Below are positions 1 through 64,000 of a stretch of 64,000 bases of DNA, piece by piece. The translations under genes and the position numbers were made by a program. How positions within the stretch are numbered: the first letter of the stretch is position 1; each line of letters opens with the position of its first letter. Origin of the DNA: Rhodococcus qingshengii JCM 15477 (GTDB taxonomy: Bacteria; Actinomycetota; Actinomycetes; Mycobacteriales; Mycobacteriaceae); the NCBI RefSeq assembly GCF_023221595.1, contig NZ_CP096563.1, positions 518,501 through 582,500 on the forward strand, written 5' to 3'. The notes beneath the pieces were generated by a model. It saw only the letters and a program-made list of their open reading frames with translations, ran no database searches and was not told the DNA's origin.

Positions 1-1469
1 GCAGCGTCGGCGACGAAGGCAGTGTTCGGTGAACCGGACAGCGAGTCGATGGCGGCGCCTGCGCTGTCGGTGACTGCCCGCGTCAACTGATCAGCCTGAG
101 CTTGGTCGACACCGGATCCGGTGAGGTCGTTGTTCAGCGTCGAATTGAGAGTGCTGAAGAAGACCGTGGTGAGGACAGCGATGCCCAGTGCGGATCCGAG
201 TTGGCGGAACGCGCTCTGAATGCCGGAGCCTTGACCGGCGCTCTGCTCGGGAATCTCCTCGAGCACGACGTTGGTCACCTGCGCAGTCGCAAAACCGACG
301 CCGATTCCGTAGAAGAACAGCACTGCGGCGATAGTCCACCAGGGGCTGTCTGTCGCAGCGATGAATCCGAGACCGGCGAGACCGAGCGCCTCGAGAGCCA
401 AACCGATACGGACCAAGCCCAACGGCGAGACCTTCGATGCCAGCCCGAAGCTCGCACCACTGGCGACAAAGCTGCCGATGGCAATGGGAACCAGTGCGAG
501 CCCTGCCTGGAGTGCGCTGTATCCGAGCGTGAACTGGAGCCAGAGAGGAAGCACCGCAACGATTCCGAACTCGCCGAGCCCGATGATCAGCGTCGCGATG
601 TTGCCGTTGCGGAACGACGAGATGGAGAACAACCGTACGTCCATCAGTGCCCGCGACGGATCGGCGCTGCGGGTGAGCATGGTTTGACGGTAGGCGAACG
701 CACCGAGCGACAGAACGGCGAGAACCAGCGCCACCAGAACCGGCGACGGTCCGCTGGACCATGAAAGACCGAACAGATCGAAGGGTTCCTTCGTGGTCAG
801 CCACCCGTACGTACGTCCCTCGACGAGGCCGAAGGCCAGCAGGCCGAGCCCGGCGATGGACAGTGCTGCTCCGGTGGCGTCGATGCGCCCAGCGGTGCGG
901 GGTGAGGGCGCGATGAACAGCACTGCGCCGATCAGAATGAGCGCAGCAAGCGGAATGTTGATCCCGAATGCCCAACGCCATGAGGCATGTTCGGCAAGCC
1001 AGCCGCCGAGCAATGGGCCGAGGGCGGATGCAGCGCCGATGGTGGAGCCCCAGACCGCGAAGGCCTGGCCGCGCGCCTTTCCGGTGAACATCGCGTTCAG
1101 AAGCGACAGTGACGTGGGCAGGATCATGGCCGCGCCGGCGCCCTGCAGGAAGCGCGCCAGGATGAGCAGACCGCCGTTCGGCGCCAGTCCGGCCAGCAGG
1201 CTCGTTGCCCCGAACACGACGACACCGGCGATGAAGATACGACGGGCGCCGACCAGGTCGGCAACTCTGCCGACCAGAAGCAGGAGTGCCGCGAACACGA
1301 TTGCGTAGGACTCTTGGATCCATTGAGCCTGAACGGAATTGATCCCGAGATCTTCGATGATCGAGGGAACTATGACGTTGACGATCGTGGTGTCGACGAC
1401 GATCAGTGCCACGCCGAGTGCAATGGCGATCAGGCCCAACCACTTGCGGGTGGTGGGTGAGATATTCAC
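1..1469 (-). CDS. DHA2-family multidrug efflux MFS transporter, 3' end beyond window
   Basis: The minus frame opening at GTG 1469 reads MNISPTTRKWLGLIAIALGV, followed by VVDTTIVNVIVPSI, the typical first helix of EmrB/QacA-type 14-helix drug:proton antiporters. About 489 codons run without a stop to the window edge, so the C-terminus is missing. The start is set by GGAGG seven bases upstream of the GTG; an upstream ATG in another frame stops after five codons. These pumps export hydrophobic drugs across the inner membrane using proton-motive force. The divergent MarR gene 120 bp away is the likely local repressor. The substrate cannot be told from sequence. Confidence 0.88.
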   Translation of the reverse strand, partial: MNISPTTRKWLGLIAIALGVALIVVDTTIVNVIVPSIIEDLGINSVQAQWIQESYAIVFAALLLLVGRVADLVGARRIFIAGVVVFGATSLLAGLAPNGGLLILARFLQGAGAAMILPTSLSLLNAMFTGKARGQAFAVWGSTIGAASALGPLLGGWLAEHASWRWAFGINIPLAALILIGAVLFIAPSPRTAGRIDATGAALSIAGLGLLAFGLVEGRTYGWLTTKEPFDLFGLSWSSGPSPVLVALVLAVLSLGAFAYRQTMLTRSADPSRALMDVRLFSISSFRNGNIATLIIGLGEFGIVAVLPLWLQFTLGYSALQAGLALVPIAIGSFVASGASFGLASKVSPLGLVRIGLALEALGLAGLGFIAATDSPWWTIAAVLFFYGIGVGFATAQVTNVVLEEIPEQSAGQGSGIQSAFRQLGSALGIAVLTTVFFSTLNSTLNNDLTGSGVDQAQADQLTRAVTDSAGAAIDSLSGSPNTAFVADA

Positions 1470-1492
1470 GAATAAACCTCCATTGTGAAGTA

Positions 1493-1508
1493 ACTTTATT
1501 ATGAAGGT
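1493..1508. promoter_or_regulatory. Candidate MarR operator between divergent genes
   Basis: ACTTTATTATGAAGGT is an imperfect inverted repeat (ACYTT, six bases, AARGT) in the AT-rich 120-bp gap between the exporter and the marR gene. MarR proteins commonly repress both themselves and a divergent pump from such sites. Assignment is inference from position and partial symmetry. Confidence 0.4.
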
Positions 1509-1589
1509 ATATTTGAGGCGGTAAGTTGTCAACGTGCGCGCTGGGTTCGACCGGCCGCCGTCTGGCACAGGAAAGGTGGGATCACCGAG

Positions 1590-2066
1590 GTGGAGGCACC
1601 GCGCGACATCTCCGTAGAGCGGGAGCGGCTGATGGACGAATTCCGCGCGTACGGTGGCACGTTCACCGAATTCAGCCATCGATTCGCGTCGTGGCTCGGC
1701 CTGCATTCCACCGACGCGACTGCCTTGATGGAAATCACCGCTGCCGAGGAGAAGGGGACGCCGCTCTCACCCGCCCGCCTCGGAGAGCGGATCTCGCTGA
1801 CGTCGGGTGCAACCACCGCGTTGCTCAACCGCCTGGAGAAGGCGGGACATATCGTCCGGACCCGAGAGAATGCAGACCGGCGAGTGGTCACGCTGCACAG
1901 CAGTGCGCATGTGCAGGACCTGGCGGACGAGTTCTTCGGGCCCCTTGCCGTGCGACTCGACGCCATGATGGCGAAGTACCCGCCCGAACTGCTCAGTCGA
2001 TTCGAGGAATTTCTCGTCGACCTTCACTCGACGATGAACGAACACCTCGAGCAGGACAACCGCTGA
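1590..2066 (+). CDS. MarR-family transcriptional regulator
   Basis: A 158-residue winged-helix protein. The DNA-binding part is visible at about residues 60-95 (SPARLGERISLTSGATTALL, then NRLEKAGHIVRTRENADRRV), matching the MarR recognition helix and wing with its DRR signature. The GTG start at 1590 has AAAGGTGGG about ten bases upstream. It diverges from the DHA2 exporter and is probably its ligand-responsive repressor. A strong terminator follows the stop codon. The effector is unknown. Confidence 0.85.
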   Translation: MEAPRDISVERERLMDEFRAYGGTFTEFSHRFASWLGLHSTDATALMEITAAEEKGTPLSPARLGERISLTSGATTALLNRLEKAGHIVRTRENADRRVVTLHSSAHVQDLADEFFGPLAVRLDAMMAKYPPELLSRFEEFLVDLHSTMNEHLEQDNR

Positions 2067-2072
2067 ACAAAA

Positions 2073-2107
2073 AACGCCGCTCGACTCCGGAGAGTCGGGC
2101 GGCGTTC
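2073..2107. terminator. Bidirectional terminator between marR and siderophore-binding gene
   Basis: AACGCCGC-TCGACTC pairs with GAGTCG-GGCGGCGTT across a CGGA loop. An A-run precedes and TTCTTT follows, so it can end transcription of both convergent genes. Confidence 0.85.
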
Positions 2108-2123
2108 TTTGTGCCGGTGACGG

Positions 2124-3155
2124 CTACTTGCCGAGCTTGGCCTGCAGGTCGTCGAGAACCAGGCCGGCACCTGTCGGGCCGAGACCCAGGAACCAGGTCT
2201 CGTCGCTCACCTCGGTGGCGCGTCCTTCCTTGACTGCGTCCATGCTGGCCCACAGCGGTCCGGCAACAACCGTGGTCTGGCCGGTGTCGGCGGGATTTCC
2301 GTAGCTGGAGTAGAAGATTCGGTCACCCTCCGCCTCGGTGATCGTTTCCGGGCTGACCTCGACGGCCAGTTCGTCGATGTCCTGGATCGCCGGGCGGGGC
2401 AGGCCGACGTCCTTCAAGATGACGCCGATGAACGACAGATTGCCGTACAGGCGCAGCTTCCCGGACATGAAACGAACCAGTGAAACGGTCGGGGAACCGT
2501 CGATCGACTCACGTACCTTGTCGGCGTGCTCTTGGTAGTCGTTGAGAACCTGCTCGGCCTTGGTCTCCTCGCCGAGTGCGTCACCGGCAAGGAGGAAGTT
2601 CTCCTTCCACGGAAAGCCGGGGCGGATGCTGAAGACCGTCGGAGCGATTGCCGCGAGTTGCGGGTAAAGCTTGTCCTGGCGCAGCTTGCTGCCGAGGATC
2701 AGATCGGGCTGCAGTGCGGTGATCGCCTCGAGGTTGAGGTTGTTGGTCGTGCCGACATCGGGGACACCGACCAACTTGTCCGCCAGGTACGACGGCTGAC
2801 CGGCGGCGCTTTCCGGGCTGGCGATGCCGACCGGGGTGATCCCGAGCGAGAGAACCTCGTCGAGTTCACCGCTGTCGAGGACGACGACGCGGGTCGGCTT
2901 GGCCTCGAGGGTGGTCTCGCCCAGGGCATGGGTGATGGTGCGAGGGAACTCGCCTGGCGCGGCATCGCTGCCGAGCTTCGCGGTTTCCGTGTCGGCGGTG
3001 CTGAACAGCTTGCCGCCGGTCGCGACATCGGTGTTGCCGTTCGCGTTGCCGCCGGCGTCGGAAGAGCCGCAGGCCGTAGCGGCAAAAACAGTCGCCAAGG
3101 CAACCATGGCGACCCGGACCGACGTGCGGCTCCGGAGAGTGGTGCGTGAGTGCAT
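2124..3155 (-). CDS. Iron-siderophore ABC transporter substrate-binding lipoprotein
   Basis: This 343-residue protein has a basic N-terminus, a hydrophobic stretch and the lipobox ATAC at about residues 26-29, so it is a lipid-anchored extracytoplasmic protein. The body has the FecB/FhuD (periplasmic-binding class III) pattern: RVVVLDSGELDEVLSLGITP near residue 90, then an LNLEAITALQPDLILGS segment. It should capture an Fe(III)-siderophore and hand it to a permease; no permease or ATPase gene adjoins it, so it must be encoded elsewhere. The ATG at 3155 directly abuts an IdeR-type iron box, which implies induction by iron starvation. The siderophore is unknown. Confidence 0.88.
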   Translation of the reverse strand: MHSRTTLRSRTSVRVAMVALATVFAATACGSSDAGGNANGNTDVATGGKLFSTADTETAKLGSDAAPGEFPRTITHALGETTLEAKPTRVVVLDSGELDEVLSLGITPVGIASPESAAGQPSYLADKLVGVPDVGTTNNLNLEAITALQPDLILGSKLRQDKLYPQLAAIAPTVFSIRPGFPWKENFLLAGDALGEETKAEQVLNDYQEHADKVRESIDGSPTVSLVRFMSGKLRLYGNLSFIGVILKDVGLPRPAIQDIDELAVEVSPETITEAEGDRIFYSSYGNPADTGQTTVVAGPLWASMDAVKEGRATEVSDETWFLGLGPTGAGLVLDDLQAKLGK

Positions 3156-3173
3156 TAGGCTACCCTACCTTTA
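3155..3173. promoter_or_regulatory. IdeR/DtxR iron box
   Basis: TTAGGCTACCCTACCTTTA matches the 19-bp IdeR/DtxR consensus TTAGGTTAGGCTAACCTAA at 13 of 19 positions. It touches the start codon of the siderophore-binding gene, so bound repressor would block initiation. On the coding strand it also holds AGGTAGGG, the only visible ribosome-binding sequence. Confidence 0.75.
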
Positions 3174-3282
3174 GGCTATCGGGCTTGGTCAGGGAGGTAT
3201 CCGCACCGTTGGCGCCAGGTGAGCGGCGCGTCAGGTCTCGCTCAGCGGGACCGCTACGCAATTCGGACTACAGGGTGCGACC

Positions 3283-3290
3283 AACGTGTT
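3283..3290. promoter_or_regulatory. Possible KstR-like half-symmetric site upstream of fadD
   Basis: AACGTGTT matches the AACnnGTT core of the KstR cholesterol-regulon operator, 55 bp before the FadD19-like gene. The outer T and A of the full consensus are absent, so this is only suggestive. FadD19 genes are KstR-controlled in mycobacteria (family knowledge). Confidence 0.25.
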
Positions 3291-3344
3291 AGCTTCGCGA
3301 AAGACCTGTACTGGTAAGCGAAGACGCGTGTAGTGAGGATTTCG

Positions 3345-4901
3345 ATGACCCTGAACATTGCCGATCTGTTCGAGGCCGTTGCCGATGCGATCCCCGATCG
3401 AGTTCCCTTGATTCTGGAAGACGTGCGATTGAGCTACGCCGAACTCGAACTGCGATCGAACCGACTCGCTCATCACCTGCAGTCGGTGGGCGTCGAGCCT
3501 GGGCAGCACGTCGGTATTCACATGCGTAACTGCGTCGAGTACGTCGAAGCGCTCCTGGCTTGCTTGAAGATCAGAGCGGTACCGATCAACGTCAACTTCC
3601 GCTATGCCGATGCAGAACTCCTGTACATCTACACCAACTCTCAAATGGTGGCACTGCTGGTCGAAGAGGAATTCGCGCCGACGGCATTGGCCGTGGTTCC
3701 GCAGTGTCCGGAGATCACCCACGTGCTGATCGTCGGCGAAGACTACGAGAACGCCCTTGCCGCGCAGACTGATACCCGCGACTTCGGCCCTCGCAGCAAC
3801 GACGACCATTTCATCATCTACACCGGCGGCACAACCGGAATGCCCAAGGGTGTGGTGTGGCGGCACGAGGACTTCTTCTTTGCCGCCCTGTCCGGAGCGA
3901 ACCTCAGCGGGCCGCCGCGTCGTAGCCTCGAAGAGGTTGTGGATGCAGCTGTAGCGAACACCAATCCAACTGTGCTGCTACTCATCCCGCCGCTCATGCA
4001 TGGAGCCGCAATCTATTCACTGCTCACGGCATTCCTCATGGGAGCGCCCCGAGTGCTGACCCGCAGCTTCGATCCGATGGAAGTGTTGCGACTGGTCGAG
4101 GCCGAGAAGATCACCGGAATCACCGTCGTCGGCGACGCGATTGCTCGACCGATCGCCGACGCCATCGCCGCAAGCGAAGGGCGCTACGACCTTTCGACTC
4201 TCCAACTGATCGGGTCGGGTGGCGCATTGTTCTCGCCGAACCTGAAGGCAGAACTGACAACCCGACTACCGGGGTTGGTGATCAAGGATGCATTCGGTGC
4301 TTCGGAATCCGGCAACGACGGCGTCGTCGAATTCGGTGAGGACGGTTCCAAGCGAATTCGATCCAACCCCAACATGATTCTTGTCGACGACGAATTCCGT
4401 CGCATCGAACCAGGCTCGGACACAGTCGGTTTCATCGCCCGGGCCGGCCATGTTCCCGTTGCCTACTTCGGCGACCCGGCCAAGACTGCTGCAACTTTTC
4501 CTGTCGTCGACGGGGTGCGTCTGGCGGTACTCGGGGACATGGGCACGATGGAAGCCGACGGAACCATCGTGCTGCTCGGGCGCGGTTCGATGTGCATCAA
4601 CTCCGGCGGCGAGAAGGTCTACCCCGAAGAAGTGGAGCAGGCACTCAAAACTCACCCGGCAGTCTTCGACGCTTTGGTGGCGGGTGCGCCCGACACTCGA
4701 TTCGGTGAGAAGGTCGCCGCGGTGGTGCAGGTTCGACCGGGATTCGAAGATGTTGCGACGGAATCATTGTCGGAGCATTGCCGCACCCACGTCGCCGGGT
4801 ACAAGATCCCCCGCTCGATCGTGCTCGTACCAACGATCCTCCGCTCGCCCAGCGGTAAGGCCGACTACCGTTGGGCTCGCGAAACCGTAGCGGGAGCGTA
4901 A
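3345..4901 (+). CDS. Fatty-acyl/steroid-side-chain CoA synthetase, FadD19-like
   Basis: An ANL-superfamily ligase of 518 residues that activates a carboxylic acid to acyl-AMP and then acyl-CoA. The P-loop IIYTGGTTGMPKGV lies near residue 170, the adenylate motif GASESGND near 320, the hinge/ATP motif LGDMG near 395 and the catalytic lysine in SPSGKADYRWA close to the C-terminus. The opening TLNIADLFEAVADAIPDR resembles mycobacterial FadD19, which activates C24-C25 steroid side-chain acids. ATG 3345 has TGAGGA six bases upstream and is preferred to an upstream GTG. The gene stands alone, converging with a VOC gene one base apart. Substrate assignment is inference. Confidence 0.85.
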   Translation: MTLNIADLFEAVADAIPDRVPLILEDVRLSYAELELRSNRLAHHLQSVGVEPGQHVGIHMRNCVEYVEALLACLKIRAVPINVNFRYADAELLYIYTNSQMVALLVEEEFAPTALAVVPQCPEITHVLIVGEDYENALAAQTDTRDFGPRSNDDHFIIYTGGTTGMPKGVVWRHEDFFFAALSGANLSGPPRRSLEEVVDAAVANTNPTVLLLIPPLMHGAAIYSLLTAFLMGAPRVLTRSFDPMEVLRLVEAEKITGITVVGDAIARPIADAIAASEGRYDLSTLQLIGSGGALFSPNLKAELTTRLPGLVIKDAFGASESGNDGVVEFGEDGSKRIRSNPNMILVDDEFRRIEPGSDTVGFIARAGHVPVAYFGDPAKTAATFPVVDGVRLAVLGDMGTMEADGTIVLLGRGSMCINSGGEKVYPEEVEQALKTHPAVFDALVAGAPDTRFGEKVAAVVQVRPGFEDVATESLSEHCRTHVAGYKIPRSIVLVPTILRSPSGKADYRWARETVAGA

Positions 4902-4902
4902 A

Positions 4903-5256
4903 TCACCTTCCGGCACTTCGGACGACGCACCACTCGTTTCCCTCGGGATCCAGCAGCACCTGAAAGGTGCCGGCCGGGTCCTGCTGGACAGTACCGACCC
5001 GAGTTGCGCCGAGGCGCTCGGCAGCTTCGGTCGCCGCGACGACGTCATCCACACTGACGTCGATGTGTAGACGATTCTTCGTCAGCTTGGATTCCGGTAC
5101 ACGTTGGAAGGCGAGGCGAGTCCATCCTGGAGGGTCGACAAACGCCCACTCCGCGCTCCGCTCCACCGGCTGCCCACCGAGGATTCCGGCCCAGAAGGTC
5201 GCCAACTGGGCTGGTGCGGAGCAATCCACAACTACTTCATCGACCTGCCCGATCAC
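4903..5256 (-). CDS. VOC (glyoxalase/bleomycin-resistance fold) protein
   Basis: A 117-residue protein with the two-module beta-alpha-beta-beta-beta pattern of the vicinal-oxygen-chelate superfamily: VDEVVVDCSAPAQLATFW at the start and LLDPEGNEWCVV at the end, plus RLHIDVSVDD in the middle. It belongs to the glyoxalase-like group common in actinobacteria, whose substrates are mostly unknown. The GTG start at 5256 lies next to a tandem repeat; no ATG is available in frame. The stop converges with the fadD stop. Confidence 0.8.
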   Translation of the reverse strand: MIGQVDEVVVDCSAPAQLATFWAGILGGQPVERSAEWAFVDPPGWTRLAFQRVPESKLTKNRLHIDVSVDDVVAATEAAERLGATRVGTVQQDPAGTFQVLLDPEGNEWCVVRSAGR

Positions 5257-5260
5257 CGCT

Positions 5261-5340
5261 TCACAGCTCCGCTGAATTCGGCTGTCACAGCTGCACTCAA
5301 TTCGGCTGTCACACCTGCGCTGAATTCGGCTGTCACAGCC
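5261..5340. repeat. 24-bp tandem repeat, 3.3 copies
   Basis: Units at 5261-5284, 5285-5308 and 5309-5332 share TCAC-ASCTSCRCTSAATTCGGCTG, with a partial fourth beginning at 5333. The array fills the gap between the VOC start codon and the next gene's stop codon; the TCA of the partial fourth copy is that stop codon on the minus strand. Confidence 0.9.
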
Positions 5341-5656
5341 AGGGCTCGATCGGCTTCTTCACCCACATGATCTTCTCGTCCGGATGCTCACGCCGAGCTT
5401 CGGGACGGTCTGGGTTGGCTGCTGCCCACACGGCTTTCTCGTCGAGCAGTCCGGCCGCGATCGTCCAGGTCTCCCGCGTGCTCGGCGGATTGGCGCCCGC
5501 CGCCCGCGCAAGCTTGCGCAGCCGATCGTCGGGCATGTCGAGCAACTCTGCACTACTGATATCGCGATCCCAGGCGAACTTGGCAAGACCGACAGCTTTC
5601 TCACGTCGGCTACGGCTCGCCATGTCGTTGTGCGCGAAGTCTGGTTCGGATGCCAC
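5333..5656 (-). CDS. Conserved hypothetical protein, 107 aa
   Basis: A small soluble protein, basic at the N-terminus and tryptophan-rich at the C-terminus (MWVKKPIEPWL). A probable helical segment (SAELLDMPDDRLRKLARAAG) resembles DNA-binding or protein-contact helices, but I recognise no family. GTG 5656 has AAGGTGA four bases upstream; an internal ATG at 5623 has no ribosome-binding site. It is co-directional with the VOC gene across the tandem repeat. Confidence 0.6.
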   Translation of the reverse strand: MASEPDFAHNDMASRSRREKAVGLAKFAWDRDISSAELLDMPDDRLRKLARAAGANPPSTRETWTIAAGLLDEKAVWAAANPDRPEARREHPDEKIMWVKKPIEPWL

Positions 5657-5676
5657 GGCTTCACCTTATCGTCAAC

Positions 5677-5719
5677 GAAATCGAGGCCCTCCCGCGTAAA
5701 GCGGAAGGGCCTCGATTTC
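5677..5719 (-). terminator. Hairpin downstream of tRNA-Pro
   Basis: GAAATCGAGGCCCT and AGGGCCTCGATTTC form a perfect 14-bp stem, with an inner CCGC/GCGG pair. It lies just 3' of the tRNA on the minus strand and probably ends its transcript or insulates the next gene. Confidence 0.75.
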
Positions 5720-5731
5720 TGTTCTTCACTG

Positions 5732-5805
<74 letters not shown>

Positions 5806-5859
5806 TGTCGAACCTCGGTTAGCTTACATTACCGAGTCGACTGACATTAAATCCGCAGG

Positions 5860-6828
5860 TCAGTTGCGTAGAACCGACGCTGGAGACTCTGCGGAACTGT
5901 GTGCGGAGACATGCTCCGGTTCGCGCCTGGTCGCCGGAACCAAAGTCAGCAGAGTTGCCTCGGGGCGGCAGCAGAAGCGTGCCGGAGCCCACGGCGAAGT
6001 GCCGATGCCTGCTGAGACGTGCAGCTGGGTGTGTGCGCCCCACTTCGACGGTCCCTTGACCCGGGATCGGTCGATCTGGCAGTTGGTGACCAGCGCGCCG
6101 TAGAACGGAAGGCACAGCTGACCACCGTGCGTGTGACCGGCGAGCACCAGGTCGTAGCCGTCGTCGGCGAACCGGTCGAGAACTCGAGGTTCGGGTGAGT
6201 GCGTCAGGCCGAGCTTGAGCTGGGCGACGGGATTGGGTGTTCCGGCGACGGTGTCGTAGCGATCGCGCTTCAGGTGCGGATCATCGACGCCGGCGGCAGC
6301 AATGCGAATACCGGCCACTTCGAGTTCGCGGCGCACGTGGGTCATGTCCAGCCATCCACGTTCGGTGAACGCGGCCCGCAGATCGCCCCAGGGGAGGGGA
6401 TCCCCGGTGATGCGCTTGTCCTTGTTGAAGATGTAGCTCAGTGGATTCTTCGGTTTCGGAGCGAAGTAGTCGTTGCTGCCGAAGACGAACAGACCCGGCC
6501 GAGCCAACAGATCGCCGAGCGCCTGGACCACTGCCGGGACGCTGCGCTGATGCGACAAGTTGTCGCCGGTGTTGACCACGAGGTCGGGGTCGAGGCCTTC
6601 GAGCTCACGCAACCAATTCTGTTTCAACCGTTGGTTCGGCATCATGTGCAGGTCGCTGAGATGGAGGACCCGCAGCGACGACGAACCGGGCGCCAGGACT
6701 GGCATCGTCACCTCACGCAGTGCAAATGCATTGCGTTCGATGCCGGATGCGTACCCGATCCCTAGTGCAGCGGCGCCCGCGGCACCAAGTGCGGTGCGGG
6801 TCAGATTGGTGCGGAACTGGGAAGACAC
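5860..6828 (-). CDS. Membrane-anchored calcineurin-like metallophosphoesterase
   Basis: A 322-residue homologue of Rv3683 in the same position next to ponA2. An N-terminal hydrophobic segment (about residues 10-28) suggests a membrane anchor. The dimetal motifs are HLSDLH (D59, H61), NTGDN (D89), GSND (117-120), LTHSPEP (H210) and GHTHGGQ (H232, H234). The usual GNHD/E block reads GSND, so its histidine is replaced; other members of this YkuE-like group look similar. The physiological phosphoester is not known; YkuE relatives act at the cell envelope. GTG 6828 has GAGAGG immediately adjacent, which is too close for a normal ribosome-binding site. Confidence 0.88.
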   Translation of the reverse strand: MSSQFRTNLTRTALGAAGAAALGIGYASGIERNAFALREVTMPVLAPGSSSLRVLHLSDLHMMPNQRLKQNWLRELEGLDPDLVVNTGDNLSHQRSVPAVVQALGDLLARPGLFVFGSNDYFAPKPKNPLSYIFNKDKRITGDPLPWGDLRAAFTERGWLDMTHVRRELEVAGIRIAAAGVDDPHLKRDRYDTVAGTPNPVAQLKLGLTHSPEPRVLDRFADDGYDLVLAGHTHGGQLCLPFYGALVTNCQIDRSRVKGPSKWGAHTQLHVSAGIGTSPWAPARFCCRPEATLLTLVPATRREPEHVSAHSSAESPASVLRN

Positions 6829-6960
6829 CTCTCAAGGATACGGGTGTGGCGTTCTTCTGCGTCGCTCTCGCCGCCTTTTACAGCTATTCCACAGAGAATT
6901 GTGTCCGGGCGGAGGTAACTATCGGCACGCTCGAAACGCCGAGCGCGTAGCGTTTCCACC

Positions 6961-7437
6961 ATGTCCGACACGACACCATCGCTCAAAGCCACCCTCCGAA
7001 CCGACATGGTTGCATCCATGAAGGCGAAGGATCCGCTACGTACAGCCACCCTTCGGATGCTCATGGCAGCCATCCAGACCGAAGAGGTGGCCGGTAAGGA
7101 AGCACGGGTCCTCACCGACGAAGAAATCATCAAAGTCCTTGCAAAGGAATCGAAGAAGCGCGGCGAATCGGCCGAGATCTACACCGAGAACGGCCGCGGT
7201 GAACTTGCCGCGAAAGAGCGCGCCGAAGCTCAGATCATCGACGAGTACCTGCCGACGCCGTTGACCGACGCCGAACTCGTCGACGTCGTCGACACCGCCC
7301 TCGCTCAGGTGTCCGAGGAGCTCGGTGAGCGTCCGAGTATGCGTCAGATGGGCCAGGTCATCAAGGCCGCCAGCGCGCTGGCCAAGGGCAAGGCCGATGG
7401 CGCACGTATCTCTGCAGCAGTGAAGTCCCGCTTGTAG
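6961..7437 (+). CDS. GatB/YqeY domain-containing protein
   Basis: 158 residues, the normal length of the YqeY family. Visible features are the helical start LKATLRTDMVASMKAKDPLR, the R-T-L-R-M-L-M-AAIQ segment and the conserved EIYTENGR region. The domain is homologous to the tRNA-interacting tail of GatB in the Asp/Glu-tRNA amidotransferase, but the free-standing protein has no settled role. The ATG is monocistronic and a strong terminator follows. Confidence 0.88.
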   Translation: MSDTTPSLKATLRTDMVASMKAKDPLRTATLRMLMAAIQTEEVAGKEARVLTDEEIIKVLAKESKKRGESAEIYTENGRGELAAKERAEAQIIDEYLPTPLTDAELVDVVDTALAQVSEELGERPSMRQMGQVIKAASALAKGKADGARISAAVKSRL

Positions 7438-7459
7438 AAGCGCGCCACCGGAAACCGAA

Positions 7460-7500
7460 AACGGCCGCGAACTCCGAGTCACTCGGAGATCGCGGCCGTT
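7460..7500. terminator. Bidirectional terminator after yqeY
   Basis: AACGGCCGCGA-ACTCCGAG pairs with CTCGGAG-TCGCGGCCGTT around a short TCA loop. CTTGTTTTC follows on the plus strand. It separates yqeY from the converging ponA2. Confidence 0.88.
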
Positions 7501-7532
7501 CTTGTTTTCAGAGCCGTCAGTTTTCAGGGCCG

Positions 7533-9920
7533 TCAGTTCGGTGGGGTCCCCGCAGGCGGTGCGGGTTCGCCTCCCGGCGGAGTCGCATCCGGGGGAGTCG
7601 CGCCCGGTGCCGGAGCTGCTGGAGCTGCCGGGGATGCGGGTGCTGCCGGAGCCCTTACGGACCCGTCACTGATGTAGATCGTGACGGTCGAACCCGGGAT
7701 CGCGGACCCGGACGGCGAAACTCCGGTGACCGTTCCCGCGCGTGCTCCGGACGCCGTGGTCACGGAATTGACCGTGAAGCCGGACGCCTGCAACCTCGAC
7801 GTCGCCGCCGACTGGCTCAGGCCGACAACCTCGGGAACCTGGCCGTTCTGTGATCCCCGTGCGTACTTCTCGTCGATCGGAGGCAGCGAGGTGGGCCCGA
7901 AGTTGTTGGCGACCGGGTTCATTGCCGCGAACCAGGATCTCGCCGGTTCGGTACCGCCGTACAGGTTGCCGCTGTAGCAGGGGCGTAGCGGGCTCGAGCA
8001 GATCTCGCCGGGTGTCGGGGAGTCGCCGAAGATGTAGACGGCCGCAGCGAGGTTGTTGGTGAAGCCGAGGAACGCCGAGGACTTGTGGGTCTCGGTGGTA
8101 CCCGTCTTGCCCGACATCGGCAGGCTCCATCCGGCGCTGCTCGCGGCACCGGCAGACGTACCGGCGCCGACGTCGTCACGGCTCATGGCGTTGGCGAGTG
8201 TGTCTGCCAAGCCGGGCTCGACGACCTGCTCACAGCCCTGCTCGGTGACGGCCACCGGCTTGCCGTAGCGGTCGAAGACCGAATCGATGGGACTCGGCGG
8301 GCACCACTTGCCGTGCGAGGCGAGAGTGGCCGCGACGTTGGAGAGTTCGAGCGGGTTGATCCAGGTGGGGCCGAGGGTGAACGAACCGAGGTTCTGTTCC
8401 TTCTGGAAGTCGGCCATGCTGCGCTCGTCGAAGCCCGAGGTGTTGGGATCGGCGTACGAGCGCATGCCGAGGCGGACAGCCATGTCGACGGTCGGCGTGA
8501 CGCCGGTCGCCTCGATGAGCTTGACGAAAGCGGTGTTTGGGGACTGTGCCAGGGCGTCGGTCACGGACAGCGTCGGCGGATAGTTGCCGGCGTTCTCCAC
8601 GCAGTACGTCGAGACCGGGCAGCCTGCCGCACCACCGCTACCCATGCCCTTGGCTTCGAAGCGCTTGGGCACGTCGAGGGTCGCGTTGATGCCGAGGCCC
8701 TTCTCCATCGCCGCAGCGGTCGTGAAGATCTTGAAGACGGAACCCGCACCGTCACCGGCAAGGGAGTACGGCTGCGCCTGGACGGTTTCGTCGGCGTCGG
8801 CATTGAGTCCGTACGTGCGACTGCTGGCCATCGCGATGACCTTGTGTGAATCCTGGCCCGGCCTGATCACGTTCATCACGTTCGCGATGCCGTCGAGGTT
8901 GGCGCTCGCGTTCGCGTTCAGTCCGGCCTTGGTGGACGCCTGGACCTGCGGATCGAGAGTGGTCTTGATGAGGTAACCACCCTCGTTGATCTGGTCGCGG
9001 GTGATTCCGGCATCCGAGAGGTACTTCAGTGCGTAATCACAGAAGAATCCGCGATCGCCTGCAGCGATGCAGCCGCGCGGCAAGTTGTTGGGGGTTTCGA
9101 GGACGCCGAGGGGCTCTTCCTTGGCTGCACGGAACTCGTCGGCACGATCCGGAATGTTCGTGATCATGGTGTCGAGCACGGTGTTACGACGCTCGGTCAC
9201 GCCCTCGACGTTCGTGTACGGGTTCAGCGCGGAGCTGGACTGAACCATGCCGGCCAGCATCGCGGACTGCGGAACGGTCAGATCTGCGGCGTCGACGCCG
9301 AAGTAGGTCTGAGCCGCGTCCTGAATGCCGAAGGATCCGTTGCCGAACGGTACGAGGTTGAGGTACCGGGTGAGGATCTCGTCTTTCGTGAGTTCCTTGT
9401 CCAGCGTCAGCGCCATCCGGATCTCGCGGATCTTTCGGGCCGGGGTGGTCTCGATGGCAGCGCGGCGCTCGGCATCCGTCTTGGCCACGACCAACAGTTG
9501 GTAGTTCTTCACATACTGCTGATCGAGTGTCGACGCGCCCTGCTGCACTTCACCGGTCGTCGTGTTGGTGAGGAAGGCGCGCAGCGTTCCCTGCCAGTCG
9601 ACGCCCTTGTGGTCGGGGAACCGGCGGTCCTCGATGGAGACGATCGCCAACTTCATGTTGTTGGAGATCTTCTCGCTCGGGACTTCGAAGCGTCGTTGGT
9701 CGTACAGCCAGGCAATGGGATTGCCTGCCGCATCGACCATGGTGGACACCGCGGGGACCGTGCCTTCGACCAGTTCGGCCGAGACGTTGTCGACGGTATC
9801 GGCAGCGCGATTGGACGCGAATCCGAATCCGCCGGCCACCGGGAACATCACCCCTGCGACCAGGACACCCGCCAATGCGGAGCTTCCGGCGAGCTTCGCC
9901 ACTGTTTTTGCAATCGACAC
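7533..9920 (-). CDS. ponA2: Bifunctional penicillin-binding protein PonA2 with PASTA domain
   Basis: A 795-residue class A PBP that polymerises glycan strands and cross-links peptidoglycan outside the membrane. After an N-terminal membrane anchor (about 10-35) comes the GT51 domain with catalytic E97 in SIEDRRF and GASTLDQQYVKN. The transpeptidase has SVFK (S394), SPN (S460) and KTG (605-607). One PASTA domain (about 690-757) and a Pro/Ala-rich tail end the protein. It aligns by eye along its length with mycobacterial PonA2, linked there to dormancy and stress survival. Divergent whiB4 is conserved. GTG 9920 has no clear ribosome-binding site, so the message may be leaderless. Confidence 0.95.
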   Translation of the reverse strand: MSIAKTVAKLAGSSALAGVLVAGVMFPVAGGFGFASNRAADTVDNVSAELVEGTVPAVSTMVDAAGNPIAWLYDQRRFEVPSEKISNNMKLAIVSIEDRRFPDHKGVDWQGTLRAFLTNTTTGEVQQGASTLDQQYVKNYQLLVVAKTDAERRAAIETTPARKIREIRMALTLDKELTKDEILTRYLNLVPFGNGSFGIQDAAQTYFGVDAADLTVPQSAMLAGMVQSSSALNPYTNVEGVTERRNTVLDTMITNIPDRADEFRAAKEEPLGVLETPNNLPRGCIAAGDRGFFCDYALKYLSDAGITRDQINEGGYLIKTTLDPQVQASTKAGLNANASANLDGIANVMNVIRPGQDSHKVIAMASSRTYGLNADADETVQAQPYSLAGDGAGSVFKIFTTAAAMEKGLGINATLDVPKRFEAKGMGSGGAAGCPVSTYCVENAGNYPPTLSVTDALAQSPNTAFVKLIEATGVTPTVDMAVRLGMRSYADPNTSGFDERSMADFQKEQNLGSFTLGPTWINPLELSNVAATLASHGKWCPPSPIDSVFDRYGKPVAVTEQGCEQVVEPGLADTLANAMSRDDVGAGTSAGAASSAGWSLPMSGKTGTTETHKSSAFLGFTNNLAAAVYIFGDSPTPGEICSSPLRPCYSGNLYGGTEPARSWFAAMNPVANNFGPTSLPPIDEKYARGSQNGQVPEVVGLSQSAATSRLQASGFTVNSVTTASGARAGTVTGVSPSGSAIPGSTVTIYISDGSVRAPAAPASPAAPAAPAPGATPPDATPPGGEPAPPAGTPPN

Positions 9921-10073
9921 GATCTACAGAGTACGTGTGCCCACCCATTGGAACCGGTTTCAGTGTTTTGCGGGTGTTCAAAACCTCCTGAACACGCGCT
10001 TTGTACTGCCGTACCAAAAAATGCTCCCGACCGTCTTGCGTTAGGGGCGTTCTTTACCTAAATTGTGATCAGT

Positions 10074-10097
10074 GTGATCGACGTAACACTCGATCAC
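10074..10097. promoter_or_regulatory. Perfect inverted repeat in the ponA2-whiB4 promoter region
   Basis: GTGATCGA (10074-10081) and TCGATCAC (10090-10097) are perfect 8-bp arms with an 8-bp spacer. A further TGTGATC precedes at 10064. It lies 97 bp before whiB4 in the 273-bp divergent gap. It does not fit the CRP consensus; the binding protein is unknown. Confidence 0.5.
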
Positions 10098-10193
10098 GAA
10101 TGTGTCTCAGCTTTCACGTGCTACCGCGAGACGGCTGAGATGGTGCGCTGCTCGCCTCATGGCGACGGTCAGACTTTGTAGAGGGGACCCAGA

Positions 10194-10517
10194 ATGTACA
10201 CAGCCACCCCGAGTAGCCGTTTGGACATCGAGCAGGCCGAGGCACGAATCGCCTGGGTAACTCAGGCGCGATGCCGCGAGGTCGATCCCGACCAACTTTT
10301 TGTTCGTGGCGCCGCACAGCGCAAGGCAGCCACCATCTGCCGTCACTGCCCGGTCCTCATGCAGTGCGGAGCAGATGCTCTCGACAATCGTGTCGAGTTC
10401 GGTGTGTGGGGCGGAATGACCGAACGTCAGCGCCGTGCACTGCTCAAGCAGCACCCCGACGTCGACTCCTGGTCCGAGTTCTTCGAAGACCAGCGCCAGC
10501 ATCACTCAGCAGTCTGA
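10194..10517 (+). CDS. whiB4: WhiB4-type iron-sulfur redox regulator
   Basis: 107 residues with the four cluster-ligating cysteines C27, C49, C52 and C58 (ICRHCPVLMQC) followed by the GVWGG turn and a basic C-terminal tail. WhiB proteins carry an O2/NO-sensitive 4Fe-4S cluster and control transcription; in M. tuberculosis WhiB4 modulates the oxidative-stress response. Its identity rests on the ponA2-whiB4-ArsA-ArsA order, the same as Rv3682-Rv3679. The ATG has AGAGGGGA upstream. It converges with the ArsA-like pair. Confidence 0.93.
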   Translation: MYTATPSSRLDIEQAEARIAWVTQARCREVDPDQLFVRGAAQRKAATICRHCPVLMQCGADALDNRVEFGVWGGMTERQRRALLKQHPDVDSWSEFFEDQRQHHSAV

Positions 10518-10535
10518 TCCAGGTCGATCGGGGGA

Positions 10536-11714
10536 TCAGCCCTTACGAGTGAGCTGATCTCCCACCGCGCGCAGCGCCTCGAGGTCCGAGACCTCGAACG
10601 GTAGCGACGGAACACCGATCAGCGGCACCCTCGGGTGAGCTGCGGTGAATCGACTCAGCAAGGCGATTTCTCGCTTCGCGATCACTGCCCGATGGGCATG
10701 GATGCGGAGAACGGCTGCGGTGAGGGCCTCGGCCTCGGTCGCATTTTCCTTCGCTTCCAGTTTGTCGGCGGCGGTTACCGCATGATCGGCAGGCAGAGCC
10801 GTCAACGTCGGGTGAGTGCGGTTGAGAACCAGACCGGCCAACGGCATCGAGTCACCCGCAAGGCGATCGACGAAGAACGCCGCCTCACGGAGAGCGTCGG
10901 GTTCGGCCGCTGCGATCACCAGGAAATGAGTCCCCGGCTGACGCAGCAACTCGTAGGTCTTCGTGGCGCGTTCACGGAAACCGCCGAACATCGAGTCGAG
11001 CGACTGCACGAATGCCGATGCATCCGAAAGCATTTGGCTTCCCACGATGGTCGAGACACCCTTCAGGGCCAATCCCATCGCGCCGGCCACGAGCCTGGTC
11101 AGGCCACGGCCGGGTGCCGAGAGCAGCCGGATCATCCGTCCGTCGAGGAATGTTCCGAGCCTCTGTGGAGCGTCGAGGAAGTCGAGCGCATTGCGCGACG
11201 GCGGGGTATCGACGATCACCAGATCCCACGCGTCGTTCGACGCCAGCTGCCCCAACTTCTCCATCGCCATGTACTCCTGCGTTCCGGAGAACGATGTGGC
11301 AACGGTTTGGTAAAAGGGATTCGCCAGGATCTGCTCGGCCTTCTCAGGGCTCGAATGCTCGATGACCATCTCGTCGAAAGTCCGACGCATGTTCAGCATC
11401 ATCGCGTGGAGTTCGCCCGTGGCCTCGGGACCCAGCTTCACCGGCTGCGGAGTGTTGTCGAGTTCGGCCACACCCAAGGCCTGTGCGAGGCGACGGGCCG
11501 GATCGATGGTGAGGACGACTACGCGTCGGCCCTCTTCGGCTGCCCGCAACGCCAGCGACGCAGCCGTCGTGGTCTTGCCGACGCCACCTGCGCCGCAACA
11601 CACCACGATCCGGGCCGTCGGGTCCTTGATGATCGCCGAAATATCGAGGGCAGGAGCTGCGCGTCGGCCGGTCCTGGAACTGCCGACCGTCACGTTCTCG
11701 GTGGTCTCGGTCAT
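10536..11714 (-). CDS. ArsA/GET3-like anion-transporting ATPase, second of a pair (Rv3680-like)
   Basis: A 392-residue P-loop ATPase of the SIMIBI class. The deviant Walker A is GAGGVGKTT near residue 43, with switch-like [14 protein letters not shown] near 170. The ATG at 11714 shares its A with the stop of the upstream partner (TGATG), so the two are translationally coupled. The mycobacterial pair Rv3679/Rv3680 is reported to form a complex linked to redox and glycerol tolerance (family knowledge). No arsenic genes are nearby, so arsenite export is unlikely. Confidence 0.88.
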
Positions 11715-12727
11715 CACACGCCCTGTTCCGTGAGGTATTCGGCCAGCTCGTAGAGCCCACCGAGATCGACGCCGTCGGCGAGTGCGGGAAGTTGCACCCG
11801 CGCGCCGTCGATCTCGCGGAGCTTCTCCGCACTGGATTCTTGAGCTTCGAGCACCGACGCGTGCTCGATCGTCTCGGTGAGCAGGCCGGCGAAGTCGTCG
11901 TCGGACAGATCGATGCCGACATCGGAGAGCGTCGACCGGATCGAAGCTGCATCGATGTTGCCGGCTGCAGCACCGGAGAGTTGGTCTTCGGGCAAGAACC
12001 TCGGGCTGGCGCGGTTGACGATGATGGCACCGAGGTTGAGGTCGTCACGCGCCAGTTCTGCGGCGGCGTCGGCGGTTTCCTGAACGGGCAGCGCTTCGAG
12101 AAGCGCAACAAGATGTACGACGGTCTCCGGCGAGTGCAGCAGCCGAACGACGCCTTCACTCTGCGAATGCACCGGGCCGCCCTTGGCGAGGTCGGCCATC
12201 GCCTTGGTGACGTCGAGGAAGCTGCCGATCCGCCCGGTCGGGGGAGCATCGACGACAACGGCGTCGTACACGCGTTTGCCGGTTCGATCGGTGCGGATGA
12301 CGCACTCCTTGATCTTGCCGGTGAGCAGAACGTCGCGAAGGCCTGGAGCGATTGTGGTGGCGAATTCGATGGCGCCGAACTTACGCATCGCCCGGCCGGC
12401 GAAGCCGAGGTTGTAGAACATTTCGAGGTATTCGAGGAACGCGGTCTCGATGTCGACGGCCAGAGCCATCACTTCACCGCCACCTTCGGCGGCCGCGACC
12501 TTGGTCTCCTGCGGTGGAAGCGGTGGTACGTCGAAGAGTTGCGCGATTCCCTGGCGGCCCTCGACCTCCACGAGGAGAACGCGCTTGCCGCCTTCGGCCA
12601 ACGCGAGCGCCAACGCGGCGGCAACCGTGGACTTACCGGTTCCGCCTTTACCTGACACAAAGTGCAGGCGGGCCTTCGTCGCAGACTCGGGCCAGGTCCT
12701 GCTCAGCTCATCTTGGGATGCAACCAC
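11714..12727 (-). CDS. ArsA/GET3-like anion-transporting ATPase, first of a pair (Rv3679-like)
   Basis: 337 residues with [19 protein letters not shown] near residue 25, the signature-lysine P-loop of ArsA/MinD-type ATPases, and [17 protein letters not shown] near 155. It differs enough from its partner to suggest a heteromeric complex. It is transcribed leftward from the 53-bp gap shared with the divergent small-protein/RidA/MBL genes. Whether the pair handles an anion, a client membrane protein or a redox cofactor is not visible here. Confidence 0.88.
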
Positions 12728-12780
12728 ACCGCGAGCCTATAAGTCTGGGGCCGAAGATGTACGCGGGATAGGCTCACCGC

Positions 12781-12945
12781 ATGAGCGAAATAACTTCCTG
12801 GGAATACACCGTGACTCCGTTGCTGGTCCACAATCCGAAGGCAATTCTCGACAACTGGGGTGTCGACGGCTGGGAACTCGTCGCCGTCCTGCCGAGCGCG
12901 TCGGGCGAGCAGCACGTCGCGTACATGAAGCGTCCGAAGGGCTGA
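12781..12945 (+). CDS. Small DUF4177-like protein (Rv3678A-like), 54 aa
   Basis: An ATG frame of 54 codons reads WEYTVTPLL, ILDNWGVDGWELVAVLP and AYMKRPKG, the compact pattern of DUF4177 proteins (an aromatic strand, GWELVAV, and a final KRP). It is the first gene of a run with RidA five bases downstream and the MBL protein overlapping that. The M. tuberculosis locus has a comparable small gene. Function unknown. Confidence 0.8.
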   Translation: MSEITSWEYTVTPLLVHNPKAILDNWGVDGWELVAVLPSASGEQHVAYMKRPKG

Positions 12946-12950
12946 ATCAC

Positions 12951-13421
12951 ATGGCAGAGGCAACACAGACCTGGTCGGAGCGTCTCGCCGAACTGGGCAT
13001 TGCACTTCCCGCCGTCGCGGCACCCGTCGCTGCGTACGTTCCCGCGGTTCGCAGCGGCAACCACGTGTACACGTCGGGTCAGCTCCCGTTCGTCGACGGA
13101 AAACTGGCGCTGAGCGGCAAGCTCGGCGCGGGCGTGTCGGATGAGGACGCCAAGGCCGCGGCTCGCACCTGCGCGCTCAACGCTCTCGCTGCCATCGACG
13201 CCCTGGTCGGCATCGACAACGTCGTTCGTGTCGTCAAGGTTGTCGGCTTCGTGGCATCCGCCGAAGGATTCACCGGTCAGCCCGGCGTGATCAACGGCGC
13301 ATCCGAGTTCCTCGGTGAGGTGCTCGGCGACGCCGGTATCCACGCCCGTTCGGCAGTCGGCGTGGCAGAACTTCCCCTCGGCTCTCCGGTCGAGGTGGAA
13401 CTGATCGTCGAAGTTCGCTGA
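12951..13421 (+). CDS. RidA/YjgF-family protein (Rv3678c-like)
   Basis: 156 residues with the RidA trimer fold: GNHVYTSGQLPFVDG, the helix AARTCALNALAAIDALVG and the closing HARSAVGVAELPLGSPVEVELIVEV. The arginine that binds the substrate carboxylate in enamine deaminases appears in HARSAVG. Family members hydrolyse reactive enamines/imines from PLP enzymes, though this longer YjgF subgroup is less studied. Its stop overlaps the ATG of the MBL gene (TGATG), so they are coupled. Confidence 0.87.
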   Translation: MAEATQTWSERLAELGIALPAVAAPVAAYVPAVRSGNHVYTSGQLPFVDGKLALSGKLGAGVSDEDAKAAARTCALNALAAIDALVGIDNVVRVVKVVGFVASAEGFTGQPGVINGASEFLGEVLGDAGIHARSAVGVAELPLGSPVEVELIVEVR

Positions 13422-14206
13422 TGTCGACTGTCCATCCCGCCTACGCGCAGCTTCGCCGCGTCACCGACATTGCTTCGGTCTTGCTCGAGAACAACCCGGG
13501 CATGATGACGCTGGACGGTACGAACACTTGGATTCTGCATGCTCCGGGCAGCGTCGAGTGTGTTGTCGTCGATCCAGGCGACAACGACGAGGAACACCTG
13601 CAACGTGTCGCTGGTATCGGTCCGGTAGCGCTGACCTTGATCACGCACCGGCACTACGACCACACCGGCGGGGTGGACCGTTTCCACGAATTGACTTCGG
13701 CTCCAGTGCGTTCCGTCGACCCAACTTTTCTTCGCGGGGGCGCTTCGGCGCTTGTCGACGGTGAAGTGATCGAGGTAGCGGGCCTGAAGTTGCGGATCCT
13801 CGCGACGCCGGGCCATACCGCGGATTCGGTGTCGATAGTCATCGAGAACGATGCGAGCGTGCTGACGGGCGACACCATTCTCGGCCGCGGCACGGCAGTT
13901 CTCGACGACTCCGACGGCGATCTGGGGGACTACCTCACCTCGCTGCGATCGCTGGCCGCACTCGGCGAAGGACTGACGGTTCTTCCCGGGCACGGTCCGG
14001 ACCTACCCGATCTGCAGGCGATTTCGCAGCAGTACCTCGCCCACCGCGAGGAGCGTCTGGATCAGGTGCGGGCTGCTCTGTCGACGTTGGGCGAGTCGGC
14101 CTCGGTGCGCGACGTAGTCGAGCACGTCTACTCCGACGTCGACCCGAAGTTGTGGCCGGTCGCGGAGAAATCCGTCAACGTGCAGTTGGCGTATCTGCGA
14201 CGCTGA
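13421..14206 (+). CDS. Metallo-beta-lactamase-fold hydrolase (Rv3677c-like)
   Basis: 261 residues of the MBL superfamily, LACTB2/hydroxyacylglutathione-hydrolase-like branch. The dizinc motif is THRHYDHTGG near residue 70, with TPGHTADS, the bridging aspartate in LTGDTILGRG, and LPGHGPDL. The C-terminal helical part (AHREERLDQVRAAL through VAEKSVNVQLAYL) is typical of LACTB2, an RNA endonuclease in animals; the bacterial role is not settled. It is the last gene of the small-protein/RidA/MBL operon and is followed by a terminator. Confidence 0.87.
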   Translation: MSTVHPAYAQLRRVTDIASVLLENNPGMMTLDGTNTWILHAPGSVECVVVDPGDNDEEHLQRVAGIGPVALTLITHRHYDHTGGVDRFHELTSAPVRSVDPTFLRGGASALVDGEVIEVAGLKLRILATPGHTADSVSIVIENDASVLTGDTILGRGTAVLDDSDGDLGDYLTSLRSLAALGEGLTVLPGHGPDLPDLQAISQQYLAHREERLDQVRAALSTLGESASVRDVVEHVYSDVDPKLWPVAEKSVNVQLAYLRR

Positions 14207-14246
14207 GGCGCTCGGCGCCGACACGAAGAGCTGAGTTGTGTGGCCG

Positions 14247-14293
14247 AACTGCCGCCATCTATGCCGATCGAGGTATAGCTGGCGGCAGTTTTT
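14247..14293 (+). terminator. Terminator after the MBL gene
   Basis: AACTGCCGCCATCTAT (14247-14262) pairs with ATAGCTGGCGGCAGTT (14275-14290), 16 bp with one mismatch, followed by a T-run. It insulates the core operon from the 3-hydroxyanthranilate genes. Confidence 0.85.
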
Positions 14294-14332
14294 GCATTTG
14301 TTTGATATGGGTCACGGGCCAATAGTTAGTCC

Positions 14333-15808
14333 ATGACCTCACAATGCGACGGATGGATCCGCAATTACGTGGACGGCTCCTATGTCGAACCCGACGAGTC
14401 GTCGAGCTTCGATCAGGTCGACCCAGCAACGGGCCGTGTTCTCGCCCGGGTCCACGAGGCCGACAAGGCCCTGGTCGATCGGGCCGTGACCTCTGCCAGA
14501 CGTGCTCTGGACAACGGTTGGGCCGATACGCCGGTTCGAGAGCGGACGGCTCTGCTGCGACGCGCTGCCGACCGGATCGAGGAGCGATTCGAAGAGTTCG
14601 TCGCCGCAGAGATGGCGGACACCGGCAAGCCGATCACGCAGGCACGCGAACTCGACGTCGCGCGCGCCCTGACGAACTTCCGCACCTTCGCCGACATCGT
14701 CGCCGCGGCGGGACAGGAATCGTTTGTCACGGATCTCGCGGGCGGCAAGCAGGCGCTGAACTACGCGATCCGCAAGCCGCTCGGCGTCGTCGCCGTGATC
14801 GTTCCGTGGAACCTGCCGCTGCTTCTCCTGACCTGGAAGGTTGCGCCCGCGCTCGCGTGCGGAAACTCCGTGGTGGTCAAACCCTCCGAGGAGACCCCGG
14901 CGACTGCGTCGTTGCTGGCCGAGGTGCTCGAAGAGGTCGGCCTGCCTGCCGGCGTCTACAACGTCGTCCATGGATTCGGTGCGAACTCGGCCGGCGAGTT
15001 CCTCACCACGCACCCCGGTATCGACGGGGTCACCTTCACCGGATCTTCGGCAACGGGTTCGCATGTCATGAAAACCGTTGCGCCGCGAGTCCGTCCGGTC
15101 TCGTTCGAGCTCGGCGGCAAGAACGCCGCGATCGTCTTCGACGACGTCGACATCGACGAAGCCCTGACGGGCCTGACCAAATCGGTGTTCACCAATACCG
15201 GCCAGGTCTGCCTGTGCACCGAGCGGGTGTACGTGCACCGCAGCATTTTCGACGACATCGCCGGTGGACTCGTCGAGCGGGCAGCAGGACTGCGTCTGGG
15301 CGACCCGACGCTCGATGCAACGACGACCGGACCGCTCATTTCGCAGGCACACCGGAAGAAGGTACTCGACTACTTCGAGATCGCCGAGCAGGAAGGCGCG
15401 AAAGTGCTGACCGGCGGCGGTATTCCGGACCTCGGACAGGAACTGTCGGGCGGATCCTGGATCGAACCCACCCTGTGGACAGGCTTGACCAACAAGGATC
15501 GCGCCGTGCGCGAGGAGATCTTCGGACCCGTCGCAGCACTCATTCCGTTCGAGACCGAAGCCGAAGCGATCGCCCTCGCAAACGACACCGAGTACGGCCT
15601 TGCTGCCTCCGTGTGGACCAACGACCTGCGCCGCGGGCACCGCGTCGCGCAGAAGATGAACGTCGGAATCTCCTGGGTCAATACGTGGTTCACCCGCGAA
15701 CTGCGATCTCCCTTCGGCGGCATGGGCCTGTCCGGCATCGGACGTGAGGGCGGCGAGTCCTCGCTGCACTTCTACACCGAACCGACGAATGTATGTGTGC
15801 AACTGTGA
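14333..15808 (+). CDS. 2-aminomuconate (2-hydroxymuconate) semialdehyde dehydrogenase
   Basis: 491 residues of the NAD-dependent aldehyde dehydrogenase superfamily. Landmarks are VPWNLPLLLL, the cofactor loop FTGSSATG near 236, the general base E259 in FELGGKN, catalytic C293 in GQVCLCTERVYV and EIFGPVAALIPF. Position before a decarboxylase, a RidA-type deaminase, 3-hydroxyanthranilate dioxygenase and ACMS decarboxylase points to oxidation of 2-aminomuconate 6-semialdehyde to 2-aminomuconate (NbaE/AmnC role). No clear ribosome-binding site precedes ATG 14333. It opens a five-gene run. Confidence 0.85.
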   Translation: MTSQCDGWIRNYVDGSYVEPDESSSFDQVDPATGRVLARVHEADKALVDRAVTSARRALDNGWADTPVRERTALLRRAADRIEERFEEFVAAEMADTGKPITQARELDVARALTNFRTFADIVAAAGQESFVTDLAGGKQALNYAIRKPLGVVAVIVPWNLPLLLLTWKVAPALACGNSVVVKPSEETPATASLLAEVLEEVGLPAGVYNVVHGFGANSAGEFLTTHPGIDGVTFTGSSATGSHVMKTVAPRVRPVSFELGGKNAAIVFDDVDIDEALTGLTKSVFTNTGQVCLCTERVYVHRSIFDDIAGGLVERAAGLRLGDPTLDATTTGPLISQAHRKKVLDYFEIAEQEGAKVLTGGGIPDLGQELSGGSWIEPTLWTGLTNKDRAVREEIFGPVAALIPFETEAEAIALANDTEYGLAASVWTNDLRRGHRVAQKMNVGISWVNTWFTRELRSPFGGMGLSGIGREGGESSLHFYTEPTNVCVQL

Positions 15809-15850
15809 ACATCGAAACCGCAAAAGATTTCCAGAAATGAGCGAGGCGTG

Positions 15851-16624
15851 ATGACAGCCCCCGAAGACACCGTATCCGCGCTCGCGCGTCGCCTCGACGA
15901 CGCTGCGCAGACGCGCACCGACACGCCGAGCCTCGCCGACGAACACACCATCGACATCGACCAGGCCTACCGGATCCAGAACGAACTCCTCGAACGGCGC
16001 ACCAGCCGTGGTGAATCGATTGTGGGCATCAAGCTCGGCTTCACGAGCAAAGCGAAGATGGCGCAGATGGGTGTCTCCGAAGTGATCGTCGGTCAGTTGA
16101 CCGACGCGATGTGCGTGAGCAACGGCGGCGAAGTCGACCTGAGGACGTTCATTCATCCCAAGATCGAACCCGAAGTGGCATACCGCCTGTCGAAGGACGT
16201 CGATCTCGACGATCCGAACGTCGACATCGAAACCTGCGTCGACGCACTGGCTCCCGCAATGGAGATCATCGACTCGCGGTACCGCGACTTCCGCTTCACC
16301 TACACCGACGTCGTCGCTGACAACACCAGCGCTGCCGGGTACGTGATCGGGAGGTGGCTGCCGCTACAGAACGTCGAAGACCGTTCCGTACGTATGGAAG
16401 TCGGCGGTGAGACGGTAGTCGGGTCCACGTCGGCCATTCTCGGCGATCCGGCGCGCGCTTTGCATGCACTGCTCGACATCGCCCGCCGACGCCGAATCCC
16501 GTTGCGCGCCGGGCAGGTAATTCTGGCCGGTGCCGCCACAGCAGCTGTGCGACTCGACGAGGGCGTCGCACAGTGCACGATCGACGGACTCGGAACCGTC
16601 ACGGTGAAAGGTGTGAAGCGATGA
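15851..16624 (+). CDS. 4-oxalocrotonate decarboxylase / 2-oxopent-4-enoate hydratase family
   Basis: 257 residues of the MhpD/DmpE-DmpH family: [18 protein letters not shown], a metal-binding region [14 protein letters not shown], and [12 protein letters not shown] strands. The family contains both vinylpyruvate hydratases and 4-oxalocrotonate decarboxylases, which sequence alone hardly separates. After the deaminase step the intermediate is 4-oxalocrotonate, so decarboxylase (NbaG/AmnE role) is the better inference. ATG 15851 has GAGG four bases upstream. Its stop overlaps the next ATG by four bases (ATGA). Confidence 0.8.
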
Positions 16625-17073
16625 GTGGGGCGCAGGTCATCGAGAAGCTGGCGAAGCCGCGCGGAAAGTTCCCCCACGTCAAGGTGGTCGGCGATTTCGT
16701 CTATGTCTCCGGGACCAGTTCGCGTCGACCCGACAACACGTTTGTCGGCGTCGAGGTCGACGAGATGGGGACCACGGCGCTCGACATTCGGGCGCAGACG
16801 CGTGCCGTCATCGAGAACATCGCGGCGATTCTCGCCGAAGTGGGTGGAGAACTGAGTGATCTGGTTCAGGTCACCTCCTACCTGGTGTCGATGAACGACT
16901 TCGGCGGATACAACGAGGTGTACGCCGAACTGTTCGACGAAAACGGTCCGACGAGAACGACTGTGGCTGTTCACCAGCTGCCCCACCCTCACCTGCTCAT
17001 CGAAATTTCCGGCGTGGCGTACGTGCCCGCCTCCCGACGCTCGGCGTCCGAAGATACGGAGAATGCATCATGA
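16621..17073 (+). CDS. 2-aminomuconate deaminase, RidA family
   Basis: 150 residues of the RidA/YjgF family, with [27 protein letters not shown] opening strands and [17 protein letters not shown] at the end. 2-aminomuconate deaminases of nitrobenzoate and aminophenol pathways belong to this family, and the flanking genes are the other steps of that route, so deamination of 2-aminomuconate to 4-oxalocrotonate is the likely reaction. Both borders are ATGA overlaps, implying translational coupling. It is clearly distinct from the other RidA gene of the window. Confidence 0.8.
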
Positions 17074-17591
17074 CCACGATTCCTCCCGTCATCGACTTCA
17101 AGAAGTGGATCGACGACAACCGCCACCTCCTGCAGCCGCCCGTCAACAATCAGACGATGGCGCTCGGAGACGATTTCATCGTGCAGGTCGTCGGCGGCCC
17201 CAACCAGCGGACCGACTACCACCTCGATCCGTACGAGGAGTGGTTCTACCAGCTCGAAGGCGACATCCACGTCAATGTCATGACCGAAGACGGTCCTCAG
17301 CGCGTCGACATTCGCGAGGGTGAAACTTGGTTGCTGCCAGGAGACATTCCGCATTCGCCGCAGCGTCCCACCGCGGGCTCGATCGGCCTGGTCATCGAAC
17401 GCGTCCGCAAGGAAGGCACGCTCGAGAAGTTCCAGTGGTACTGCCTCGAATGTGATCACAAGATTCACGAGGTCGAACTTCAGGTGCGCGACATCGTGGC
17501 CGACCTTCCGCCGGTGTTCGTCAAGTTCTACGAGAGCGAAGAAGCCCGCACGTGTGACAAGTGCGGCACGCTCCATCCCGGCAAGGGCTGA
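17070..17591 (+). CDS. nbaC: 3-hydroxyanthranilate 3,4-dioxygenase
   Basis: A 173-residue cupin that opens the ring of 3-hydroxyanthranilate between C3 and C4 using Fe(II) and O2. All diagnostic residues sit at the family positions: substrate arginines R47 and R99, iron ligands H51, E57 and H95, and the rubredoxin-like iron site C125, C128, C162, C165. The product is 2-amino-3-carboxymuconate 6-semialdehyde, the substrate of the next gene. Length equals that of bacterial homologues. This is the gene that identifies the pathway. Confidence 0.95.
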
Positions 17592-17594
17592 GCT

Positions 17595-18590
17595 ATGAGC
17601 AACCTGATCGACATCCACACCCACTACGTGCCCAACGGGTGGCCGGATCTGACCGAAGACGCGGGGCCGCAAGCGCCGTGGCTGAAGGTCGAGTCGGAAA
17701 CCGAAGCAATGATCATGATGGGCACCAAGGAGTTCCGTCGCATCCAGTCCGATGCCTGGGACGCCGAGGTGCGGCTTCGGGACATGGATGCCGACGGAGT
17801 GCAGACTCAGGTCGTCTCACCTACTCCGGCGTTCTTCAACTATGGCCGGAGCGGTGAGCAGGCAAGTCGCATTGCACGGATCTTCAACGACCTCGCACTC
17901 GAGATCGTGGAGCCGGCGAAGGATCGGTTGATTCCGTTCTGCCAGGTGCCTCTGCAAGACACCGACGCAGCGTGCCGTGAGTTGGAGCGGTGCATCGCGA
18001 ACGGGCACCGCGGTGTCGAGATCGGCAATCATGTCGGCGATCTGGACCTCGACAGCGAGGGCGTGGTGACGTTCCTGCAGCACTGCGCGTCGCTGGACGT
18101 GCCGGTATTCGTGCACCCGTGGGACATGGCCAACTCTCCGCGCCTCGATCGCTGGATGGCGCAGTGGCTCACTGCGATGCCGGCCGAAACGCACCTGTCG
18201 ATACTCGCACTGATTCTCGGTGGGGTGTTCGACAAGATCGACGATCGTCTCAAGATCGGATTTGCGCACGGTGGTGGATCTTTCGCGTTCTGGTTGGGCC
18301 GGATGGAAAACGCCTGGCACGGCCGCAACGACATTATCGGTACGTCGCAGTTCCCGCCTTCGCACTACCTGGGAAGGTTCTACGTGGATTCCGTCGTCTT
18401 CGACGAGCGTGCGCTGCGACTGTTGGTGGACACGGTGGGGGTGGACCGTGTGATGGTGGGTAGTGATTACCCGTACCCCTTGGGGGAGCGTCCGGTCGGT
18501 GAGGTGGTTCGCAAGAGTGAGTTCTTGGACGATACTGCGCGCCAACTGATTTCGCGGGGGAATGCCGAACGTTTCCTGGGTCTCGTCTGA
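17595..18590 (+). CDS. nbaD: 2-amino-3-carboxymuconate-6-semialdehyde decarboxylase (ACMSD)
   Basis: 331 residues of the amidohydrolase superfamily, ACMSD branch. Zinc ligands are H8 and H10 (IDIHTH), H174 (VFVHPWDM) and D291 (GSDYPYP), with H225 (FAHGGG) as catalytic residue. It removes the 3-carboxyl group to give 2-aminomuconate 6-semialdehyde for the dehydrogenase at 14333. It starts four bases after the dioxygenase stop with no terminator, so it is the last enzyme of the five-gene run. Confidence 0.92.
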   Translation: MSNLIDIHTHYVPNGWPDLTEDAGPQAPWLKVESETEAMIMMGTKEFRRIQSDAWDAEVRLRDMDADGVQTQVVSPTPAFFNYGRSGEQASRIARIFNDLALEIVEPAKDRLIPFCQVPLQDTDAACRELERCIANGHRGVEIGNHVGDLDLDSEGVVTFLQHCASLDVPVFVHPWDMANSPRLDRWMAQWLTAMPAETHLSILALILGGVFDKIDDRLKIGFAHGGGSFAFWLGRMENAWHGRNDIIGTSQFPPSHYLGRFYVDSVVFDERALRLLVDTVGVDRVMVGSDYPYPLGERPVGEVVRKSEFLDDTARQLISRGNAERFLGLV

Positions 18591-18774
18591 GGCCCCGGCT
18601 ATACCTTTTCCGGTATGGCGGACGGTGAATTCGGCATTTGTGAGTCATGTCTCGAGCGAGCACAATTCCAAACACAACGATCGACGACGCTCGTGATACC
18701 GACAATCCCGAAGACGGGGTCGGTGACTACAGACTTCATCGTCCGCCTGCCCCATCCAATCGATAGGTTCCGCG

Positions 18775-20133
18775 ATGTCAGACAAGATATCCAACAGCAC
18801 TACGAGCGACGGAAAGCCGTTGCCGGAGAAAGCGGCCCGTAGCCGAGTTGCCATGGCAACCCTGGCCGGCACAACTCTCGAATGGTACGACTTCTTCCTC
18901 TACGGCACAGCCGCCGCGTTGATCTTCAACAAACAATTCTTCCCGAGCCTGAGCCCCACGGCCGGCACGCTGGCTGCCTTCAGCACCTTCGCCGTCGGGT
19001 TCATTGCACGGCCGGTGGGTGGACTCGTGTTCGGGCACTTCGGTGACCGGATCGGGCGCAAGGCCACGCTCGTGGTCTCATTGGTGATGATGGGCATCGG
19101 GTCCACACTCATCGGCCTCATCCCGAACTACGACTCCATCGGTTTCTGGGCGCCCGTCCTCCTGGTGGCGATGCGCGTCGTTCAGGGCATCGGTCTGGGC
19201 GGTGAAGGCGCCGGCGCGACACTCATGTCGATGGAGCACGCGCCGGCGGGGCAGAAGAATCTCTATGCAGGTTTCCCTCAGATGGGCACACCCGCCGGAC
19301 TGGTTCTCGCCAACGGCATCTTCCTGACGACCAACGCCGTGATGTCGGACTCGGCATTCGCTTCGTGGGGTTGGCGAATCCCGTTCCTGCTCAGCTTCGT
19401 TCTGGTGGCGATCGGTCTGGTGATTCGCCTGCGCGTCACCGAGTCGCCGTCATTCGCCGGGATCATGGAGAAGGGCGAAATAGTCCGCTTCCCGCTGCGT
19501 GAGTCGCTCAAGGTCGGCTTCCCCCGTTTGTCTCTCACGCTTGCCGCGTGCTTGGCGAACTCCGCCGTGGCGTACGCCTTCATGGTGTTCACCCTGTCGT
19601 ACGGAACTCAACATCTGGGCTACGACAAGCAATTCCTGGTGCTCAGCGTGACCGCGGCAGCAGTCCTGTGGTTCCTTTCCATCCCGTTCTGGACAAAGAT
19701 CGCCGACAAGTACGGGCGTCGGCACATGTTCATCGGCGGATCAGCTGCAATCCTGTTGTGGTGCATCGTGTTCTTCCCGCTCCTCAACACCGAGAACAAA
19801 ATGGTCGCCGTCATCGCGTTCCTGGGCATGGGCCTGATCGTTCCGGTCACACATTGTGTCCAGGGCAGCATCATCGCCGATACCTTCCCGGCCAAGGTCC
19901 GCTATTCCGGCTCGTCTCTGATCCTCCAGAGCGGTGCAATTCTCGGCGGTGGACTGGCACCGATGATCGCCACGGCTCTGCTCGACGCCACCGGATCTTC
20001 GGTCGGTGTGACCTGGTATCTCGCCGGGGTGTGCACGATCAGCCTGGTCGGCGCCATCGCACTGTTCAAGATTGTCCCCGATTCGTCGCGGGGCTTGGAG
20101 CACGAGGAGATTCGCGTCTCCGAAAACGCCTGA
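18775..20133 (+). CDS. MHS-family metabolite:proton symporter
   Basis: 452 residues, 12 predicted helices, with the MHS signatures TTLEWYDFFLYGTAAAL near residue 33 and GHFGDRIGRKATL near 85. Such carriers import organic acids (shikimate, alpha-ketoglutarate, aromatic acids) with protons. Placement 184 bp behind the 3-hydroxyanthranilate genes suggests uptake of that substrate or a precursor, which is inference. The gap upstream has no gene; it holds a small hairpin (ATACC/GGTAT near 18600). A strong terminator follows. Confidence 0.85.
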   Translation: MSDKISNSTTSDGKPLPEKAARSRVAMATLAGTTLEWYDFFLYGTAAALIFNKQFFPSLSPTAGTLAAFSTFAVGFIARPVGGLVFGHFGDRIGRKATLVVSLVMMGIGSTLIGLIPNYDSIGFWAPVLLVAMRVVQGIGLGGEGAGATLMSMEHAPAGQKNLYAGFPQMGTPAGLVLANGIFLTTNAVMSDSAFASWGWRIPFLLSFVLVAIGLVIRLRVTESPSFAGIMEKGEIVRFPLRESLKVGFPRLSLTLAACLANSAVAYAFMVFTLSYGTQHLGYDKQFLVLSVTAAAVLWFLSIPFWTKIADKYGRRHMFIGGSAAILLWCIVFFPLLNTENKMVAVIAFLGMGLIVPVTHCVQGSIIADTFPAKVRYSGSSLILQSGAILGGGLAPMIATALLDATGSSVGVTWYLAGVCTISLVGAIALFKIVPDSSRGLEHEEIRVSENA

Positions 20134-20150
20134 GTCCTGGTTGATCCGAC

Positions 20151-20184
20151 ATCGGCCCGTTCCCTCTGGAGGGAACGGGCCGAT
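20151..20184. terminator. Bidirectional terminator between MHS transporter and LysR gene
   Basis: ATCGGCCCGTTCCCT (20151-20165) and AGGGAACGGGCCGAT (20170-20184) form a perfect 15-bp stem with a 4-base loop between convergent genes. The tail is not U-rich. Confidence 0.8.
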
Positions 20185-20191
20185 CGGCGTT

Positions 20192-21118
20192 TCACGGTCG
20201 CATGAGCTCAGCTGCAAAGGACTCCAGCGTCGCGATCAGGGCCTGCGCGGACGGACTCGACGTGCGAGTCGCCGACGAGGTGATGCCGACGCTGTGCCCG
20301 ATCGGATCGAGTGTGATGGACAGGGTGGTCAAGCGCGCATCGTCGCGGGGGATGAGGCTCGGTAGTACCGCGATCATGTCGGTCTCGACCAGTAGCTGAC
20401 GCACGGTGAGGAAAGAGGTTGCCTCGACCCGATTTTCGGGCAACGGCAAGCCGTTCCGGGCGAAGAACTCCTCGAGTTCGCGTCGGAGCACTGTCTCGAC
20501 CCCGGGAAGGATCCAGGGGAAGCCGCGTAGTTCTTCGAGTTGGACGTCCTCGCGGTGAGCGAGCGGGTGATCTACGCGGGTGACGAGTTCGACGGATTCG
20601 GCGTAGAGGTTCCGTCTTGTCGCGGTGTCATCGGTAGGTGAGGTGAGCCGGCCGACGATCAGGTCGATTCGGCCCGCTTCCAGATCGGTGAGCAACTGCT
20701 CTGGCGTACCTTCGCGCACGACGACGGTGAGCAACGGGTGGTGAACCTTCAGGCGCGCGATAGCGCCGGGAAGCAGCACGTTGGATCCGGCGAGATGTGT
20801 TCCCACGATGACGGTTCCGCGATTGGCGTCGGCAAGTTCGACGACGTGTCGCCCGGCTTCGGTCAGCTGCGCGATCACGGCCCGTGCATGAGTTGTGAAG
20901 GCCTCGCCGAAAATGGTCGGGGTGATGCCGCGTGGGCCGCGGTCGAAGAGCGAGACGCCGAGAATGGACTCGATGTCGTGCAGACTCCGAGTCGCGACAG
21001 GTTGCGTGATGTGAAGTGCGGCAGCGGCGCCGACCACACTGCCCTGACGGCTCAATGCGTCGACGAGCAGGAGATGGCGGAGTTTGAGTCGCCCGTCGAG
21101 GAGCTTGGGCATGTCCAT
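20192..21118 (-). CDS. LysR-family regulator
   Basis: 308 residues. The N-terminal winged helix-turn-helix is LLLVDALSRQGSVVGAAAAL followed by HITQPVATRSLHDIE, and the body is a LysR ligand-binding domain (IVGRLTSPTDD, GFPWILPG). The N-terminus (RLKLRHL) resembles the PcaQ/GbpR subgroup that senses aromatic-acid intermediates. ATG 21118 has AGGA eight bases upstream. It is the most plausible activator of the 3-hydroxyanthranilate genes, although it lies downstream of them on the opposite strand. Confidence 0.83.
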   Translation of the reverse strand: MDMPKLLDGRLKLRHLLLVDALSRQGSVVGAAAALHITQPVATRSLHDIESILGVSLFDRGPRGITPTIFGEAFTTHARAVIAQLTEAGRHVVELADANRGTVIVGTHLAGSNVLLPGAIARLKVHHPLLTVVVREGTPEQLLTDLEAGRIDLIVGRLTSPTDDTATRRNLYAESVELVTRVDHPLAHREDVQLEELRGFPWILPGVETVLRRELEEFFARNGLPLPENRVEATSFLTVRQLLVETDMIAVLPSLIPRDDARLTTLSITLDPIGHSVGITSSATRTSSPSAQALIATLESFAAELMRP

Positions 21119-21168
21119 GGAGCAATCCTAGACGGGATTTCTCCGGGTGGGTAGGCGCCCGAAGTTGC

Positions 21169-22461
21169 TCAGGAGAAGGTGATTCCGATCGATTGGGACG
21201 AGGTGTACTTCTTCCAGGTTTCGCTGCTGTCCGGACTTCCCGTGTGCGCAAACGACGTCCAGTGCCGGCGTATCCGACGGCCCAGTGCGTCGATGCTCTG
21301 CCAGTCGCTGCTGCCCAGCATCGGTGAGCCCTGCCAGGACTGCTCGGTTCCCAACACGAAGGGTAGTTCTATGCAGTGAGTTGCTCCGAAGACGTCGTCC
21401 GTCGGTGCCCAGTCGAAGCGGTACGTGTACACCGACGCGCCGGCCGCTGTGAAGGTCTCGGCCAGCTCCATTGCCGGTTCGGCAAACATGTTCTGTGTCA
21501 GTGCCTTTTCGGCGACGTGTTCGGGATCGGGTACTCCCGCTACGTCGCGCACGAAAGCAGATCCCTCGTCTCGGGTGTATCCCACGATGACGTCAGGCGC
21601 TGTTTCGAAAGTTCGGATCACCGGTTCCAGTTCGGAGATCGGCGCGAAGGGCGGTTGCACGACATTGGGGGACCGCCGGCTGAACTCGACAGCCGTGCCG
21701 CGGAATGCGTCGAGAATGTGGAAGAGCGGCGCGGTCCGAGGATCTCCGTCGAGCAGTCGGGCAAACGTCTCCCCGTTCTCGATCGCGGCAGCCTGCGTGA
21801 AGTTGAGGTCCGGCCGTGGGGTGCTCTGCAGAATTGCTCGATGGAACAGGGTTCGAGAGTTGTTACTGCTCAACAGATTCACAATGGAATGAGCGCCGGC
21901 CGACTGACCGAATACGGTGACCGAGTCTGGGTCGCCGCCGAATGCCTCGATGTTCTCGCGCACCCACTCGAGCGCCGCGATCTGATCGTGTACCCCGAGA
22001 TTGCCTTCGCTGACGCCGTCGAGGAGGAGGTATCCGAGCACGCCGACGCGATAGTTGACCGACACCACGACGACGTCGCCCTCGGCTGACAAAGCGCCGC
22101 CGTCGTACCAGGGGAGTGAGCCGCCGCCACTGGAGTACCCGCCACCGTGAAGCCACACCATCACCGGGCGATGACCGGTCAGCGACGGGGTTGTGACGGT
22201 GACGGTGAAGCTGTCCTCGCTGTGCTCCGGTTCGGGGAGCGGTGGCCCCATGATGCGTTCGAGTCGTGAAGGTGGTTGGGGGAAGACCGTTCCAAGCGCT
22301 GTGGCGTCGAAGACGTCGGAGAACGGTTCCACCGGTCGAGGCTTCTCGAAGCGCGGTGCGCTGGCGTAGGGGATCGCACCGAAGTAGTAGGAACCGTCAC
22401 GCTTTCGGCCGCGGACCTTCCCCGAAGGGGTGGATGCGATCACCGTCTCGAACGAGGGCAT
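21169..22461 (-). CDS. Type-B carboxylesterase
   Basis: 430 residues of the carboxylesterase/lipase alpha-beta hydrolase group. The oxyanion hole is WLHGGGY near 104-109, the nucleophile S187 in FGQSAGAH, the acidic residue lies in GYTRDEGSAF and the histidine in ATHCIELPFVLG. No signal peptide, so it is cytoplasmic. ATG 22461 (AAAGGA upstream) is preferred over an ATG 19 codons earlier. Type-B family members hydrolyse xenobiotic esters or carbamates; the substrate here is unknown and a link to the aromatic genes is only positional. Confidence 0.85.
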   Translation of the reverse strand: MPSFETVIASTPSGKVRGRKRDGSYYFGAIPYASAPRFEKPRPVEPFSDVFDATALGTVFPQPPSRLERIMGPPLPEPEHSEDSFTVTVTTPSLTGHRPVMVWLHGGGYSSGGGSLPWYDGGALSAEGDVVVVSVNYRVGVLGYLLLDGVSEGNLGVHDQIAALEWVRENIEAFGGDPDSVTVFGQSAGAHSIVNLLSSNNSRTLFHRAILQSTPRPDLNFTQAAAIENGETFARLLDGDPRTAPLFHILDAFRGTAVEFSRRSPNVVQPPFAPISELEPVIRTFETAPDVIVGYTRDEGSAFVRDVAGVPDPEHVAEKALTQNMFAEPAMELAETFTAAGASVYTYRFDWAPTDDVFGATHCIELPFVLGTEQSWQGSPMLGSSDWQSIDALGRRIRRHWTSFAHTGSPDSSETWKKYTSSQSIGITFS

Positions 22462-22546
22462 GGGTTCCTTTCTTCTTGTGCATGCTTTTTCGAGCATGCC
22501 AGGTGGATGCCGCGGCACAAATGCCTTTGTGGTCGTGCGGTATGCG

Positions 22547-23107
22547 TTACGGCGTGAGTGCCTGTACCAGTCGATCTTCGAGTCGCGTCGTCACTCGGCT
22601 GTATACGGAACCGTCGTCCAGTGCCCGGGACATCACGATCGCCCCTTGGATCCCGGCCACGGCTTCTTCGGCGAGTCCGATGGAATCTTCGGCACCGACG
22701 AGTGCCGCCTCGAGAGCCGCTGTCCATTCGTCGAAGTATGTTCGGACCCTGGCGCCGAAGCGGTTTCGCTCTTCACCGAGTGCAAATGCGCCGAACAGGC
22801 AAATGCGTTGCCCTGACCGAAAGTAGTCGCCCGCGGTAGCGAACATGCTCTGGATGCGCTGCCTCGGTGGAACCGATTCTGCTCGAAGAGGTTCGAAGAC
22901 TTCGGCGCGAAACCATCTGTCGACCTCGTCGAGCACCGCCTCGGCCATCTCTTCCTTCCCGCGCGGAAAGAAGTTGTAGAGACTGCCTTTGCCCAAACCG
23001 GTGTGTTCGGTGATCACGGCCAGGCTTGCTCCGTCGAACCCGTAGGTTCGAAATACGTTCGCGAGAGCGGGAATCGTGTCCGAGCGTTCAGCTACCTGTC
23101 TGGCCAT
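22547..23107 (-). CDS. TetR-family repressor
   Basis: 186 residues with the TetR DNA-binding domain: LANVFRTYGFDGASLAVITEH, TGLGKGSLYNFFPRGKEE. The C-terminal part (YFRSGQRICLFGAFALGEER) places it near the AcrR/YcdC-like group. It follows the NTF2-like gene by 15 bp on the same strand, and the two are probably co-transcribed from the operator-bearing promoter at 23616. The ligand is unknown. Confidence 0.85.
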   Translation of the reverse strand: MARQVAERSDTIPALANVFRTYGFDGASLAVITEHTGLGKGSLYNFFPRGKEEMAEAVLDEVDRWFRAEVFEPLRAESVPPRQRIQSMFATAGDYFRSGQRICLFGAFALGEERNRFGARVRTYFDEWTAALEAALVGAEDSIGLAEEAVAGIQGAIVMSRALDDGSVYSRVTTRLEDRLVQALTP

Positions 23108-23122
23108 GGATTCATCCTTTCA

Positions 23123-23593
23123 TCACAGACCCAACTCGCTCAGGCCCGGATGATCGTGCGGGCGTGGTCCGGTCGGATCCCAGAAGAACTTTCGCTCGGA
23201 CTCCTCGATGGGAACGTCGTTGATGCTGGCATGACGGTGGTGCATGAGTCCGTCGGCGTCGAATTCCCAGTTCTCGTTGCCGTAGGAGCGGAACCACTGC
23301 CCGTCGTGATCGTGCCACTCGTACGCGAATCGCACTGCGATGCGGTCGTCGCTGTGTGCCCACAACTCTTTGATCAACCGGTAGTCCAGTTCGCGGGTCC
23401 ACTTCTCGGTCAGAAGTTCGACGATCTCGGATCGGCCGGTGACGAACGTCGACCGATTACGCCACCAACTGTCCGGCGTGTAGGCCAGTGACACCTTGTG
23501 CGGGTCGCGGGAGTTCCATCCGTCCTCGGCGAGGCGGACCTTCTGGACGGCAGTTTCGTGAGTGAAGGGCGGAATCGGTGCTCGGACGGTCAT
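23123..23593 (-). CDS. NTF2-like protein (DUF1348 / SnoaL-type)
   Basis: 156 residues, the length of the DUF1348 nuclear-transport-factor-2-like family. Conserved blocks are [46 protein letters not shown] and [24 protein letters not shown]. The fold forms a cone-shaped pocket used by small isomerases and hydrolases, but this subgroup has no assigned reaction. It is the first gene of the TetR-regulated pair; its ATG is 23 bp from the operator. Confidence 0.83.
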
Positions 23594-23615
23594 TGCGGGG
23601 CCTCTCGATCAGATA

Positions 23616-23650
23616 TGTACCTATCGGTACAGACTTTACCGATAGGTACA
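23616..23650. promoter_or_regulatory. TetR operator, 14-bp perfect inverted repeat
   Basis: TGTACCTATCGGTA (23616-23629) and TACCGATAGGTACA (23637-23650) are exact reverse complements with a 7-bp spacer. It lies immediately upstream of the NTF2-like gene and the TetR gene behind it. Such symmetry next to a TetR gene strongly suggests autoregulation. Confidence 0.85.
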
Positions 23651-23669
23651 ACAAGAGTCCAGTGAACGA

Positions 23670-23705
23670 CTTCGGCCGCCCCCCACCGAAGCGGGAGCGG
23701 CCGAA
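23670..23705 (-). terminator. Terminator after crp
   Basis: CTTCGGCCGC (23670-23679) pairs with GCGGCCGAAAG (23696-23706). It sits 3' of the leftward crp gene. Confidence 0.6.
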
Positions 23706-23723
23706 AGAGTCGAACCGGAAGAG

Positions 23724-24398
23724 CTAGCGCGCGCGACGAGCGAGGCGCTCGGAATCCGAGATCAGGACGCTCTTGCCTTCGAGGCGAAGCCATCCGCGGT
23801 GTGCGAAATCAGCGAGCGCCTTGTTGACGGTCTCGCGGGAAGCGCCGACGAGCTGGGCGATCTCTTCCTGCGTGAGGTCGTGAGTGACGCGCAGGGCGCC
23901 ACCTTCCTGAGTGCCGAAGCGCTGCGCGAGCTGCAGGAGCGCCTTGGCGACACGGCCGGGAACGTCCGTGAAGATCAGGTCGGCCAGGGTGTTGTTGGTA
24001 CGACGCAGACGGCGGGCGAGAACGCGCAGAAGCTGCTCGGCGATCTCGGGGCGCTGCTGGATCCATGCCTTGAGAGCGTCGCGGTCCATGCTCACGGCGC
24101 GAACCTCGGTGACGGTCGTAGCCGTCGAGGTGCGGGGGCCGGGGTCGAAGATGGACAGTTCGCCGAACATGTCGGACGGGCCCATGATCGTCAGCAGGTT
24201 CTCGCGACCGTCGGGTGAGCGTCGACCGATCTTCACCTTGCCGGACACGATGATGTACAGGCGGTCACCGGGTTCACCTTCGTTGAAGATGACATGTCCA
24301 CGGGGGAAGTCGACGGGCTGCAGCTGCTTTGTCAGCGCCGCTACCGCTGAGGGCTCGACTCCTTGGAAGATGCCGGCTCTTGCCAGGACGTCGTCCAC
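23724..24398 (-). CDS. crp: cAMP receptor protein, CRP/GlxR-type global regulator
   Basis: 224 residues, the exact length of mycobacterial CRP and nearly identical by eye. The cyclic-nucleotide domain has the phosphate-binding cassette [17 protein letters not shown], and the winged helix is [23 protein letters not shown], which reads TGTGA-N6-TCACA sites. GTG 24398 with AAGGAG five bases upstream gives the conserved N-terminus [18 protein letters not shown]; upstream in-frame ATGs would add a non-conserved leader. GlxR/CRP controls carbon metabolism, respiration and resuscitation. A consensus site lies before acs in this window. Confidence 0.96.
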
Positions 24399-24653
24399 GT
24401 GCGCTCCTTGTTGGGATTTGTTCGTTTGTGGTGTCATTTTTGCGCTATCTATCTTTGTACCCTCGCTGCGCACAAACCGTCGTACACAGGCTCAGCCCTC
24501 ATGAGTGAGACACTGTGTCCAATGCAATCTGTGTTCAATGCAACAGGTACGGCATCGAAGTCTACGTCCCGTTAGCTCGCGACGAGTGATTGATGCCACG
24601 TAAGAGCCGAAAATTCTTCCGGAATCTGCTGCGGTGACTACTTTGTATGGCCG

Positions 24654-24926
24654 TCAACTTGCCCGTTGTGTCCGGATTTCGCCCAGGCTGGCGCTCTCGG
24701 GAGCCTCCGACTGACGGCCCTTACGCTTCCGGTGGAAGCGGGCGAACGCATGGGGAAACCCATCGCTTGCCAGGCGGGCGACGTCGTCGTGACTTGCCTG
24801 GTCGAGGAAGTCTTCTACTTCATGCTCTTGGACCGAGAGCCGACGCAATCGCCCTTCGACTCGTTCCATCGCCAGGGCAAAGAGCATAAGCAGTAGCGGA
24901 AAGAGAATTACTGCGAGTCCTTGCAT
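24654..24926 (-). CDS. Small membrane protein (Rv3675-like), 90 aa
   Basis: From ATG 24926 the protein begins MQGLAVILFPLLLMLFALAM, one transmembrane helix, then ERVEGRLRRLSVQEHEVEDF and a basic tail (HRKRKGR). It lies between crp and nth with the same relative strands as Rv3675. There is no ribosome-binding site, so either the message is leaderless or a GTG further upstream is used. It may be cotranscribed with crp, 255 bp downstream; that gap holds no gene. Function unknown. Confidence 0.6.
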   Translation of the reverse strand: MQGLAVILFPLLLMLFALAMERVEGRLRRLSVQEHEVEDFLDQASHDDVARLASDGFPHAFARFHRKRKGRQSEAPESASLGEIRTQRAS

Positions 24927-25006
24927 AGGGGGAAGTAAACACGTCGAAGGTCTCAGAATCGACACGACGGAGTCTCCACTCATGTCGTATCCGTACAGTT
25001 GTCTGA

Positions 25007-25792
25007 GTGCAGACCACCCCGACAGGCAGTTCAGAGCAGCGGAAGAAACCGCGTTCGGGGGGTGCGCGGAAGGAAGAATCACACCTCGGATTGGTACGCC
25101 GGGCGCGTCGGATGAATCGTGAGCTCGCTGTGGCTTTCCCACACGTGTACTGCGAACTCGACTTCACGACTCCGTTGGAACTGGCAGTGGCGACAATCCT
25201 GTCGGCGCAATGCACCGACGTCCGCGTCAACATGGTCACGCCGGCACTCTTCGCCCGTTATCCCGACGCAAAGGCATACGCGGAAGCCGATCGGACCGAA
25301 CTCGAGGAGTACATCCGCTCCACCGGCTTCTACCGGAACAAGACGACGTCGCTGATCGGACTCGGTCAGGCGCTACTCGAACGCCACGACGGGCAGGTCC
25401 CGAACAAGCTCGAAGATCTGGTGAAACTCCCAGGCATCGGACGCAAGACCGCGAACGTCGTGCTGGGCAATGCCTTCGACATTCCGGGAATCACCGTCGA
25501 CACCCACTTCGGTCGGCTCGTGCGTCGGTGGAAGTGGACCGAGGAAGAAGATGCCGTCAAAGTGGAACACGCCGTCGGGGCACTGATCGAACGTAAGGAA
25601 TGGACTCTGCTCTCGCATCGCGTGATCTTTCACGGCCGACGGGTCTGCCACGCGCGCAAGCCCGCGTGCGGTGTGTGTGTTCTGGCCAAGGACTGCCCGT
25701 CGTACGGTCTCGGCCCGACCGACAAAACCGAGGCCGCGGCCCTGGTGAAAGGCCCCGAGACCGATCATCTGCTCGCCCTGGCAGGGTTGTGA
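25007..25792 (+). CDS. nth: Endonuclease III (DNA glycosylase / AP lyase)
   Basis: 261 residues. The helix-hairpin-helix [17 protein letters not shown] carries the catalytic lysine, followed by aspartate in VDTHFGR, and the 4Fe-4S loop [17 protein letters not shown] has the C-X6-C-X2-C-X5-C spacing. It removes oxidised pyrimidines and nicks abasic sites. The N-terminal 30 residues are variable and the GTG at 25007 is not certain; an in-frame ATG (RRMNREL) lies at 25112. It leads the nth-tlpA-nudix-marP run. Confidence 0.94.
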
Positions 25793-25798
25793 TCGCCG

Positions 25799-26452
25799 AT
25801 GACAAGTGCCGGAAGATGGTCTCTCGCTGCGCTCGTGGTCGTCGCGGCTCTCGTCGTGGCGATCTGGCCGCGCGGAGGAGACGACACGACGCCCACCTCG
25901 ACGGGCCCGTCCTCGTCCGCGTATCAGCCGCCGACGTTCACTCCGTCGTCGGAATCGCTCGATCAACTCCGTAGCCAGGCGGCTCTGGCCTCCTGCCCGA
26001 CTCCGACCGGCGAAGCGCCTGCCGGCTCGGCTCTCGCCGGAATCACCCTCGACTGCGTCTCCGACGGAGCGCCCGTCGACCTTGCCGCAGCGGTGGGCGG
26101 AAAGCCGACTCTGCTCAATCTGTGGGCGTACTGGTGCGCGCCATGCGCCGAAGAGCTTCCGTACCTTCAGGAATTCGCGGAGCGCGCCGACGGCAGCATC
26201 AACGTGCTGACCGTGCATTCGGATCCGAATCAGGAGAACGCTTTGACGCGACTCATCGACTACTCGGTGCGTTTGCCCGGCGTCCAGGACGGTGACGGCA
26301 AGGTACGGATCGCAGTGGGCGCACCGCCGGTGCTGCCGGTGTCGGTGCTCGTGCGCGCGGATGGAACAGTCGCCAAGGTCTTGCCCCAACCCTTCCGCAG
26401 TGCGGACGAGATCGCCGCCGCTGCGGCGCAATATCTGGGAGTCGTCGTATGA
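25799..26452 (+). CDS. Membrane-anchored TlpA/ResA-like thioredoxin
   Basis: 217 residues with an N-terminal signal-anchor (LAALVVVAALVVAIW), a Pro/Ser/Thr-rich linker and a thioredoxin domain carrying WCAPC near residue 112. The fold follows the TlpA/ResA type: LLNLWAYWCAPCAEELPYL, then the VLPVSVLV cis-proline segment. It should reduce disulfides outside the membrane. ATG 25799 is six bases after the nth stop, and its own stop overlaps the NUDIX ATG (ATGA). Homologue of Rv3673c by context. Confidence 0.87.
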   Translation: MTSAGRWSLAALVVVAALVVAIWPRGGDDTTPTSTGPSSSAYQPPTFTPSSESLDQLRSQAALASCPTPTGEAPAGSALAGITLDCVSDGAPVDLAAAVGGKPTLLNLWAYWCAPCAEELPYLQEFAERADGSINVLTVHSDPNQENALTRLIDYSVRLPGVQDGDGKVRIAVGAPPVLPVSVLVRADGTVAKVLPQPFRSADEIAAAAAQYLGVVV

Positions 26453-27168
26453 GTACACCGGTTCCCGAGTGGTTGCGCGCTGTCGCCAGCACCCAGCCCA
26501 CCGATCCCCATCGGATCAACCCCGTCCTCGAGCGTCGCGCGCCGCGCGGCACCGTGACGCGTCCGGCCGCGGTGCTCGTGCTCTTCGGCGGACCGCGTGA
26601 GGCCGACCCTCTCGCCGTCGGCGGCTTGCCGGAGGGCGCAGACGTCCTGCTGACCCAACGGGCGTCGACGATGCGTCAGCACAGCGGACAGGTCGCATTC
26701 CCTGGCGGCGCCGCCGATCCGGGCGACGACGGCCCCGTCGGCACCGCGCTGCGTGAAGCGCAGGAGGAGACCGGGCTCGATCCGAGCGGAGTTCAGCCGC
26801 TCACCGTGCTGCCGGAGATCTTCATCCCGCCGTCGGGTTTCGACGTGACGCCGGTGCTCGGCTACTGGGAGCAGCCGACGACGGTGGGCATTCAGGACGA
26901 GGGCGAGGTCGGACGGGTGGCCCGGGTGCCGCTGCGCACGTTGCTCGACCCCGACAACCGGTTTCAGGTTCGACATCCCCTCGGGTACCAGGGCCCGGCG
27001 TTCCGCGCCGACGGCATGCTGGTCTGGGGGTTCACAGCAGGAATCCTCGCGGCGCTGTTCACGGTGTCGGGCTGGGAGATTCCGTGGAACTACGAGGACG
27101 TGAGAGACCTGGACACAGCGCTGTCCGAGTTCGGTGAAGGTGTCGAGGATTCGGCGGTGCCGCGATGA
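26449..27168 (+). CDS. NUDIX hydrolase, CoA-pyrophosphatase-like (Rv3672c-like)
   Basis: 239 residues. The NUDIX box GX5EX7REUXEEXGU is present in GGAADPGDDGPVGTALREAQ-EETGLD near residues 84-109, preceded by QHSGQVAFPGG. That upstream block is typical of the NUDT7/YeaB coenzyme A diphosphatase branch, so hydrolysis of CoA or acyl-CoA is the best guess. Both ends overlap neighbours by four bases. The C-terminus (FTAGILAALFTVSGWEIPW) is hydrophobic. Confidence 0.87.
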   Translation: MSTPVPEWLRAVASTQPTDPHRINPVLERRAPRGTVTRPAAVLVLFGGPREADPLAVGGLPEGADVLLTQRASTMRQHSGQVAFPGGAADPGDDGPVGTALREAQEETGLDPSGVQPLTVLPEIFIPPSGFDVTPVLGYWEQPTTVGIQDEGEVGRVARVPLRTLLDPDNRFQVRHPLGYQGPAFRADGMLVWGFTAGILAALFTVSGWEIPWNYEDVRDLDTALSEFGEGVEDSAVPR

Positions 27169-28355
27169 CAGGTTCTCGTTGGGTGGACATCGCGATCGTT
27201 CTGGTCGCCCTCATCGCGGCCACGTCCGGATGGCGTCAGGGAGCGGTGGCGTCGGCGCTGGCGTTCGTCGGCGTGATCCTCGGTGCCGTCGCCGGGATTC
27301 TGTTGGCGCCGCACCTGCTCGTGCACGTCACCGAAGGCAAGCTGCGCATCCTCGCGGGCATCTCGCTGATCGTCGTGTTGGTCATCATCGGCGAGGTCGC
27401 CGGCATGGTGCTCGGACGCGCGGCGCGCAGCGGAATGCACAGTCCGACGGCGCGATCCGTCGACAGCGTCATCGGTGCGGGTCTACAGGCGGTGGCTGTC
27501 GTGGTCGCGGCGTGGCTGCTCGCGATTCCGCTCACTTCCTCGTCGCAGCCGAACATTGCCGCCGCTGTTCGTGGTTCGGACGTTCTCGCCAGCGTGGACG
27601 AAGTGGCGCCGCAGTGGCTGCGCCGCATCCCGACCGAGTTCTCGGCGCTGCTCGACACCTCCGGCCTGCCGGACGTCATCGGCCCGTTCGGGCGCACGCC
27701 CATCACCGAGGTCGAAGCACCCGACGCGAGCGTTCTCGCCAGTCCGTTGGCGGCGCAGTTGCGTCCGAGTGTTCTCCGCATCAACGGCGTCGCACCGAGT
27801 TGCCAGCGCGCGCTCGAGGGATCCGGATTCATCGTCGCCCCCGAACGCGTCATGACCAACGCCCACGTGGTTGCCGGAACCGAGAGCATCACCGTGGACA
27901 CCATGGAGGGCGCACTGCCCGCGCAGGTGGTTCTCTTCGACTCCGCCGTGGACATCGCGATTCTGGCGGTTCCCGGATTGGACGCGCCGGTGCTGCCGTT
28001 CGCTCCGGAGCAGGCTCGGACCGGTGACAACGCGTTGGTGCTCGGCTACCCCGGCGGTGGTCCGTACACGGCCAGCGCAGCCCGCGTTCGTGAGGTCCTC
28101 AACCTGAACGGGCCGGACATCTACAAGGCCGGAACCACCCAGCGTGAGGTCTACACCGTCCGCGGATCCATCCGGCAGGGCAACTCGGGTGGACCGATGG
28201 TCGATGATCAGGGGCGGGTCCTCGGCGTCGTGTTCGGTGCTGCCGTCGACGACAGTGACACCGGATTCGTCCTCACCGCGCAGGAAGTCTCGCGCCAGTT
28301 GAACGCGGCTGCCTCGGCATCGACGCCCGTACCGACGGGCGCGTGCATCCTGTAG
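27165..28355 (+). CDS. marP: MarP acid-resistance periplasmic serine protease
   Basis: 396 residues: four N-terminal transmembrane helices of the CvpA type (about 1-125), a linker, and a chymotrypsin-like protease with H234 (TNAHVV), D263 (SAVDIA) and S341 (GNSGGP). C213 and C394 occupy the places of the regulatory disulfide of M. tuberculosis MarP. MarP keeps cytoplasmic pH in acid and processes the hydrolase RipA there (family knowledge). GTG/ATG choice is settled by the ATGA overlap with the NUDIX gene. It ends three bases from the converging ephE. Confidence 0.93.
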   Translation: MTGSRWVDIAIVLVALIAATSGWRQGAVASALAFVGVILGAVAGILLAPHLLVHVTEGKLRILAGISLIVVLVIIGEVAGMVLGRAARSGMHSPTARSVDSVIGAGLQAVAVVVAAWLLAIPLTSSSQPNIAAAVRGSDVLASVDEVAPQWLRRIPTEFSALLDTSGLPDVIGPFGRTPITEVEAPDASVLASPLAAQLRPSVLRINGVAPSCQRALEGSGFIVAPERVMTNAHVVAGTESITVDTMEGALPAQVVLFDSAVDIAILAVPGLDAPVLPFAPEQARTGDNALVLGYPGGGPYTASAARVREVLNLNGPDIYKAGTTQREVYTVRGSIRQGNSGGPMVDDQGRVLGVVFGAAVDDSDTGFVLTAQEVSRQLNAAASASTPVPTGACIL

Positions 28356-28358
28356 CGG

Positions 28359-29294
28359 TCACGTCTCCGTAAGGAGGAAGTCCCCGAGTTCGCGATTGAC
28401 GCGCTCGGGGGCTTCTTGATGCGCGTAATGACCGACTCCGGCAATGGTGCGCAGTTTCTCGCCGGGAGCCCAGTGCTTGTCGCGACGCACGGTACGGGTG
28501 AGCACGTACGGGTCGAGTTCGCCGTGAATCTGGACGATCGGAATGCGAAGAACCTGATCCATCAAACGCATGAAACGTCGGCCCTCGGGGCGGAGCTGGC
28601 TGCGGAAGGCCCAACGCTGGTACTCCAAGGTGGAATGCGCGACGCCCGGGATCCGGATCGCGGACCGCATCTTGCTCATGACATCTGCGAATTCGGGTTG
28701 CTGCGGCCAGGTGGGGCCCGACCGCGAGCGAACCAGACGCTCCACTTCGGCGCCGTTGTCGGCCGTCAACCGACGTTCCGGGCGTAGCGGTACCTGATAG
28801 GCCAGGAACGAGGGCAAAAGCGCGCGGCGCTGATAGGGGTCGCGGACGACTGCTTTCTTGAGCGCCATCGGGTGTGGTGACGAGATCAGCGCTATCGACC
28901 GCACCAGGCGTGGATGCAGGAGCGCGGTCGCCCAGCACACCAACCCGCCGTCGGCATGACCGATCAGCGTGGCCTTGCCGTAACCCATCGCACGAATGAG
29001 GCCGGCTACGTCACCGGCGAGCGTCCAACCGTCGTAGCCACGAGGGGGCTTGTCGGAATCGCCGTACCCACGAAGTTCCATCGCGACGACGCGGAATCCC
29101 TGCTCGGACAGTGCCGTCAACTGATGGCGCCAGGACCACCAGAAATCGGCGAATCCGTGCAACAGGACCACCAACGGAGCATCCGGCTCCGCGTCGCCTA
29201 CCTCGACGACGTGAAACCGGATGCCGTTGGCGTGAATGTCCCGGTGAATCCAGGGGCCGTCGAACCTGACGGTGGATGGATCTGGGGCTGCCAC
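28359..29294 (-). CDS. ephE: Alpha/beta hydrolase, epoxide-hydrolase-like EphE
   Basis: 311 residues. HGFADFWWSW gives the oxyanion region and the nucleophile elbow is GHADGG with D115, an aspartate as in epoxide hydrolases and dehalogenases. QIHGELDPYV supplies the acid and GVGHYAHQEAPE the histidine. The usual lid tyrosines cannot be placed with certainty, so the reaction (epoxide opening or other) stays open. The position after marP matches Rv3670. GTG 29294 has a weak ribosome-binding site. Confidence 0.85.
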   Translation of the reverse strand: MAAPDPSTVRFDGPWIHRDIHANGIRFHVVEVGDAEPDAPLVVLLHGFADFWWSWRHQLTALSEQGFRVVAMELRGYGDSDKPPRGYDGWTLAGDVAGLIRAMGYGKATLIGHADGGLVCWATALLHPRLVRSIALISSPHPMALKKAVVRDPYQRRALLPSFLAYQVPLRPERRLTADNGAEVERLVRSRSGPTWPQQPEFADVMSKMRSAIRIPGVAHSTLEYQRWAFRSQLRPEGRRFMRLMDQVLRIPIVQIHGELDPYVLTRTVRRDKHWAPGEKLRTIAGVGHYAHQEAPERVNRELGDFLLTET

Positions 29295-29309
29295 TTTCGA
29301 TCAGACTCG

Positions 29310-29819
29310 CTACCGGCGCGCGTTGAAATCGACCGACGGCTTTGCGTCGTCATGGCTGCCGGGGATGACGTTCTTGGCCTGCTTGAGCGATTCGATCGTC
29401 TTCTCCGGAGCCCTCAGCTTGCGCACGCGCAGATAACCGAGCAGCGCCAGAATCGCGGTGGTCACCACCATGATCAGGAAGACGATGAGGAACGCCAGCC
29501 AGCGCGGCACCCAGGTGTCGAGCATCTCGGCCAGGAAGAAAAAGAAGAAGAACGAACTGAACAGCAGAACCGTGAAGGCCAGGATGAAGAAGACGCTGCC
29601 CTGCAGACCCTTCTTGACCTCGCCCGTCACCTCGGCCTTGGCAAGTTCGACCTCGGCGCGCACGAGGGTGGAGACCTGTGCGGTCGCGTCCTTGACGAGG
29701 GCCCCGATGGTGGCCTCGCCCGGCGTGCGGGCGTCCACATCGGTGAGAGGGATGGAAGAGACCGTGTTCGGTACTCCATCTCCGGTGAAGCGCTGGCTCT
29801 CTCCGTTGGTCAAGCTCAC
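29310..29819 (-). CDS. Phage-holin-3-like membrane protein (Rv3669-like)
   Basis: 169 residues. A soluble N-terminus and an amphipathic helix (ALVKDATAQVSTLVRAEVELAKAEVTGEV) precede two transmembrane segments (VFFILAFTVLLFSSFFFFFFLA and AFLIVFLIMVVTTAILALLGYL). This is the Phage_holin_3_6 / Act-superfamily layout found in many actinobacterial chromosomes with no phage link. GTG 29819 overlaps the nhaA stop (GTGA) and has GGAGAGG upstream. Role unknown; perhaps membrane organisation. Confidence 0.8.
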   Translation of the reverse strand: MSLTNGESQRFTGDGVPNTVSSIPLTDVDARTPGEATIGALVKDATAQVSTLVRAEVELAKAEVTGEVKKGLQGSVFFILAFTVLLFSSFFFFFFLAEMLDTWVPRWLAFLIVFLIMVVTTAILALLGYLRVRKLRAPEKTIESLKQAKNVIPGSHDDAKPSVDFNARR

Positions 29820-31066
29820 TTGTCGACCTCTCCAGGTAGTTCTCTCGCGTCCGTGGCAATGGCGGTGGAAGCGTCGTCTCGAGCCGCATGAACTCGTCCA
29901 CGTCGCCACAGCAGCGCTGATCCGATCAGCGATGCCACCAACGATGTCACGAGAACTGCGGCCTTCGCTATCTCGGCCTCGCTGCCATCGCCGACCCCGT
30001 CCAATGCGAGGTCTGCTACAAGCAGGCTAACGGTGAACCCGATGCCACCGAGAACTGAGAGGGCAAACATGTCTCTCAATTCCAGTGTCTTGGGTTTGGT
30101 TGCTATCCCCAATTTGATCGCGAGCAGGGAAATTCCGAAGATTCCGACGGTTTTGCCGACCAGAAGACCGACGACAACCGATTGCCCGACGGGGTCGGTG
30201 AAAATGTCGCCGAGCACCGCCGCGTTGATCGGAACACCGGAGGCGAACAGTGCGAAGACGGGGACACAGAAGCCTGCAGAGTAGGGCTGAATACGGTGCT
30301 CGAGACGGCTACCGGGCGCGTACTCCTCGTCCGGATCGCGCCTCACCCGGGTGAGTAAGCCGAGCGCGACGCCCGCGAGTGTGGCGTGTATCCCCGCTTC
30401 GTGCATCGCGTACCAGGTCAGTAGTGCCAGCGGGACGTAGAGGAACGGCGTCGTGATGCGTTTGTGTTGGGCGTAGGCGTAGGCAGCCAGGGCTGCGGCC
30501 GCGGTCAGCAGCCACAACATCGCGAGGGAACCGGTGAACAGTACGGCGATGAGGATGATCGCGAGCAGATCGTCGACGACGGCCAGGCTGAGCAGGAAAA
30601 CTCGGGCGCTCGCCGGGATCTTCGAGCCGGTCAGCGCGAGCACGCCGAGGGCAAAAGCGATGTCCGTCGCGACGGGAATGGCCCAGCCCTTGTCCATGCC
30701 GGGCGTACCGAAACCGATGGACGCCGCGATGATCGCGGGAACCAGGACGCCGCCGCACGCCGCGATGATCGGGAGCATCGCGGCTTTGCGGTCCGCGAGT
30801 TCGCCGACCACCAGTTCACGTTTGAGTTCGAGGCCGGCGACGAAGAAGAAGACGGCAAGCAGTCCGTCCTGCGCCCACGTGCCCAAGCTGAGGTCGAGAT
30901 GGAGTGCGGACGGACCGATCTGGAAGTCACGTAGTGCGATGTAGCTCTCACCGAAAGGAGAGTTCACCCAGATCAGAGCGAGGGCGGCAGCGATCAGGAG
31001 GATCGATCCGCCCACCGTTTCGGTGCGGAGGTAGCGGGACAGTTCGGAACGCAGGGTGGAGATCAC
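29816..31066 (-). CDS. nhaA: Na+/H+ antiporter NhaA
   Basis: 416 residues, about 12 helices, with GLELKRELVVGEL, the paired aspartates in LSLAVVDDLLAIILIAV and PVATDIAFALGVLAL, all hallmarks of NhaA. It expels sodium in exchange for protons and supports pH and salt homeostasis. GTG 31066 (AAAGG upstream, giving MISTLRSELSRYLRTETVGG) is preferred over an earlier ATG. It is coupled to the holin-like gene. This gene is not part of the corresponding M. tuberculosis order. Confidence 0.92.
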   Translation of the reverse strand: MISTLRSELSRYLRTETVGGSILLIAAALALIWVNSPFGESYIALRDFQIGPSALHLDLSLGTWAQDGLLAVFFFVAGLELKRELVVGELADRKAAMLPIIAACGGVLVPAIIAASIGFGTPGMDKGWAIPVATDIAFALGVLALTGSKIPASARVFLLSLAVVDDLLAIILIAVLFTGSLAMLWLLTAAAALAAYAYAQHKRITTPFLYVPLALLTWYAMHEAGIHATLAGVALGLLTRVRRDPDEEYAPGSRLEHRIQPYSAGFCVPVFALFASGVPINAAVLGDIFTDPVGQSVVVGLLVGKTVGIFGISLLAIKLGIATKPKTLELRDMFALSVLGGIGFTVSLLVADLALDGVGDGSEAEIAKAAVLVTSLVASLIGSALLWRRGRVHAARDDASTAIATDARELPGEVDK

Positions 31067-31323
31067 GCGTGGGGACGACCTTTGTTCGTGCAACCGAATT
31101 CGGATGCAACAGACATGAACGTGATCGACGTTGTGACGCATCGAATGCACGTGCCGACCAGACTTCCCGGCTCACCTTTACGGAATTTTATCGCGGATTG
31201 CCCGCTGAGCCGAATTCGCGAACCGAATTTGCGTCGGAAAACCCCGCGGGTGTTCAATTCCTACTGATTGGGACTCTATCCCACCAATTGGACATCTTTC
31301 GTATAACGGCGCAGGAGCATGTT

Positions 31324-32715
31324 TTGAGCACGTCAGTCAGTGAGAATCCACCCAAGCCGGAGGGCGGCGACGCAGATACCGTCGCCGGAGTGCCGCGCAG
31401 CCGAATCGTGGTCGCCAGCATGGTGGGTACGTCCATCGAGTTCTACGACTTCTACATCTATGCAACAGCGGCAGTATCGGTGTTCCCGCACCTGTTCTTC
31501 CCGAAGGGCAACGACACCACCGCGCTTCTCGCGTCGTTGGCGACGTTCGGACTCGCGTTCGTCGCCCGTCCCCTCGGTTCGATTCTCTTCGGACACTTCG
31601 GTGACCGCGTCGGACGCAAGGCAACTCTGGTCGGCTCGTTGCTGACGATGGGCATAGCGACCTTCCTCATCGGACTACTGCCGACCTATCACCAGATCGG
31701 ACTGCTGGCCCCGGCGTTGTTGGCGCTCATGCGTTTCTGCCAGGGTCTCGGGCTCGGCGGCGAATGGTCGGGTGCGGCGCTGCTCGCGACCGAGACCGCC
31801 AAGGAAGGCAAGCGGGCCTGGGCGGCGATGTGGCCGCAACTCGGTGCGCCCATCGGCTTCTTCATGGCCAACGGACTGTTCCTGATCATCACGTTGTTCA
31901 TGAACCACGACAATTCCAGCCCGGACCTCGAGGGTGCCTTCCTGAGTTGGGGATGGCGAATTCCGTTCCTGCTCAGCGCAATCATGGTGATGATCGGCCT
32001 GTACGTCCGGCTCAAGCTTGAGGAAACCCCGGTGTTCGCGCGCGCAGTCGAGCGCGGCGAGAAGGTCAAGACTCCGGTCGCCGAGGTATTCAAGACCAGT
32101 TGGCGTCAGCTGATCATCGGTACGTTCGTGATGCTCGCGACGTACACGCTGTTCTACATCATGACCACCTGGGTGCTCAGCCACGGAACCGGCAAGACGG
32201 CGGCCGACGGTGGAACCGGTGCGGGCTTCAAGTACACCGATTTCCTTGTCCTGCAGTTGATCGCAGTCGTGTTCTTCGCTGCCGCCGTGCCGGTCTCGGG
32301 TTGGCTCGCCGACCGTTACGGGCGTCGTATCACCTTGCTGATCATCACCGGTCTGATCATGGTGTTCGGCTTGACCTTCGGTGTCTTCCTCGAACCGGAC
32401 GGAATGAACGACGGTCGCATGTTGGCGTTCCTCATCGTGGGCATGCTGCTCATGGGCCTGACCTTCGGCCCGATGAGTGCCGTTCTCCCGGAACTCTTCC
32501 CGACCAACGTCCGCTACACGGGCTCGGGAATCGCGTACAACACGGCCAGTATTCTGGGCGCAGCGGTGGCGCCGTTCATCGCCGTCTACCTCGCGAAGAA
32601 CTACGGCGTCGGTTGGGTCGGCATCTATCTTCTCGTAGCGGCGACGCTGACTTTTGTCGCGCTGCTGGTCATGCGTGAGACGAAGGGTGAGTCGCTCGAC
32701 GATGTAGGGGCATAA
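31324..32715 (+). CDS. MHS-family MFS transporter
   Basis: 463 residues with TSIEFYDFYIYATAAV near residue 38, GHFGDRVGRKATL near 90 and the second-half DRYGRR motif: the metabolite:proton symporter group that includes ShiA and ProP. The TTG at 31324 is chosen because AGGAG lies six bases upstream and the hydrophobic part begins soon after; longer in-frame extensions run into the nhaA promoter. It diverges from nhaA across 257 bp that hold no gene. Substrate unknown. A very stable hairpin ends the gene. Confidence 0.83.
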   Translation: MSTSVSENPPKPEGGDADTVAGVPRSRIVVASMVGTSIEFYDFYIYATAAVSVFPHLFFPKGNDTTALLASLATFGLAFVARPLGSILFGHFGDRVGRKATLVGSLLTMGIATFLIGLLPTYHQIGLLAPALLALMRFCQGLGLGGEWSGAALLATETAKEGKRAWAAMWPQLGAPIGFFMANGLFLIITLFMNHDNSSPDLEGAFLSWGWRIPFLLSAIMVMIGLYVRLKLEETPVFARAVERGEKVKTPVAEVFKTSWRQLIIGTFVMLATYTLFYIMTTWVLSHGTGKTAADGGTGAGFKYTDFLVLQLIAVVFFAAAVPVSGWLADRYGRRITLLIITGLIMVFGLTFGVFLEPDGMNDGRMLAFLIVGMLLMGLTFGPMSAVLPELFPTNVRYTGSGIAYNTASILGAAVAPFIAVYLAKNYGVGWVGIYLLVAATLTFVALLVMRETKGESLDDVGA

Positions 32716-32717
32716 CC

Positions 32718-32767
32718 CTGCTGTGCGCCTTTATTAACCCCCGGCGGTTAATAAAGGCGCACAGCAG
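32718..32767. terminator. 22-bp perfect hairpin, CTGTGCGCCTTT family, copy 1
   Basis: CTGCTGTGCGCCTTTATTAACC (32718-32739) is the exact reverse complement of 32746-32767 with a 6-base loop. It begins two bases after the MHS transporter stop and ends next to the converging permease stop. Copy 2 is at 39046. Confidence 0.9.
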
Positions 32768-32770
32768 TTG

Positions 32771-34456
32771 TCAGGGAAGCTGAGCAGGCAGGACGTGCTC
32801 ACCGGTCTTGTCGGTGCTCAAGGCCAGGGAGCTGATGTACTGCTTCTCGCCGTTCGGGCCGGGCACGTTCGACGCGAGCATGTCGGGACGCTCGAATTCG
32901 ATTCCGCTGACGCAGCACAGAAGCGTTTCACCGGAGGGGTTCCCGTACTCGTCGAACATCGGCAGATCGATGCCGTCGTCGGTGCGTCGTAGGTAGTACT
33001 TTCCCTTGGTGGCGACGGCCAGGATCGGCGGCATCACCAGTGCGATGACGATTGCGACGATCGGGGAGAACGGCTTGATCGCCGAACCGAAAGCACCGAA
33101 GAACACCAGGATCGAAATGCCCGCGGCCAGCAGCATCGACACGAAGCCGACGGGGTTGACGTCGTAGAGCATCCCGCGTCGGAACTCGGGGACTTTCGGG
33201 GAGAGCTTCAACCAGTACTTGTTGATCGCGATGTCCGAGGCGACGACCACGACCCAGGCGATACCGCAGTTGGCGTAGAACCCGAGGATCGTGTTGAGGA
33301 AGTCGAACATGTTGGCTTCCATCAAGATCAGTGCGATCGCCAGGTTGACCAGAACGAAGACCATGCGTCCGGGGTAGGTCTTGGTGACGCGGGTGTACGA
33401 GTTGGTCCAGGCCAGTGAGCCGGAGTACGCGTTGGTGACGTTGATCTTGATCTGGCTGATGACCACGAGGATCACGGCCAGCGTCATGGCCAGCCAGTGA
33501 GGCATCATGTCCTGGTAGATCTCGAGGAACTGGTGCACGGGCTGGTTGGCGATCGAGGATCCGTCGACGACGTTCGCGATGATGTACACGGCGAGGAACA
33601 GTCCGACGATCTGCTTGAACGCGCCGAAGATCACCCAGCCGGGGCCGGCGAGAATTACTGCAGCCCACCAACGGCGGGTGTTTTCCGGCGTCTTGGGCGG
33701 CATGAAGCGTAGGTAGTCGATCTGCTCGGCGATCTGTGCGATCAGCGACAAGCAGACACCCGCGGCCAGCATCACCGATCCGAAGTTGACGCCCTTGCCG
33801 TTTGCGCCGTCCTCACCGCCGAAGGCGAAGAACGCGCTCACCGAATCAGGGTGCTTGAACAGCAGATACAGGAACGGCAGCACCATCATGACGAGCCACA
33901 GAGGCGTCGTCCACACTTGGAGCTTTGCCAGAGCCTTCATTCCGTAGATGACCAGTGGAATGACCATCAGGGTCGAGACCGCGTAGCCGATCGAGAGTGG
34001 GATCCCGAGCCCCAGTTTCAAACCCTGGGCCATGATGGAACCTTCGAGCGCGAAGAAGATGAAGGTGAACGTCGCGAAGATGACGTTGGTGACCACCGAG
34101 CCGTAGTAGCCGAAACCGCTTCCGCGAGTGATCAAATCGAGGTCGATATTGTATCGCGCGGCATAGTAGGCAAGTGGGAAGCCGGTCGCCATGATGACGA
34201 CGGCAAACACGGCGATGCCCAGCAATGCGTTACCGGTGCCGTACGAGATGCCGATGTTGGCGCCGATCGAGAAGTCTGCGAGATACGCGATTCCGCCGAG
34301 CGCGGAGGTCGCGACGACGCCGGTTCCCCATTTGCGGTAGCTGCGTGGCGCAAATCGGAGGGTGTAGTCCTCCAGAGTCTCCTTCAGTGCGGCATTCTCA
34401 CCGAGATCTGCCCTGTCCGGTGCGCCGGCGGACACCTGCTCGTTCACTGCTGTCAT
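32771..34456 (-). CDS. NCS1-family nucleobase/amide-type permease
   Basis: 561 residues of the purine-cytosine/uracil/allantoin NCS1 symporter family, about 12 helices. Family blocks are LGGIAYLADFSIGANIG, the helix-1 discontinuity GTGNALLGIAVF, and the QIKINVTNAYSGSLAW segment. It exceeds the common 450-500 residues because of a cytosolic tail of about 70 residues (YLRRTDDGIDLPMFDEYGN, LLCCVSGIEFERP). ATG 34456 has GGGGAAG seven bases upstream. It is the last gene behind the amidase operon, so its solute may be an amide, urea derivative or nucleobase whose catabolism releases amides; this is inference. Confidence 0.85.
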   Translation of the reverse strand: MTAVNEQVSAGAPDRADLGENAALKETLEDYTLRFAPRSYRKWGTGVVATSALGGIAYLADFSIGANIGISYGTGNALLGIAVFAVVIMATGFPLAYYAARYNIDLDLITRGSGFGYYGSVVTNVIFATFTFIFFALEGSIMAQGLKLGLGIPLSIGYAVSTLMVIPLVIYGMKALAKLQVWTTPLWLVMMVLPFLYLLFKHPDSVSAFFAFGGEDGANGKGVNFGSVMLAAGVCLSLIAQIAEQIDYLRFMPPKTPENTRRWWAAVILAGPGWVIFGAFKQIVGLFLAVYIIANVVDGSSIANQPVHQFLEIYQDMMPHWLAMTLAVILVVISQIKINVTNAYSGSLAWTNSYTRVTKTYPGRMVFVLVNLAIALILMEANMFDFLNTILGFYANCGIAWVVVVASDIAINKYWLKLSPKVPEFRRGMLYDVNPVGFVSMLLAAGISILVFFGAFGSAIKPFSPIVAIVIALVMPPILAVATKGKYYLRRTDDGIDLPMFDEYGNPSGETLLCCVSGIEFERPDMLASNVPGPNGEKQYISSLALSTDKTGEHVLPAQLP

Positions 34457-34591
34457 GACGTCACTTCCCCTGGGTGCCTGTGCATGTGCACTTTGTGGTG
34501 CAGGCACCCAACCTAGGGAGGTGGCGTTACGCGGACATGTTTGAAATGTGTCGCCCACGTTGCGGATTCGATCCGCAACGTGAGCGAGCAC

Positions 34592-35650
34592 TCATGGGAC
34601 TTTCTTTACCTGTATCTGATCACCAACTGCCCGCGCCTGCAAGGCGAGTGGTTGCGTCCCGACCGGCCGAAGGTCGAGAACGGCGGCGGCCACCGGGTCG
34701 GCCAAGACGTTCCGGATGGTGCGGCGCAGGCCACGTGCTCCGTACACCGGGTCGAACCCGCGCCGTTGCAACAGGGCGACGGCGCAGTCCTCCACCTCGA
34801 CGTCGATGCCTCTCCTGGCCAACCGAGTCGTGATCAGTTCGATCTCGAGACGGGTCACTTGTTCCGCGGTCTGTTCGTCGAACTCGTCGAGGATCACGGT
34901 TTCGTCGATGCGGTTGAAGAATTCGGGGTCGAAGAACTTCTCCAACGCGCGTTGCACCAGATGATGACCATGGCGCGGTCGATCGATCCGGACGCGATCG
35001 GCGAGCTGCCGCAGGTGGGATCGCCGACGTTCTGCCACCGCAGCAGAGCCGAGATTCGAGGTCAGGAACACGTAGCTGTTGCGGAACGAGATCTTCTGCT
35101 GACCGTTCGCCAACCGGAGTTCGCCGTTGTCGAGGACCTGCAGGAGCGCACGCAGCACGGTGGGGTCGGCCTTCTCCACTTCGTCGAACAGGACGATTCC
35201 GGGGGTGTACGGATCGCCCTCGACGGTGTTCTTGTCGAACAGCGTGAAGGACTCCTTGCTACCGGCATATCCAGGTGGAGCCCCGGAGAACGACGCCGCA
35301 TAATGCTCTTGCGCAAGAGCATTCATGTCGATGCGGCACAGATCATCGGGTCCTGACCGTAGTTCTGCGGCCACGCGCCGCACCAATTCCGTCTTGCCGA
35401 CGCCGGTCGGGCCAACGAGAAGGATGTTGGCGAGCGGACGCGTCGGATCCGTGGCACCGACATGCGCGATCGAAATCGCACGAACCACTGCGTCGACGGC
35501 GGCCTGTTGTCCGACGATCTTGGAACTCAGGGCTTTCGAGAGCTTGCGAGCGTCGAAGGCCCCGACCGGTACGGGTTCGGTTCGTTCCTCGGCCGGCGGT
35601 GGTGCTGCTGCACTGTTCCGGTCATGGAGCATGTCGGTGATATAAGGCAC
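34592..35650 (-). CDS. AmiB-like single-ring AAA+ (ClpB/ClpA D2-type) ATPase
   Basis: 352 residues comprising one AAA+ module: SKIVGQQAAVDAVVRAI, Walker A GPTGVGKTEL near 80, Walker B IVLFDEVEKAD near 150, sensor-1 LTSNLGS, arginine-finger region FFNRIDETVIL and the C-terminal D2-small domain (FDPVYGARGLRRTI). It lacks the N-domain and D1 ring of ClpB. Pseudomonas aeruginosa has such a protein (AmiB) next to its amidase, with no proven function. GTG 35650 starts eight bases after the AAGGAT near the amiE stop. Confidence 0.85.
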   Translation of the reverse strand: MPYITDMLHDRNSAAAPPPAEERTEPVPVGAFDARKLSKALSSKIVGQQAAVDAVVRAISIAHVGATDPTRPLANILLVGPTGVGKTELVRRVAAELRSGPDDLCRIDMNALAQEHYAASFSGAPPGYAGSKESFTLFDKNTVEGDPYTPGIVLFDEVEKADPTVLRALLQVLDNGELRLANGQQKISFRNSYVFLTSNLGSAAVAERRRSHLRQLADRVRIDRPRHGHHLVQRALEKFFDPEFFNRIDETVILDEFDEQTAEQVTRLEIELITTRLARRGIDVEVEDCAVALLQRRGFDPVYGARGLRRTIRNVLADPVAAAVLDLRPVGTQPLALQARAVGDQIQVKKVP

Positions 35651-35660
35651 AGTGAGATCC

Positions 35661-36698
35661 TTACGCTTCGATTGTCTTCTCGACCGGCAGGTTTCCGACG
35701 CGACAATCCGCTACACCCACTGTGTCTCGGGTGATGGCCTCGACGCGTTCCTGAGCCTTCTGGGCGTCGGTGACCCACAGCTTGTAGAACTCGAACGGGC
35801 AGTCCGCGACGCCCTTGTCTCCGTCACCTGCTGCGTGGACACCGGAGTAGCCGCGATGGAGGAGTTTGAAGATGTGGTTCTGGGACTGATCGTTCTCGCG
35901 TGCGTCGCGAATGGCTGAGACGGAAAGCTGCGCGTACTGGATTCCGTATTCTTCTTCGCCGGTTTCACCCAGCGTCCGGCCGTCGAATCCGATGATCGCG
36001 GAGTGTCCGAAGTAGGAGTAGACGCCGTCGAATCCGGCCGCATTGGCAACTGCCACATAACAATTGTTGGCCCAGGCCATTGCCTTGGACATCATCACCT
36101 GCTGGTCCTTGGCGGGGTACATGTACCCCTGGCAACGGACGATCAGTTCTGCACCCTTCATCGCGCAGTCGCGCCAGATCTCCGGGTAGTTGCCGTCGTC
36201 GCAGATGATGAGCGAGATCTTCAGCCCCTTCGGGCCTTCGGTGACATACGTCGTGTCTCCCGGGTACCACCCTTCGATGGGGCACCAGGGCAGGATCTTT
36301 CGGTACCTCTGAACGATCTCGCCCTTGTTGTCGATGAGGATCAACGTGTTGTACGGGGGCTTGTTCGGGTGGTCTTCGTGCTGTTCGCCGGTGATGGAGA
36401 AGATTCCCCACGTGTCGGCTTCGCGGCACGCTGCGGAGAAGATCGCGGTCTCGTCGCCCGGGATGGTGGCTGCTGTCGCGTACATCTCCTCCTCGTTGTA
36501 CATGATTCCCTGCGTGGAGTATTCGGGGAAGACCACCAGATCCATTCCGGGGAGGCCGGTCTTCATGCCGATCATCATGTCGGCGATCTTGCGCGCGTTC
36601 TCGAGGACACCGGCGCGATCGTGCAGGCGGGGCATCTTGTAGTTGACCACTGCTACGCCGACCGTGTCGTTGCTCGAGGAGATGTCACCGTGTCGCAT
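35661..36698 (-). CDS. amiE: Aliphatic (acylamide) amidase
   Basis: 345 residues, the same length as the wide-spectrum amidase of Rhodococcus sp. R312, which it matches closely from memory. The nitrilase-superfamily triad is E59 (VVFPEYST), K134 (RYRKILPW) and C166 ([12 protein letters not shown]). It hydrolyses short aliphatic amides such as acetamide to the acid and ammonia in the cytoplasm; family members form hexamers. ATG 36698 has AAGGAG about ten bases upstream. It follows amiS by 26 bp and precedes the AAA+ gene by ten. Confidence 0.96.
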
Positions 36699-36724
36699 TG
36701 TCTTTCACTCCTTGGTTGTGTCGA

Positions 36725-37347
36725 TCAGTTGAAGACTGGACGGGATTGGGGTACTGCGGTTTTGGGTGCAGCGAGGATCTTGGCCAGGCCCAGGAGAACC
36801 AGAAGCGCTCCGGCCCAACCGGCCGCGACGGCGGGTGTGGTGTGGAAGTTGTCGGTCAGGATCAGAAATGCGGGGACTGTGCACGTGGGCTGGCTCAGGA
36901 GGACCGCTGCCCAGCCGGTGAAGCGACTGAGATTCTCGCGGCCGAGCCCGAGTACCAGGAAGAACAGCGTCCACAGCGCTGCCCATGCGAGCCAGATGAC
37001 CCCGAAGACGGGGTCGTTGCTCACTGTGAAAGAGAGGAAGGAGTACACGAGCGCGGCGCACGCGACGAACAGCGAGAACCACACCCGATTCCTTCCGGCT
37101 CGAAGCCGGCGAGATTGCTGATGCCCACGTAGAGATAGGTGAATCCGAACAGATAGAGCCCTGAGGCCGCCAGGACAGCGCTCGAATCTCCCTGAGCCTG
37201 AATCAACATGACGGTGGGGACGACGCATTGAAGTGCGCCGACGAAGAGGTTGAGGACCGAGGCGGATCGAACGGGAACTGTGCCGAGCAGCATCAGTCCG
37301 TTGACGAAGAGGACGGCTCCCACGTAAAGCAAACCAACACTGCCCAT
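36725..37347 (-). pseudogene. amiS: AmiS/UreI-family amide channel, disrupted by a 2-bp duplication
   Basis: The first 85 or so codons from ATG 37347 read MGSVGLLYVGAVLFVNGLML through YLYVGISNLAGFEPEGIG, then run into a wrong frame. The homologous continuation, WFSLFVACAALVYSFLSF to the stop at 36725, is in another frame. Removing one TG (CA on the plus strand) from 37080-37083 restores GIG-WFSLFVA and one 206-residue, six-helix protein. AmiS/UreI proteins conduct amides or urea. The start has GGAGGTG, and the operator at 37376 is intact. It may be a real loss-of-function mutation, a phase-variable CACA tract or a sequencing error. Confidence 0.85.
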
Positions 37348-37375
37348 CGGGCACCTCCGGTTACTTCGGGACGGT

Positions 37376-37394
37376 TACTTTCAAATGAAATGAT
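37376..37394. promoter_or_regulatory. Amide-cluster operator, copy A (amiS-amiE promoter)
   Basis: TACTTTCAAATGAAATGAT is the exact reverse complement of the 19-mer at 38581. It contains TTTCA-AA-TGAAA symmetry and is followed by a second degenerate AAATGAAAC. It lies 29 bp before amiS. Confidence 0.8.
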
Positions 37395-37455
37395 TCCAAA
37401 TGAAACTAAGTGATGCGCGCCACAGAAGTCAAGAGGTGGATCTCAGGGGAAGGTT

Positions 37456-38535
37456 TCAGAGGGTGGCGATGATCGAGAAGTCGAGTCCGTCGGCGACGGC
37501 GAGCTGAATCTTCTGCCGTGCAACACGATCACGAAACTCGACGGTTCCGCGAGGCCCGTCGTACGCGGCACCCTCGACGACGGCGTCCAGGTCACGCGGA
37601 TGTGTGCTGTCGGCGCGTCGAACCAGGGCCGAAAGGGTATGTATCCCTTCGTAACACGATTCGGCGGCATTGTTCAGCGCCGGAGCGTGCGCGCCGTGCA
37701 GTGCAACGTAGCGCCCGAGAAGATCCATGGAGTTGCCGTCGACCATCGAACGGAAGTACGCGGCGGAGGCAAACAGGTTGCGGGTTGCCCTCGGCCCGCT
37801 CGCGAGCAGCATGTTCTCTTCCATCAACGGGCTGAACCGGATCATCGACTCGTCGAGGCCGCGGCGGGCGAAGGCGCGGTTGAAATCGACGGCGTCCTGG
37901 CCGACGAGGAGCATGATCACGCCGTCGCAACCGGAGTTCGAGACGGTCTCGACCAACTGCTTCATGTTTCCGCGCCCGAGGTCGACAAACGAACCGCCGA
38001 CCAGGCTGAGATCGAGTTCGGTGGCGAATTGCCTCACGGCTCCGAGAGAGCTGTGCGGCCAGATGTAGTCGTCCCCGACGACAAACCACTTACGCGCTCC
38101 GACGTTGTCGCGCAGCCACTTCAGCGCCGGCGCGATCTGCTGACGTGGTGTCTCACCCGAGCAGTAGATGCCGGACCTGACCTCGCCGCCCTCGTAGAGC
38201 GAGGTGTACGAGTACGGAATACGGCCTGCGACCACCGGTGCGAGTGCGTGGCGGACCGAGGAGATGTGCCAACCGCTGACGGCGTCGATGTCGCCGGCGT
38301 CGAGTAGTTGTCCCACGCGGGCGGCGACGACGCTCGGCGTCGCGCCGCCGTCGATCACTTCGATCTGGACTTCGCGTCCCAGTACGCCACCGGAGTTGTT
38401 GAGGTCGCGGGCGGCCAATTCGCTGATTGCTTCGCAGGAGGGGCCGAACAGTCCGGCCGGCCCCTGAAGGGGAAGCACCATGCCCAGGCGCCACACCGCG
38501 CTGCGCGCGCGTTCCAGCGCGCCGGTAGCGCTCAT
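37456..38535 (-). CDS. amiC: AmiC-like cytoplasmic amide sensor
   Basis: 359 residues with the periplasmic-binding-protein type I fold of AmiC/UrtA: RLGMVLPLQGPAGLFGPSCE, DLNNSGGVLGREVQIEVIDG and DAVSGWHISSVRHAL. There is no signal peptide or lipobox, so like P. aeruginosa AmiC it should work in the cytoplasm as a ligand sensor rather than a transporter component. There is no AmiR antiterminator gene; a divergent MarR gene takes the regulator position. ATG 38535 opens the leftward cluster. Confidence 0.87.
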   Translation of the reverse strand: MSATGALERARSAVWRLGMVLPLQGPAGLFGPSCEAISELAARDLNNSGGVLGREVQIEVIDGGATPSVVAARVGQLLDAGDIDAVSGWHISSVRHALAPVVAGRIPYSYTSLYEGGEVRSGIYCSGETPRQQIAPALKWLRDNVGARKWFVVGDDYIWPHSSLGAVRQFATELDLSLVGGSFVDLGRGNMKQLVETVSNSGCDGVIMLLVGQDAVDFNRAFARRGLDESMIRFSPLMEENMLLASGPRATRNLFASAAYFRSMVDGNSMDLLGRYVALHGAHAPALNNAAESCYEGIHTLSALVRRADSTHPRDLDAVVEGAAYDGPRGTVEFRDRVARQKIQLAVADGLDFSIIATL

Positions 38536-38580
38536 GCGTCGCCGCCGGAATCGGGAGTCAGCGGCCTGGCCTGGGTTACT

Positions 38581-38599
38581 ATCATTTCATTTGAAAGTA
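38581..38599. promoter_or_regulatory. Amide-cluster operator, copy B (amiC-marR divergent promoter)
   Basis: ATCATTTCATTTGAAAGTA, identical in 19 of 19 bases to the complement of copy A. It sits in the 107-bp gap between amiC and the divergent marR gene, so one regulator can control both promoters of the cluster. Confidence 0.8.
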
Positions 38600-38642
38600 T
38601 TGCCCGAGAAGTGTGAACTGCGCAACAGCGGGGGAGCGATCA

Positions 38643-39068
38643 GTGGGAAAAAGTGACTCCGGAATTCTTGATGCGTCGCTGACGACTGCGCTGGTCCGAG
38701 CAGCTCGAATGGCCGCGGCAGCGGCGGAGAAGGCGCTGGCGGCAGAGAATCTCACTCTTGATCACTGGATGACGCTCGAAGCCCTGGCGTCGACCGAGGG
38801 GCTGACGATGGCTGAGCTGCGCGATCGAACGGGAACACCGGCTCCGACGCTGACGCGAGTTGCGGACAAGTTGGTCTCGCTGGCGCTTATCTACCGCGAG
38901 GTCGGTGAGGACGATCGCCGGAAGGTACGCGTGTTTCTCTCCTCGCGCGGAAAGTCCTTGCACAAGCGGGTTGCCGCAGACATTCGCGTAGCCGAGGAGT
39001 CCTGGCTGACGTCGAAAGAGGAAGTGAAGTTGCGAGAGGGGCTTCGCCCCTGTGTGCCTTTCCGGTAG
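38643..39068 (+). CDS. MarR-family regulator of the amide cluster
   Basis: 141 residues from GTG 38643 (GGGGAG six bases upstream). The winged helix is TMAELRDRTGTPAPTLTRVADKL followed by the wing EVGEDDRRKVRVFLS. M. smegmatis also has a MarR-type protein (AmiA) in its amidase operon, so repression of amiC/amiS-amiE is the likely job, through the two identical 19-bp operators. The last seven codons (LRPCVPFR) and the stop are supplied by the left arm of a hairpin element, which may have replaced the native end of the dimerisation helix. Confidence 0.85.
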   Translation: MGKSDSGILDASLTTALVRAARMAAAAAEKALAAENLTLDHWMTLEALASTEGLTMAELRDRTGTPAPTLTRVADKLVSLALIYREVGEDDRRKVRVFLSSRGKSLHKRVAADIRVAEESWLTSKEEVKLREGLRPCVPFR

Positions 39069-39097
39069 TGGGGACTACCAAAAAGGCGCACAGGGGC
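39046..39097. terminator. 24-bp hairpin, CTGTGCGCCTTT family, copy 2
   Basis: 39046-39069 pairs with 39074-39097 (24 bp, three mismatched or wobble positions, GGGG loop). The arms share CCTGTGyGCCTTT with copy 1. The TAG stop of the marR gene is inside the left arm, and acs converges nine bases beyond the right arm. Confidence 0.88.
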
Positions 39098-39105
39098 CGA
39101 AGGTC

Positions 39106-41037
<1,932 letters not shown>

Positions 41038-41083
41038 GGCTGACGGCCTTCTTTCCACTTTGATCGACACTTTTCTGACTCCG

Positions 41084-41099
41084 TGTGAGGGTAGTCACA
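41084..41099. promoter_or_regulatory. Consensus CRP/GlxR binding site upstream of acs
   Basis: TGTGAGGGTAGTCACA matches TGTGA-N6-TCACA at all ten conserved positions. It is centred about 54 bp before the acs start codon, in the 364-bp gap shared with dppA. The remainder of that gap shows no gene. Confidence 0.8.
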
Positions 41100-41401
41100 A
41101 GCTCGCGTAAACGCACCGTTGCATCACGTTGCAACCCGTTGTCCTGCGACGATCGGTCGAATTGATGCGACGGGTGGTCGCTTCCGCCGACGAGTGAATG
41201 GGCGCGGACAGATTTCCCTCGGAATTGCGGACAATGGGTGCGATGCGCGCCCCGCGTCGGATGTGTCTATTGTCAAACCATTATTCGACCACAACTCGAA
41301 GTCACGTTCACTTTCAGTTGTAGGCGACACGACGCCGGCAGTTACGGCTGTCGGCAGGCCGCGAGCATGCTCGGGGTCACTTAGATGTGGAAGGAATTCC
41401 T

Positions 41402-43018
41402 TTGCGTATCTCACGCATAGCGACGGGCGCGGTCGCGCTCGGAATGACGGCAGTGCTGATCACGGCATGTTCGTCCGGCGATTCGTCGGGCGGATCGTCC
41501 AGTGGCGTCGTCAACGCCTGGGCGGGCGAGCCTCAGAACCCGTTGATCCCCACGAACACGAGTGAGAACATGGGCGGCCGCGTCCTCGACTCGCTGTTCT
41601 CCGGTCTCGTTTCGTACACCGCAGACGGCGGTACGGAGAACGAGGTTGCCGAGTCCATCGAGAGCACCGACGGTCAGAACTTCACCGTCAAGCTCAAGGA
41701 CGGTTGGACCTTCACGGACGGCACCCCCGTCACCGCGAAGTCGTTCGTCGACGCGTGGAACTACGGCGCCCTCTCCACCAACGCTCAGCTTCAGGCATCG
41801 TTCTTCGATCCGATCAAGGGCTACGACGAAGTTGCCGCCGAGGTTCCGACGGCACAGACCATGTCGGGTCTGAAGGTTGTGGACGACTCCACCTTCACCA
41901 TCGAACTCAAGCAGCCCGAGTCGGCGTTCCCCGATCGCCTCGGCTTCACGGCGTACTACCCGCTGCCCGAGGTCGCGTTCAAGGACATGACCGCCTTCGG
42001 TGAGAACCCGATCGGCAACGGCCCGTACAAGCTCGACGGAACCGGCGCGTGGCAGCACAACGTCCGCATCGACACCGTCGTGAACCCGGACTACAACGGC
42101 AACCGTAAGCCGAAGAACGCCGGCGTCGACTTCATCATGTACAACAGCCTCGACACGGCGTACACCGATCTCCTGGCCAACAACGTCGACGTTCTCGACC
42201 AGGTTCCGCCGAGCGCCGTCACGACCTTCGAGTCGGACCTGCCCGGACGCACCGTCAACCAGCCGTCGGCAACCATCGAGACGTTCACGATCCCGGGTCG
42301 CCTGCCGCACTTCAGCGGCGAAGAGGGCATGCTCCGCCGTCAGGCGATCTCGATGGCGATCAACCGCGATCAGATCACCCAGCAGATCTTCAACAAGACC
42401 AGGACGCCTGCACTCGACTTCACCAGCCCCGCAATCAAGGGCTGGAACGACTCGCTGACCGGTAACAGCAACGTGAAGTTCGATCCCGAGGCGGCCAAGG
42501 CTGCTTGGGCCAAGGCCGACGCCATCGCACCGTGGTCCGGCAGCTTCGAGATCGCCTACAACTCCGACGGCGGACACCAGGAATGGGTCGATGCCACGGC
42601 GAACAGCATCCGCAACACCCTCGGTATCGACGCAAAGGGCAAGCAGTACGCCACCTTCGCTCAGATCCGCACCGAAGCCACCGACCGCACCATCCAGAGC
42701 TCTTTCCGCTCCGGTTGGCAGGGCGACTACCCGCAGCAGTACGGCTTCCTGGCGCAGAACTACCAGACCGGCGGCAGCTCCAACGACGGTGAGTACTCCA
42801 ACCCCGAGTTCGACCGCCTCCTGCGCGAATCGGCCGGCCAGACCGATCAGGCGAAGGCTCAGGAACTGCTCGATCAGGCCCAGGAAGTCCTGCTCAAGGA
42901 CCTGCCCGCAGTTCCGACGTGGTACCGCAACGCTGCCAGTGGATGGTCGGAGAACGTTTCCAACGTGACCATCAGCTGGAACGGTGTTCCGGTCTACGAA
43001 GACATCGAAAAGAACTGA
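41402..43018 (+). CDS. dppA: Dipeptide/oligopeptide ABC transporter substrate-binding lipoprotein
   Basis: 538 residues of the SBP family 5. The start reads MRISRIATGAVALGMTAVLI with lipobox ITAC at about 21-24, so the mature protein is lipid-anchored. Family markers are LLFSGLVSYTADGG-like opening, DGWTFTDGTPVTAKSFVDAW and NPIGNGPYKL. TTG 41402 has GGAAGGAA seven bases upstream; a GTG five codons earlier overlaps that site. M. tuberculosis DppA of the same locus binds tetrapeptides and haem (family knowledge). It is the first gene of dppABCD. Confidence 0.92.
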   Translation: MRISRIATGAVALGMTAVLITACSSGDSSGGSSSGVVNAWAGEPQNPLIPTNTSENMGGRVLDSLFSGLVSYTADGGTENEVAESIESTDGQNFTVKLKDGWTFTDGTPVTAKSFVDAWNYGALSTNAQLQASFFDPIKGYDEVAAEVPTAQTMSGLKVVDDSTFTIELKQPESAFPDRLGFTAYYPLPEVAFKDMTAFGENPIGNGPYKLDGTGAWQHNVRIDTVVNPDYNGNRKPKNAGVDFIMYNSLDTAYTDLLANNVDVLDQVPPSAVTTFESDLPGRTVNQPSATIETFTIPGRLPHFSGEEGMLRRQAISMAINRDQITQQIFNKTRTPALDFTSPAIKGWNDSLTGNSNVKFDPEAAKAAWAKADAIAPWSGSFEIAYNSDGGHQEWVDATANSIRNTLGIDAKGKQYATFAQIRTEATDRTIQSSFRSGWQGDYPQQYGFLAQNYQTGGSSNDGEYSNPEFDRLLRESAGQTDQAKAQELLDQAQEVLLKDLPAVPTWYRNAASGWSENVSNVTISWNGVPVYEDIEKN

Positions 43019-43046
43019 CGCGTAGAACGATCCGCATCTGAAACGT

Positions 43047-43087
43047 GAGTTCGGGGCGGCAGGCGCCCTGCCTGCCGTCCCGAACTC
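43047..43087 (+). other. Intercistronic hairpin between dppA and dppB
   Basis: GAGTTCGGGGCGGCAGG (43047-43063) pairs with CCTGCCGTCCCGAACTC (43071-43087), 17 bp with one G-U pair. There is no U-tail. It probably stabilises the dppA mRNA or limits read-through, raising binding protein over permease. Confidence 0.75.
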
Positions 43088-43143
43088 GTGTTCACACCGG
43101 ACTGTCCGCTGACGTACACGATCATCGACAAGGAGGTGATCCG

Positions 43144-44070
43144 ATGCTCTGGTACATCGGTCGCCGAGTGCTTCAAATGATCCCGGTTTTTCTCGGGGCC
43201 ACTCTTCTGATCTACGCCATGGTCTTCCTGCTTCCCGGTGATCCGATTGCCGCGTTGGCTGGCGACAAGGCGCTCAGTCCGGCTGTGGCAGCACAGCTTC
43301 GGGAGCGCTACCACCTCGATCTCCCCTTCTATCAGCAGTACCTGCTGTACCTGAAGGGCATCTTCACGCTGGACTTCGGCACGTCGTTCTCCGGACGACC
43401 TGTCAGTGAAGTTCTGGCACAGGCATTTCCGATCACGATGAAACTTGCCTTCATGGCACTGATCGTCGAGACCGTCTTCGGTGTCGGCTTCGGCCTCATC
43501 GCCGGCCTGCGTAAGGGCGGATTCTTCGACAGCACCGTCCTGCTGTTCAGCCTCGTTCTCATCGCCATCCCGATCTTCGTGATCGGCTTCCTGGCTCAGT
43601 TCTTCATCGGCGTCAAATGGGGCATCGTCCCGCCGACGGTCGGTGGCAACACCAGCTTCACCAATCTCCTGCTCCCTGCCCTGGTTCTGGGTTCGGTCTC
43701 GTTTGCGTACGTACTGCGACTGACCCGAACGTCCGTGGCGGAGAATCTGACTGCCGATTACGTCCGCACCGCTACCGCCAAGGGACTTTCCCGTGGACGA
43801 GTGGTTCGCGTGCACGTGTTGCGCAACTCGCTGATCCCCGTGGTCACGTTCCTGGGTGCCGACCTCGCAACGTTGATGGGCGGCGCCATCGTCACCGAGG
43901 GCATCTTCAACATCAACGGCGTCGGCGGCACGATCTACCAGGCCGTGACCAGAGGTGAAGCGCCGACGGTGGTTTCGTTCGTCACCATCCTGATCGTGAT
44001 CTACCTGATCGCGAATCTGCTCGTCGACCTCTTGTACGCCGCGCTCGATCCGAGGATCCGCTATGTCTGA
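43144..44070 (+). CDS. dppB: Dipeptide ABC transporter permease DppB
   Basis: 308 residues, six helices, the typical DppB/OppB form: MLWYIGRRVLQMIPVFLGAT, the LPGDPIAAL loop and the EAA coupling segment EGIFNINGVGGTIYQAV. ATG 43144 has AAGGAGGTGAT, a full anti-16S match, eight to four bases upstream; upstream in-frame codons lie in the hairpin region. It forms the membrane channel with DppC. Confidence 0.93.
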   Translation: MLWYIGRRVLQMIPVFLGATLLIYAMVFLLPGDPIAALAGDKALSPAVAAQLRERYHLDLPFYQQYLLYLKGIFTLDFGTSFSGRPVSEVLAQAFPITMKLAFMALIVETVFGVGFGLIAGLRKGGFFDSTVLLFSLVLIAIPIFVIGFLAQFFIGVKWGIVPPTVGGNTSFTNLLLPALVLGSVSFAYVLRLTRTSVAENLTADYVRTATAKGLSRGRVVRVHVLRNSLIPVVTFLGADLATLMGGAIVTEGIFNINGVGGTIYQAVTRGEAPTVVSFVTILIVIYLIANLLVDLLYAALDPRIRYV

Positions 44071-45019
44071 GACCGTGAAGACCGGACGCGCAGTCCGGCA
44101 AAGTCATTTCGTGGCACCGCCCGAAGTTGCGGCACCGGGGGAGACGGACGCCGTCAAACTCGATCAGGCGCCGACCAGCATGTGGACCGATGCGTGGCGC
44201 GACCTACGCAAGCGCCCCCTGTTCATCATCTCGACGATCATCATCCTCGCGGTCATCGTCATCGCAGCGTTTCCGAGCTTGTTCACGAGCACCGATCCGC
44301 GGTTCTGCGACCTGACCTACAGCATGCAGGGGCCGACCTCAGGGCACTGGTTCGGTTTCGACCGCCAGGGCTGTGACGTGTACTCGCGCACCATCTACGG
44401 TGCTCGCGCATCCGTACTCGTGGGCGTCGGCGTCACGGCGTCGGTGCTGGTGATCGGCGTGATCTTCGGTGCGCTGTCCGGTTTCTACGGCGGATGGACC
44501 GATTCGATCCTCTCCCGTGTCGCCGACATCTTCTTCGGCATCCCGCTGATCCTGGCTGCCATCGTCCTGATGCAGCTGTTCACCGATCGCACCATCTGGA
44601 CCGTCGTCGGCGTGCTGGCGCTCTTCGGCTGGCCGCAGATGGCAAGAATCGCTCGAGGCGCGGTGATCTCGGCGAAGAACAACGATTACGTCATGGCCTC
44701 GGAAGCGTTGGGTGTCTCGAAGCTCAAGACACTGATCCGCCACGTCATCCCGAACTCGTTGGCGCCCATCATCGTGGTCGCCACCATCTCGCTCGGTACG
44801 TACATCGTTGCCGAGGCGACGCTGTCCTTCCTCGGTATCGGTCTTCCGTCCACCGAGGTTTCGTGGGGCGGCGACATCAGCAACGCTCAGGTGACGCTGC
44901 GTCAGGGTTCGACCATTCTGTTCTACCCGGCAACGGCTTTGGCGATCACCGTTCTCGGATTCATCATGATGGGTGACGCTCTGCGCGACGCCCTCGATCC
45001 CAAGTCGCGGAAGCGGTGA
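44063..45019 (+). CDS. dppC: Dipeptide ABC transporter permease DppC
   Basis: 318 residues with an N-terminal cytosolic stretch, then DLRKRPLFIISTIIILAVIV and five further helices. The EAA-type motif is ASEALGVSKLKTLIRHVIPN and the FLGIGLPSTEVSWG segment is diagnostic of DppC/OppC. The reading frame overlaps dppB by eight bases and the next gene by four. Confidence 0.93.
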   Translation: MSETVKTGRAVRQSHFVAPPEVAAPGETDAVKLDQAPTSMWTDAWRDLRKRPLFIISTIIILAVIVIAAFPSLFTSTDPRFCDLTYSMQGPTSGHWFGFDRQGCDVYSRTIYGARASVLVGVGVTASVLVIGVIFGALSGFYGGWTDSILSRVADIFFGIPLILAAIVLMQLFTDRTIWTVVGVLALFGWPQMARIARGAVISAKNNDYVMASEALGVSKLKTLIRHVIPNSLAPIIVVATISLGTYIVAEATLSFLGIGLPSTEVSWGGDISNAQVTLRQGSTILFYPATALAITVLGFIMMGDALRDALDPKSRKR

Positions 45020-46749
45020 GCACGATGACCACCAAGGAAACTCTCACCTCGGAGGAAACTCCGTTGCTCGAGATTCGTGATCTCGAGGTGTCTTTCCAGT
45101 CCAATTCCGGTCCGGTTCCGGCAGTTCGAGGCGTCAGCCTGACCGTCTACCCGGGTCAGACGGTCGCGATCGTCGGCGAATCGGGTTCGGGTAAGTCCAC
45201 CACCGCCCACTCGATCATCAATCTGCTTCCCGGCACCGGCAAGGTGACGGCAGGCGAGATCATCTTCGACGGCAAGGACATCTCGAAGGTCTCGGAGAAG
45301 GACTTCGTCCACATCCGGGGAAGCCAGATCGGTTTGGTTCCGCAGGACCCGATGTCGAATCTGAATCCCGTGTGGAAAGTGGGCTTCCAGATCGAGGAAG
45401 CACTGGCCGCCAACGGAATTGCCAAGGGCAAGGCAGCCAAGGTTCGGGCCGCCGAACTGCTCGAGGAGGCCGGCCTCGCCGAAGCCGAGAGCCGGTTGGG
45501 CCAGTACCCGCACGAGTTCTCGGGCGGTATGCGTCAGCGCGCACTCATCGCGATCGGGTTGTCCGCTCGTCCGAAGCTCCTGATCGCGGACGAGCCGACG
45601 TCGGCGCTCGACGTCACCGTCCAGCGTCAGATCCTCGACCACCTCGACGGTCTGACTACGGAACTCGGCACCGCCGTTCTGCTCATCACTCACGATCTTG
45701 GCCTGGCCGCCGAGCGCGCCGAGCATCTGATCGTGATGAGCAAGGGTCGTATCGTCGAATCCGGTCCGGCACTGGAGATTCTGAAGCGCCCGCAGCATCC
45801 GTACACGCAGAAGCTGGTCGCGGCTGCGCCGTCGTTGGCGTCGAAGCGGCTCAGCTCGTCGGTGGCGCGCGCCGAGATTCGCGAACAGGCGGAAGAGGTC
45901 GCCGAAGCGGTCAAGGCCGAGGAAAGTGCGGCAGAGTCCTTCGGCAAGGTGACCGACGACGTTCTTGTCGTCGATCATCTGACCAAGGTGTTCAAGCTGC
46001 GCAAGGGTTTCCGCAAGACCACCGACTTCACAGCCGTGAACGACGTGTCCTTCAAGGTCCGCCGCGGAACCACGACTGCAATCGTCGGCGAATCGGGTTC
46101 CGGTAAGTCGACGGTCGCACAGATGGTCCTCGGTCTGCTCGAGCCCACTGCAGGCAACGTGGTCTTCGACGGTCAGGACGTGGCGAAACTCGGTGCGAAG
46201 GAAACATTTGCGTTCCGTCGACGAGTGCAGCCGATCTTCCAGAACCCCTACGGCACACTCGACCCGATGTACTCGATCTACCGCACGATCGAGGAGCCGC
46301 TGCGTACCCACAAGGTCGGGACCAAAGCCGAGCGTGAGGCTCGCGTCCGCGAACTTCTCGACAAGGTGGGTCTACCGCAGTCGGTCATGCGTCGGTTCCC
46401 GAACGAACTCTCCGGTGGACAGCGTCAGCGCGTCGCGATCGCGCGAGCACTGGCCTTGCAACCGGAGGTCGTGATCTGCGACGAGGCGGTCTCCGCTCTC
46501 GACGTGCTCGTGCAGGATCAGATCTTGACCCTGCTGAACGACCTGCAGGCAGAGTTCGGGTTGACGTATCTCTTCATCACGCACGACCTGGCCGTGGTTC
46601 GTCAGATCGCGGACAACGTGTTGGTGATGTCGCGTGGCTCGATCGGCGAATCGGCACCGATCGACGACGTGTTCGGCAATCCGCAGCAGGACTACACCCG
46701 CAAGTTGCTCGACGCGATTCCCGGTGGGTCCATCAAGCTGGGAAGCTGA
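45016..46749 (+). CDS. dppD: Dipeptide ABC transporter, fused double ATPase (DppD-DppF)
   Basis: 577 residues containing two ABC modules in tandem. Module one: Walker A GESGSGKST near 55, signature EFSGGMRQRALIA, Walker B LLIADEPTSALD. Module two: GESGSGKST near 358, signature ELSGGQRQRVAIA, Walker B VVICDEAVSALD, where the usual DEPVS reads DEAVS. Each ends in the oligopeptide-type tail HPYTQKLV or DYTRKLL. The two-in-one layout matches Rv3663c. GTG 45016 overlaps the dppC stop (GTGA). It energises peptide import. Confidence 0.94.
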   Translation: MSTMTTKETLTSEETPLLEIRDLEVSFQSNSGPVPAVRGVSLTVYPGQTVAIVGESGSGKSTTAHSIINLLPGTGKVTAGEIIFDGKDISKVSEKDFVHIRGSQIGLVPQDPMSNLNPVWKVGFQIEEALAANGIAKGKAAKVRAAELLEEAGLAEAESRLGQYPHEFSGGMRQRALIAIGLSARPKLLIADEPTSALDVTVQRQILDHLDGLTTELGTAVLLITHDLGLAAERAEHLIVMSKGRIVESGPALEILKRPQHPYTQKLVAAAPSLASKRLSSSVARAEIREQAEEVAEAVKAEESAAESFGKVTDDVLVVDHLTKVFKLRKGFRKTTDFTAVNDVSFKVRRGTTTAIVGESGSGKSTVAQMVLGLLEPTAGNVVFDGQDVAKLGAKETFAFRRRVQPIFQNPYGTLDPMYSIYRTIEEPLRTHKVGTKAEREARVRELLDKVGLPQSVMRRFPNELSGGQRQRVAIARALALQPEVVICDEAVSALDVLVQDQILTLLNDLQAEFGLTYLFITHDLAVVRQIADNVLVMSRGSIGESAPIDDVFGNPQQDYTRKLLDAIPGGSIKLGS

Positions 46750-46776
46750 CGCAACAGGTAGGTAGGCAAGTCCGCA

Positions 46777-46829
46777 GAGGGGCTGCAAGGGTACCGTCGT
46801 TGATCGTGACGGACCCCTTGCAGCCCCTC
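46777..46829 (+). promoter_or_regulatory. Hairpin that buries the ribosome-binding site of the next gene
   Basis: GAGGGGCTGCAAGGG (46777-46791) pairs exactly with CCCTTGCAGCCCCTC (46815-46829), extended by CCGTC/GACGG. AAGGG, the Shine-Dalgarno, is inside the left arm, and the TTG start at 46800 is in the loop. It begins 28 bases after the dppD stop. Confidence 0.75.
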
Positions 46830-47555
46830 GTCGATCTTCCAGGCGTACGCGCCGCCGCCGATCATGCGCGCGATGCTCTGGGTGAGGTTCATCGGCACAA
46901 GACCAACCGTCGCGGTTGGCCCACCACTGCCGCTGAAGCCGCGGTTCGCGCTGCGCGCGCTTCTGCATCGCTGGCCGGTGGCACCACCGAATTGCCGGCC
47001 GAGGGCATGGCCGGTGATCCGATTCTCGCGGGTGCTCTGCGCGTGGCTCAGGCTCTCGACGGCGACAGCCTTCCGCTCATGGAGTCGACGTGGAAGCGAG
47101 CCCCACTTCAGGCTTTGGCCCGGCTGCACCTGTTGGCCGCGGCGGATCTCGTCGAGGACGCAGATCAACTGGGGCGGCCACGGTCGGATCGCGGAGTGGG
47201 GGAGCGGTTGGACGCTCTCGCCCAACTCGTTACTGGCGGAACCAGTGCACCGGCACCTGTTCTGGCGGCCGTCGTACACGGAGAACTCTTGGCGCTGAGC
47301 CCGTTCGGCACCGCTGACGGCATCGTCGCCCGCGCGGCCTCGCGTCTGGTTGCGGTCTCGTCGGGGCTGGATCCGCACAATCTCGGGGTCCCCGAGGTCA
47401 GTTGGCTTCGGCGGCCACAGGCGTACACGGACGGCGCGGCAGGATTCGCTTCGGGAAATCCGGCGGGCGTCGGCAGCTGGGTGATTCTGTGCTGTGGTGC
47501 TCTCGAAGCCGGTGCGCGAGAGGCGACTTCGATTGCCGACGCCGCTACCGGATAG
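46800..47555 (+). CDS. Rv3662c-like protein with degenerate Fic-type motif
   Basis: 251 residues, mostly helical. The region VLAAVVHGELLALSPFGTAD-GIVARAASRLV (about 158-190) has the spacing of the Fic motif HPFxxGNGRxxR, but the catalytic His is Ser and the Asn and first Arg are replaced (SPF..ADGIVAR). An upstream helical RLHLLAAADLVEDADQLGRP also fits a Fic helix. It is probably a non-catalytic Fic-fold protein; this is my reading and not an established annotation. TTG 46800 is used because DPLQPLVDLPGV at the N-terminus looks conserved. Role unknown. Confidence 0.7.
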   Translation: MIVTDPLQPLVDLPGVRAAADHARDALGEVHRHKTNRRGWPTTAAEAAVRAARASASLAGGTTELPAEGMAGDPILAGALRVAQALDGDSLPLMESTWKRAPLQALARLHLLAAADLVEDADQLGRPRSDRGVGERLDALAQLVTGGTSAPAPVLAAVVHGELLALSPFGTADGIVARAASRLVAVSSGLDPHNLGVPEVSWLRRPQAYTDGAAGFASGNPAGVGSWVILCCGALEAGAREATSIADAATG

Positions 47556-47946
47556 TCCGGCAAATTGCCCCTGCCGGAACATAACGAACGGGCGGCGCTG
47601 CCGATAAATCGACTTCGCCGCCCGTCAGCACGGACTACTCGTTACCAAGCGTGCTCGGTGGGTTGTGTGGGTGGCCTCGGCGAGGGATCGCACTTTCTGA
47701 GGTCGTCCCCGCAACCTGTGCGGGGTCCTCGCTCAAATTGAACGAATCTCGCAGGCCCACAACGCTTCTGCCCTTATAGTGGCTTGTGCTCCGCGTGGGT
47801 GCCCTAGTGCCCGTGCTAGGAATTTCGGTTGGGGAAACGGTCCTTCTCTTCCGAGCCGTTCCTGGCCTTCCGTTCTTCCGTAACTCCTTTGTACCCTGTG
47901 TCCGGGCTCACAGCAAGTACCAATTTTTGTTTGTGGGCCTTGGATT
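47556..47946. other. 391-bp convergent intergenic region
   Basis: No gene is seen. It holds the terminator at 47588, a CCCCGCA/TGCGGGG hairpin at 47707-47725, and further on an unstructured stretch to the HAD-gene stop. Confidence 0.6.
47588..47625 (+). terminator. Terminator after the Rv3662c-like gene
   Basis: ACGGGCGGCG (47588-47597) pairs with CGCCGCCCGT (47616-47625), a 10-bp stem with an 18-base loop. There is no U-tail. Confidence 0.6.
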
Positions 47947-48765
47947 TCAGCGTTTCCGGCGCAGTAGCCCGAAGGTCATGGCGCCGGCCACCAGAGCTGC
48001 GATTCCCACCGCAGCGGTAGTGGCCACCGTGGTCGTGGACTGGGCCGACAATCGGGCACGAAGTGAGACCGGATTCGAGAAAGTCAGTATGGGCCAACCG
48101 TTTACGGCCGCTTCCTTGCGCAACGCTCGATCGGGGTTGACTGCGGTCGGATGTCCGACAGCCTCGAGCATGGGTAAATCCGTCACCGAGTCGGAGTAGG
48201 CGTAACTGGCGGCGAGGTCGTAACCGTACTCCGCGGCGAGTTTTTCCATGGCTTCGACCTTGCCGGGGCCGTAGCAGTAGAAGTCCACCTCGCCGGTGTA
48301 GTGGCCGTCTTCCTCCCTCATCGACGTCGCGACGGAATGGGTGGCGCCGAGGGCGCGGGCGATCGGTGCGACGATCTCTTCACCCGAAGCAGACACGACG
48401 ATGACGTCGTGTCCACGCAGCTTGTGATCTGCGATCAGATCGGCCGCCTCGGCGAAGACGAGTGGATCGACGATGTCGTGCAGAGTCTCCGCGACGACGG
48501 CCTTCACCTGTTCCACGTCCCAGCCCGCACACATCGCCGTCAGATGCTCGCGCATGCGCTCCATCTGATCGTGATCGGCGCCGGACAGTAGAAACAGGAA
48601 TTGCGCATAGCTGCTCTTGAGAACCGAGCGTCGATTGATCAGACCCTGTGCGAAGAATGGCTTGCTGAACGCCAGGGTGCTCGACTTCGCGATGATCGTT
48701 TTGTCCAAATCGAAGAAAGCGGCTGTCCGCCCGGTATTCAGTCCGTTCGCAGGCTTGTCGGTCAC
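47947..48765 (-). CDS. HAD-IB phosphatase with C-terminal membrane anchor (Rv3661-like)
   Basis: 272 residues of the SerB-like HAD-IB group. Motif I is FFDLDKTII near 20, motif II VVSASGEEIVAPIA, and motif III/IV lies in YAYSDSVTDLPMLEAVGHP. After the domain a hydrophobic helix (TTVATTAAVGIAALVAGAMT) and RRKR end the protein, suggesting membrane attachment facing the cytoplasm. GTG 48765 gives MTDKPANGLNTGRTAAFFDL; a TATCCT box 13 bases upstream and no ribosome-binding site suggest a leaderless message. Homologous genes flank tad/ssd loci. Substrate unknown. Confidence 0.87.
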   Translation of the reverse strand: MTDKPANGLNTGRTAAFFDLDKTIIAKSSTLAFSKPFFAQGLINRRSVLKSSYAQFLFLLSGADHDQMERMREHLTAMCAGWDVEQVKAVVAETLHDIVDPLVFAEAADLIADHKLRGHDVIVVSASGEEIVAPIARALGATHSVATSMREEDGHYTGEVDFYCYGPGKVEAMEKLAAEYGYDLAASYAYSDSVTDLPMLEAVGHPTAVNPDRALRKEAAVNGWPILTFSNPVSLRARLSAQSTTTVATTAAVGIAALVAGAMTFGLLRRKR

Positions 48766-48879
48766 AGGATTGAGGATAGTCCGACAGGCGGTTCGTGTGC
48801 TCTTCGGCAAGCGTCCTCTTTCGGCGAAAAACAGCAGTTCAGTGCAGCTCAGGCTTGCATTTCTCGCCGATGGCGGGTG

Positions 48880-48990
48880 TAAGATCGTTGCTGTTCGATT
48901 CGTTCGAACTAGTTCAGCCCGACCCCCCGGGGCTGAACTCAGACGGCCCCCGCCTCCTCCCCCCATTGGCGGGGGTCGTCCTCTGTCTCA
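48880..48990 (+). ncRNA. 6C small RNA
   Basis: Two adjacent stem-loops, each with a run of six C in the loop, define this actinobacterial RNA. Loop one: AGTTCAGCCC (48911-48920) and GGGCTGAACT (48930-48939) enclose CCCCCC 48923-48928. Loop two: 48942-48954 and 48968-48980 enclose CCCCCC 48959-48964. A TAAGAT -10 box at 48880-48885 sits a helical turn before the RNA. M. tuberculosis 6C (B11) lies in the same gap between the Rv3661 and Rv3660c genes and on the matching strand. It acts in trans by C-rich loop pairing with G-rich mRNA starts. Exact ends are not visible. Confidence 0.93.
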
Positions 48991-49077
48991 GGCCTGTTTC
49001 TCCCCAACCTCCCAGTTGTCCACAGGGTTGTTCGGCCCACTGTTTTCGGTGCCGGTGCTCGTTCAGGCTCTGCAGTC

Positions 49078-50172
49078 ATGAACACGACGATCAGCTCTCA
49101 GGAAACCGGGGCTCCCATTCTGGTTCTCGTCGACGACGCGAAAATCCTCGCGAGCGTGCGACGCGTCGCTGCCGCGGTGGACCGCCGGCTGGACGAGGCC
49201 GAACATCCCGTGTCCCGGCAACAGTGGAACCGGGCCTCGGCGGTGGTACTGGACGCGTCGGCGGCGCGAGATGCTCTGGCTCGTTCCCCCAAGCGAACGC
49301 GAGTGTTCCTCGTATGCGACGGCACACCGACCGTCGACGATTGGAAGAGCGCCACCGCGATCGGAGCCGACAGCGTTCTGTCCTTGCCCGAGGAAGAGAA
49401 CGCGCTGGTCGCAGTTCTGGCCGACCACGTCGACGTCAGTGGTGACGGCACCGTCGTGAGCGTGGTGGGTGGTTGTGGCGGCGGCGGAGCCTCGGCAACT
49501 GCTGCGGCAGTCGCGTTGACGTCGGCGGCACGTCACGTCCCGACGCTGTTGGTGGACGTCGACGCACTCGGTTCCGGCGCCGACGTGCTGTTGGGTATCG
49601 AGACTGCTCCCGGATTACGTTGGGGTGCACTGACCGTCGAGGGCGGGCGGTTGTCCCCGGAGGCGCTGCGCGATGCACTGCCGGCGAAGGGAAAGTTTCT
49701 GAGGGTTCTGGCGAGCAGTCGCCGGGAGATCGACGGTCCGACAGTGACCGCCGTTCGCGCCGTGCTTGACGCAGGTCGCAGTTCCGGCGGGCTCGTGGTC
49801 TGCGACGTGCCACGTCATCCCAGCGAGGTAGGTCAGGCCGTGTTGGAGATGTCGGATTCGGTGCTCGTGGTGGTTCCGGCCACCGTGGCCGCATGCGTCG
49901 CGGCCGAGAAGGTCGGAGCCTGGGTGGTGCGACACAACTCCAACGTCGGGCTCGTCGTGCGTGGGCCGGCACCGGGAGGCCTACGCGGCACCGATGTGGC
50001 AGACATGCTCGGCCTGCCCCTGACGGCCGTGATGCGCGGCCACCGATCGCTGGCGCCGATGCTCGAGCGTGGTGGCCTCGAATTGACCCGCGGTTGTCCG
50101 TTGAGTGTGGCGGCAACAGCGGCACTCGACGCCGTCGAATCCGGCGCACGCCCGCGCAGGGCTGCGGCATGA
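49078..50172 (+). CDS. ssd: Septum-site-determining / CpaE-like MinD-family protein Ssd
   Basis: 364 residues. An N-terminal response-regulator-like part (LVLVDDAKILASVRRVA) precedes a MinD/ParA-like ATPase fold: VVSVVGGCGGGGASATAAAV where Walker A should be, TLLVDVDALGSGADVLLG as the switch region. The P-loop lacks the GKT lysine-threonine (GGGGASAT), so ATP binding may be altered. M. tuberculosis Ssd affects septation; CpaE homologues localise Tad machinery. Its stop overlaps tadA (ATGA), tying it to the pilus genes. The 312-bp gap upstream contains 6C RNA. Confidence 0.87.
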   Translation: MNTTISSQETGAPILVLVDDAKILASVRRVAAAVDRRLDEAEHPVSRQQWNRASAVVLDASAARDALARSPKRTRVFLVCDGTPTVDDWKSATAIGADSVLSLPEEENALVAVLADHVDVSGDGTVVSVVGGCGGGGASATAAAVALTSAARHVPTLLVDVDALGSGADVLLGIETAPGLRWGALTVEGGRLSPEALRDALPAKGKFLRVLASSRREIDGPTVTAVRAVLDAGRSSGGLVVCDVPRHPSEVGQAVLEMSDSVLVVVPATVAACVAAEKVGAWVVRHNSNVGLVVRGPAPGGLRGTDVADMLGLPLTAVMRGHRSLAPMLERGGLELTRGCPLSVAATAALDAVESGARPRRAAA

Positions 50173-51350
50173 GTGCGTTGGTCACGGCCGAACTGCTCGA
50201 CCGAGTTCGCGAGCGATTGACGGCGTCGTCGGTCGGCGAGCCGACGGCGGCCACCGTTGCCGATGCCGTGCGAGCCGAGTCCTCGGGCGTTCTGGCGGAC
50301 ACGGATCTGTTGGAGGTCGTCAGGGTGCTCCAGACGGAACTGACAGGCGCGGGGCCGCTCGAACCTCTGCTGCACGAACCCGGGGTCGCCGACGTACTGG
50401 TGACCGCGCCGGATCAGGTCTGGGTGGACCGCGGGGTCGGCCTCGAAAGGTCAGGGGTGCGGTTCACCGACGAGGCAGCTGTGCGTCGATTGGCGCAGCG
50501 GTTGGCACTGTCGGCAGGTCGACGCCTCGACGACGCCCAACCGTGGGTCGACGGCCGCCTGCGGGGCGTCGGCGACGGGCACTTCGGGGTACGACTTCAT
50601 GCCGTACTCGCACCCGTGGCCCAGGGTGGAACCTGCGTGTCACTGCGAGTGTTGCGGCCCGCGACCCAGGGTCTCGACGCGCTGTCCGCCCACGGCGCCG
50701 TGGAACCGGACGCGCGGGAGCTCCTCAATCGCATCATTTCTTGTCGCTTGGCTTTTCTGGTGATCGGCGGGACCGGTGCGGGAAAGACCACGTTGTTGTC
50801 CGCCATGCTCGGCGCGGTCGACCCGCGCGAGCGAATCGTCTGTGTCGAGGACGCGGCCGAACTGGCGCCGCCGCATCCACACGTCGTCCGCCTCGTCGCC
50901 AGAGCTCCCAACGTCGAGGGCGTCGGAGAGGTGACGGTGCGCGATCTGGTTCGGCAGGCACTACGAATGCGTCCCGATCGCATCGTCGTCGGTGAGGTCC
51001 GCGGCGCAGAGGTGACTGATCTGCTCACGGCGATGAACACCGGCCACGACGGCGGCGCCGGCACCGTTCACGCCAATTCGCCCGAAGAGGTGCCGGCCAG
51101 ACTCGAGGCGTTGGCGGCGCTCGGCGGTATGGATCGCCACGCGTTGCACAGTCAACTTGCCGCGGCGGTTCAAGTGATCCTGCACGTGCACAGATTGGCT
51201 GACGGATCGAGGCGTCTCGAACAGATCGGTGTCATCGACCGCGGTGCGGACGGGTACGTACAAATCATGCAGGCGTGGCCGGACGGCGGTTCGGGTCGTG
51301 AGCGGCTCGAGCGGATGTTCCGGCTTCGCAATCGGGAGGTCGGGACGTGA
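50169..51350 (+). CDS. tadA: Tad pilus secretion ATPase TadA
   Basis: 393 residues of the type II/IV secretion ATPases. An N-terminal helical region leads to LVIGGTGAGKTTLLSAML (Walker A near 202), the Asp box CVEDAAELAPPHPHVVRL, Walker B RPDRIVVGEVRGAE and the His box NTGHDGGAGTVHANSPEEV. It powers pilus subunit assembly at the inner membrane. Linked to ssd and tadB by 4-base overlaps. Confidence 0.94.
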   Translation: MSALVTAELLDRVRERLTASSVGEPTAATVADAVRAESSGVLADTDLLEVVRVLQTELTGAGPLEPLLHEPGVADVLVTAPDQVWVDRGVGLERSGVRFTDEAAVRRLAQRLALSAGRRLDDAQPWVDGRLRGVGDGHFGVRLHAVLAPVAQGGTCVSLRVLRPATQGLDALSAHGAVEPDARELLNRIISCRLAFLVIGGTGAGKTTLLSAMLGAVDPRERIVCVEDAAELAPPHPHVVRLVARAPNVEGVGEVTVRDLVRQALRMRPDRIVVGEVRGAEVTDLLTAMNTGHDGGAGTVHANSPEEVPARLEALAALGGMDRHALHSQLAAAVQVILHVHRLADGSRRLEQIGVIDRGADGYVQIMQAWPDGGSGRERLERMFRLRNREVGT

Positions 51351-52135
51351 CAGTTTCCCTCTTGGCCTTCGCACTGGCGGTCTCGATTGCGCCGGTGCGG
51401 GATTCACGTGCTCGGCTCGCTACCTACACCCCGAGCGTCCGCAAGCCCTCCCGGCAGATTCCGTGGCAGTTCGTTGCCGCATTTCTCGCGATTTCGGCCG
51501 CGTGGATCCTCGGAGGTCTTCCGGCAGGGTGTGCGGCTGTCGTCCTCGCCGGGACCCTGATCCTCCGTGGCCGACGCGCGAATGCAGCCGAAACCCGGGA
51601 TCTCTCACAGAAGATGCTGCTCTCCGGTCTGGAGGTGCTGATCGCCGAGCTGAGCGTCGGCGCGCATCCTGCAGCGGCCAGTTCTGTTGCAGGCGAGGAA
51701 TGTACCGGAGAAGTGAGTGCGGTATTCCGTTCCGCTGGGGCCAGGGCGCGTCTCGGTGGTTCTGCCGCAGCGGCCTTCGCGGTACCGGATTCGTGCATCG
51801 AGCGTGAGTTCTCCCGCATCGGATCCGTCTGGCGGGTCGCCGACCAACACGGGCTGGCACTGGCGGAACTGCTCGGCGCCGTCCGGACGGACATGTTGGG
51901 ACGTAGACGCTTTCGTCAGCGTACCGAGGCCGGGTTGGCGGGCGCTCGGGCGACCGCTGCGGTGTTGGCCTTTCTCCCGCTGTTGGGGATCGGTCTCGGG
52001 CAATTGACGGGTGCTTCGCCGCTGCGCGTGCTGTTCGGAGGTGGGCTCGGCGGCGTGCTCCTGGTGATCGGAACCGCTTGTGTCTCAGCTGGTCTGCTCT
52101 GGACCGACCGGATAACTGCGAAGGTCACGTCGTGA
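51347..52135 (+). CDS. tadB: TadB-like T2SF inner-membrane assembly protein
   Basis: 262 residues. Two helices near residues 40-70, a soluble T2SF/GspF-type four-helix domain (LSQKMLLSGLEVLIAELSVG, FSRIGSVWRVADQHGLALAELL) and two C-terminal helices. It forms the platform on which TadA acts. GTG 51347 overlaps the tadA stop; the stop overlaps tadC. Confidence 0.85.
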   Translation: MTVSLLAFALAVSIAPVRDSRARLATYTPSVRKPSRQIPWQFVAAFLAISAAWILGGLPAGCAAVVLAGTLILRGRRANAAETRDLSQKMLLSGLEVLIAELSVGAHPAAASSVAGEECTGEVSAVFRSAGARARLGGSAAAAFAVPDSCIEREFSRIGSVWRVADQHGLALAELLGAVRTDMLGRRRFRQRTEAGLAGARATAAVLAFLPLLGIGLGQLTGASPLRVLFGGGLGGVLLVIGTACVSAGLLWTDRITAKVTS

Positions 52136-52716
52136 GTTGGGCATCCGTGGCGATGATGGCGTTGGCGTTCGCGATCATTCCCGCTCGTCGCGGTGCTTCG
52201 GCCAGGGCGGCAGAAATTCTCTTCGCGGACACAACAACAGAAGATTCGGTTCCAGTCCCGGACAAGCCGGATCCACTCGCAGTTGCCGCAAGTCTCGACC
52301 TTCTCGGGGCCTGCCTACGAGCGGGGCTTCCCGTCTCCGCCGCGATCACAGCGATGGCGTCGACGGCACCGAAACCGATGGCCGACTCGCTTCGTCGCGT
52401 CGCCGACCTTCTGGCGCTCGGTGCCGATCCGGACGCCGCGTGGAGCGAAGCCGCTCTCGATCCCGATACCGAGGCGCTCGCCAGAATGGCTCGGCGTTCC
52501 GCCCGTTCGGGTTCGTCGCTGTCCTCGTCCATGGCCGAACTCGCCGAGCGCAGTCGAGGTGACGCCGAGGATCTTGCTGCTGCCGCAGCCGAACGCGCGG
52601 GAGTGCTGATCAGCGGTCCACTCGGGCTGTGTTTCCTGCCGGCGTTCATCGCCTTGGGCATCGTCCCGGTGGTGATCGGGCTTGCCACGACTGTGCTCGG
52701 TAACGGCCTGCTGTGA
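52132..52716 (+). CDS. tadC: TadC-like T2SF protein
   Basis: 194 residues from GTG 52132 (GTGA overlap with tadB). One N-terminal hydrophobic segment, then a T2SF domain (VAASLDLLGACLRAGLPVSA, LARMARRSARSGSSLSSSMAEL) and a hydrophobic end (LCFLPAFIALGIVPVVIGLATTVL). It would pair with TadB as the second half of the platform. Confidence 0.85.
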   Translation: MSWASVAMMALAFAIIPARRGASARAAEILFADTTTEDSVPVPDKPDPLAVAASLDLLGACLRAGLPVSAAITAMASTAPKPMADSLRRVADLLALGADPDAAWSEAALDPDTEALARMARRSARSGSSLSSSMAELAERSRGDAEDLAAAAAERAGVLISGPLGLCFLPAFIALGIVPVVIGLATTVLGNGLL

Positions 52717-52736
52717 GCCGGATCCGAGTGAAAGCT

Positions 52737-52761
52737 CCTGCGGCAGAGGTGCTGCCGCAGG
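52737..52761 (+). other. Hairpin before the pilin gene
   Basis: CCTGCGGCAG pairs with CTGCCGCAGG around AGGTG, 20 bp ahead of the pilin ATG and just after the tadC stop. It may protect the pilin message or terminate part of the upstream transcript. Confidence 0.6.
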
Positions 52762-52781
52762 TTTCGATTGAAGGGGGAGAA

Positions 52782-52985
52782 ATGATTTCGAAGACGTTGA
52801 GGACGGTGTCGGCCAGATTTGCGCTTTTGGTAACGGAGGACGACGGCATGTCCACCGCGGAGTATGCGATCGGCACGATTGCGGCTGCCGCATTCGGTGC
52901 CGTCCTGTACACGGTTGTCACTGGCGACTCCATTGTCTCGGCGCTGACAGGCATCATTGACAAGGCGCTCAAGACAGCTGTGTGA
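52782..52985 (+). CDS. Flp-type pilin (DUF4244 family)
   Basis: 67 residues. A basic leader ends in EDDG, followed by MSTAEYAIGTIAAAAFGAVL: glycine before the cut, glutamate at +5 and tyrosine at +6, the Flp prepilin signature. The remaining hydrophobic helix and short C-terminus fit a small pilin. ATG 52782 has AAGGGGGAG upstream, the strongest site in the locus, consistent with a major subunit. No separate prepilin peptidase gene is in the window. Confidence 0.88.
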   Translation: MISKTLRTVSARFALLVTEDDGMSTAEYAIGTIAAAAFGAVLYTVVTGDSIVSALTGIIDKALKTAV

Positions 52986-53344
52986 TGTTGTCCACGAGAG
53001 GTATTCGGCAAGCCGACGACGGCGCCGTGACGGTGGAGGCCGCGATTGCTCTGGCTTCGATCGTCACGGTGGTCGTGCTGTGTATCGGCGGAGTCCTGGC
53101 GGTGTCGATGCAGGTTCGGTGTGTCGACGCCGCTCGTGAGGCCGCGCGGTTGGTGGCACGTGGTGATCGTGAGTCTGCGGTCACCACGGCCCGCCGGATC
53201 GCACCCGAAGATGCGTCGATCTCGGTGGAGATCGTGGACGGCTTTGCGGTGGCCGTTGTCAGCGCCGAGAGTGCGTTGCTGCCGTTGGTCGACATTTCTT
53301 CCGAGGCGGTGGCAGCAGTGGAGTCGGGAGTGGAGGAGGGGTGA
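52985..53344 (+). CDS. TadE-like pseudopilin
   Basis: 119 residues with a short leader DDGAVTVEAAIALASIVTVV, glycine followed by V-T-V-E-A, again prepilin-like, and one long N-terminal helix. The soluble remainder (AREAARLVARGDRESAVTTARR) is the TadE pattern. ATG 52985 shares a base with the pilin stop (TGATG); the GTG three bases earlier is an alternative. It probably forms a minor subunit. Confidence 0.83.
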   Translation: MLSTRGIRQADDGAVTVEAAIALASIVTVVVLCIGGVLAVSMQVRCVDAAREAARLVARGDRESAVTTARRIAPEDASISVEIVDGFAVAVVSAESALLPLVDISSEAVAAVESGVEEG

Positions 53345-53691
53345 ACCTACGTGACGACGAAGGTGTTGCCACGGTTCTGGCGTGCTGCGTTCTGGCAGCG
53401 ATCGTGATGGTGACCGGTGGGATGCTGCATGTCGGTTCCGCAGTGGTGGCTCGGCACACGGCTCAGTCGGCCGCTGATCTTTCGGCTCTCGGCGGTGCGG
53501 GCGCCTTGGACGGCGGCGACGAGTCGGCGTGTGAGATGTCCGCGGTGATCGCGGAGCGGATGCGTACGGTGCTCGCGGAGTGCGAGGTGCAGGGGTGGGA
53601 TGTATTGGTCGAGATACGCGCACCGGTGTTGTTGTCGGGCTTCGGGATCGGGGATGCGCAGGCTTACGCGCGTGCGGGTCCGGTCAGCTGA
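53341..53691 (+). CDS. TadG/Rv3654c-like secretory-helix protein
   Basis: 116 residues: DDEGVATVLACCVLAAIVMV as a prepilin-like N-terminal helix, then HTAQSAADLSALGGAGAL, the sequence typical of TadG/RsaA-type helicase/secretion-neighbourhood proteins. GTG 53341 overlaps the tadE stop. The last eight bases overlap the converging helicase gene. Confidence 0.8.
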   Translation: MNLRDDEGVATVLACCVLAAIVMVTGGMLHVGSAVVARHTAQSAADLSALGGAGALDGGDESACEMSAVIAERMRTVLAECEVQGWDVLVEIRAPVLLSGFGIGDAQAYARAGPVS

Positions 53692-56032
53692 TCGTGTCGA
53701 TCACGGCGGTCAGAACCTTGACCGCGCCGTCTTTGTCGAGTGGGTCGTTTCCGTTGCCGCACTTGGGTGAATAGACGCAGGACGGGCAACCGTGAGCGCA
53801 CTCGCAGGACAGTATGGCGTCGCGCGTCGCGGTGAGCCATCGGGACAGTTCGCTGTGCCCTCGGTCGGCGAACCCGGCGCCGCCGGCATGACCGTCGTAG
53901 ACGAAGACGGTCGGGAGTCCGGTGTCCGCGTGCATCGCGGTGGACACTCCGCCGATGTCTCCGCGGTCGCAGATCGCCACCAGTGGCAGCAGGCCGATTG
54001 CGGCATGTTCGGCGGCATGCAGTGATCCGGGGAACCGTTCGGGCGGGACCCCGATTGATTCGAGGACTTCCGGCGTGACCGTGTACATCACTGCCCTGGT
54101 GGGCAAAGTGTGTGCGGGCATGTCGAGTTCGATCGAGTCGAGGACTTCACCCGAAGTCAACCGTCGTAGGTACCCGACGACTTGATGTGTCACCTCGACC
54201 TGGACGAGAGCGACGGCGATGTCGCCGTAGTTCTTGTGCTCGAGTTGTTCGGTGATCGTGATTTCGGTGGTCTCGCGAGCCGAGGTGGTCCAGTCCGGAT
54301 TCTCGGTGTGCACCAGTGCGAGTCCGACGTCGAGGTCCAGTTCGTCGACGACGTAGGTCTCGCCTTGATGGATGTGCACGGCGCCGGGATGAACTGTGGC
54401 CGGAGCGCGGCCCGCGTCGACAGTGCCCAGCATCCGGCCGGATTCACCGTCGACAATGGCCACCTGAGTTCCGATGCCGCCGCGAATGTCCAAAGAGCCG
54501 TGGGGGTTCGAATCGGCGGTGACGAACCATCCGTGCTTTCGGCGCCGGATCTTGCCTTCCTCGGACAGTCTCGTCAGAACCTCGAGAGCCCCGAACGCGT
54601 CCACCTCGGCATCGGAAAGTGGGAGTTCCATTGCAGCGCAGAGAAGTTGTGGTCCCAGGACGTACGGATTTCCGGGATCTGTCACCGTCGCCTCGACGGG
54701 TTTGTCGAGTACCGCTGACGGATGGTGAACGAGGTAGGTGTCGAGTGGATCGTCGCGGGCGATCAACACGACGAGTGAACCCTCGCCGCGTCGCCCGGAG
54801 CGACCGGCCTGCTGCCAGAACGAGGCAACGGTCCCCGGGAAGCCTGCCACGACAACGGCGTCGAGGCCTGCGATGTCGACGCCGAGCTCCAGCGCGTTGG
54901 TGGTGGCTGCGCCCAGCAGCGTGCCGTCGGCGAGCGCAGCTTCCAGTTCGCGACGGTCCTCGGCCAGATATCCGGCGCGATACGACGCGACTCGCTCGGC
55001 GAGGTCCGGGTCCACCTCGGCGAGTAGACGTTTGGTGGCCATCGCGGTCAGCTCGGCGCCGCGGCGGGAGCGGACGAAGGTGAGAGTGCGGGCGCCTTCG
55101 ATCATGAGGTCGGCCATGATCCGCGCGGCTTCCGCGCCCGCGGGACGTCGTACCGGGCTACCGTTTTCGCCGGTCAATGCCTCCAGTAGCGGTGGTTCCC
55201 ACAGGGCGACGGTGCGTGGGCCGTGCGGCGATCCGTCTTTCGTGACCTCGGTGCAGTGTGCGCCTATCAGCCGCGATGCCGCTGCGCCGGGATCTGCTGT
55301 GGTCGCACTCGCCAGGATGAAGGTGGGTTCGGCGCCGTAACGGGCTGCAATTCTGCGTAGTCGCCGGATCACGAGCGCGACGTTGGATCCGAAGACTCCC
55401 CTGTAGGAGTGGCATTCGTCGATGATCACGTATTTCAGGTTGCGGAAGAAGTGTGCCCATCGCTGATGGGTTCTGAGCAGAGAAATGTGGATCATGTCGG
55501 GGTTGGTGAAGAGCCAGCGTGAGTTCTCACGTGCCCAAGTGCGGAGTTCCTGCGAAGTGTCGCCGTCGTACGCACTGGCGTTCGTGCTGCGAAGTTCGAC
55601 GTCGAAGTCGGTGAGGGACAGCACTGCTCGCAGTTGATCCGAGCCCAGCGCTTTGGTGGGGGAGAGGTACAGGGCAGTTGCGAGCGGATCGGTCGCCATG
55701 GCCGTCAGCACCGGGAGTTGGTACGCCAGTGACTTACCCGACGCCGTACCGGTGGCCACGACCACGTGTTTTCCCGCGTAAGCGAGGTCGGCGGCCTCAC
55801 TCTGGTGGATCCACGGGGACCGCACGCTGTGTTCGGCGAGCGCACGTACGACGCTGGGGTGCACCCACTCCGGCCATTCGGTGAACTCGGCTACGCGAGC
55901 AGGTAACTGCGCGGTGAACATCAGTGGTTTTTCGCTTCCACTGACCCCGGCGACGACCCGATCGAGCAGCATCTGCCCGTAGGTCTCGCCAGGCTTCCCT
56001 CCCGGGGCGGGAGTCGGGGAAGGTGCGTTCAC
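53684..56032 (-). CDS. DEAD/DEAH helicase with DUF1998, MrfA/Hrq1-type (Rv3649-like)
   Basis: 782 residues. SF2 motifs: GTASGKSLAYQLPVL (I) near 100, IIDECHSY (II), LASATTADP (III), ATNALELGVDIAG (V) and QQAGRSGRRG (VI). The C-terminal DUF1998 domain binds zinc with CECAHGCPSCVYSPKCGNGN. MrfA in Bacillus unwinds DNA for excision of mitomycin lesions. GTG 56032 has GGAGAG four bases upstream and gives MNAPSPTPAPGGKPGETYGQ; long upstream in-frame extension has no homology. Confidence 0.93.
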   Translation of the reverse strand: MNAPSPTPAPGGKPGETYGQMLLDRVVAGVSGSEKPLMFTAQLPARVAEFTEWPEWVHPSVVRALAEHSVRSPWIHQSEAADLAYAGKHVVVATGTASGKSLAYQLPVLTAMATDPLATALYLSPTKALGSDQLRAVLSLTDFDVELRSTNASAYDGDTSQELRTWARENSRWLFTNPDMIHISLLRTHQRWAHFFRNLKYVIIDECHSYRGVFGSNVALVIRRLRRIAARYGAEPTFILASATTADPGAAASRLIGAHCTEVTKDGSPHGPRTVALWEPPLLEALTGENGSPVRRPAGAEAARIMADLMIEGARTLTFVRSRRGAELTAMATKRLLAEVDPDLAERVASYRAGYLAEDRRELEAALADGTLLGAATTNALELGVDIAGLDAVVVAGFPGTVASFWQQAGRSGRRGEGSLVVLIARDDPLDTYLVHHPSAVLDKPVEATVTDPGNPYVLGPQLLCAAMELPLSDAEVDAFGALEVLTRLSEEGKIRRRKHGWFVTADSNPHGSLDIRGGIGTQVAIVDGESGRMLGTVDAGRAPATVHPGAVHIHQGETYVVDELDLDVGLALVHTENPDWTTSARETTEITITEQLEHKNYGDIAVALVQVEVTHQVVGYLRRLTSGEVLDSIELDMPAHTLPTRAVMYTVTPEVLESIGVPPERFPGSLHAAEHAAIGLLPLVAICDRGDIGGVSTAMHADTGLPTVFVYDGHAGGAGFADRGHSELSRWLTATRDAILSCECAHGCPSCVYSPKCGNGNDPLDKDGAVKVLTAVIDTIS

Positions 56033-56426
56033 GTGACTCTCCGGGCTCGGCGTTGGGGTGTGGCGGCAATCGGAAACTGTCGCTACCTGCAGTTTTGATG
56101 ATACGCAACGGTCGGCGGTCTTGGTGGAACCGGGTGCTCGGCGCGCGCGGGAAACCACGATCGTGGGCTGTTTTTCTCGTAGCGAACTTTTAACGTTTTT
56201 AGTTCCCTTTTCGACTGTTGTGCACGCGGAGAACATGGTTGACTGACAATCGGTCGCAGCTTCTGTGTTCGTAGGCTTGAGAAAGTGCACGCTCGCAGGA
56301 TCGTTGTTGCGGGCGCGGTGCTCTGCCTTTCCTGAGGGGGAAATAAAGACGTACAGCGGTCGGAACCGGCCCGGTGGACTGTAAGGGCTGTTCACCGAAT
56401 CCGGTGTTAGAAAGAGAAGGAAAAGC
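56033..56426. promoter_or_regulatory. 394-bp divergent promoter region, helicase / cspA
   Basis: No gene is visible. An AT-rich stretch around 56180-56215 stands out from the local GC. The 3' part probably forms a long cspA 5' untranslated region, as in other cold-shock genes. Confidence 0.5.
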
Positions 56427-56630
56427 ATGGCACAGGGCACTGTGAAGTGGTTCAACGCTGAAAAGGGCTTCGGCTTCATCGCTCCCGAAGACGGTTCCGC
56501 AGACGTCTTCGTTCACTACTCCGAAATTCAGGGCAACGGCTTCCGTACCCTCGAGGAGAACCAGCGTGTGGAGTTCGAGGTCGGCCAGGGCACCAAGGGT
56601 CCCCAGGCTACCGGCGTTCGCGCGGTCTGA
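56427..56630 (+). CDS. cspA: Cold-shock protein CspA
   Basis: 67 residues, the standard length. RNP1 KGFGFI and RNP2 VFVHYS give the OB-fold nucleic-acid surface. It binds single-stranded RNA and prevents secondary structure. ATG 56427 has AAGGAAAA upstream. A strong terminator follows, so it is monocistronic. Confidence 0.97.
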
Positions 56631-56668
56631 TTTTTCCGCTCACTTGCTGAGCGAATAGTTCGGACAGT

Positions 56669-56710
56669 ATTTGTCCCCCATCGCATCCGTGCGGTGGGGG
56701 ACAAATCTTT
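56669..56710 (+). terminator. Terminator after cspA
   Basis: ATTTGTCCCCCATCGCA (56669-56685) pairs with TGCGGTGGGGGACAAAT (56690-56706), 17 bp with one mismatch, followed by CTTTT. Confidence 0.92.
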
Positions 56711-56815
56711 TCGGGCTGAGTTAGTACTTTCCCTGTCCGAGGTGAATGCACGCAGCTGTTCGGCCACGGCCGGTCGTCTATGCCGTCGATACCTTCGTGG
56801 CTTACGTTTCACTCT

Positions 56816-57400
56816 GTGAGCCAACTGTCCTTTTTCTCTGCCGAGTCGATTCCACCTGCCGTGACGGACCTTGCCGGAATGCTGGCCGGACCGGGGCAGG
56901 TCGTGACCTCGGAGGATCGCGCGCGGATCTCGATCGTCGTGGATCGGGACTGGAGAGCACAGGCCGTTGCCGAGTTGATCGCGCAGTGCGGACTCGGGGC
57001 CGAGGTGACGCGTAGCGAAGAAGGCAGCCCACTCGTCCGAACTCAGTCGACGCCCGCACTCCTTCCGCTGTCCGTGCAATGGACCAAGGGAGCAGTGAAG
57101 GCGGTGCCGGTCGGGTGGGTTCCTAATTCTCGCCAACTCCGAGTGTGGGCCGTCGCCGCCGGCCGACTCGAAGAAGGCGGTGAACGATTCGTGTTCGGCC
57201 TCGACCCCCATGCGAAGGAGACACACGCACCGCTGGCTCAGGCCTTGATGAGGGTTGGTATCGCGCCGACTCAACTGGGTAACCGGACACCGGGTCCGGG
57301 GCTCCGTGTGTCGGGAAAGAAGAGACTGACAAAGCTCGTCGAATACCTCGGTGAGGCGCCGAAACACGTCGACACCTCGGTCGCCTGGCCACACGTCTGA
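56816..57400 (+). CDS. Conserved actinobacterial hypothetical protein (Rv3647c-like)
   Basis: 194 residues from GTG 56816 (VSQLSFFSAESIPPAVTDLA). Later blocks are RISIVVDRDWRAQAVAELIAQ, PLSVQWTKGAVKAVPVGWVP and a basic C-terminus (GLRVSGKKRLTKLVEYLGE). I recognise no domain. It keeps the cspA-X-topA order of M. tuberculosis. No ribosome-binding site is seen, so the message may be leaderless. Confidence 0.75.
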   Translation: MSQLSFFSAESIPPAVTDLAGMLAGPGQVVTSEDRARISIVVDRDWRAQAVAELIAQCGLGAEVTRSEEGSPLVRTQSTPALLPLSVQWTKGAVKAVPVGWVPNSRQLRVWAVAAGRLEEGGERFVFGLDPHAKETHAPLAQALMRVGIAPTQLGNRTPGPGLRVSGKKRLTKLVEYLGEAPKHVDTSVAWPHV

Positions 57401-57402
57401 CA

Positions 57403-57443
57403 GTGCTGATGCCGCGTGTCCAACGGTGCTGATGCCGCGTGTC
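57403..57443. repeat. Direct repeat, two copies of GTGCTGATGCCGCGTGTC
   Basis: Exact 18-bp copies at 57403-57420 and 57426-57443, period 23, right after the Rv3647c-like stop and 150 bp before topA. Confidence 0.85.
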
Positions 57444-57592
57444 GGACGGAGCCCATACTGTACTGATCTGCACGAATGTCTTGCGGGTATGTCACTCTGT
57501 AAAGAGAGACACGGGGTATAACTTGCTCCACACGTCTAGTTCTGAAGATCTGCCGACGGCAGTGAACGTCCAAAGGAAGGCTCGGGCAGCAG

Positions 57593-60529
57593 GTGGCTAA
57601 AGCGGACAACGGCAGCGGTCAGGGAGCGTCCGGTAACCCTCGTCGCCTCGTGATCGTCGAGTCACCGACCAAGGCGCGCAAAATCGCTCCCTACCTCGGT
57701 AAGGACTACGTCGTCGAGGCATCGGTCGGTCACATTCGCGACCTCCCGCGCGGCGCAGCGGACGTTCCGGCCAAGTACAAGGGCGAGTCGTGGGCCCGTC
57801 TCGGCGTCAACGTCGATCACGACTTCGAGCCGCTCTATGTCGTGAGCCCGGAAAAGAAGGGCAAGGTCGCCGAACTCAAGTCTCTGTTGAAGGACGCCGA
57901 CGAGCTCTTCCTCGCAACTGACCCCGACCGCGAGGGCGAGGCAATCGCCTGGCATCTCCTCGAGACTCTCAAGCCCAAGATTCCGGTTCGTCGAATGGTC
58001 TTCCACGAGATCACCGAGCCGGCAATCCGTGCTGCCGCCGAAGACACCCGCGAACTCGACACCGACCTCGTCGATGCTCAGGAAACCCGCCGCATCCTCG
58101 ACCGTCTCTACGGTTACGAGGTCAGCCCGGTTCTCTGGAAGAAGGTCATGCCGAAGCTCTCGGCCGGCCGCGTCCAGTCGGTGGCCACTCGCGTCATCGT
58201 CCAGCGTGAACGCGAGCGGATGGCGTTCAAGTCGGCGTCGTACTGGGATATTTCCGCGACGCTCGACGCCGGTGCAGAGGCCAGCCCGCGTAGTTTCGGT
58301 GCGCGCCTGGTCTCCGTCGACGGTTCGCGTGTCGCCTCCGGTCGCGATTTCGGAGCTGACGGAAAGCTCAAGGGCAGCGCGGTCACCGTGCTCGACGAGG
58401 CGTACGCGCGTCGTCTCGCGGAAGCGTTGCAGGGCGTCGACCTCACGGTTTCCTCCGCCGAGGACAAGCCGTACACCCGCAAGCCTTACCCGCCGTTCAT
58501 GACGTCGACGCTCCAGCAGGAAGCCGGACGCAAACTTCGTTTCACGTCCGAGCGTGCAATGCGCATCGCACAGCGTCTGTACGAAAACGGCTACATCACC
58601 TACATGCGTACCGACTCGACGACTCTCTCGGAGTCGGCGATCGCTGCCGCTCGTGCGCAGGCCACCGAGTTGTACGGTCCGGAGTACGTCCATCCGACGC
58701 CGCGTCAGTACACCCGCAAGGTCAAGAACGCGCAGGAAGCCCACGAGGCGATCCGCCCCGCCGGCGACGTGTTCCAGACCCCGGGTCAGCTGCACTCCAA
58801 GCTCGATTCCGACGAGTTCAAGCTGTACGAACTGATCTGGCAGCGGACCGTCGCTTCGCAGATGGCCGACGCCCGTGGTACGACGTTGACGCTTCGCATC
58901 TCCGGCACGGCAGGCACCGGCGAGGACTGCACGTTCTCCGCTTCGGGTCGCACCATCGTGTTCGCCGGCTTCCTCAAGGCTTACGTCGAGAGCGTCGACG
59001 AAGAGGCCGGCGGTCAGTCCGACGACGCCGAATCCAGGCTTCCGGTGCTGGTCAAGGGTCAGGAAGTCACGGCCACCAAGCTCGATCCGGACGGGCACAG
59101 CACCAACCCGCCCGCTCGCTACACAGAAGCCAGCCTGATCAAGACGCTCGAAGAACTCGGCATCGGCCGTCCTTCGACCTACTCGTCGATCATCAAGACC
59201 ATCCTCGATCGCGGATACGTCTACAAACGTGGCAGCGCGCTGGTTCCGTCCTGGGTGGCGTTTGCCGTCATCGGGCTGCTCGAGGTGCACTTCGGCCGGC
59301 TGGTCGACTTCGATTTCACGGCAGGAATGGAAGACGATCTCGACGCGATCGCCGGTGGCCGTGAGCAGCGTGGCAACTGGCTGAGCAGCTTCTACTTCGG
59401 CGGCGAGACAGGCGCTGAAGGTTCGGTCGCCCGCGAGGGCGGGCTGAAGAAGATGGTCGGTGTCAATCTCGAGGAGATCGACGCTCGCGAGGTCAACTCC
59501 ATCCGTCTCTTCGACGACGCCGAGGGTCGCGAAGTTCACGTGCGCGTCGGCCGGTTCGGCCCGTATCTCGAGCGCATGGTTCAGAACCCGGACGATCCCG
59601 AAGGCGATCTGATCTCGCAGCGGGCAAATCTTCCCGATGACCTGCCACCGGACGAGCTCACTCCCGAGTACGCCGAGAAGTTGTTCTCGACGCCTCAAGA
59701 GGGCCGCAAGCTGGGCGTCGACCCACTGACGGGCCACGAGATCGTCGCGAAGGAAGGCCGCTTCGGTCCCTACGTGACCGAGATCCTGCCCGAACCGCCG
59801 GCCGAGCCGGAACCGGACATCGTTCCCGTCACCGCTCCCGAGCCGGAAGAAATCAGCTCGGGCAGCACCAAGACTGCGGTGAAGAAGGCCGCGGCCAAGA
59901 AGGCGCCTGCGAAGAAGGCTGCCAAGAAGGTCGCAGGCCCCAAGCCGCGGACCGGATCGCTGCTCAAGTCCATGGACTTGGCGACGATCACCTTGGAAGA
60001 TGCGCTGCGTCTGCTGTCGCTTCCGCGCGTCGTGGGTGTCGACCCCGAATCGAAGGAAGAGATCACCGCGCAGAACGGCCGTTACGGTCCGTACCTGAAG
60101 AAGGGCACGGACTCACGCTCGCTCGCCAACGAAGAGCAGATGTTCACCGTCACGCTCGACGAGGCCCTCAAGATCTACGCCGAGCCGAAGCGTCGTGGGC
60201 GTCAGGCGTCGGCAACGCCTCCGCTGCGTGAGTTGGGCGTCGATCCGGTCAGCGAGAAGCCGATGGTGATCAAGGACGGCCGTTTCGGTCCGTACGTCAC
60301 CGACGGCGAGACCAACGCCAGTCTTCGTAAGGACGACGACGTCGAATCCATTTCCGATGCTCGTGCATCGGAGTTGCTGGCTGATCGTCGTGCGCGCGGC
60401 CCGGTCAAGAAGAAGGCAGCGGCCAAGAAGGCTCCGGCAAAGAAGGCCGCTGCCAAGAAAACAGCCGCAAAGAAGGCCCCGGCAAAGAAGGCCGCCGCCA
60501 AGAAGGCTCCGGCGAAGAAGGACTCGTAA
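57593..60529 (+). CDS. topA: DNA topoisomerase I
   Basis: 978 residues. TOPRIM motifs are VIVESPTKARKI near 22 and ATDPDREGEAIAWHLL; the active-site tyrosine is in YITYMRTDST. Unlike Escherichia coli the C-terminal part has no zinc fingers but repeated Topo_C modules (GRFGPYV/GRYGPYL), ending in a lysine-alanine tail of about 45 residues (KKAAAKKAPAKK) that aids processivity and partner binding in mycobacteria. A second short KA tract lies near 765-780. It relaxes negative supercoils. GTG 57593 follows AAGGAAGG at a long spacing. Confidence 0.97.
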   Translation: MAKADNGSGQGASGNPRRLVIVESPTKARKIAPYLGKDYVVEASVGHIRDLPRGAADVPAKYKGESWARLGVNVDHDFEPLYVVSPEKKGKVAELKSLLKDADELFLATDPDREGEAIAWHLLETLKPKIPVRRMVFHEITEPAIRAAAEDTRELDTDLVDAQETRRILDRLYGYEVSPVLWKKVMPKLSAGRVQSVATRVIVQRERERMAFKSASYWDISATLDAGAEASPRSFGARLVSVDGSRVASGRDFGADGKLKGSAVTVLDEAYARRLAEALQGVDLTVSSAEDKPYTRKPYPPFMTSTLQQEAGRKLRFTSERAMRIAQRLYENGYITYMRTDSTTLSESAIAAARAQATELYGPEYVHPTPRQYTRKVKNAQEAHEAIRPAGDVFQTPGQLHSKLDSDEFKLYELIWQRTVASQMADARGTTLTLRISGTAGTGEDCTFSASGRTIVFAGFLKAYVESVDEEAGGQSDDAESRLPVLVKGQEVTATKLDPDGHSTNPPARYTEASLIKTLEELGIGRPSTYSSIIKTILDRGYVYKRGSALVPSWVAFAVIGLLEVHFGRLVDFDFTAGMEDDLDAIAGGREQRGNWLSSFYFGGETGAEGSVAREGGLKKMVGVNLEEIDAREVNSIRLFDDAEGREVHVRVGRFGPYLERMVQNPDDPEGDLISQRANLPDDLPPDELTPEYAEKLFSTPQEGRKLGVDPLTGHEIVAKEGRFGPYVTEILPEPPAEPEPDIVPVTAPEPEEISSGSTKTAVKKAAAKKAPAKKAAKKVAGPKPRTGSLLKSMDLATITLEDALRLLSLPRVVGVDPESKEEITAQNGRYGPYLKKGTDSRSLANEEQMFTVTLDEALKIYAEPKRRGRQASATPPLRELGVDPVSEKPMVIKDGRFGPYVTDGETNASLRKDDDVESISDARASELLADRRARGPVKKKAAAKKAPAKKAAAKKTAAKKAPAKKAAAKKAPAKKDS

Positions 60530-60562
60530 GGCTTCGTCGGTGCCGACGGTTAGGGTTTTTGC

Positions 60563-61792
60563 ATGAGTACTGAAGTGGCCGAACGAGGTGTGTTCGGTCG
60601 GCTGGTGGGTCAGCACGACGTCGAGCAGAGCCTGCGTGATGCTGCACTGTCGGCTCGTGGCGATTCCAGCGGCTCGGAGATGACCCACGCGTGGCTCTTC
60701 ACCGGGCCACCCGGCTCAGGTCGTTCGGTGGCTGCTCTCTGCTTCGCCGCTGCCCTGCAGTGCACCTCCGACGGTGCACCAGGGTGCGGTGAGTGTCATG
60801 CGTGTACGACGACGATGGGTGGAACCCACGGTGACGTACGACGGATCATCCCCGACGGCCTGAGCATCAGCGTCAAAGGTATGCGCGAGATAGTCAACAT
60901 CGCTTCGCGTCGGCCGACGACGGGGCGGTGGCAGGTCATCGTGGTCGAGGATGCCGATCGTTTGACCGAAGGCGCAGCCAACGCCCTCCTGAAGGTTGTC
61001 GAGGAGCCGCCGGACCGCACGGTCATCCTGCTCTGCGCGCCGACGACCGATCCGGAAGACATGTCTGTCACCCTCCGATCGCGGTGTAGGCACATGCCGT
61101 TGGTGACGCCGTCCGTCGAATCGATCGCCCAGGTACTGATCGACCGCGACGGGCTGGATCCGGAACGGGCGAGAATCGCCGCATCGATCAGCGGCGGACA
61201 TGTCGGCCGGGCTCGGCGTCTCGCCACCGACGAGAGCGCGCGCGACGAGCGTCAGCGTTCGCTTCGACTAGCCGCCGACGCGATCGGGGCTTCGACGGCG
61301 TACAAGGCCGCAGAGAACTTGGTGAAGTCGATCGAGGCTGACACCAAGGCGTTCTACGCCGAACTCAAGGAACAGGAGCTCGTGGAGCTCAAGGTTTCCT
61401 TGGGTGGTGGTGGAACCGGCAAGGGAACAGCCGGGACTCTGCGCGGATCGGCTGGTCTGATCAAGGACCTCGAAGCGCGTCAGAAATCGCGCGACACCCG
61501 GGCCCGCCGCGATCTTCTCGACCGGACGCTGATCGACCTGGCCGGCATGTACCGGGACGCGCTTTCCTATTCGCTGGGGTCGACGTCGACGGCGACCCAT
61601 CCCGACATGGCTCGGCAGGCCGCCGAGTTGGCTGCACGAACGTCCCCGGAGGGGTTGCTCAAATGCATCGAAGCGGTGCTCGAATGCCGCGAGGCCGTCG
61701 ACTTCAACGTCAAGTTGCAGTGGGCGCTCGATGCGATGGTTGCCTCCATCGGAGCCGCTTTCCGACCCCCGTTTTCGCGATCCGGGGGTTGA
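60563..61792 (+). CDS. holB: DNA polymerase III delta-prime-like clamp-loader subunit
   Basis: 409 residues. The clamp-loader AAA+ domain shows LVGQHDVEQSL, GPPGSGRSVAALCFA as a degenerate P-loop (GPPGSGRS, lysine replaced by arginine), zinc-binding CGECHAC with C in GAPGCG, VEDADRLTEGAANALLKVVEEPP and SRC (sensor) motifs. The arginine in the P-loop agrees with delta-prime subunits that do not hydrolyse ATP. Next to topA as Rv3644c. The adenylate cyclase gene found between the two in M. tuberculosis (Rv3645) is absent. Confidence 0.92.
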   Translation: MSTEVAERGVFGRLVGQHDVEQSLRDAALSARGDSSGSEMTHAWLFTGPPGSGRSVAALCFAAALQCTSDGAPGCGECHACTTTMGGTHGDVRRIIPDGLSISVKGMREIVNIASRRPTTGRWQVIVVEDADRLTEGAANALLKVVEEPPDRTVILLCAPTTDPEDMSVTLRSRCRHMPLVTPSVESIAQVLIDRDGLDPERARIAASISGGHVGRARRLATDESARDERQRSLRLAADAIGASTAYKAAENLVKSIEADTKAFYAELKEQELVELKVSLGGGGTGKGTAGTLRGSAGLIKDLEARQKSRDTRARRDLLDRTLIDLAGMYRDALSYSLGSTSTATHPDMARQAAELAARTSPEGLLKCIEAVLECREAVDFNVKLQWALDAMVASIGAAFRPPFSRSGG

Positions 61793-61822
61793 CCAGATAG
61801 ACTCGCCACCGCCGAAAGGCAC

Positions 61823-61895
61823 GCTGCCTTAGCTCAGTCGGTAGAGCATTTCACTCGTAATGAAAAGGTCGAGAGTTCGATTCTCTCAGGCAGCT
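61823..61895 (+). tRNA. tRNA-Thr (anticodon CGT)
   Basis: GCTGCCT (61823-61829) pairs with AGGCAGC (61888-61894), discriminator T. The anticodon loop CTCGTAA gives CGT, reading ACG threonine codons. D-arm GCTC..GAGC and T-arm GAGAGTTCGATTCTC are standard. thrT lies beside the same gene in M. tuberculosis. Confidence 0.96.
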
Positions 61896-61900
61896 CAGCC

Positions 61901-61938
61901 AAGAGCCCCACACCCGGAAATCCGGATGTGGGGCTCTT
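61901..61938 (+). terminator. Terminator after tRNA-Thr
   Basis: AAGAGCCCCACACCCGG pairs with CCGGATGTGGGGCTCTT, 17 bp with one mismatch and an AAAT loop, ending in CTTGT. Confidence 0.92.
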
Positions 61939-62016
61939 GTCGTTAGTTCCCAATTCTTGCGTATGTGCGGTTTATCCTGAGTTCGGCGAACACGTGCCTG
62001 AACAGGGGAGACCTCG

Positions 62017-62586
62017 ATGTCGGATCAGAACTGGGGACCAGGCCAACCATCGCAGAATCAGCCGCCGTACGGGCAGATGCCGCCGATGCCGCCGCAGGGT
62101 TATCAGCCGCCGACGCCCGCTTATCCGTACGCAAGCTGGATCTCGCGGGTGTTCGCGTCAATCCTCGACGGCTTTGTCGTTCCGCTCCCCGGCGTCATCC
62201 TCGCGGGCATCGGAGCAGTGATCGCGTTCTCCGGATCCGAAGTGACCACATACGACGACGGCAGCGTGAGCGCTGAAGGCGGCAATCCGGTCGGCGTGAT
62301 CGTCCTGGTCGTCGGCATACTGGCGATCTTCTTGATCGAGGTATGGAACCTCGTCTTCAGACAAGGGAACACCGGACAGACGCTCGGCAAGAAGTGGCTG
62401 GGAATTTCGGTGATTCGGGAGTCCGACGGTGTACCGCTCGGCCCGGTTATGGCGCTGCTTCGTTGGATCATGATGGCGATCCTGGGTGGGGCATGCTTCC
62501 TCAACTATCTCTGGCCGCTCTGGGACTCGAAGCACCAGTGCTGGCACGACATGGTGGTCCGGTCGGTCGTCGTTCGCGCCCGCTAG
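62017..62586 (+). CDS. RDD-family membrane protein
   Basis: 189 residues. A Pro/Gln/Tyr-rich cytosolic N-terminus (about 1-38) precedes three transmembrane helices. RDD marks are RVFASILDGFVV in helix one, TGQTLGKKWLGISV, and WDSKHQCWHDMVVRSVVV at the end. RDD proteins are small membrane proteins with mostly unknown transport or scaffolding functions. ATG 62017 has GGGGAG seven bases upstream. Confidence 0.87.
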   Translation: MSDQNWGPGQPSQNQPPYGQMPPMPPQGYQPPTPAYPYASWISRVFASILDGFVVPLPGVILAGIGAVIAFSGSEVTTYDDGSVSAEGGNPVGVIVLVVGILAIFLIEVWNLVFRQGNTGQTLGKKWLGISVIRESDGVPLGPVMALLRWIMMAILGGACFLNYLWPLWDSKHQCWHDMVVRSVVVRAR

Positions 62587-62616
62587 TCGCTGCCGGGGTC
62601 TCTTACAGTGGGTGCC

Positions 62617-63039
62617 ATGGAGTTGGAAGCGGTCACAAGTCGACGACGCTCGCTGGCCGCACCCGTCGGTGTTGCTGCAGTGGCCGTGACGGCCGCCGCG
62701 GTACTCCACTTCCGTGATCCCCACAGCGCGGGTAGTTACGGCGTTTGTCCGATGTACGCGTTGACGGGATTGTGGTGCCCGGCGTGTGGTGGCCTTCGTG
62801 CGGTCAATGACCTGACTAATCTGGATATTGGCGCCGCAGTGTCCAGCAATGCCTTGATCGTGCCGTTTATCGCGGTGTTGGTGATCGCGTGGATCGGTTG
62901 GACAGTGCGCCGTTGGAAAGGCACGCGGGATCGCATGATCGTGCTTCGGCCGACTGTGACGATCGTGGTGCTCGGAGTTCTCGTTGCATTTACGGTTGTT
63001 CGAAACACCCCGTGGGGGAGCTGGCTCGCGCCGGCGTGA
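62617..63039 (+). CDS. DUF2752 membrane protein
   Basis: 140 residues with helices at about 15-32, 75-98 and 110-130. The diagnostic block CPMYALTGLWCPACGGLRAV (four family positions including the C-PACG) identifies DUF2752. Family members often adjoin RDD or TM2 genes; function unknown. ATG 62617 is taken over a GTG three codons earlier, though neither has a strong ribosome-binding site. Confidence 0.82.
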   Translation: MELEAVTSRRRSLAAPVGVAAVAVTAAAVLHFRDPHSAGSYGVCPMYALTGLWCPACGGLRAVNDLTNLDIGAAVSSNALIVPFIAVLVIAWIGWTVRRWKGTRDRMIVLRPTVTIVVLGVLVAFTVVRNTPWGSWLAPA

Positions 63040-63054
63040 CGGTAAGAGGTCGAC

Positions 63055-63153
63055 ATGGCACTGCAGGTTTTTTCGCTCATCGTTCTGCTCGGCGCGCTGA
63101 TCATCTTGATTCCGACGGCACGACGTGTCTTCGGCAAGAAGGACGACGAGTAG
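63055..63153 (+). CDS. Single-pass micropeptide, 32 aa
   Basis: ATG 63055 with AAGAGG seven bases upstream opens MALQVFSLIVLLGALIILIP followed by TARRVFGKKDDE. One transmembrane helix and a charged tail. It starts 15 bases after the DUF2752 stop and is likely cotranscribed. Too short for family assignment. Confidence 0.65.
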   Translation: MALQVFSLIVLLGALIILIPTARRVFGKKDDE

Positions 63154-63191
63154 GCCTCGACAACTGGGCCCGCGCGGCACATGCTGGCGGT

Positions 63192-63389
63192 ATGGCTGAT
63201 TCGTTGAAAGCCCGCGTCAAGGAAAAGTTGCTGAGGCAACTCGCCGAGGACGGTCGGCACCCGATTCAGGAAGCTGAGGGTGACGATCCGCGGTTGGTGT
63301 CGATCAACGACGATCTCGAAGCGTTGGAACAGGCCGAGGAAGGCGATCCGATCGTCGAAGAACTGGCCGAGAGGTACTGGGTTCCGTGA
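63192..63389 (+). CDS. Small acidic hypothetical protein, 65 aa
   Basis: ATG 63192 reads MADSLKARVKEKLLRQLAED, then an acidic stretch (DDLEALEQAEEGDPIVEELAERYWVP). Soluble, helical, with no known domain. It lies 38 bp behind the micropeptide and is the last gene before the rRNA operon. Confidence 0.65.
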   Translation: MADSLKARVKEKLLRQLAEDGRHPIQEAEGDDPRLVSINDDLEALEQAEEGDPIVEELAERYWVP

Positions 63390-63563
63390 AGTTAACCGAC
63401 CGCAGTGCTCTGACCTGGCGATTTGGTGTTGTGTTGATCTTCGCGTAACTTTGTCCAGGTCAGAGCGACACGGACACCGACTCCCACCTGCGAGGGTGAG
63501 TGACACGAGGTTGTACGAAGTGCCTGGCGAACACAATCCAGTTTTTCTTCACGGGGTTCCGGT

Positions 63564-63592
63564 TTGCGCCGGTGGCCAGGTTGGGGTAGGCT
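63564..63592 (+). promoter_or_regulatory. rrn promoter
   Basis: TTGCGC (63564-63569) and TAGGCT (63587-63592) with a 17-bp spacer; the -10 element is typical of actinobacterial rrn promoters. Further promoters in the leader are possible. Confidence 0.65.
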
Positions 63593-63644
63593 GGAAAAGT
63601 TGCCCCGGAGCGGCGGCCATAGGGTCGTGGTGATGGTGTGTGCG

Positions 63645-63662
63645 TGTTCTTTGAGAACTCAA
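63645..63662 (+). promoter_or_regulatory. boxA-type antitermination element
   Basis: TGTTCTTTGAGAACTCAA, the leader motif found before actinobacterial 16S genes, where Nus factors load. It also contains GTTCT/AGAAC symmetry. Confidence 0.7.
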
Positions 63663-63905
63663 CAGTGTGTCGATGAATGTCAGTGCCAAATTTTTTTTGG
63701 TACTTCACATCCGCGAATGATCAACCGCCTCTTGGGGTTTGGTTGGTTTGTGTGTGGTGTGAGTATTTTTCGTCGGTGATTGTTCATTCTTCCGTCTGAA
63801 TGGTTGCCGACACATTTTTTGCTAGTTGAGTTTTTTTGCTAGTGATTTGACTCTTTTTGTCTATGACTGATTAGCCGGCCTTCGGGTTGGTGATATCTAG
63901 AGTCT

Positions 63906-64000
63906 TCAACGGAGAGTTTGATCCTGGCTCAGGACGAACGCTGGCGGCGTGCTTAACACATGCAAGTCGAGCGGTAAGGCCTTTCGGGGTACACGAGCGG
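63906..64000 (+). rRNA. rrs: 16S ribosomal RNA, 5' end only
   Basis: The universal 5' region AGAGTTTGATCCTGGCTCAG starts at 63913, corresponding to E. coli position 8, so the mature end is near 63906. GGACGAACGCTGGCGGCGTG and TTAACACATGCAAGTCGAGCG follow. The gene continues beyond the window. Confidence 0.97.

Follow-up and report, generated by a model that had tools for sequence, protein, structure and literature searches.

Candidate MarR operators at the regulator and amidase promoters of an AmiC-associated cluster in Rhodococcus qingshengii

In the amidase cluster of Rhodococcus qingshengii JCM 15477, an AmiA-type MarR protein probably represses the amidase operon, its own gene and amiC through two identical 19-bp elements, and this repression would be relieved by the amide-loaded sensor protein AmiC. 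The sites at both places are very likely MarR operators, as related palindromes recur there in diverged Actinomycetota. The analysis was centred on a window of 64,000 nucleotides (C1:518501-582500), by which we mean the whole stretch of DNA under study. Its relevant features are the following, with positions counted from the first base of the window.

38643..39068, plus strand: marR, AmiA-like, 141 aa from the GTG at 38643; an upstream GTG at 38613 would give 151 aa
38581..38599, plus strand: copy B of the 19-mer, lying between amiC and marR at distances of 45 bp to the start of amiC and 43 bp to the likely start of marR
37456..38535, minus strand: amiC, amide/urea-type binding protein, 359 aa (Pfam Peripla_BP_6, 2.7e-70)
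37403..37432, minus strand: predicted amiS-amiE promoter, -35 box TTGACT at 37427-37432, 18-bp spacer, -10 box TAGTTT at 37403-37408
37394..37405, minus strand: second palindrome TTTCATTTGGAA, with a centre-to-centre distance of 15 bp to the first palindrome
37376..37394, minus strand: copy A of the 19-mer, 28 bp before the start codon of amiS, containing the palindrome TTTCATTTGAAA at 37379-37390
36725..37347, minus strand: amiS, amide channel (AmiS/UreI), frame broken in the assembly, first part of 108 aa
35661..36698, minus strand: amiE, aliphatic amidase of the nitrilase superfamily (NCBIfam equivalog NF009802, 1.8e-211; Pfam CN_hydrolase)
34592..35650, minus strand: stand-alone ClpB-D2-like AAA protein, 352 aa (Pfam AAA_2 and ClpB_D2-small), 10 bp behind amiE
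32771..34591, minus strand: membrane-transporter-like protein, 606 aa, called by eye

The 19-mer ATCATTTCATTTGAAAGTA is present in the 64-kb window at 38581-38599 on the plus strand and at 37376-37394 on the minus strand, without mismatches, just as the first-pass annotation had claimed for the two promoters of the cluster. Its core TTTCATTTGAAA, described there as a symmetric TTTCA-NN-TGAAA, is indeed a perfect 5+5 palindrome around two bases. No third copy was found in the window at up to three mismatches, and 100 dinucleotide shuffles gave none. The same threshold applied to the whole genome (G000, 7,513,265 bases in 6 contigs), a scan that the annotation had proposed, returned exactly the two known copies in 7.5 Mb and no match for the reversed 19-mer, so that many unrelated genomic copies do not occur. 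A looser 13-position pattern, TTTCANNTGAAAGTA, yielded one extra genomic site at up to one mismatch (C1:5317128, one mismatch), and its reversed control yielded two. Both copies are retained in the four close relatives inspected (L004-L007): copy B is identical in all of them, and the palindrome of copy A is kept in all four, with one base of the 19-mer differing outside the palindrome in L007.

Next to copy A lies a second palindrome, TTTCATTTGGAA, which had been overlooked previously. Together the two palindromes form a tandem operator at 37379-37405 with a distance of 15 bp from centre to centre. TTTCATTTGGAA was found in all four close relatives, with one base altered in L006. The tandem pair has a single exact site in the genome; the sole other place within three mismatches has three of them. 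A chance origin of the repeat is ruled out by the window scan, the genome scan, the shuffles and this single exact tandem.

The tandem operator stands in a fixed relation to the predicted promoter in front of amiS-amiE, as the last three bases of the predicted -10 box TAGTTT are the first three of the operator. A promoter of the form TTGNNN-17/18-TANNNT precedes amiS or amiE in 15 of 16 loci, some of them closely related, the exception being L051, and in each of these 15 the operator begins exactly three bases downstream of the first position of the -10 box. A strict scan for E. coli-type sigma-70 promoters gave none in 37300-38750; it misses the predicted promoter because TAGTTT matches TATAAT at just three of six positions. 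The fixed register is the strongest sign of the way in which the sites would work: a protein bound there would lie over the -10 box as well as the start site.

The conservation of these elements was then assessed over a wider set of loci, using the ten fixed positions of TTTCA-NN-TGAAA as the scoring consensus. Among 25 loci picked as distinct, the palindrome in the amiC/marR gap reached 9-10 matches to this consensus, which derives from the window locus itself, in 14 and eight in four, while seven loci (L035, L036, L053, L068, L075, L077 and L079) had at most seven. These counts do not represent independent events because some of the loci are close to each other (L046/L064/L069; L050/L051). 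Near-duplicates had been omitted from the 25 (L034, L042-L044, L052, L055-L063, L065, L070, L074, L076 and L080), as had L078, L082 and L084, in which the layout is not divergent, and L054, which lacks AmiC. In a separate set of 30 loci, none of which is among the 25, the 19 divergent ones were scored with a looser consensus and showed ten matches in nine cases, nine in one, eight in eight and six in one; the other 11 have a different layout and were left unscored.

For 14 of 15 structural promoters with amiS or amiE in reach, the score of the 15-bp tandem was reached by none of 200 dinucleotide shuffles; the exception is L050, which has no site before amiE. Three of these promoters (L033, L048 and L051) combine one strong with one weak palindrome. 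The loci cover Prescottella, Hoyosella, Amycolatopsis, Actinosynnema, Nonomuraea, Nocardia and Mycolicibacterium; no site was present in the Promicromonospora locus (L053). The weak gap site in 7 of 25 loci indicates that control of the amidase is better conserved than autoregulation. The earlier idea that one operator serves the sensor and regulator genes at once is thus plausible, yet weakened by these seven loci.

Furthermore, the genes of the cluster were compared with domain and structure databases. Pfam and NCBIfam uphold the names amiE, amiC and marR as well as the AmiS/UreI family assignment. One point needs correcting, in that the amiS frame is disrupted in the assembly. In all four close relatives this frame is intact at 206 aa; the break may reflect a real loss or an assembly error. 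The marR product contains a MarR winged-helix domain (PF12802, MarR_2, 2.3e-12; PF01047, 2.6e-8), and its nearest named relatives, with 96-98% identity, come from Rhodococcus erythropolis, R. qingshengii and two Rhodococcus strains without species name. By eye, the marR frame ends within a hairpin-like stretch (38984-39098) between marR and the convergent acs, which leaves MarR with a short C-terminus; this end of the protein is likewise short in L033, L035 and L036.

The AmiC of the window matches P. aeruginosa AmiC (1pea) by sequence at 9.5e-13. Its domain starts at residue 15 of the longest open reading frame, and as the 14 preceding residues leave no room for a signal peptide, the protein is predicted to be cytosolic. 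Among 26 relatives, the longest start leaves 7-19 residues before the domain in 17; a longer start is open in eight (L045, L047, L049, L050, L051, L053, L073 and L075), and no start codon was found in one.

The ClpB-D2-like AAA gene is a probable member of the amidase operon, and the transporter-like gene, a conserved neighbour in all four close relatives, is probably its last gene. The transporter-like protein had no match in Pfam (to E 1), NCBIfam or PDB sequences. Two side observations concern these genes. AAA proteins with 50-68% identity occur near nitrilase-type amiE in several genera (L035, L036, L045, L046, L049, L087, L093 and L094). In L088, a transporter-like relative with 82% identity immediately follows the MarR gene; amiC is divergent there, and the 12-kb stretch examined contains no amiE match.

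The association of AmiC with this type of MarR protein was examined by means of profile A1, which was built from the MarR alignment A1; a protein search with A1 detected 229 relatives with E values of 1e-12 or lower, without gene context. Profile A1 matched in 238 of 301 family genomes, most of these matches being weaker and probably due to other MarR proteins. Loci were fetched for all 14 named cases, for the best 30 of the family-genome matches of the profile and for 30 of the 37 members of a further match set. The resulting 74 rows correspond to 64 distinct loci, ten being repeats. An AmiC-like gene lies in the fetched flank of the MarR gene in 63 of the 64, divergently in 49, on the same strand in 13 and convergently in one; the single locus without it, Bradyrhizobium L054, is a weak match. 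Beside less similar MarR proteins AmiC was found in none of 21 loci (L012-L032). In the window, amiC (37456-38535, minus strand) adjoins marR (38643-39068, plus strand) divergently.

AmiA of the mycobacterial system reportedly binds near the amiA/amiD promoter in gel shifts, and deletion of amiA is said to result in constitutive expression. A review (PMC12719403) describes AmiA of M. smegmatis as a negative regulator, but AmiC and AmiD as positive ones, and amiCADSE is named as the mycobacterial acetamidase locus in another text (PMC5974015). We used L085 and L086, chosen by layout, to stand in for the M. smegmatis locus. L085 carries, in this order, amiC, amiA, a gene for an AmiD-like zinc ribbon, amiS and an FmdA/AmdA-type amidase gene (PF03069); amiC, amiA and amiS follow the same order in L086. 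The AmiA of L085 aligns with the window at 38748-39014 (37%, E 4e-14) and is also found by profile A1 (genome G234). The M. smegmatis locus, the closest known system, pairs the AmiC sensor with the AmiA repressor and also includes AmiS and an amide-inducible amidase. Like the window, L085, with its amiCADSE layout, combines a MarR-type AmiA, AmiC and AmiS with 15-bp tandem palindromes at the structural promoter. By eye, the palindromes of L085 and L086 lie after amiA (in L085 between amiA and amiD), where they extend over the -10 region and the spacer of a TTGACA promoter, in a register other than that of the AmiE-type loci. By homology, the putative sensor/repressor pair of the window corresponds to the AmiC/AmiA pair in the acetamidase locus of mycobacteria, and the AmiC-MarR pairing is seen, on comparison with L085, to survive both an altered gene order and a swapped enzyme.

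The two arrangements differ in several respects. L085 has an FmdA/AmdA-type amidase, whereas that of the window is the nitrilase-type AmiE (NF009802, CN_hydrolase) and the best FmdA match in the window reaches only E 0.42. In the window, moreover, the amidase operon follows amiC instead of marR. The AmiD-like zinc-ribbon protein encoded between amiA and amiS in L085 has no counterpart in the window (best tblastn E 0.09), and we therefore speak of a variant module and not of an amiCADSE operon. What is added to the known system is the operator, its conservation and the occurrence of the module before a nitrilase-type amidase without AmiD. Among the open-licence papers listed in literature searches, no report of a Rhodococcus amidase-AmiC-MarR system or of the operator was found, and a literature text search for the two 12-mer forms of the palindrome returned four papers, all unrelated by title.

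P. aeruginosa AmiC/AmiR antitermination (1pea, 1qo0) resembles the window in that an AmiC-type amide sensor is tied to an aliphatic amidase; it differs in that the ANTAR-domain protein AmiR is replaced in the window by a DNA-binding-type MarR protein. Ten ANTAR matches above and one below the cut-off were found in the genome, none of them in the window (C1:518501-582500), and the nearest on its contig lies about 460 kb beyond the window end. A nearby AmiR-type partner was accordingly rejected. The earlier claim of a signalling logic different from that of P. aeruginosa agrees with the lack of an ANTAR match in the window; as a novelty it does not hold, the AmiC/AmiA pair being known from amiCADSE. 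In the amide-inducible nitrile hydratase clusters of Rhodococcus rhodochrous J1, an AmiC-like protein and a second regulator are said to take part in control.

From these comparisons we propose the following mechanism. The MarR protein encoded beside copy B would occupy both 19-mers as likely operators and would thereby repress the operon of amiS, amiE, the AAA gene and the transporter-like gene as well as the expression of marR and amiC. Comparison lends good support to the claim of a single MarR protein acting on both sites, namely through the recurrence of the sites next to this MarR gene in diverged genera and the proximity of tandem sites, parS-like ones set aside, to such MarR genes. One MarR dimer per palindrome may block RNA polymerase by occluding the -10 box together with the start site, and two adjacent dimers may keep the structural promoter under tighter control than that of the regulators. 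Amide entering the cell would be bound by cytosolic AmiC, and amide-loaded AmiC would relieve repression by acting on MarR, most simply through binding it. Sensing would then be outsourced from MarR to a separate partner of the periplasmic-binding-protein fold. The sign proposed for AmiC is the reverse of that in P. aeruginosa, where amide-free AmiC holds the activator AmiR silent. Somewhat more tentatively, one could imagine a split repressor, in which cytosolic amide-loaded AmiC pulls the MarR dimer off the paired, -10-linked palindromes and which, together with its 15-bp operator code, serves across the Actinomycetota as a portable module before two unrelated amidase folds, the nitrilase-type AmiE and the FmdA type.

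The least certain step is that AmiC would act through MarR rather than beside it. MarR could bind the operators and itself sense an amide or another ligand, with AmiC serving as a parallel amide buffer or acting elsewhere. Many members of the MarR family bind their ligands directly, and the solved structures matched by the sequence of the window MarR are those of MarR-family proteins such as SlyA, OhrR and HpaR. We nevertheless consider direct sensing doubtful, as an AmiC-like gene stands beside that of MarR in 63 of 64 loci, in three orientations, but in none of 21 loci with less similar MarR proteins, and as AmiC is reported to be a positive regulator in M. smegmatis (PMC12719403). The latter point also bears on a further alternative, in which amide-free AmiC is a co-repressor that holds MarR on the DNA until amide breaks the complex. 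There is a precedent in P. aeruginosa, where the AmiC-AmiR complex is reported to silence AmiR under non-inducing conditions (PMC13209695). The positive role reported for AmiC in M. smegmatis (PMC12719403) makes such a co-repressor improbable; an anti-repressor fits better.

The specificity of the tandem arrangement was analyzed in the family genomes. At up to one mismatch the tandem pattern is present in 49 of the 301 genomes. Of the 49, 36 have a copy whose core is of the CACGTG type (in some with one deviating base), 15 have a copy with a different core, and two have both kinds. We take the CACGTG-type tandems to be parS sites of ParB. They have the form TTTCACGTGAAAC-N-GTTTCACGTGAAA, or near forms of it, with 15-bp spacing, in 36 of 301 family genomes (L138-L165, e.g. 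L161, L163 and L164), and equal the ami operators in skeleton and spacing but not in the core. All 15 non-CACGTG tandems lie on the same contig as an AmiA-type MarR gene identified by profile A1, at distances of 148-4033 bp; one of the 15, in G206, counts for MarR proximity only, its AmiC neighbourhood not being part of the count. Among the 30 genomes in which MarR matched best, all with AmiC adjoining, the strict tandem (up to one mismatch) occurs in only 14 and is absent from 16; genomes without it have diverged sites, single sites or none that can be scored.

That another protein binds the palindromes, e.g. ParB at degenerate parS sites sharing the TTTCA-NN-TGAAA skeleton, is suggested by the TTTCACGTGAAA-type tandems of equal 15-bp spacing in 36 of 301 family genomes but is highly improbable and was rejected, because the ami sites of the window genome have the core TT and not CG, its four exact GTTTCACGTGAAAC sites form one cluster (C1:6398575-6401655) that is remote from the window (518501-582500), and all 15 non-CACGTG tandems are near an AmiA-type MarR gene.

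The acetamidase regulators of M. smegmatis serve in acetamide-inducible expression vectors, as stated in the same review (PMC12719403). No text settling how AmiC and AmiA work together was found in those portions of the literature that the search covered. With a precise and conserved operator, consisting of paired palindromes with 15-bp spacing in a fixed register to the predicted -10 box, this question becomes directly testable. The operator could also yield a small inducible promoter part for Rhodococcus. If the proposed mechanism is true, the AmiA-type protein would be a MarR repressor whose signal comes from a partner protein and not from a small molecule.
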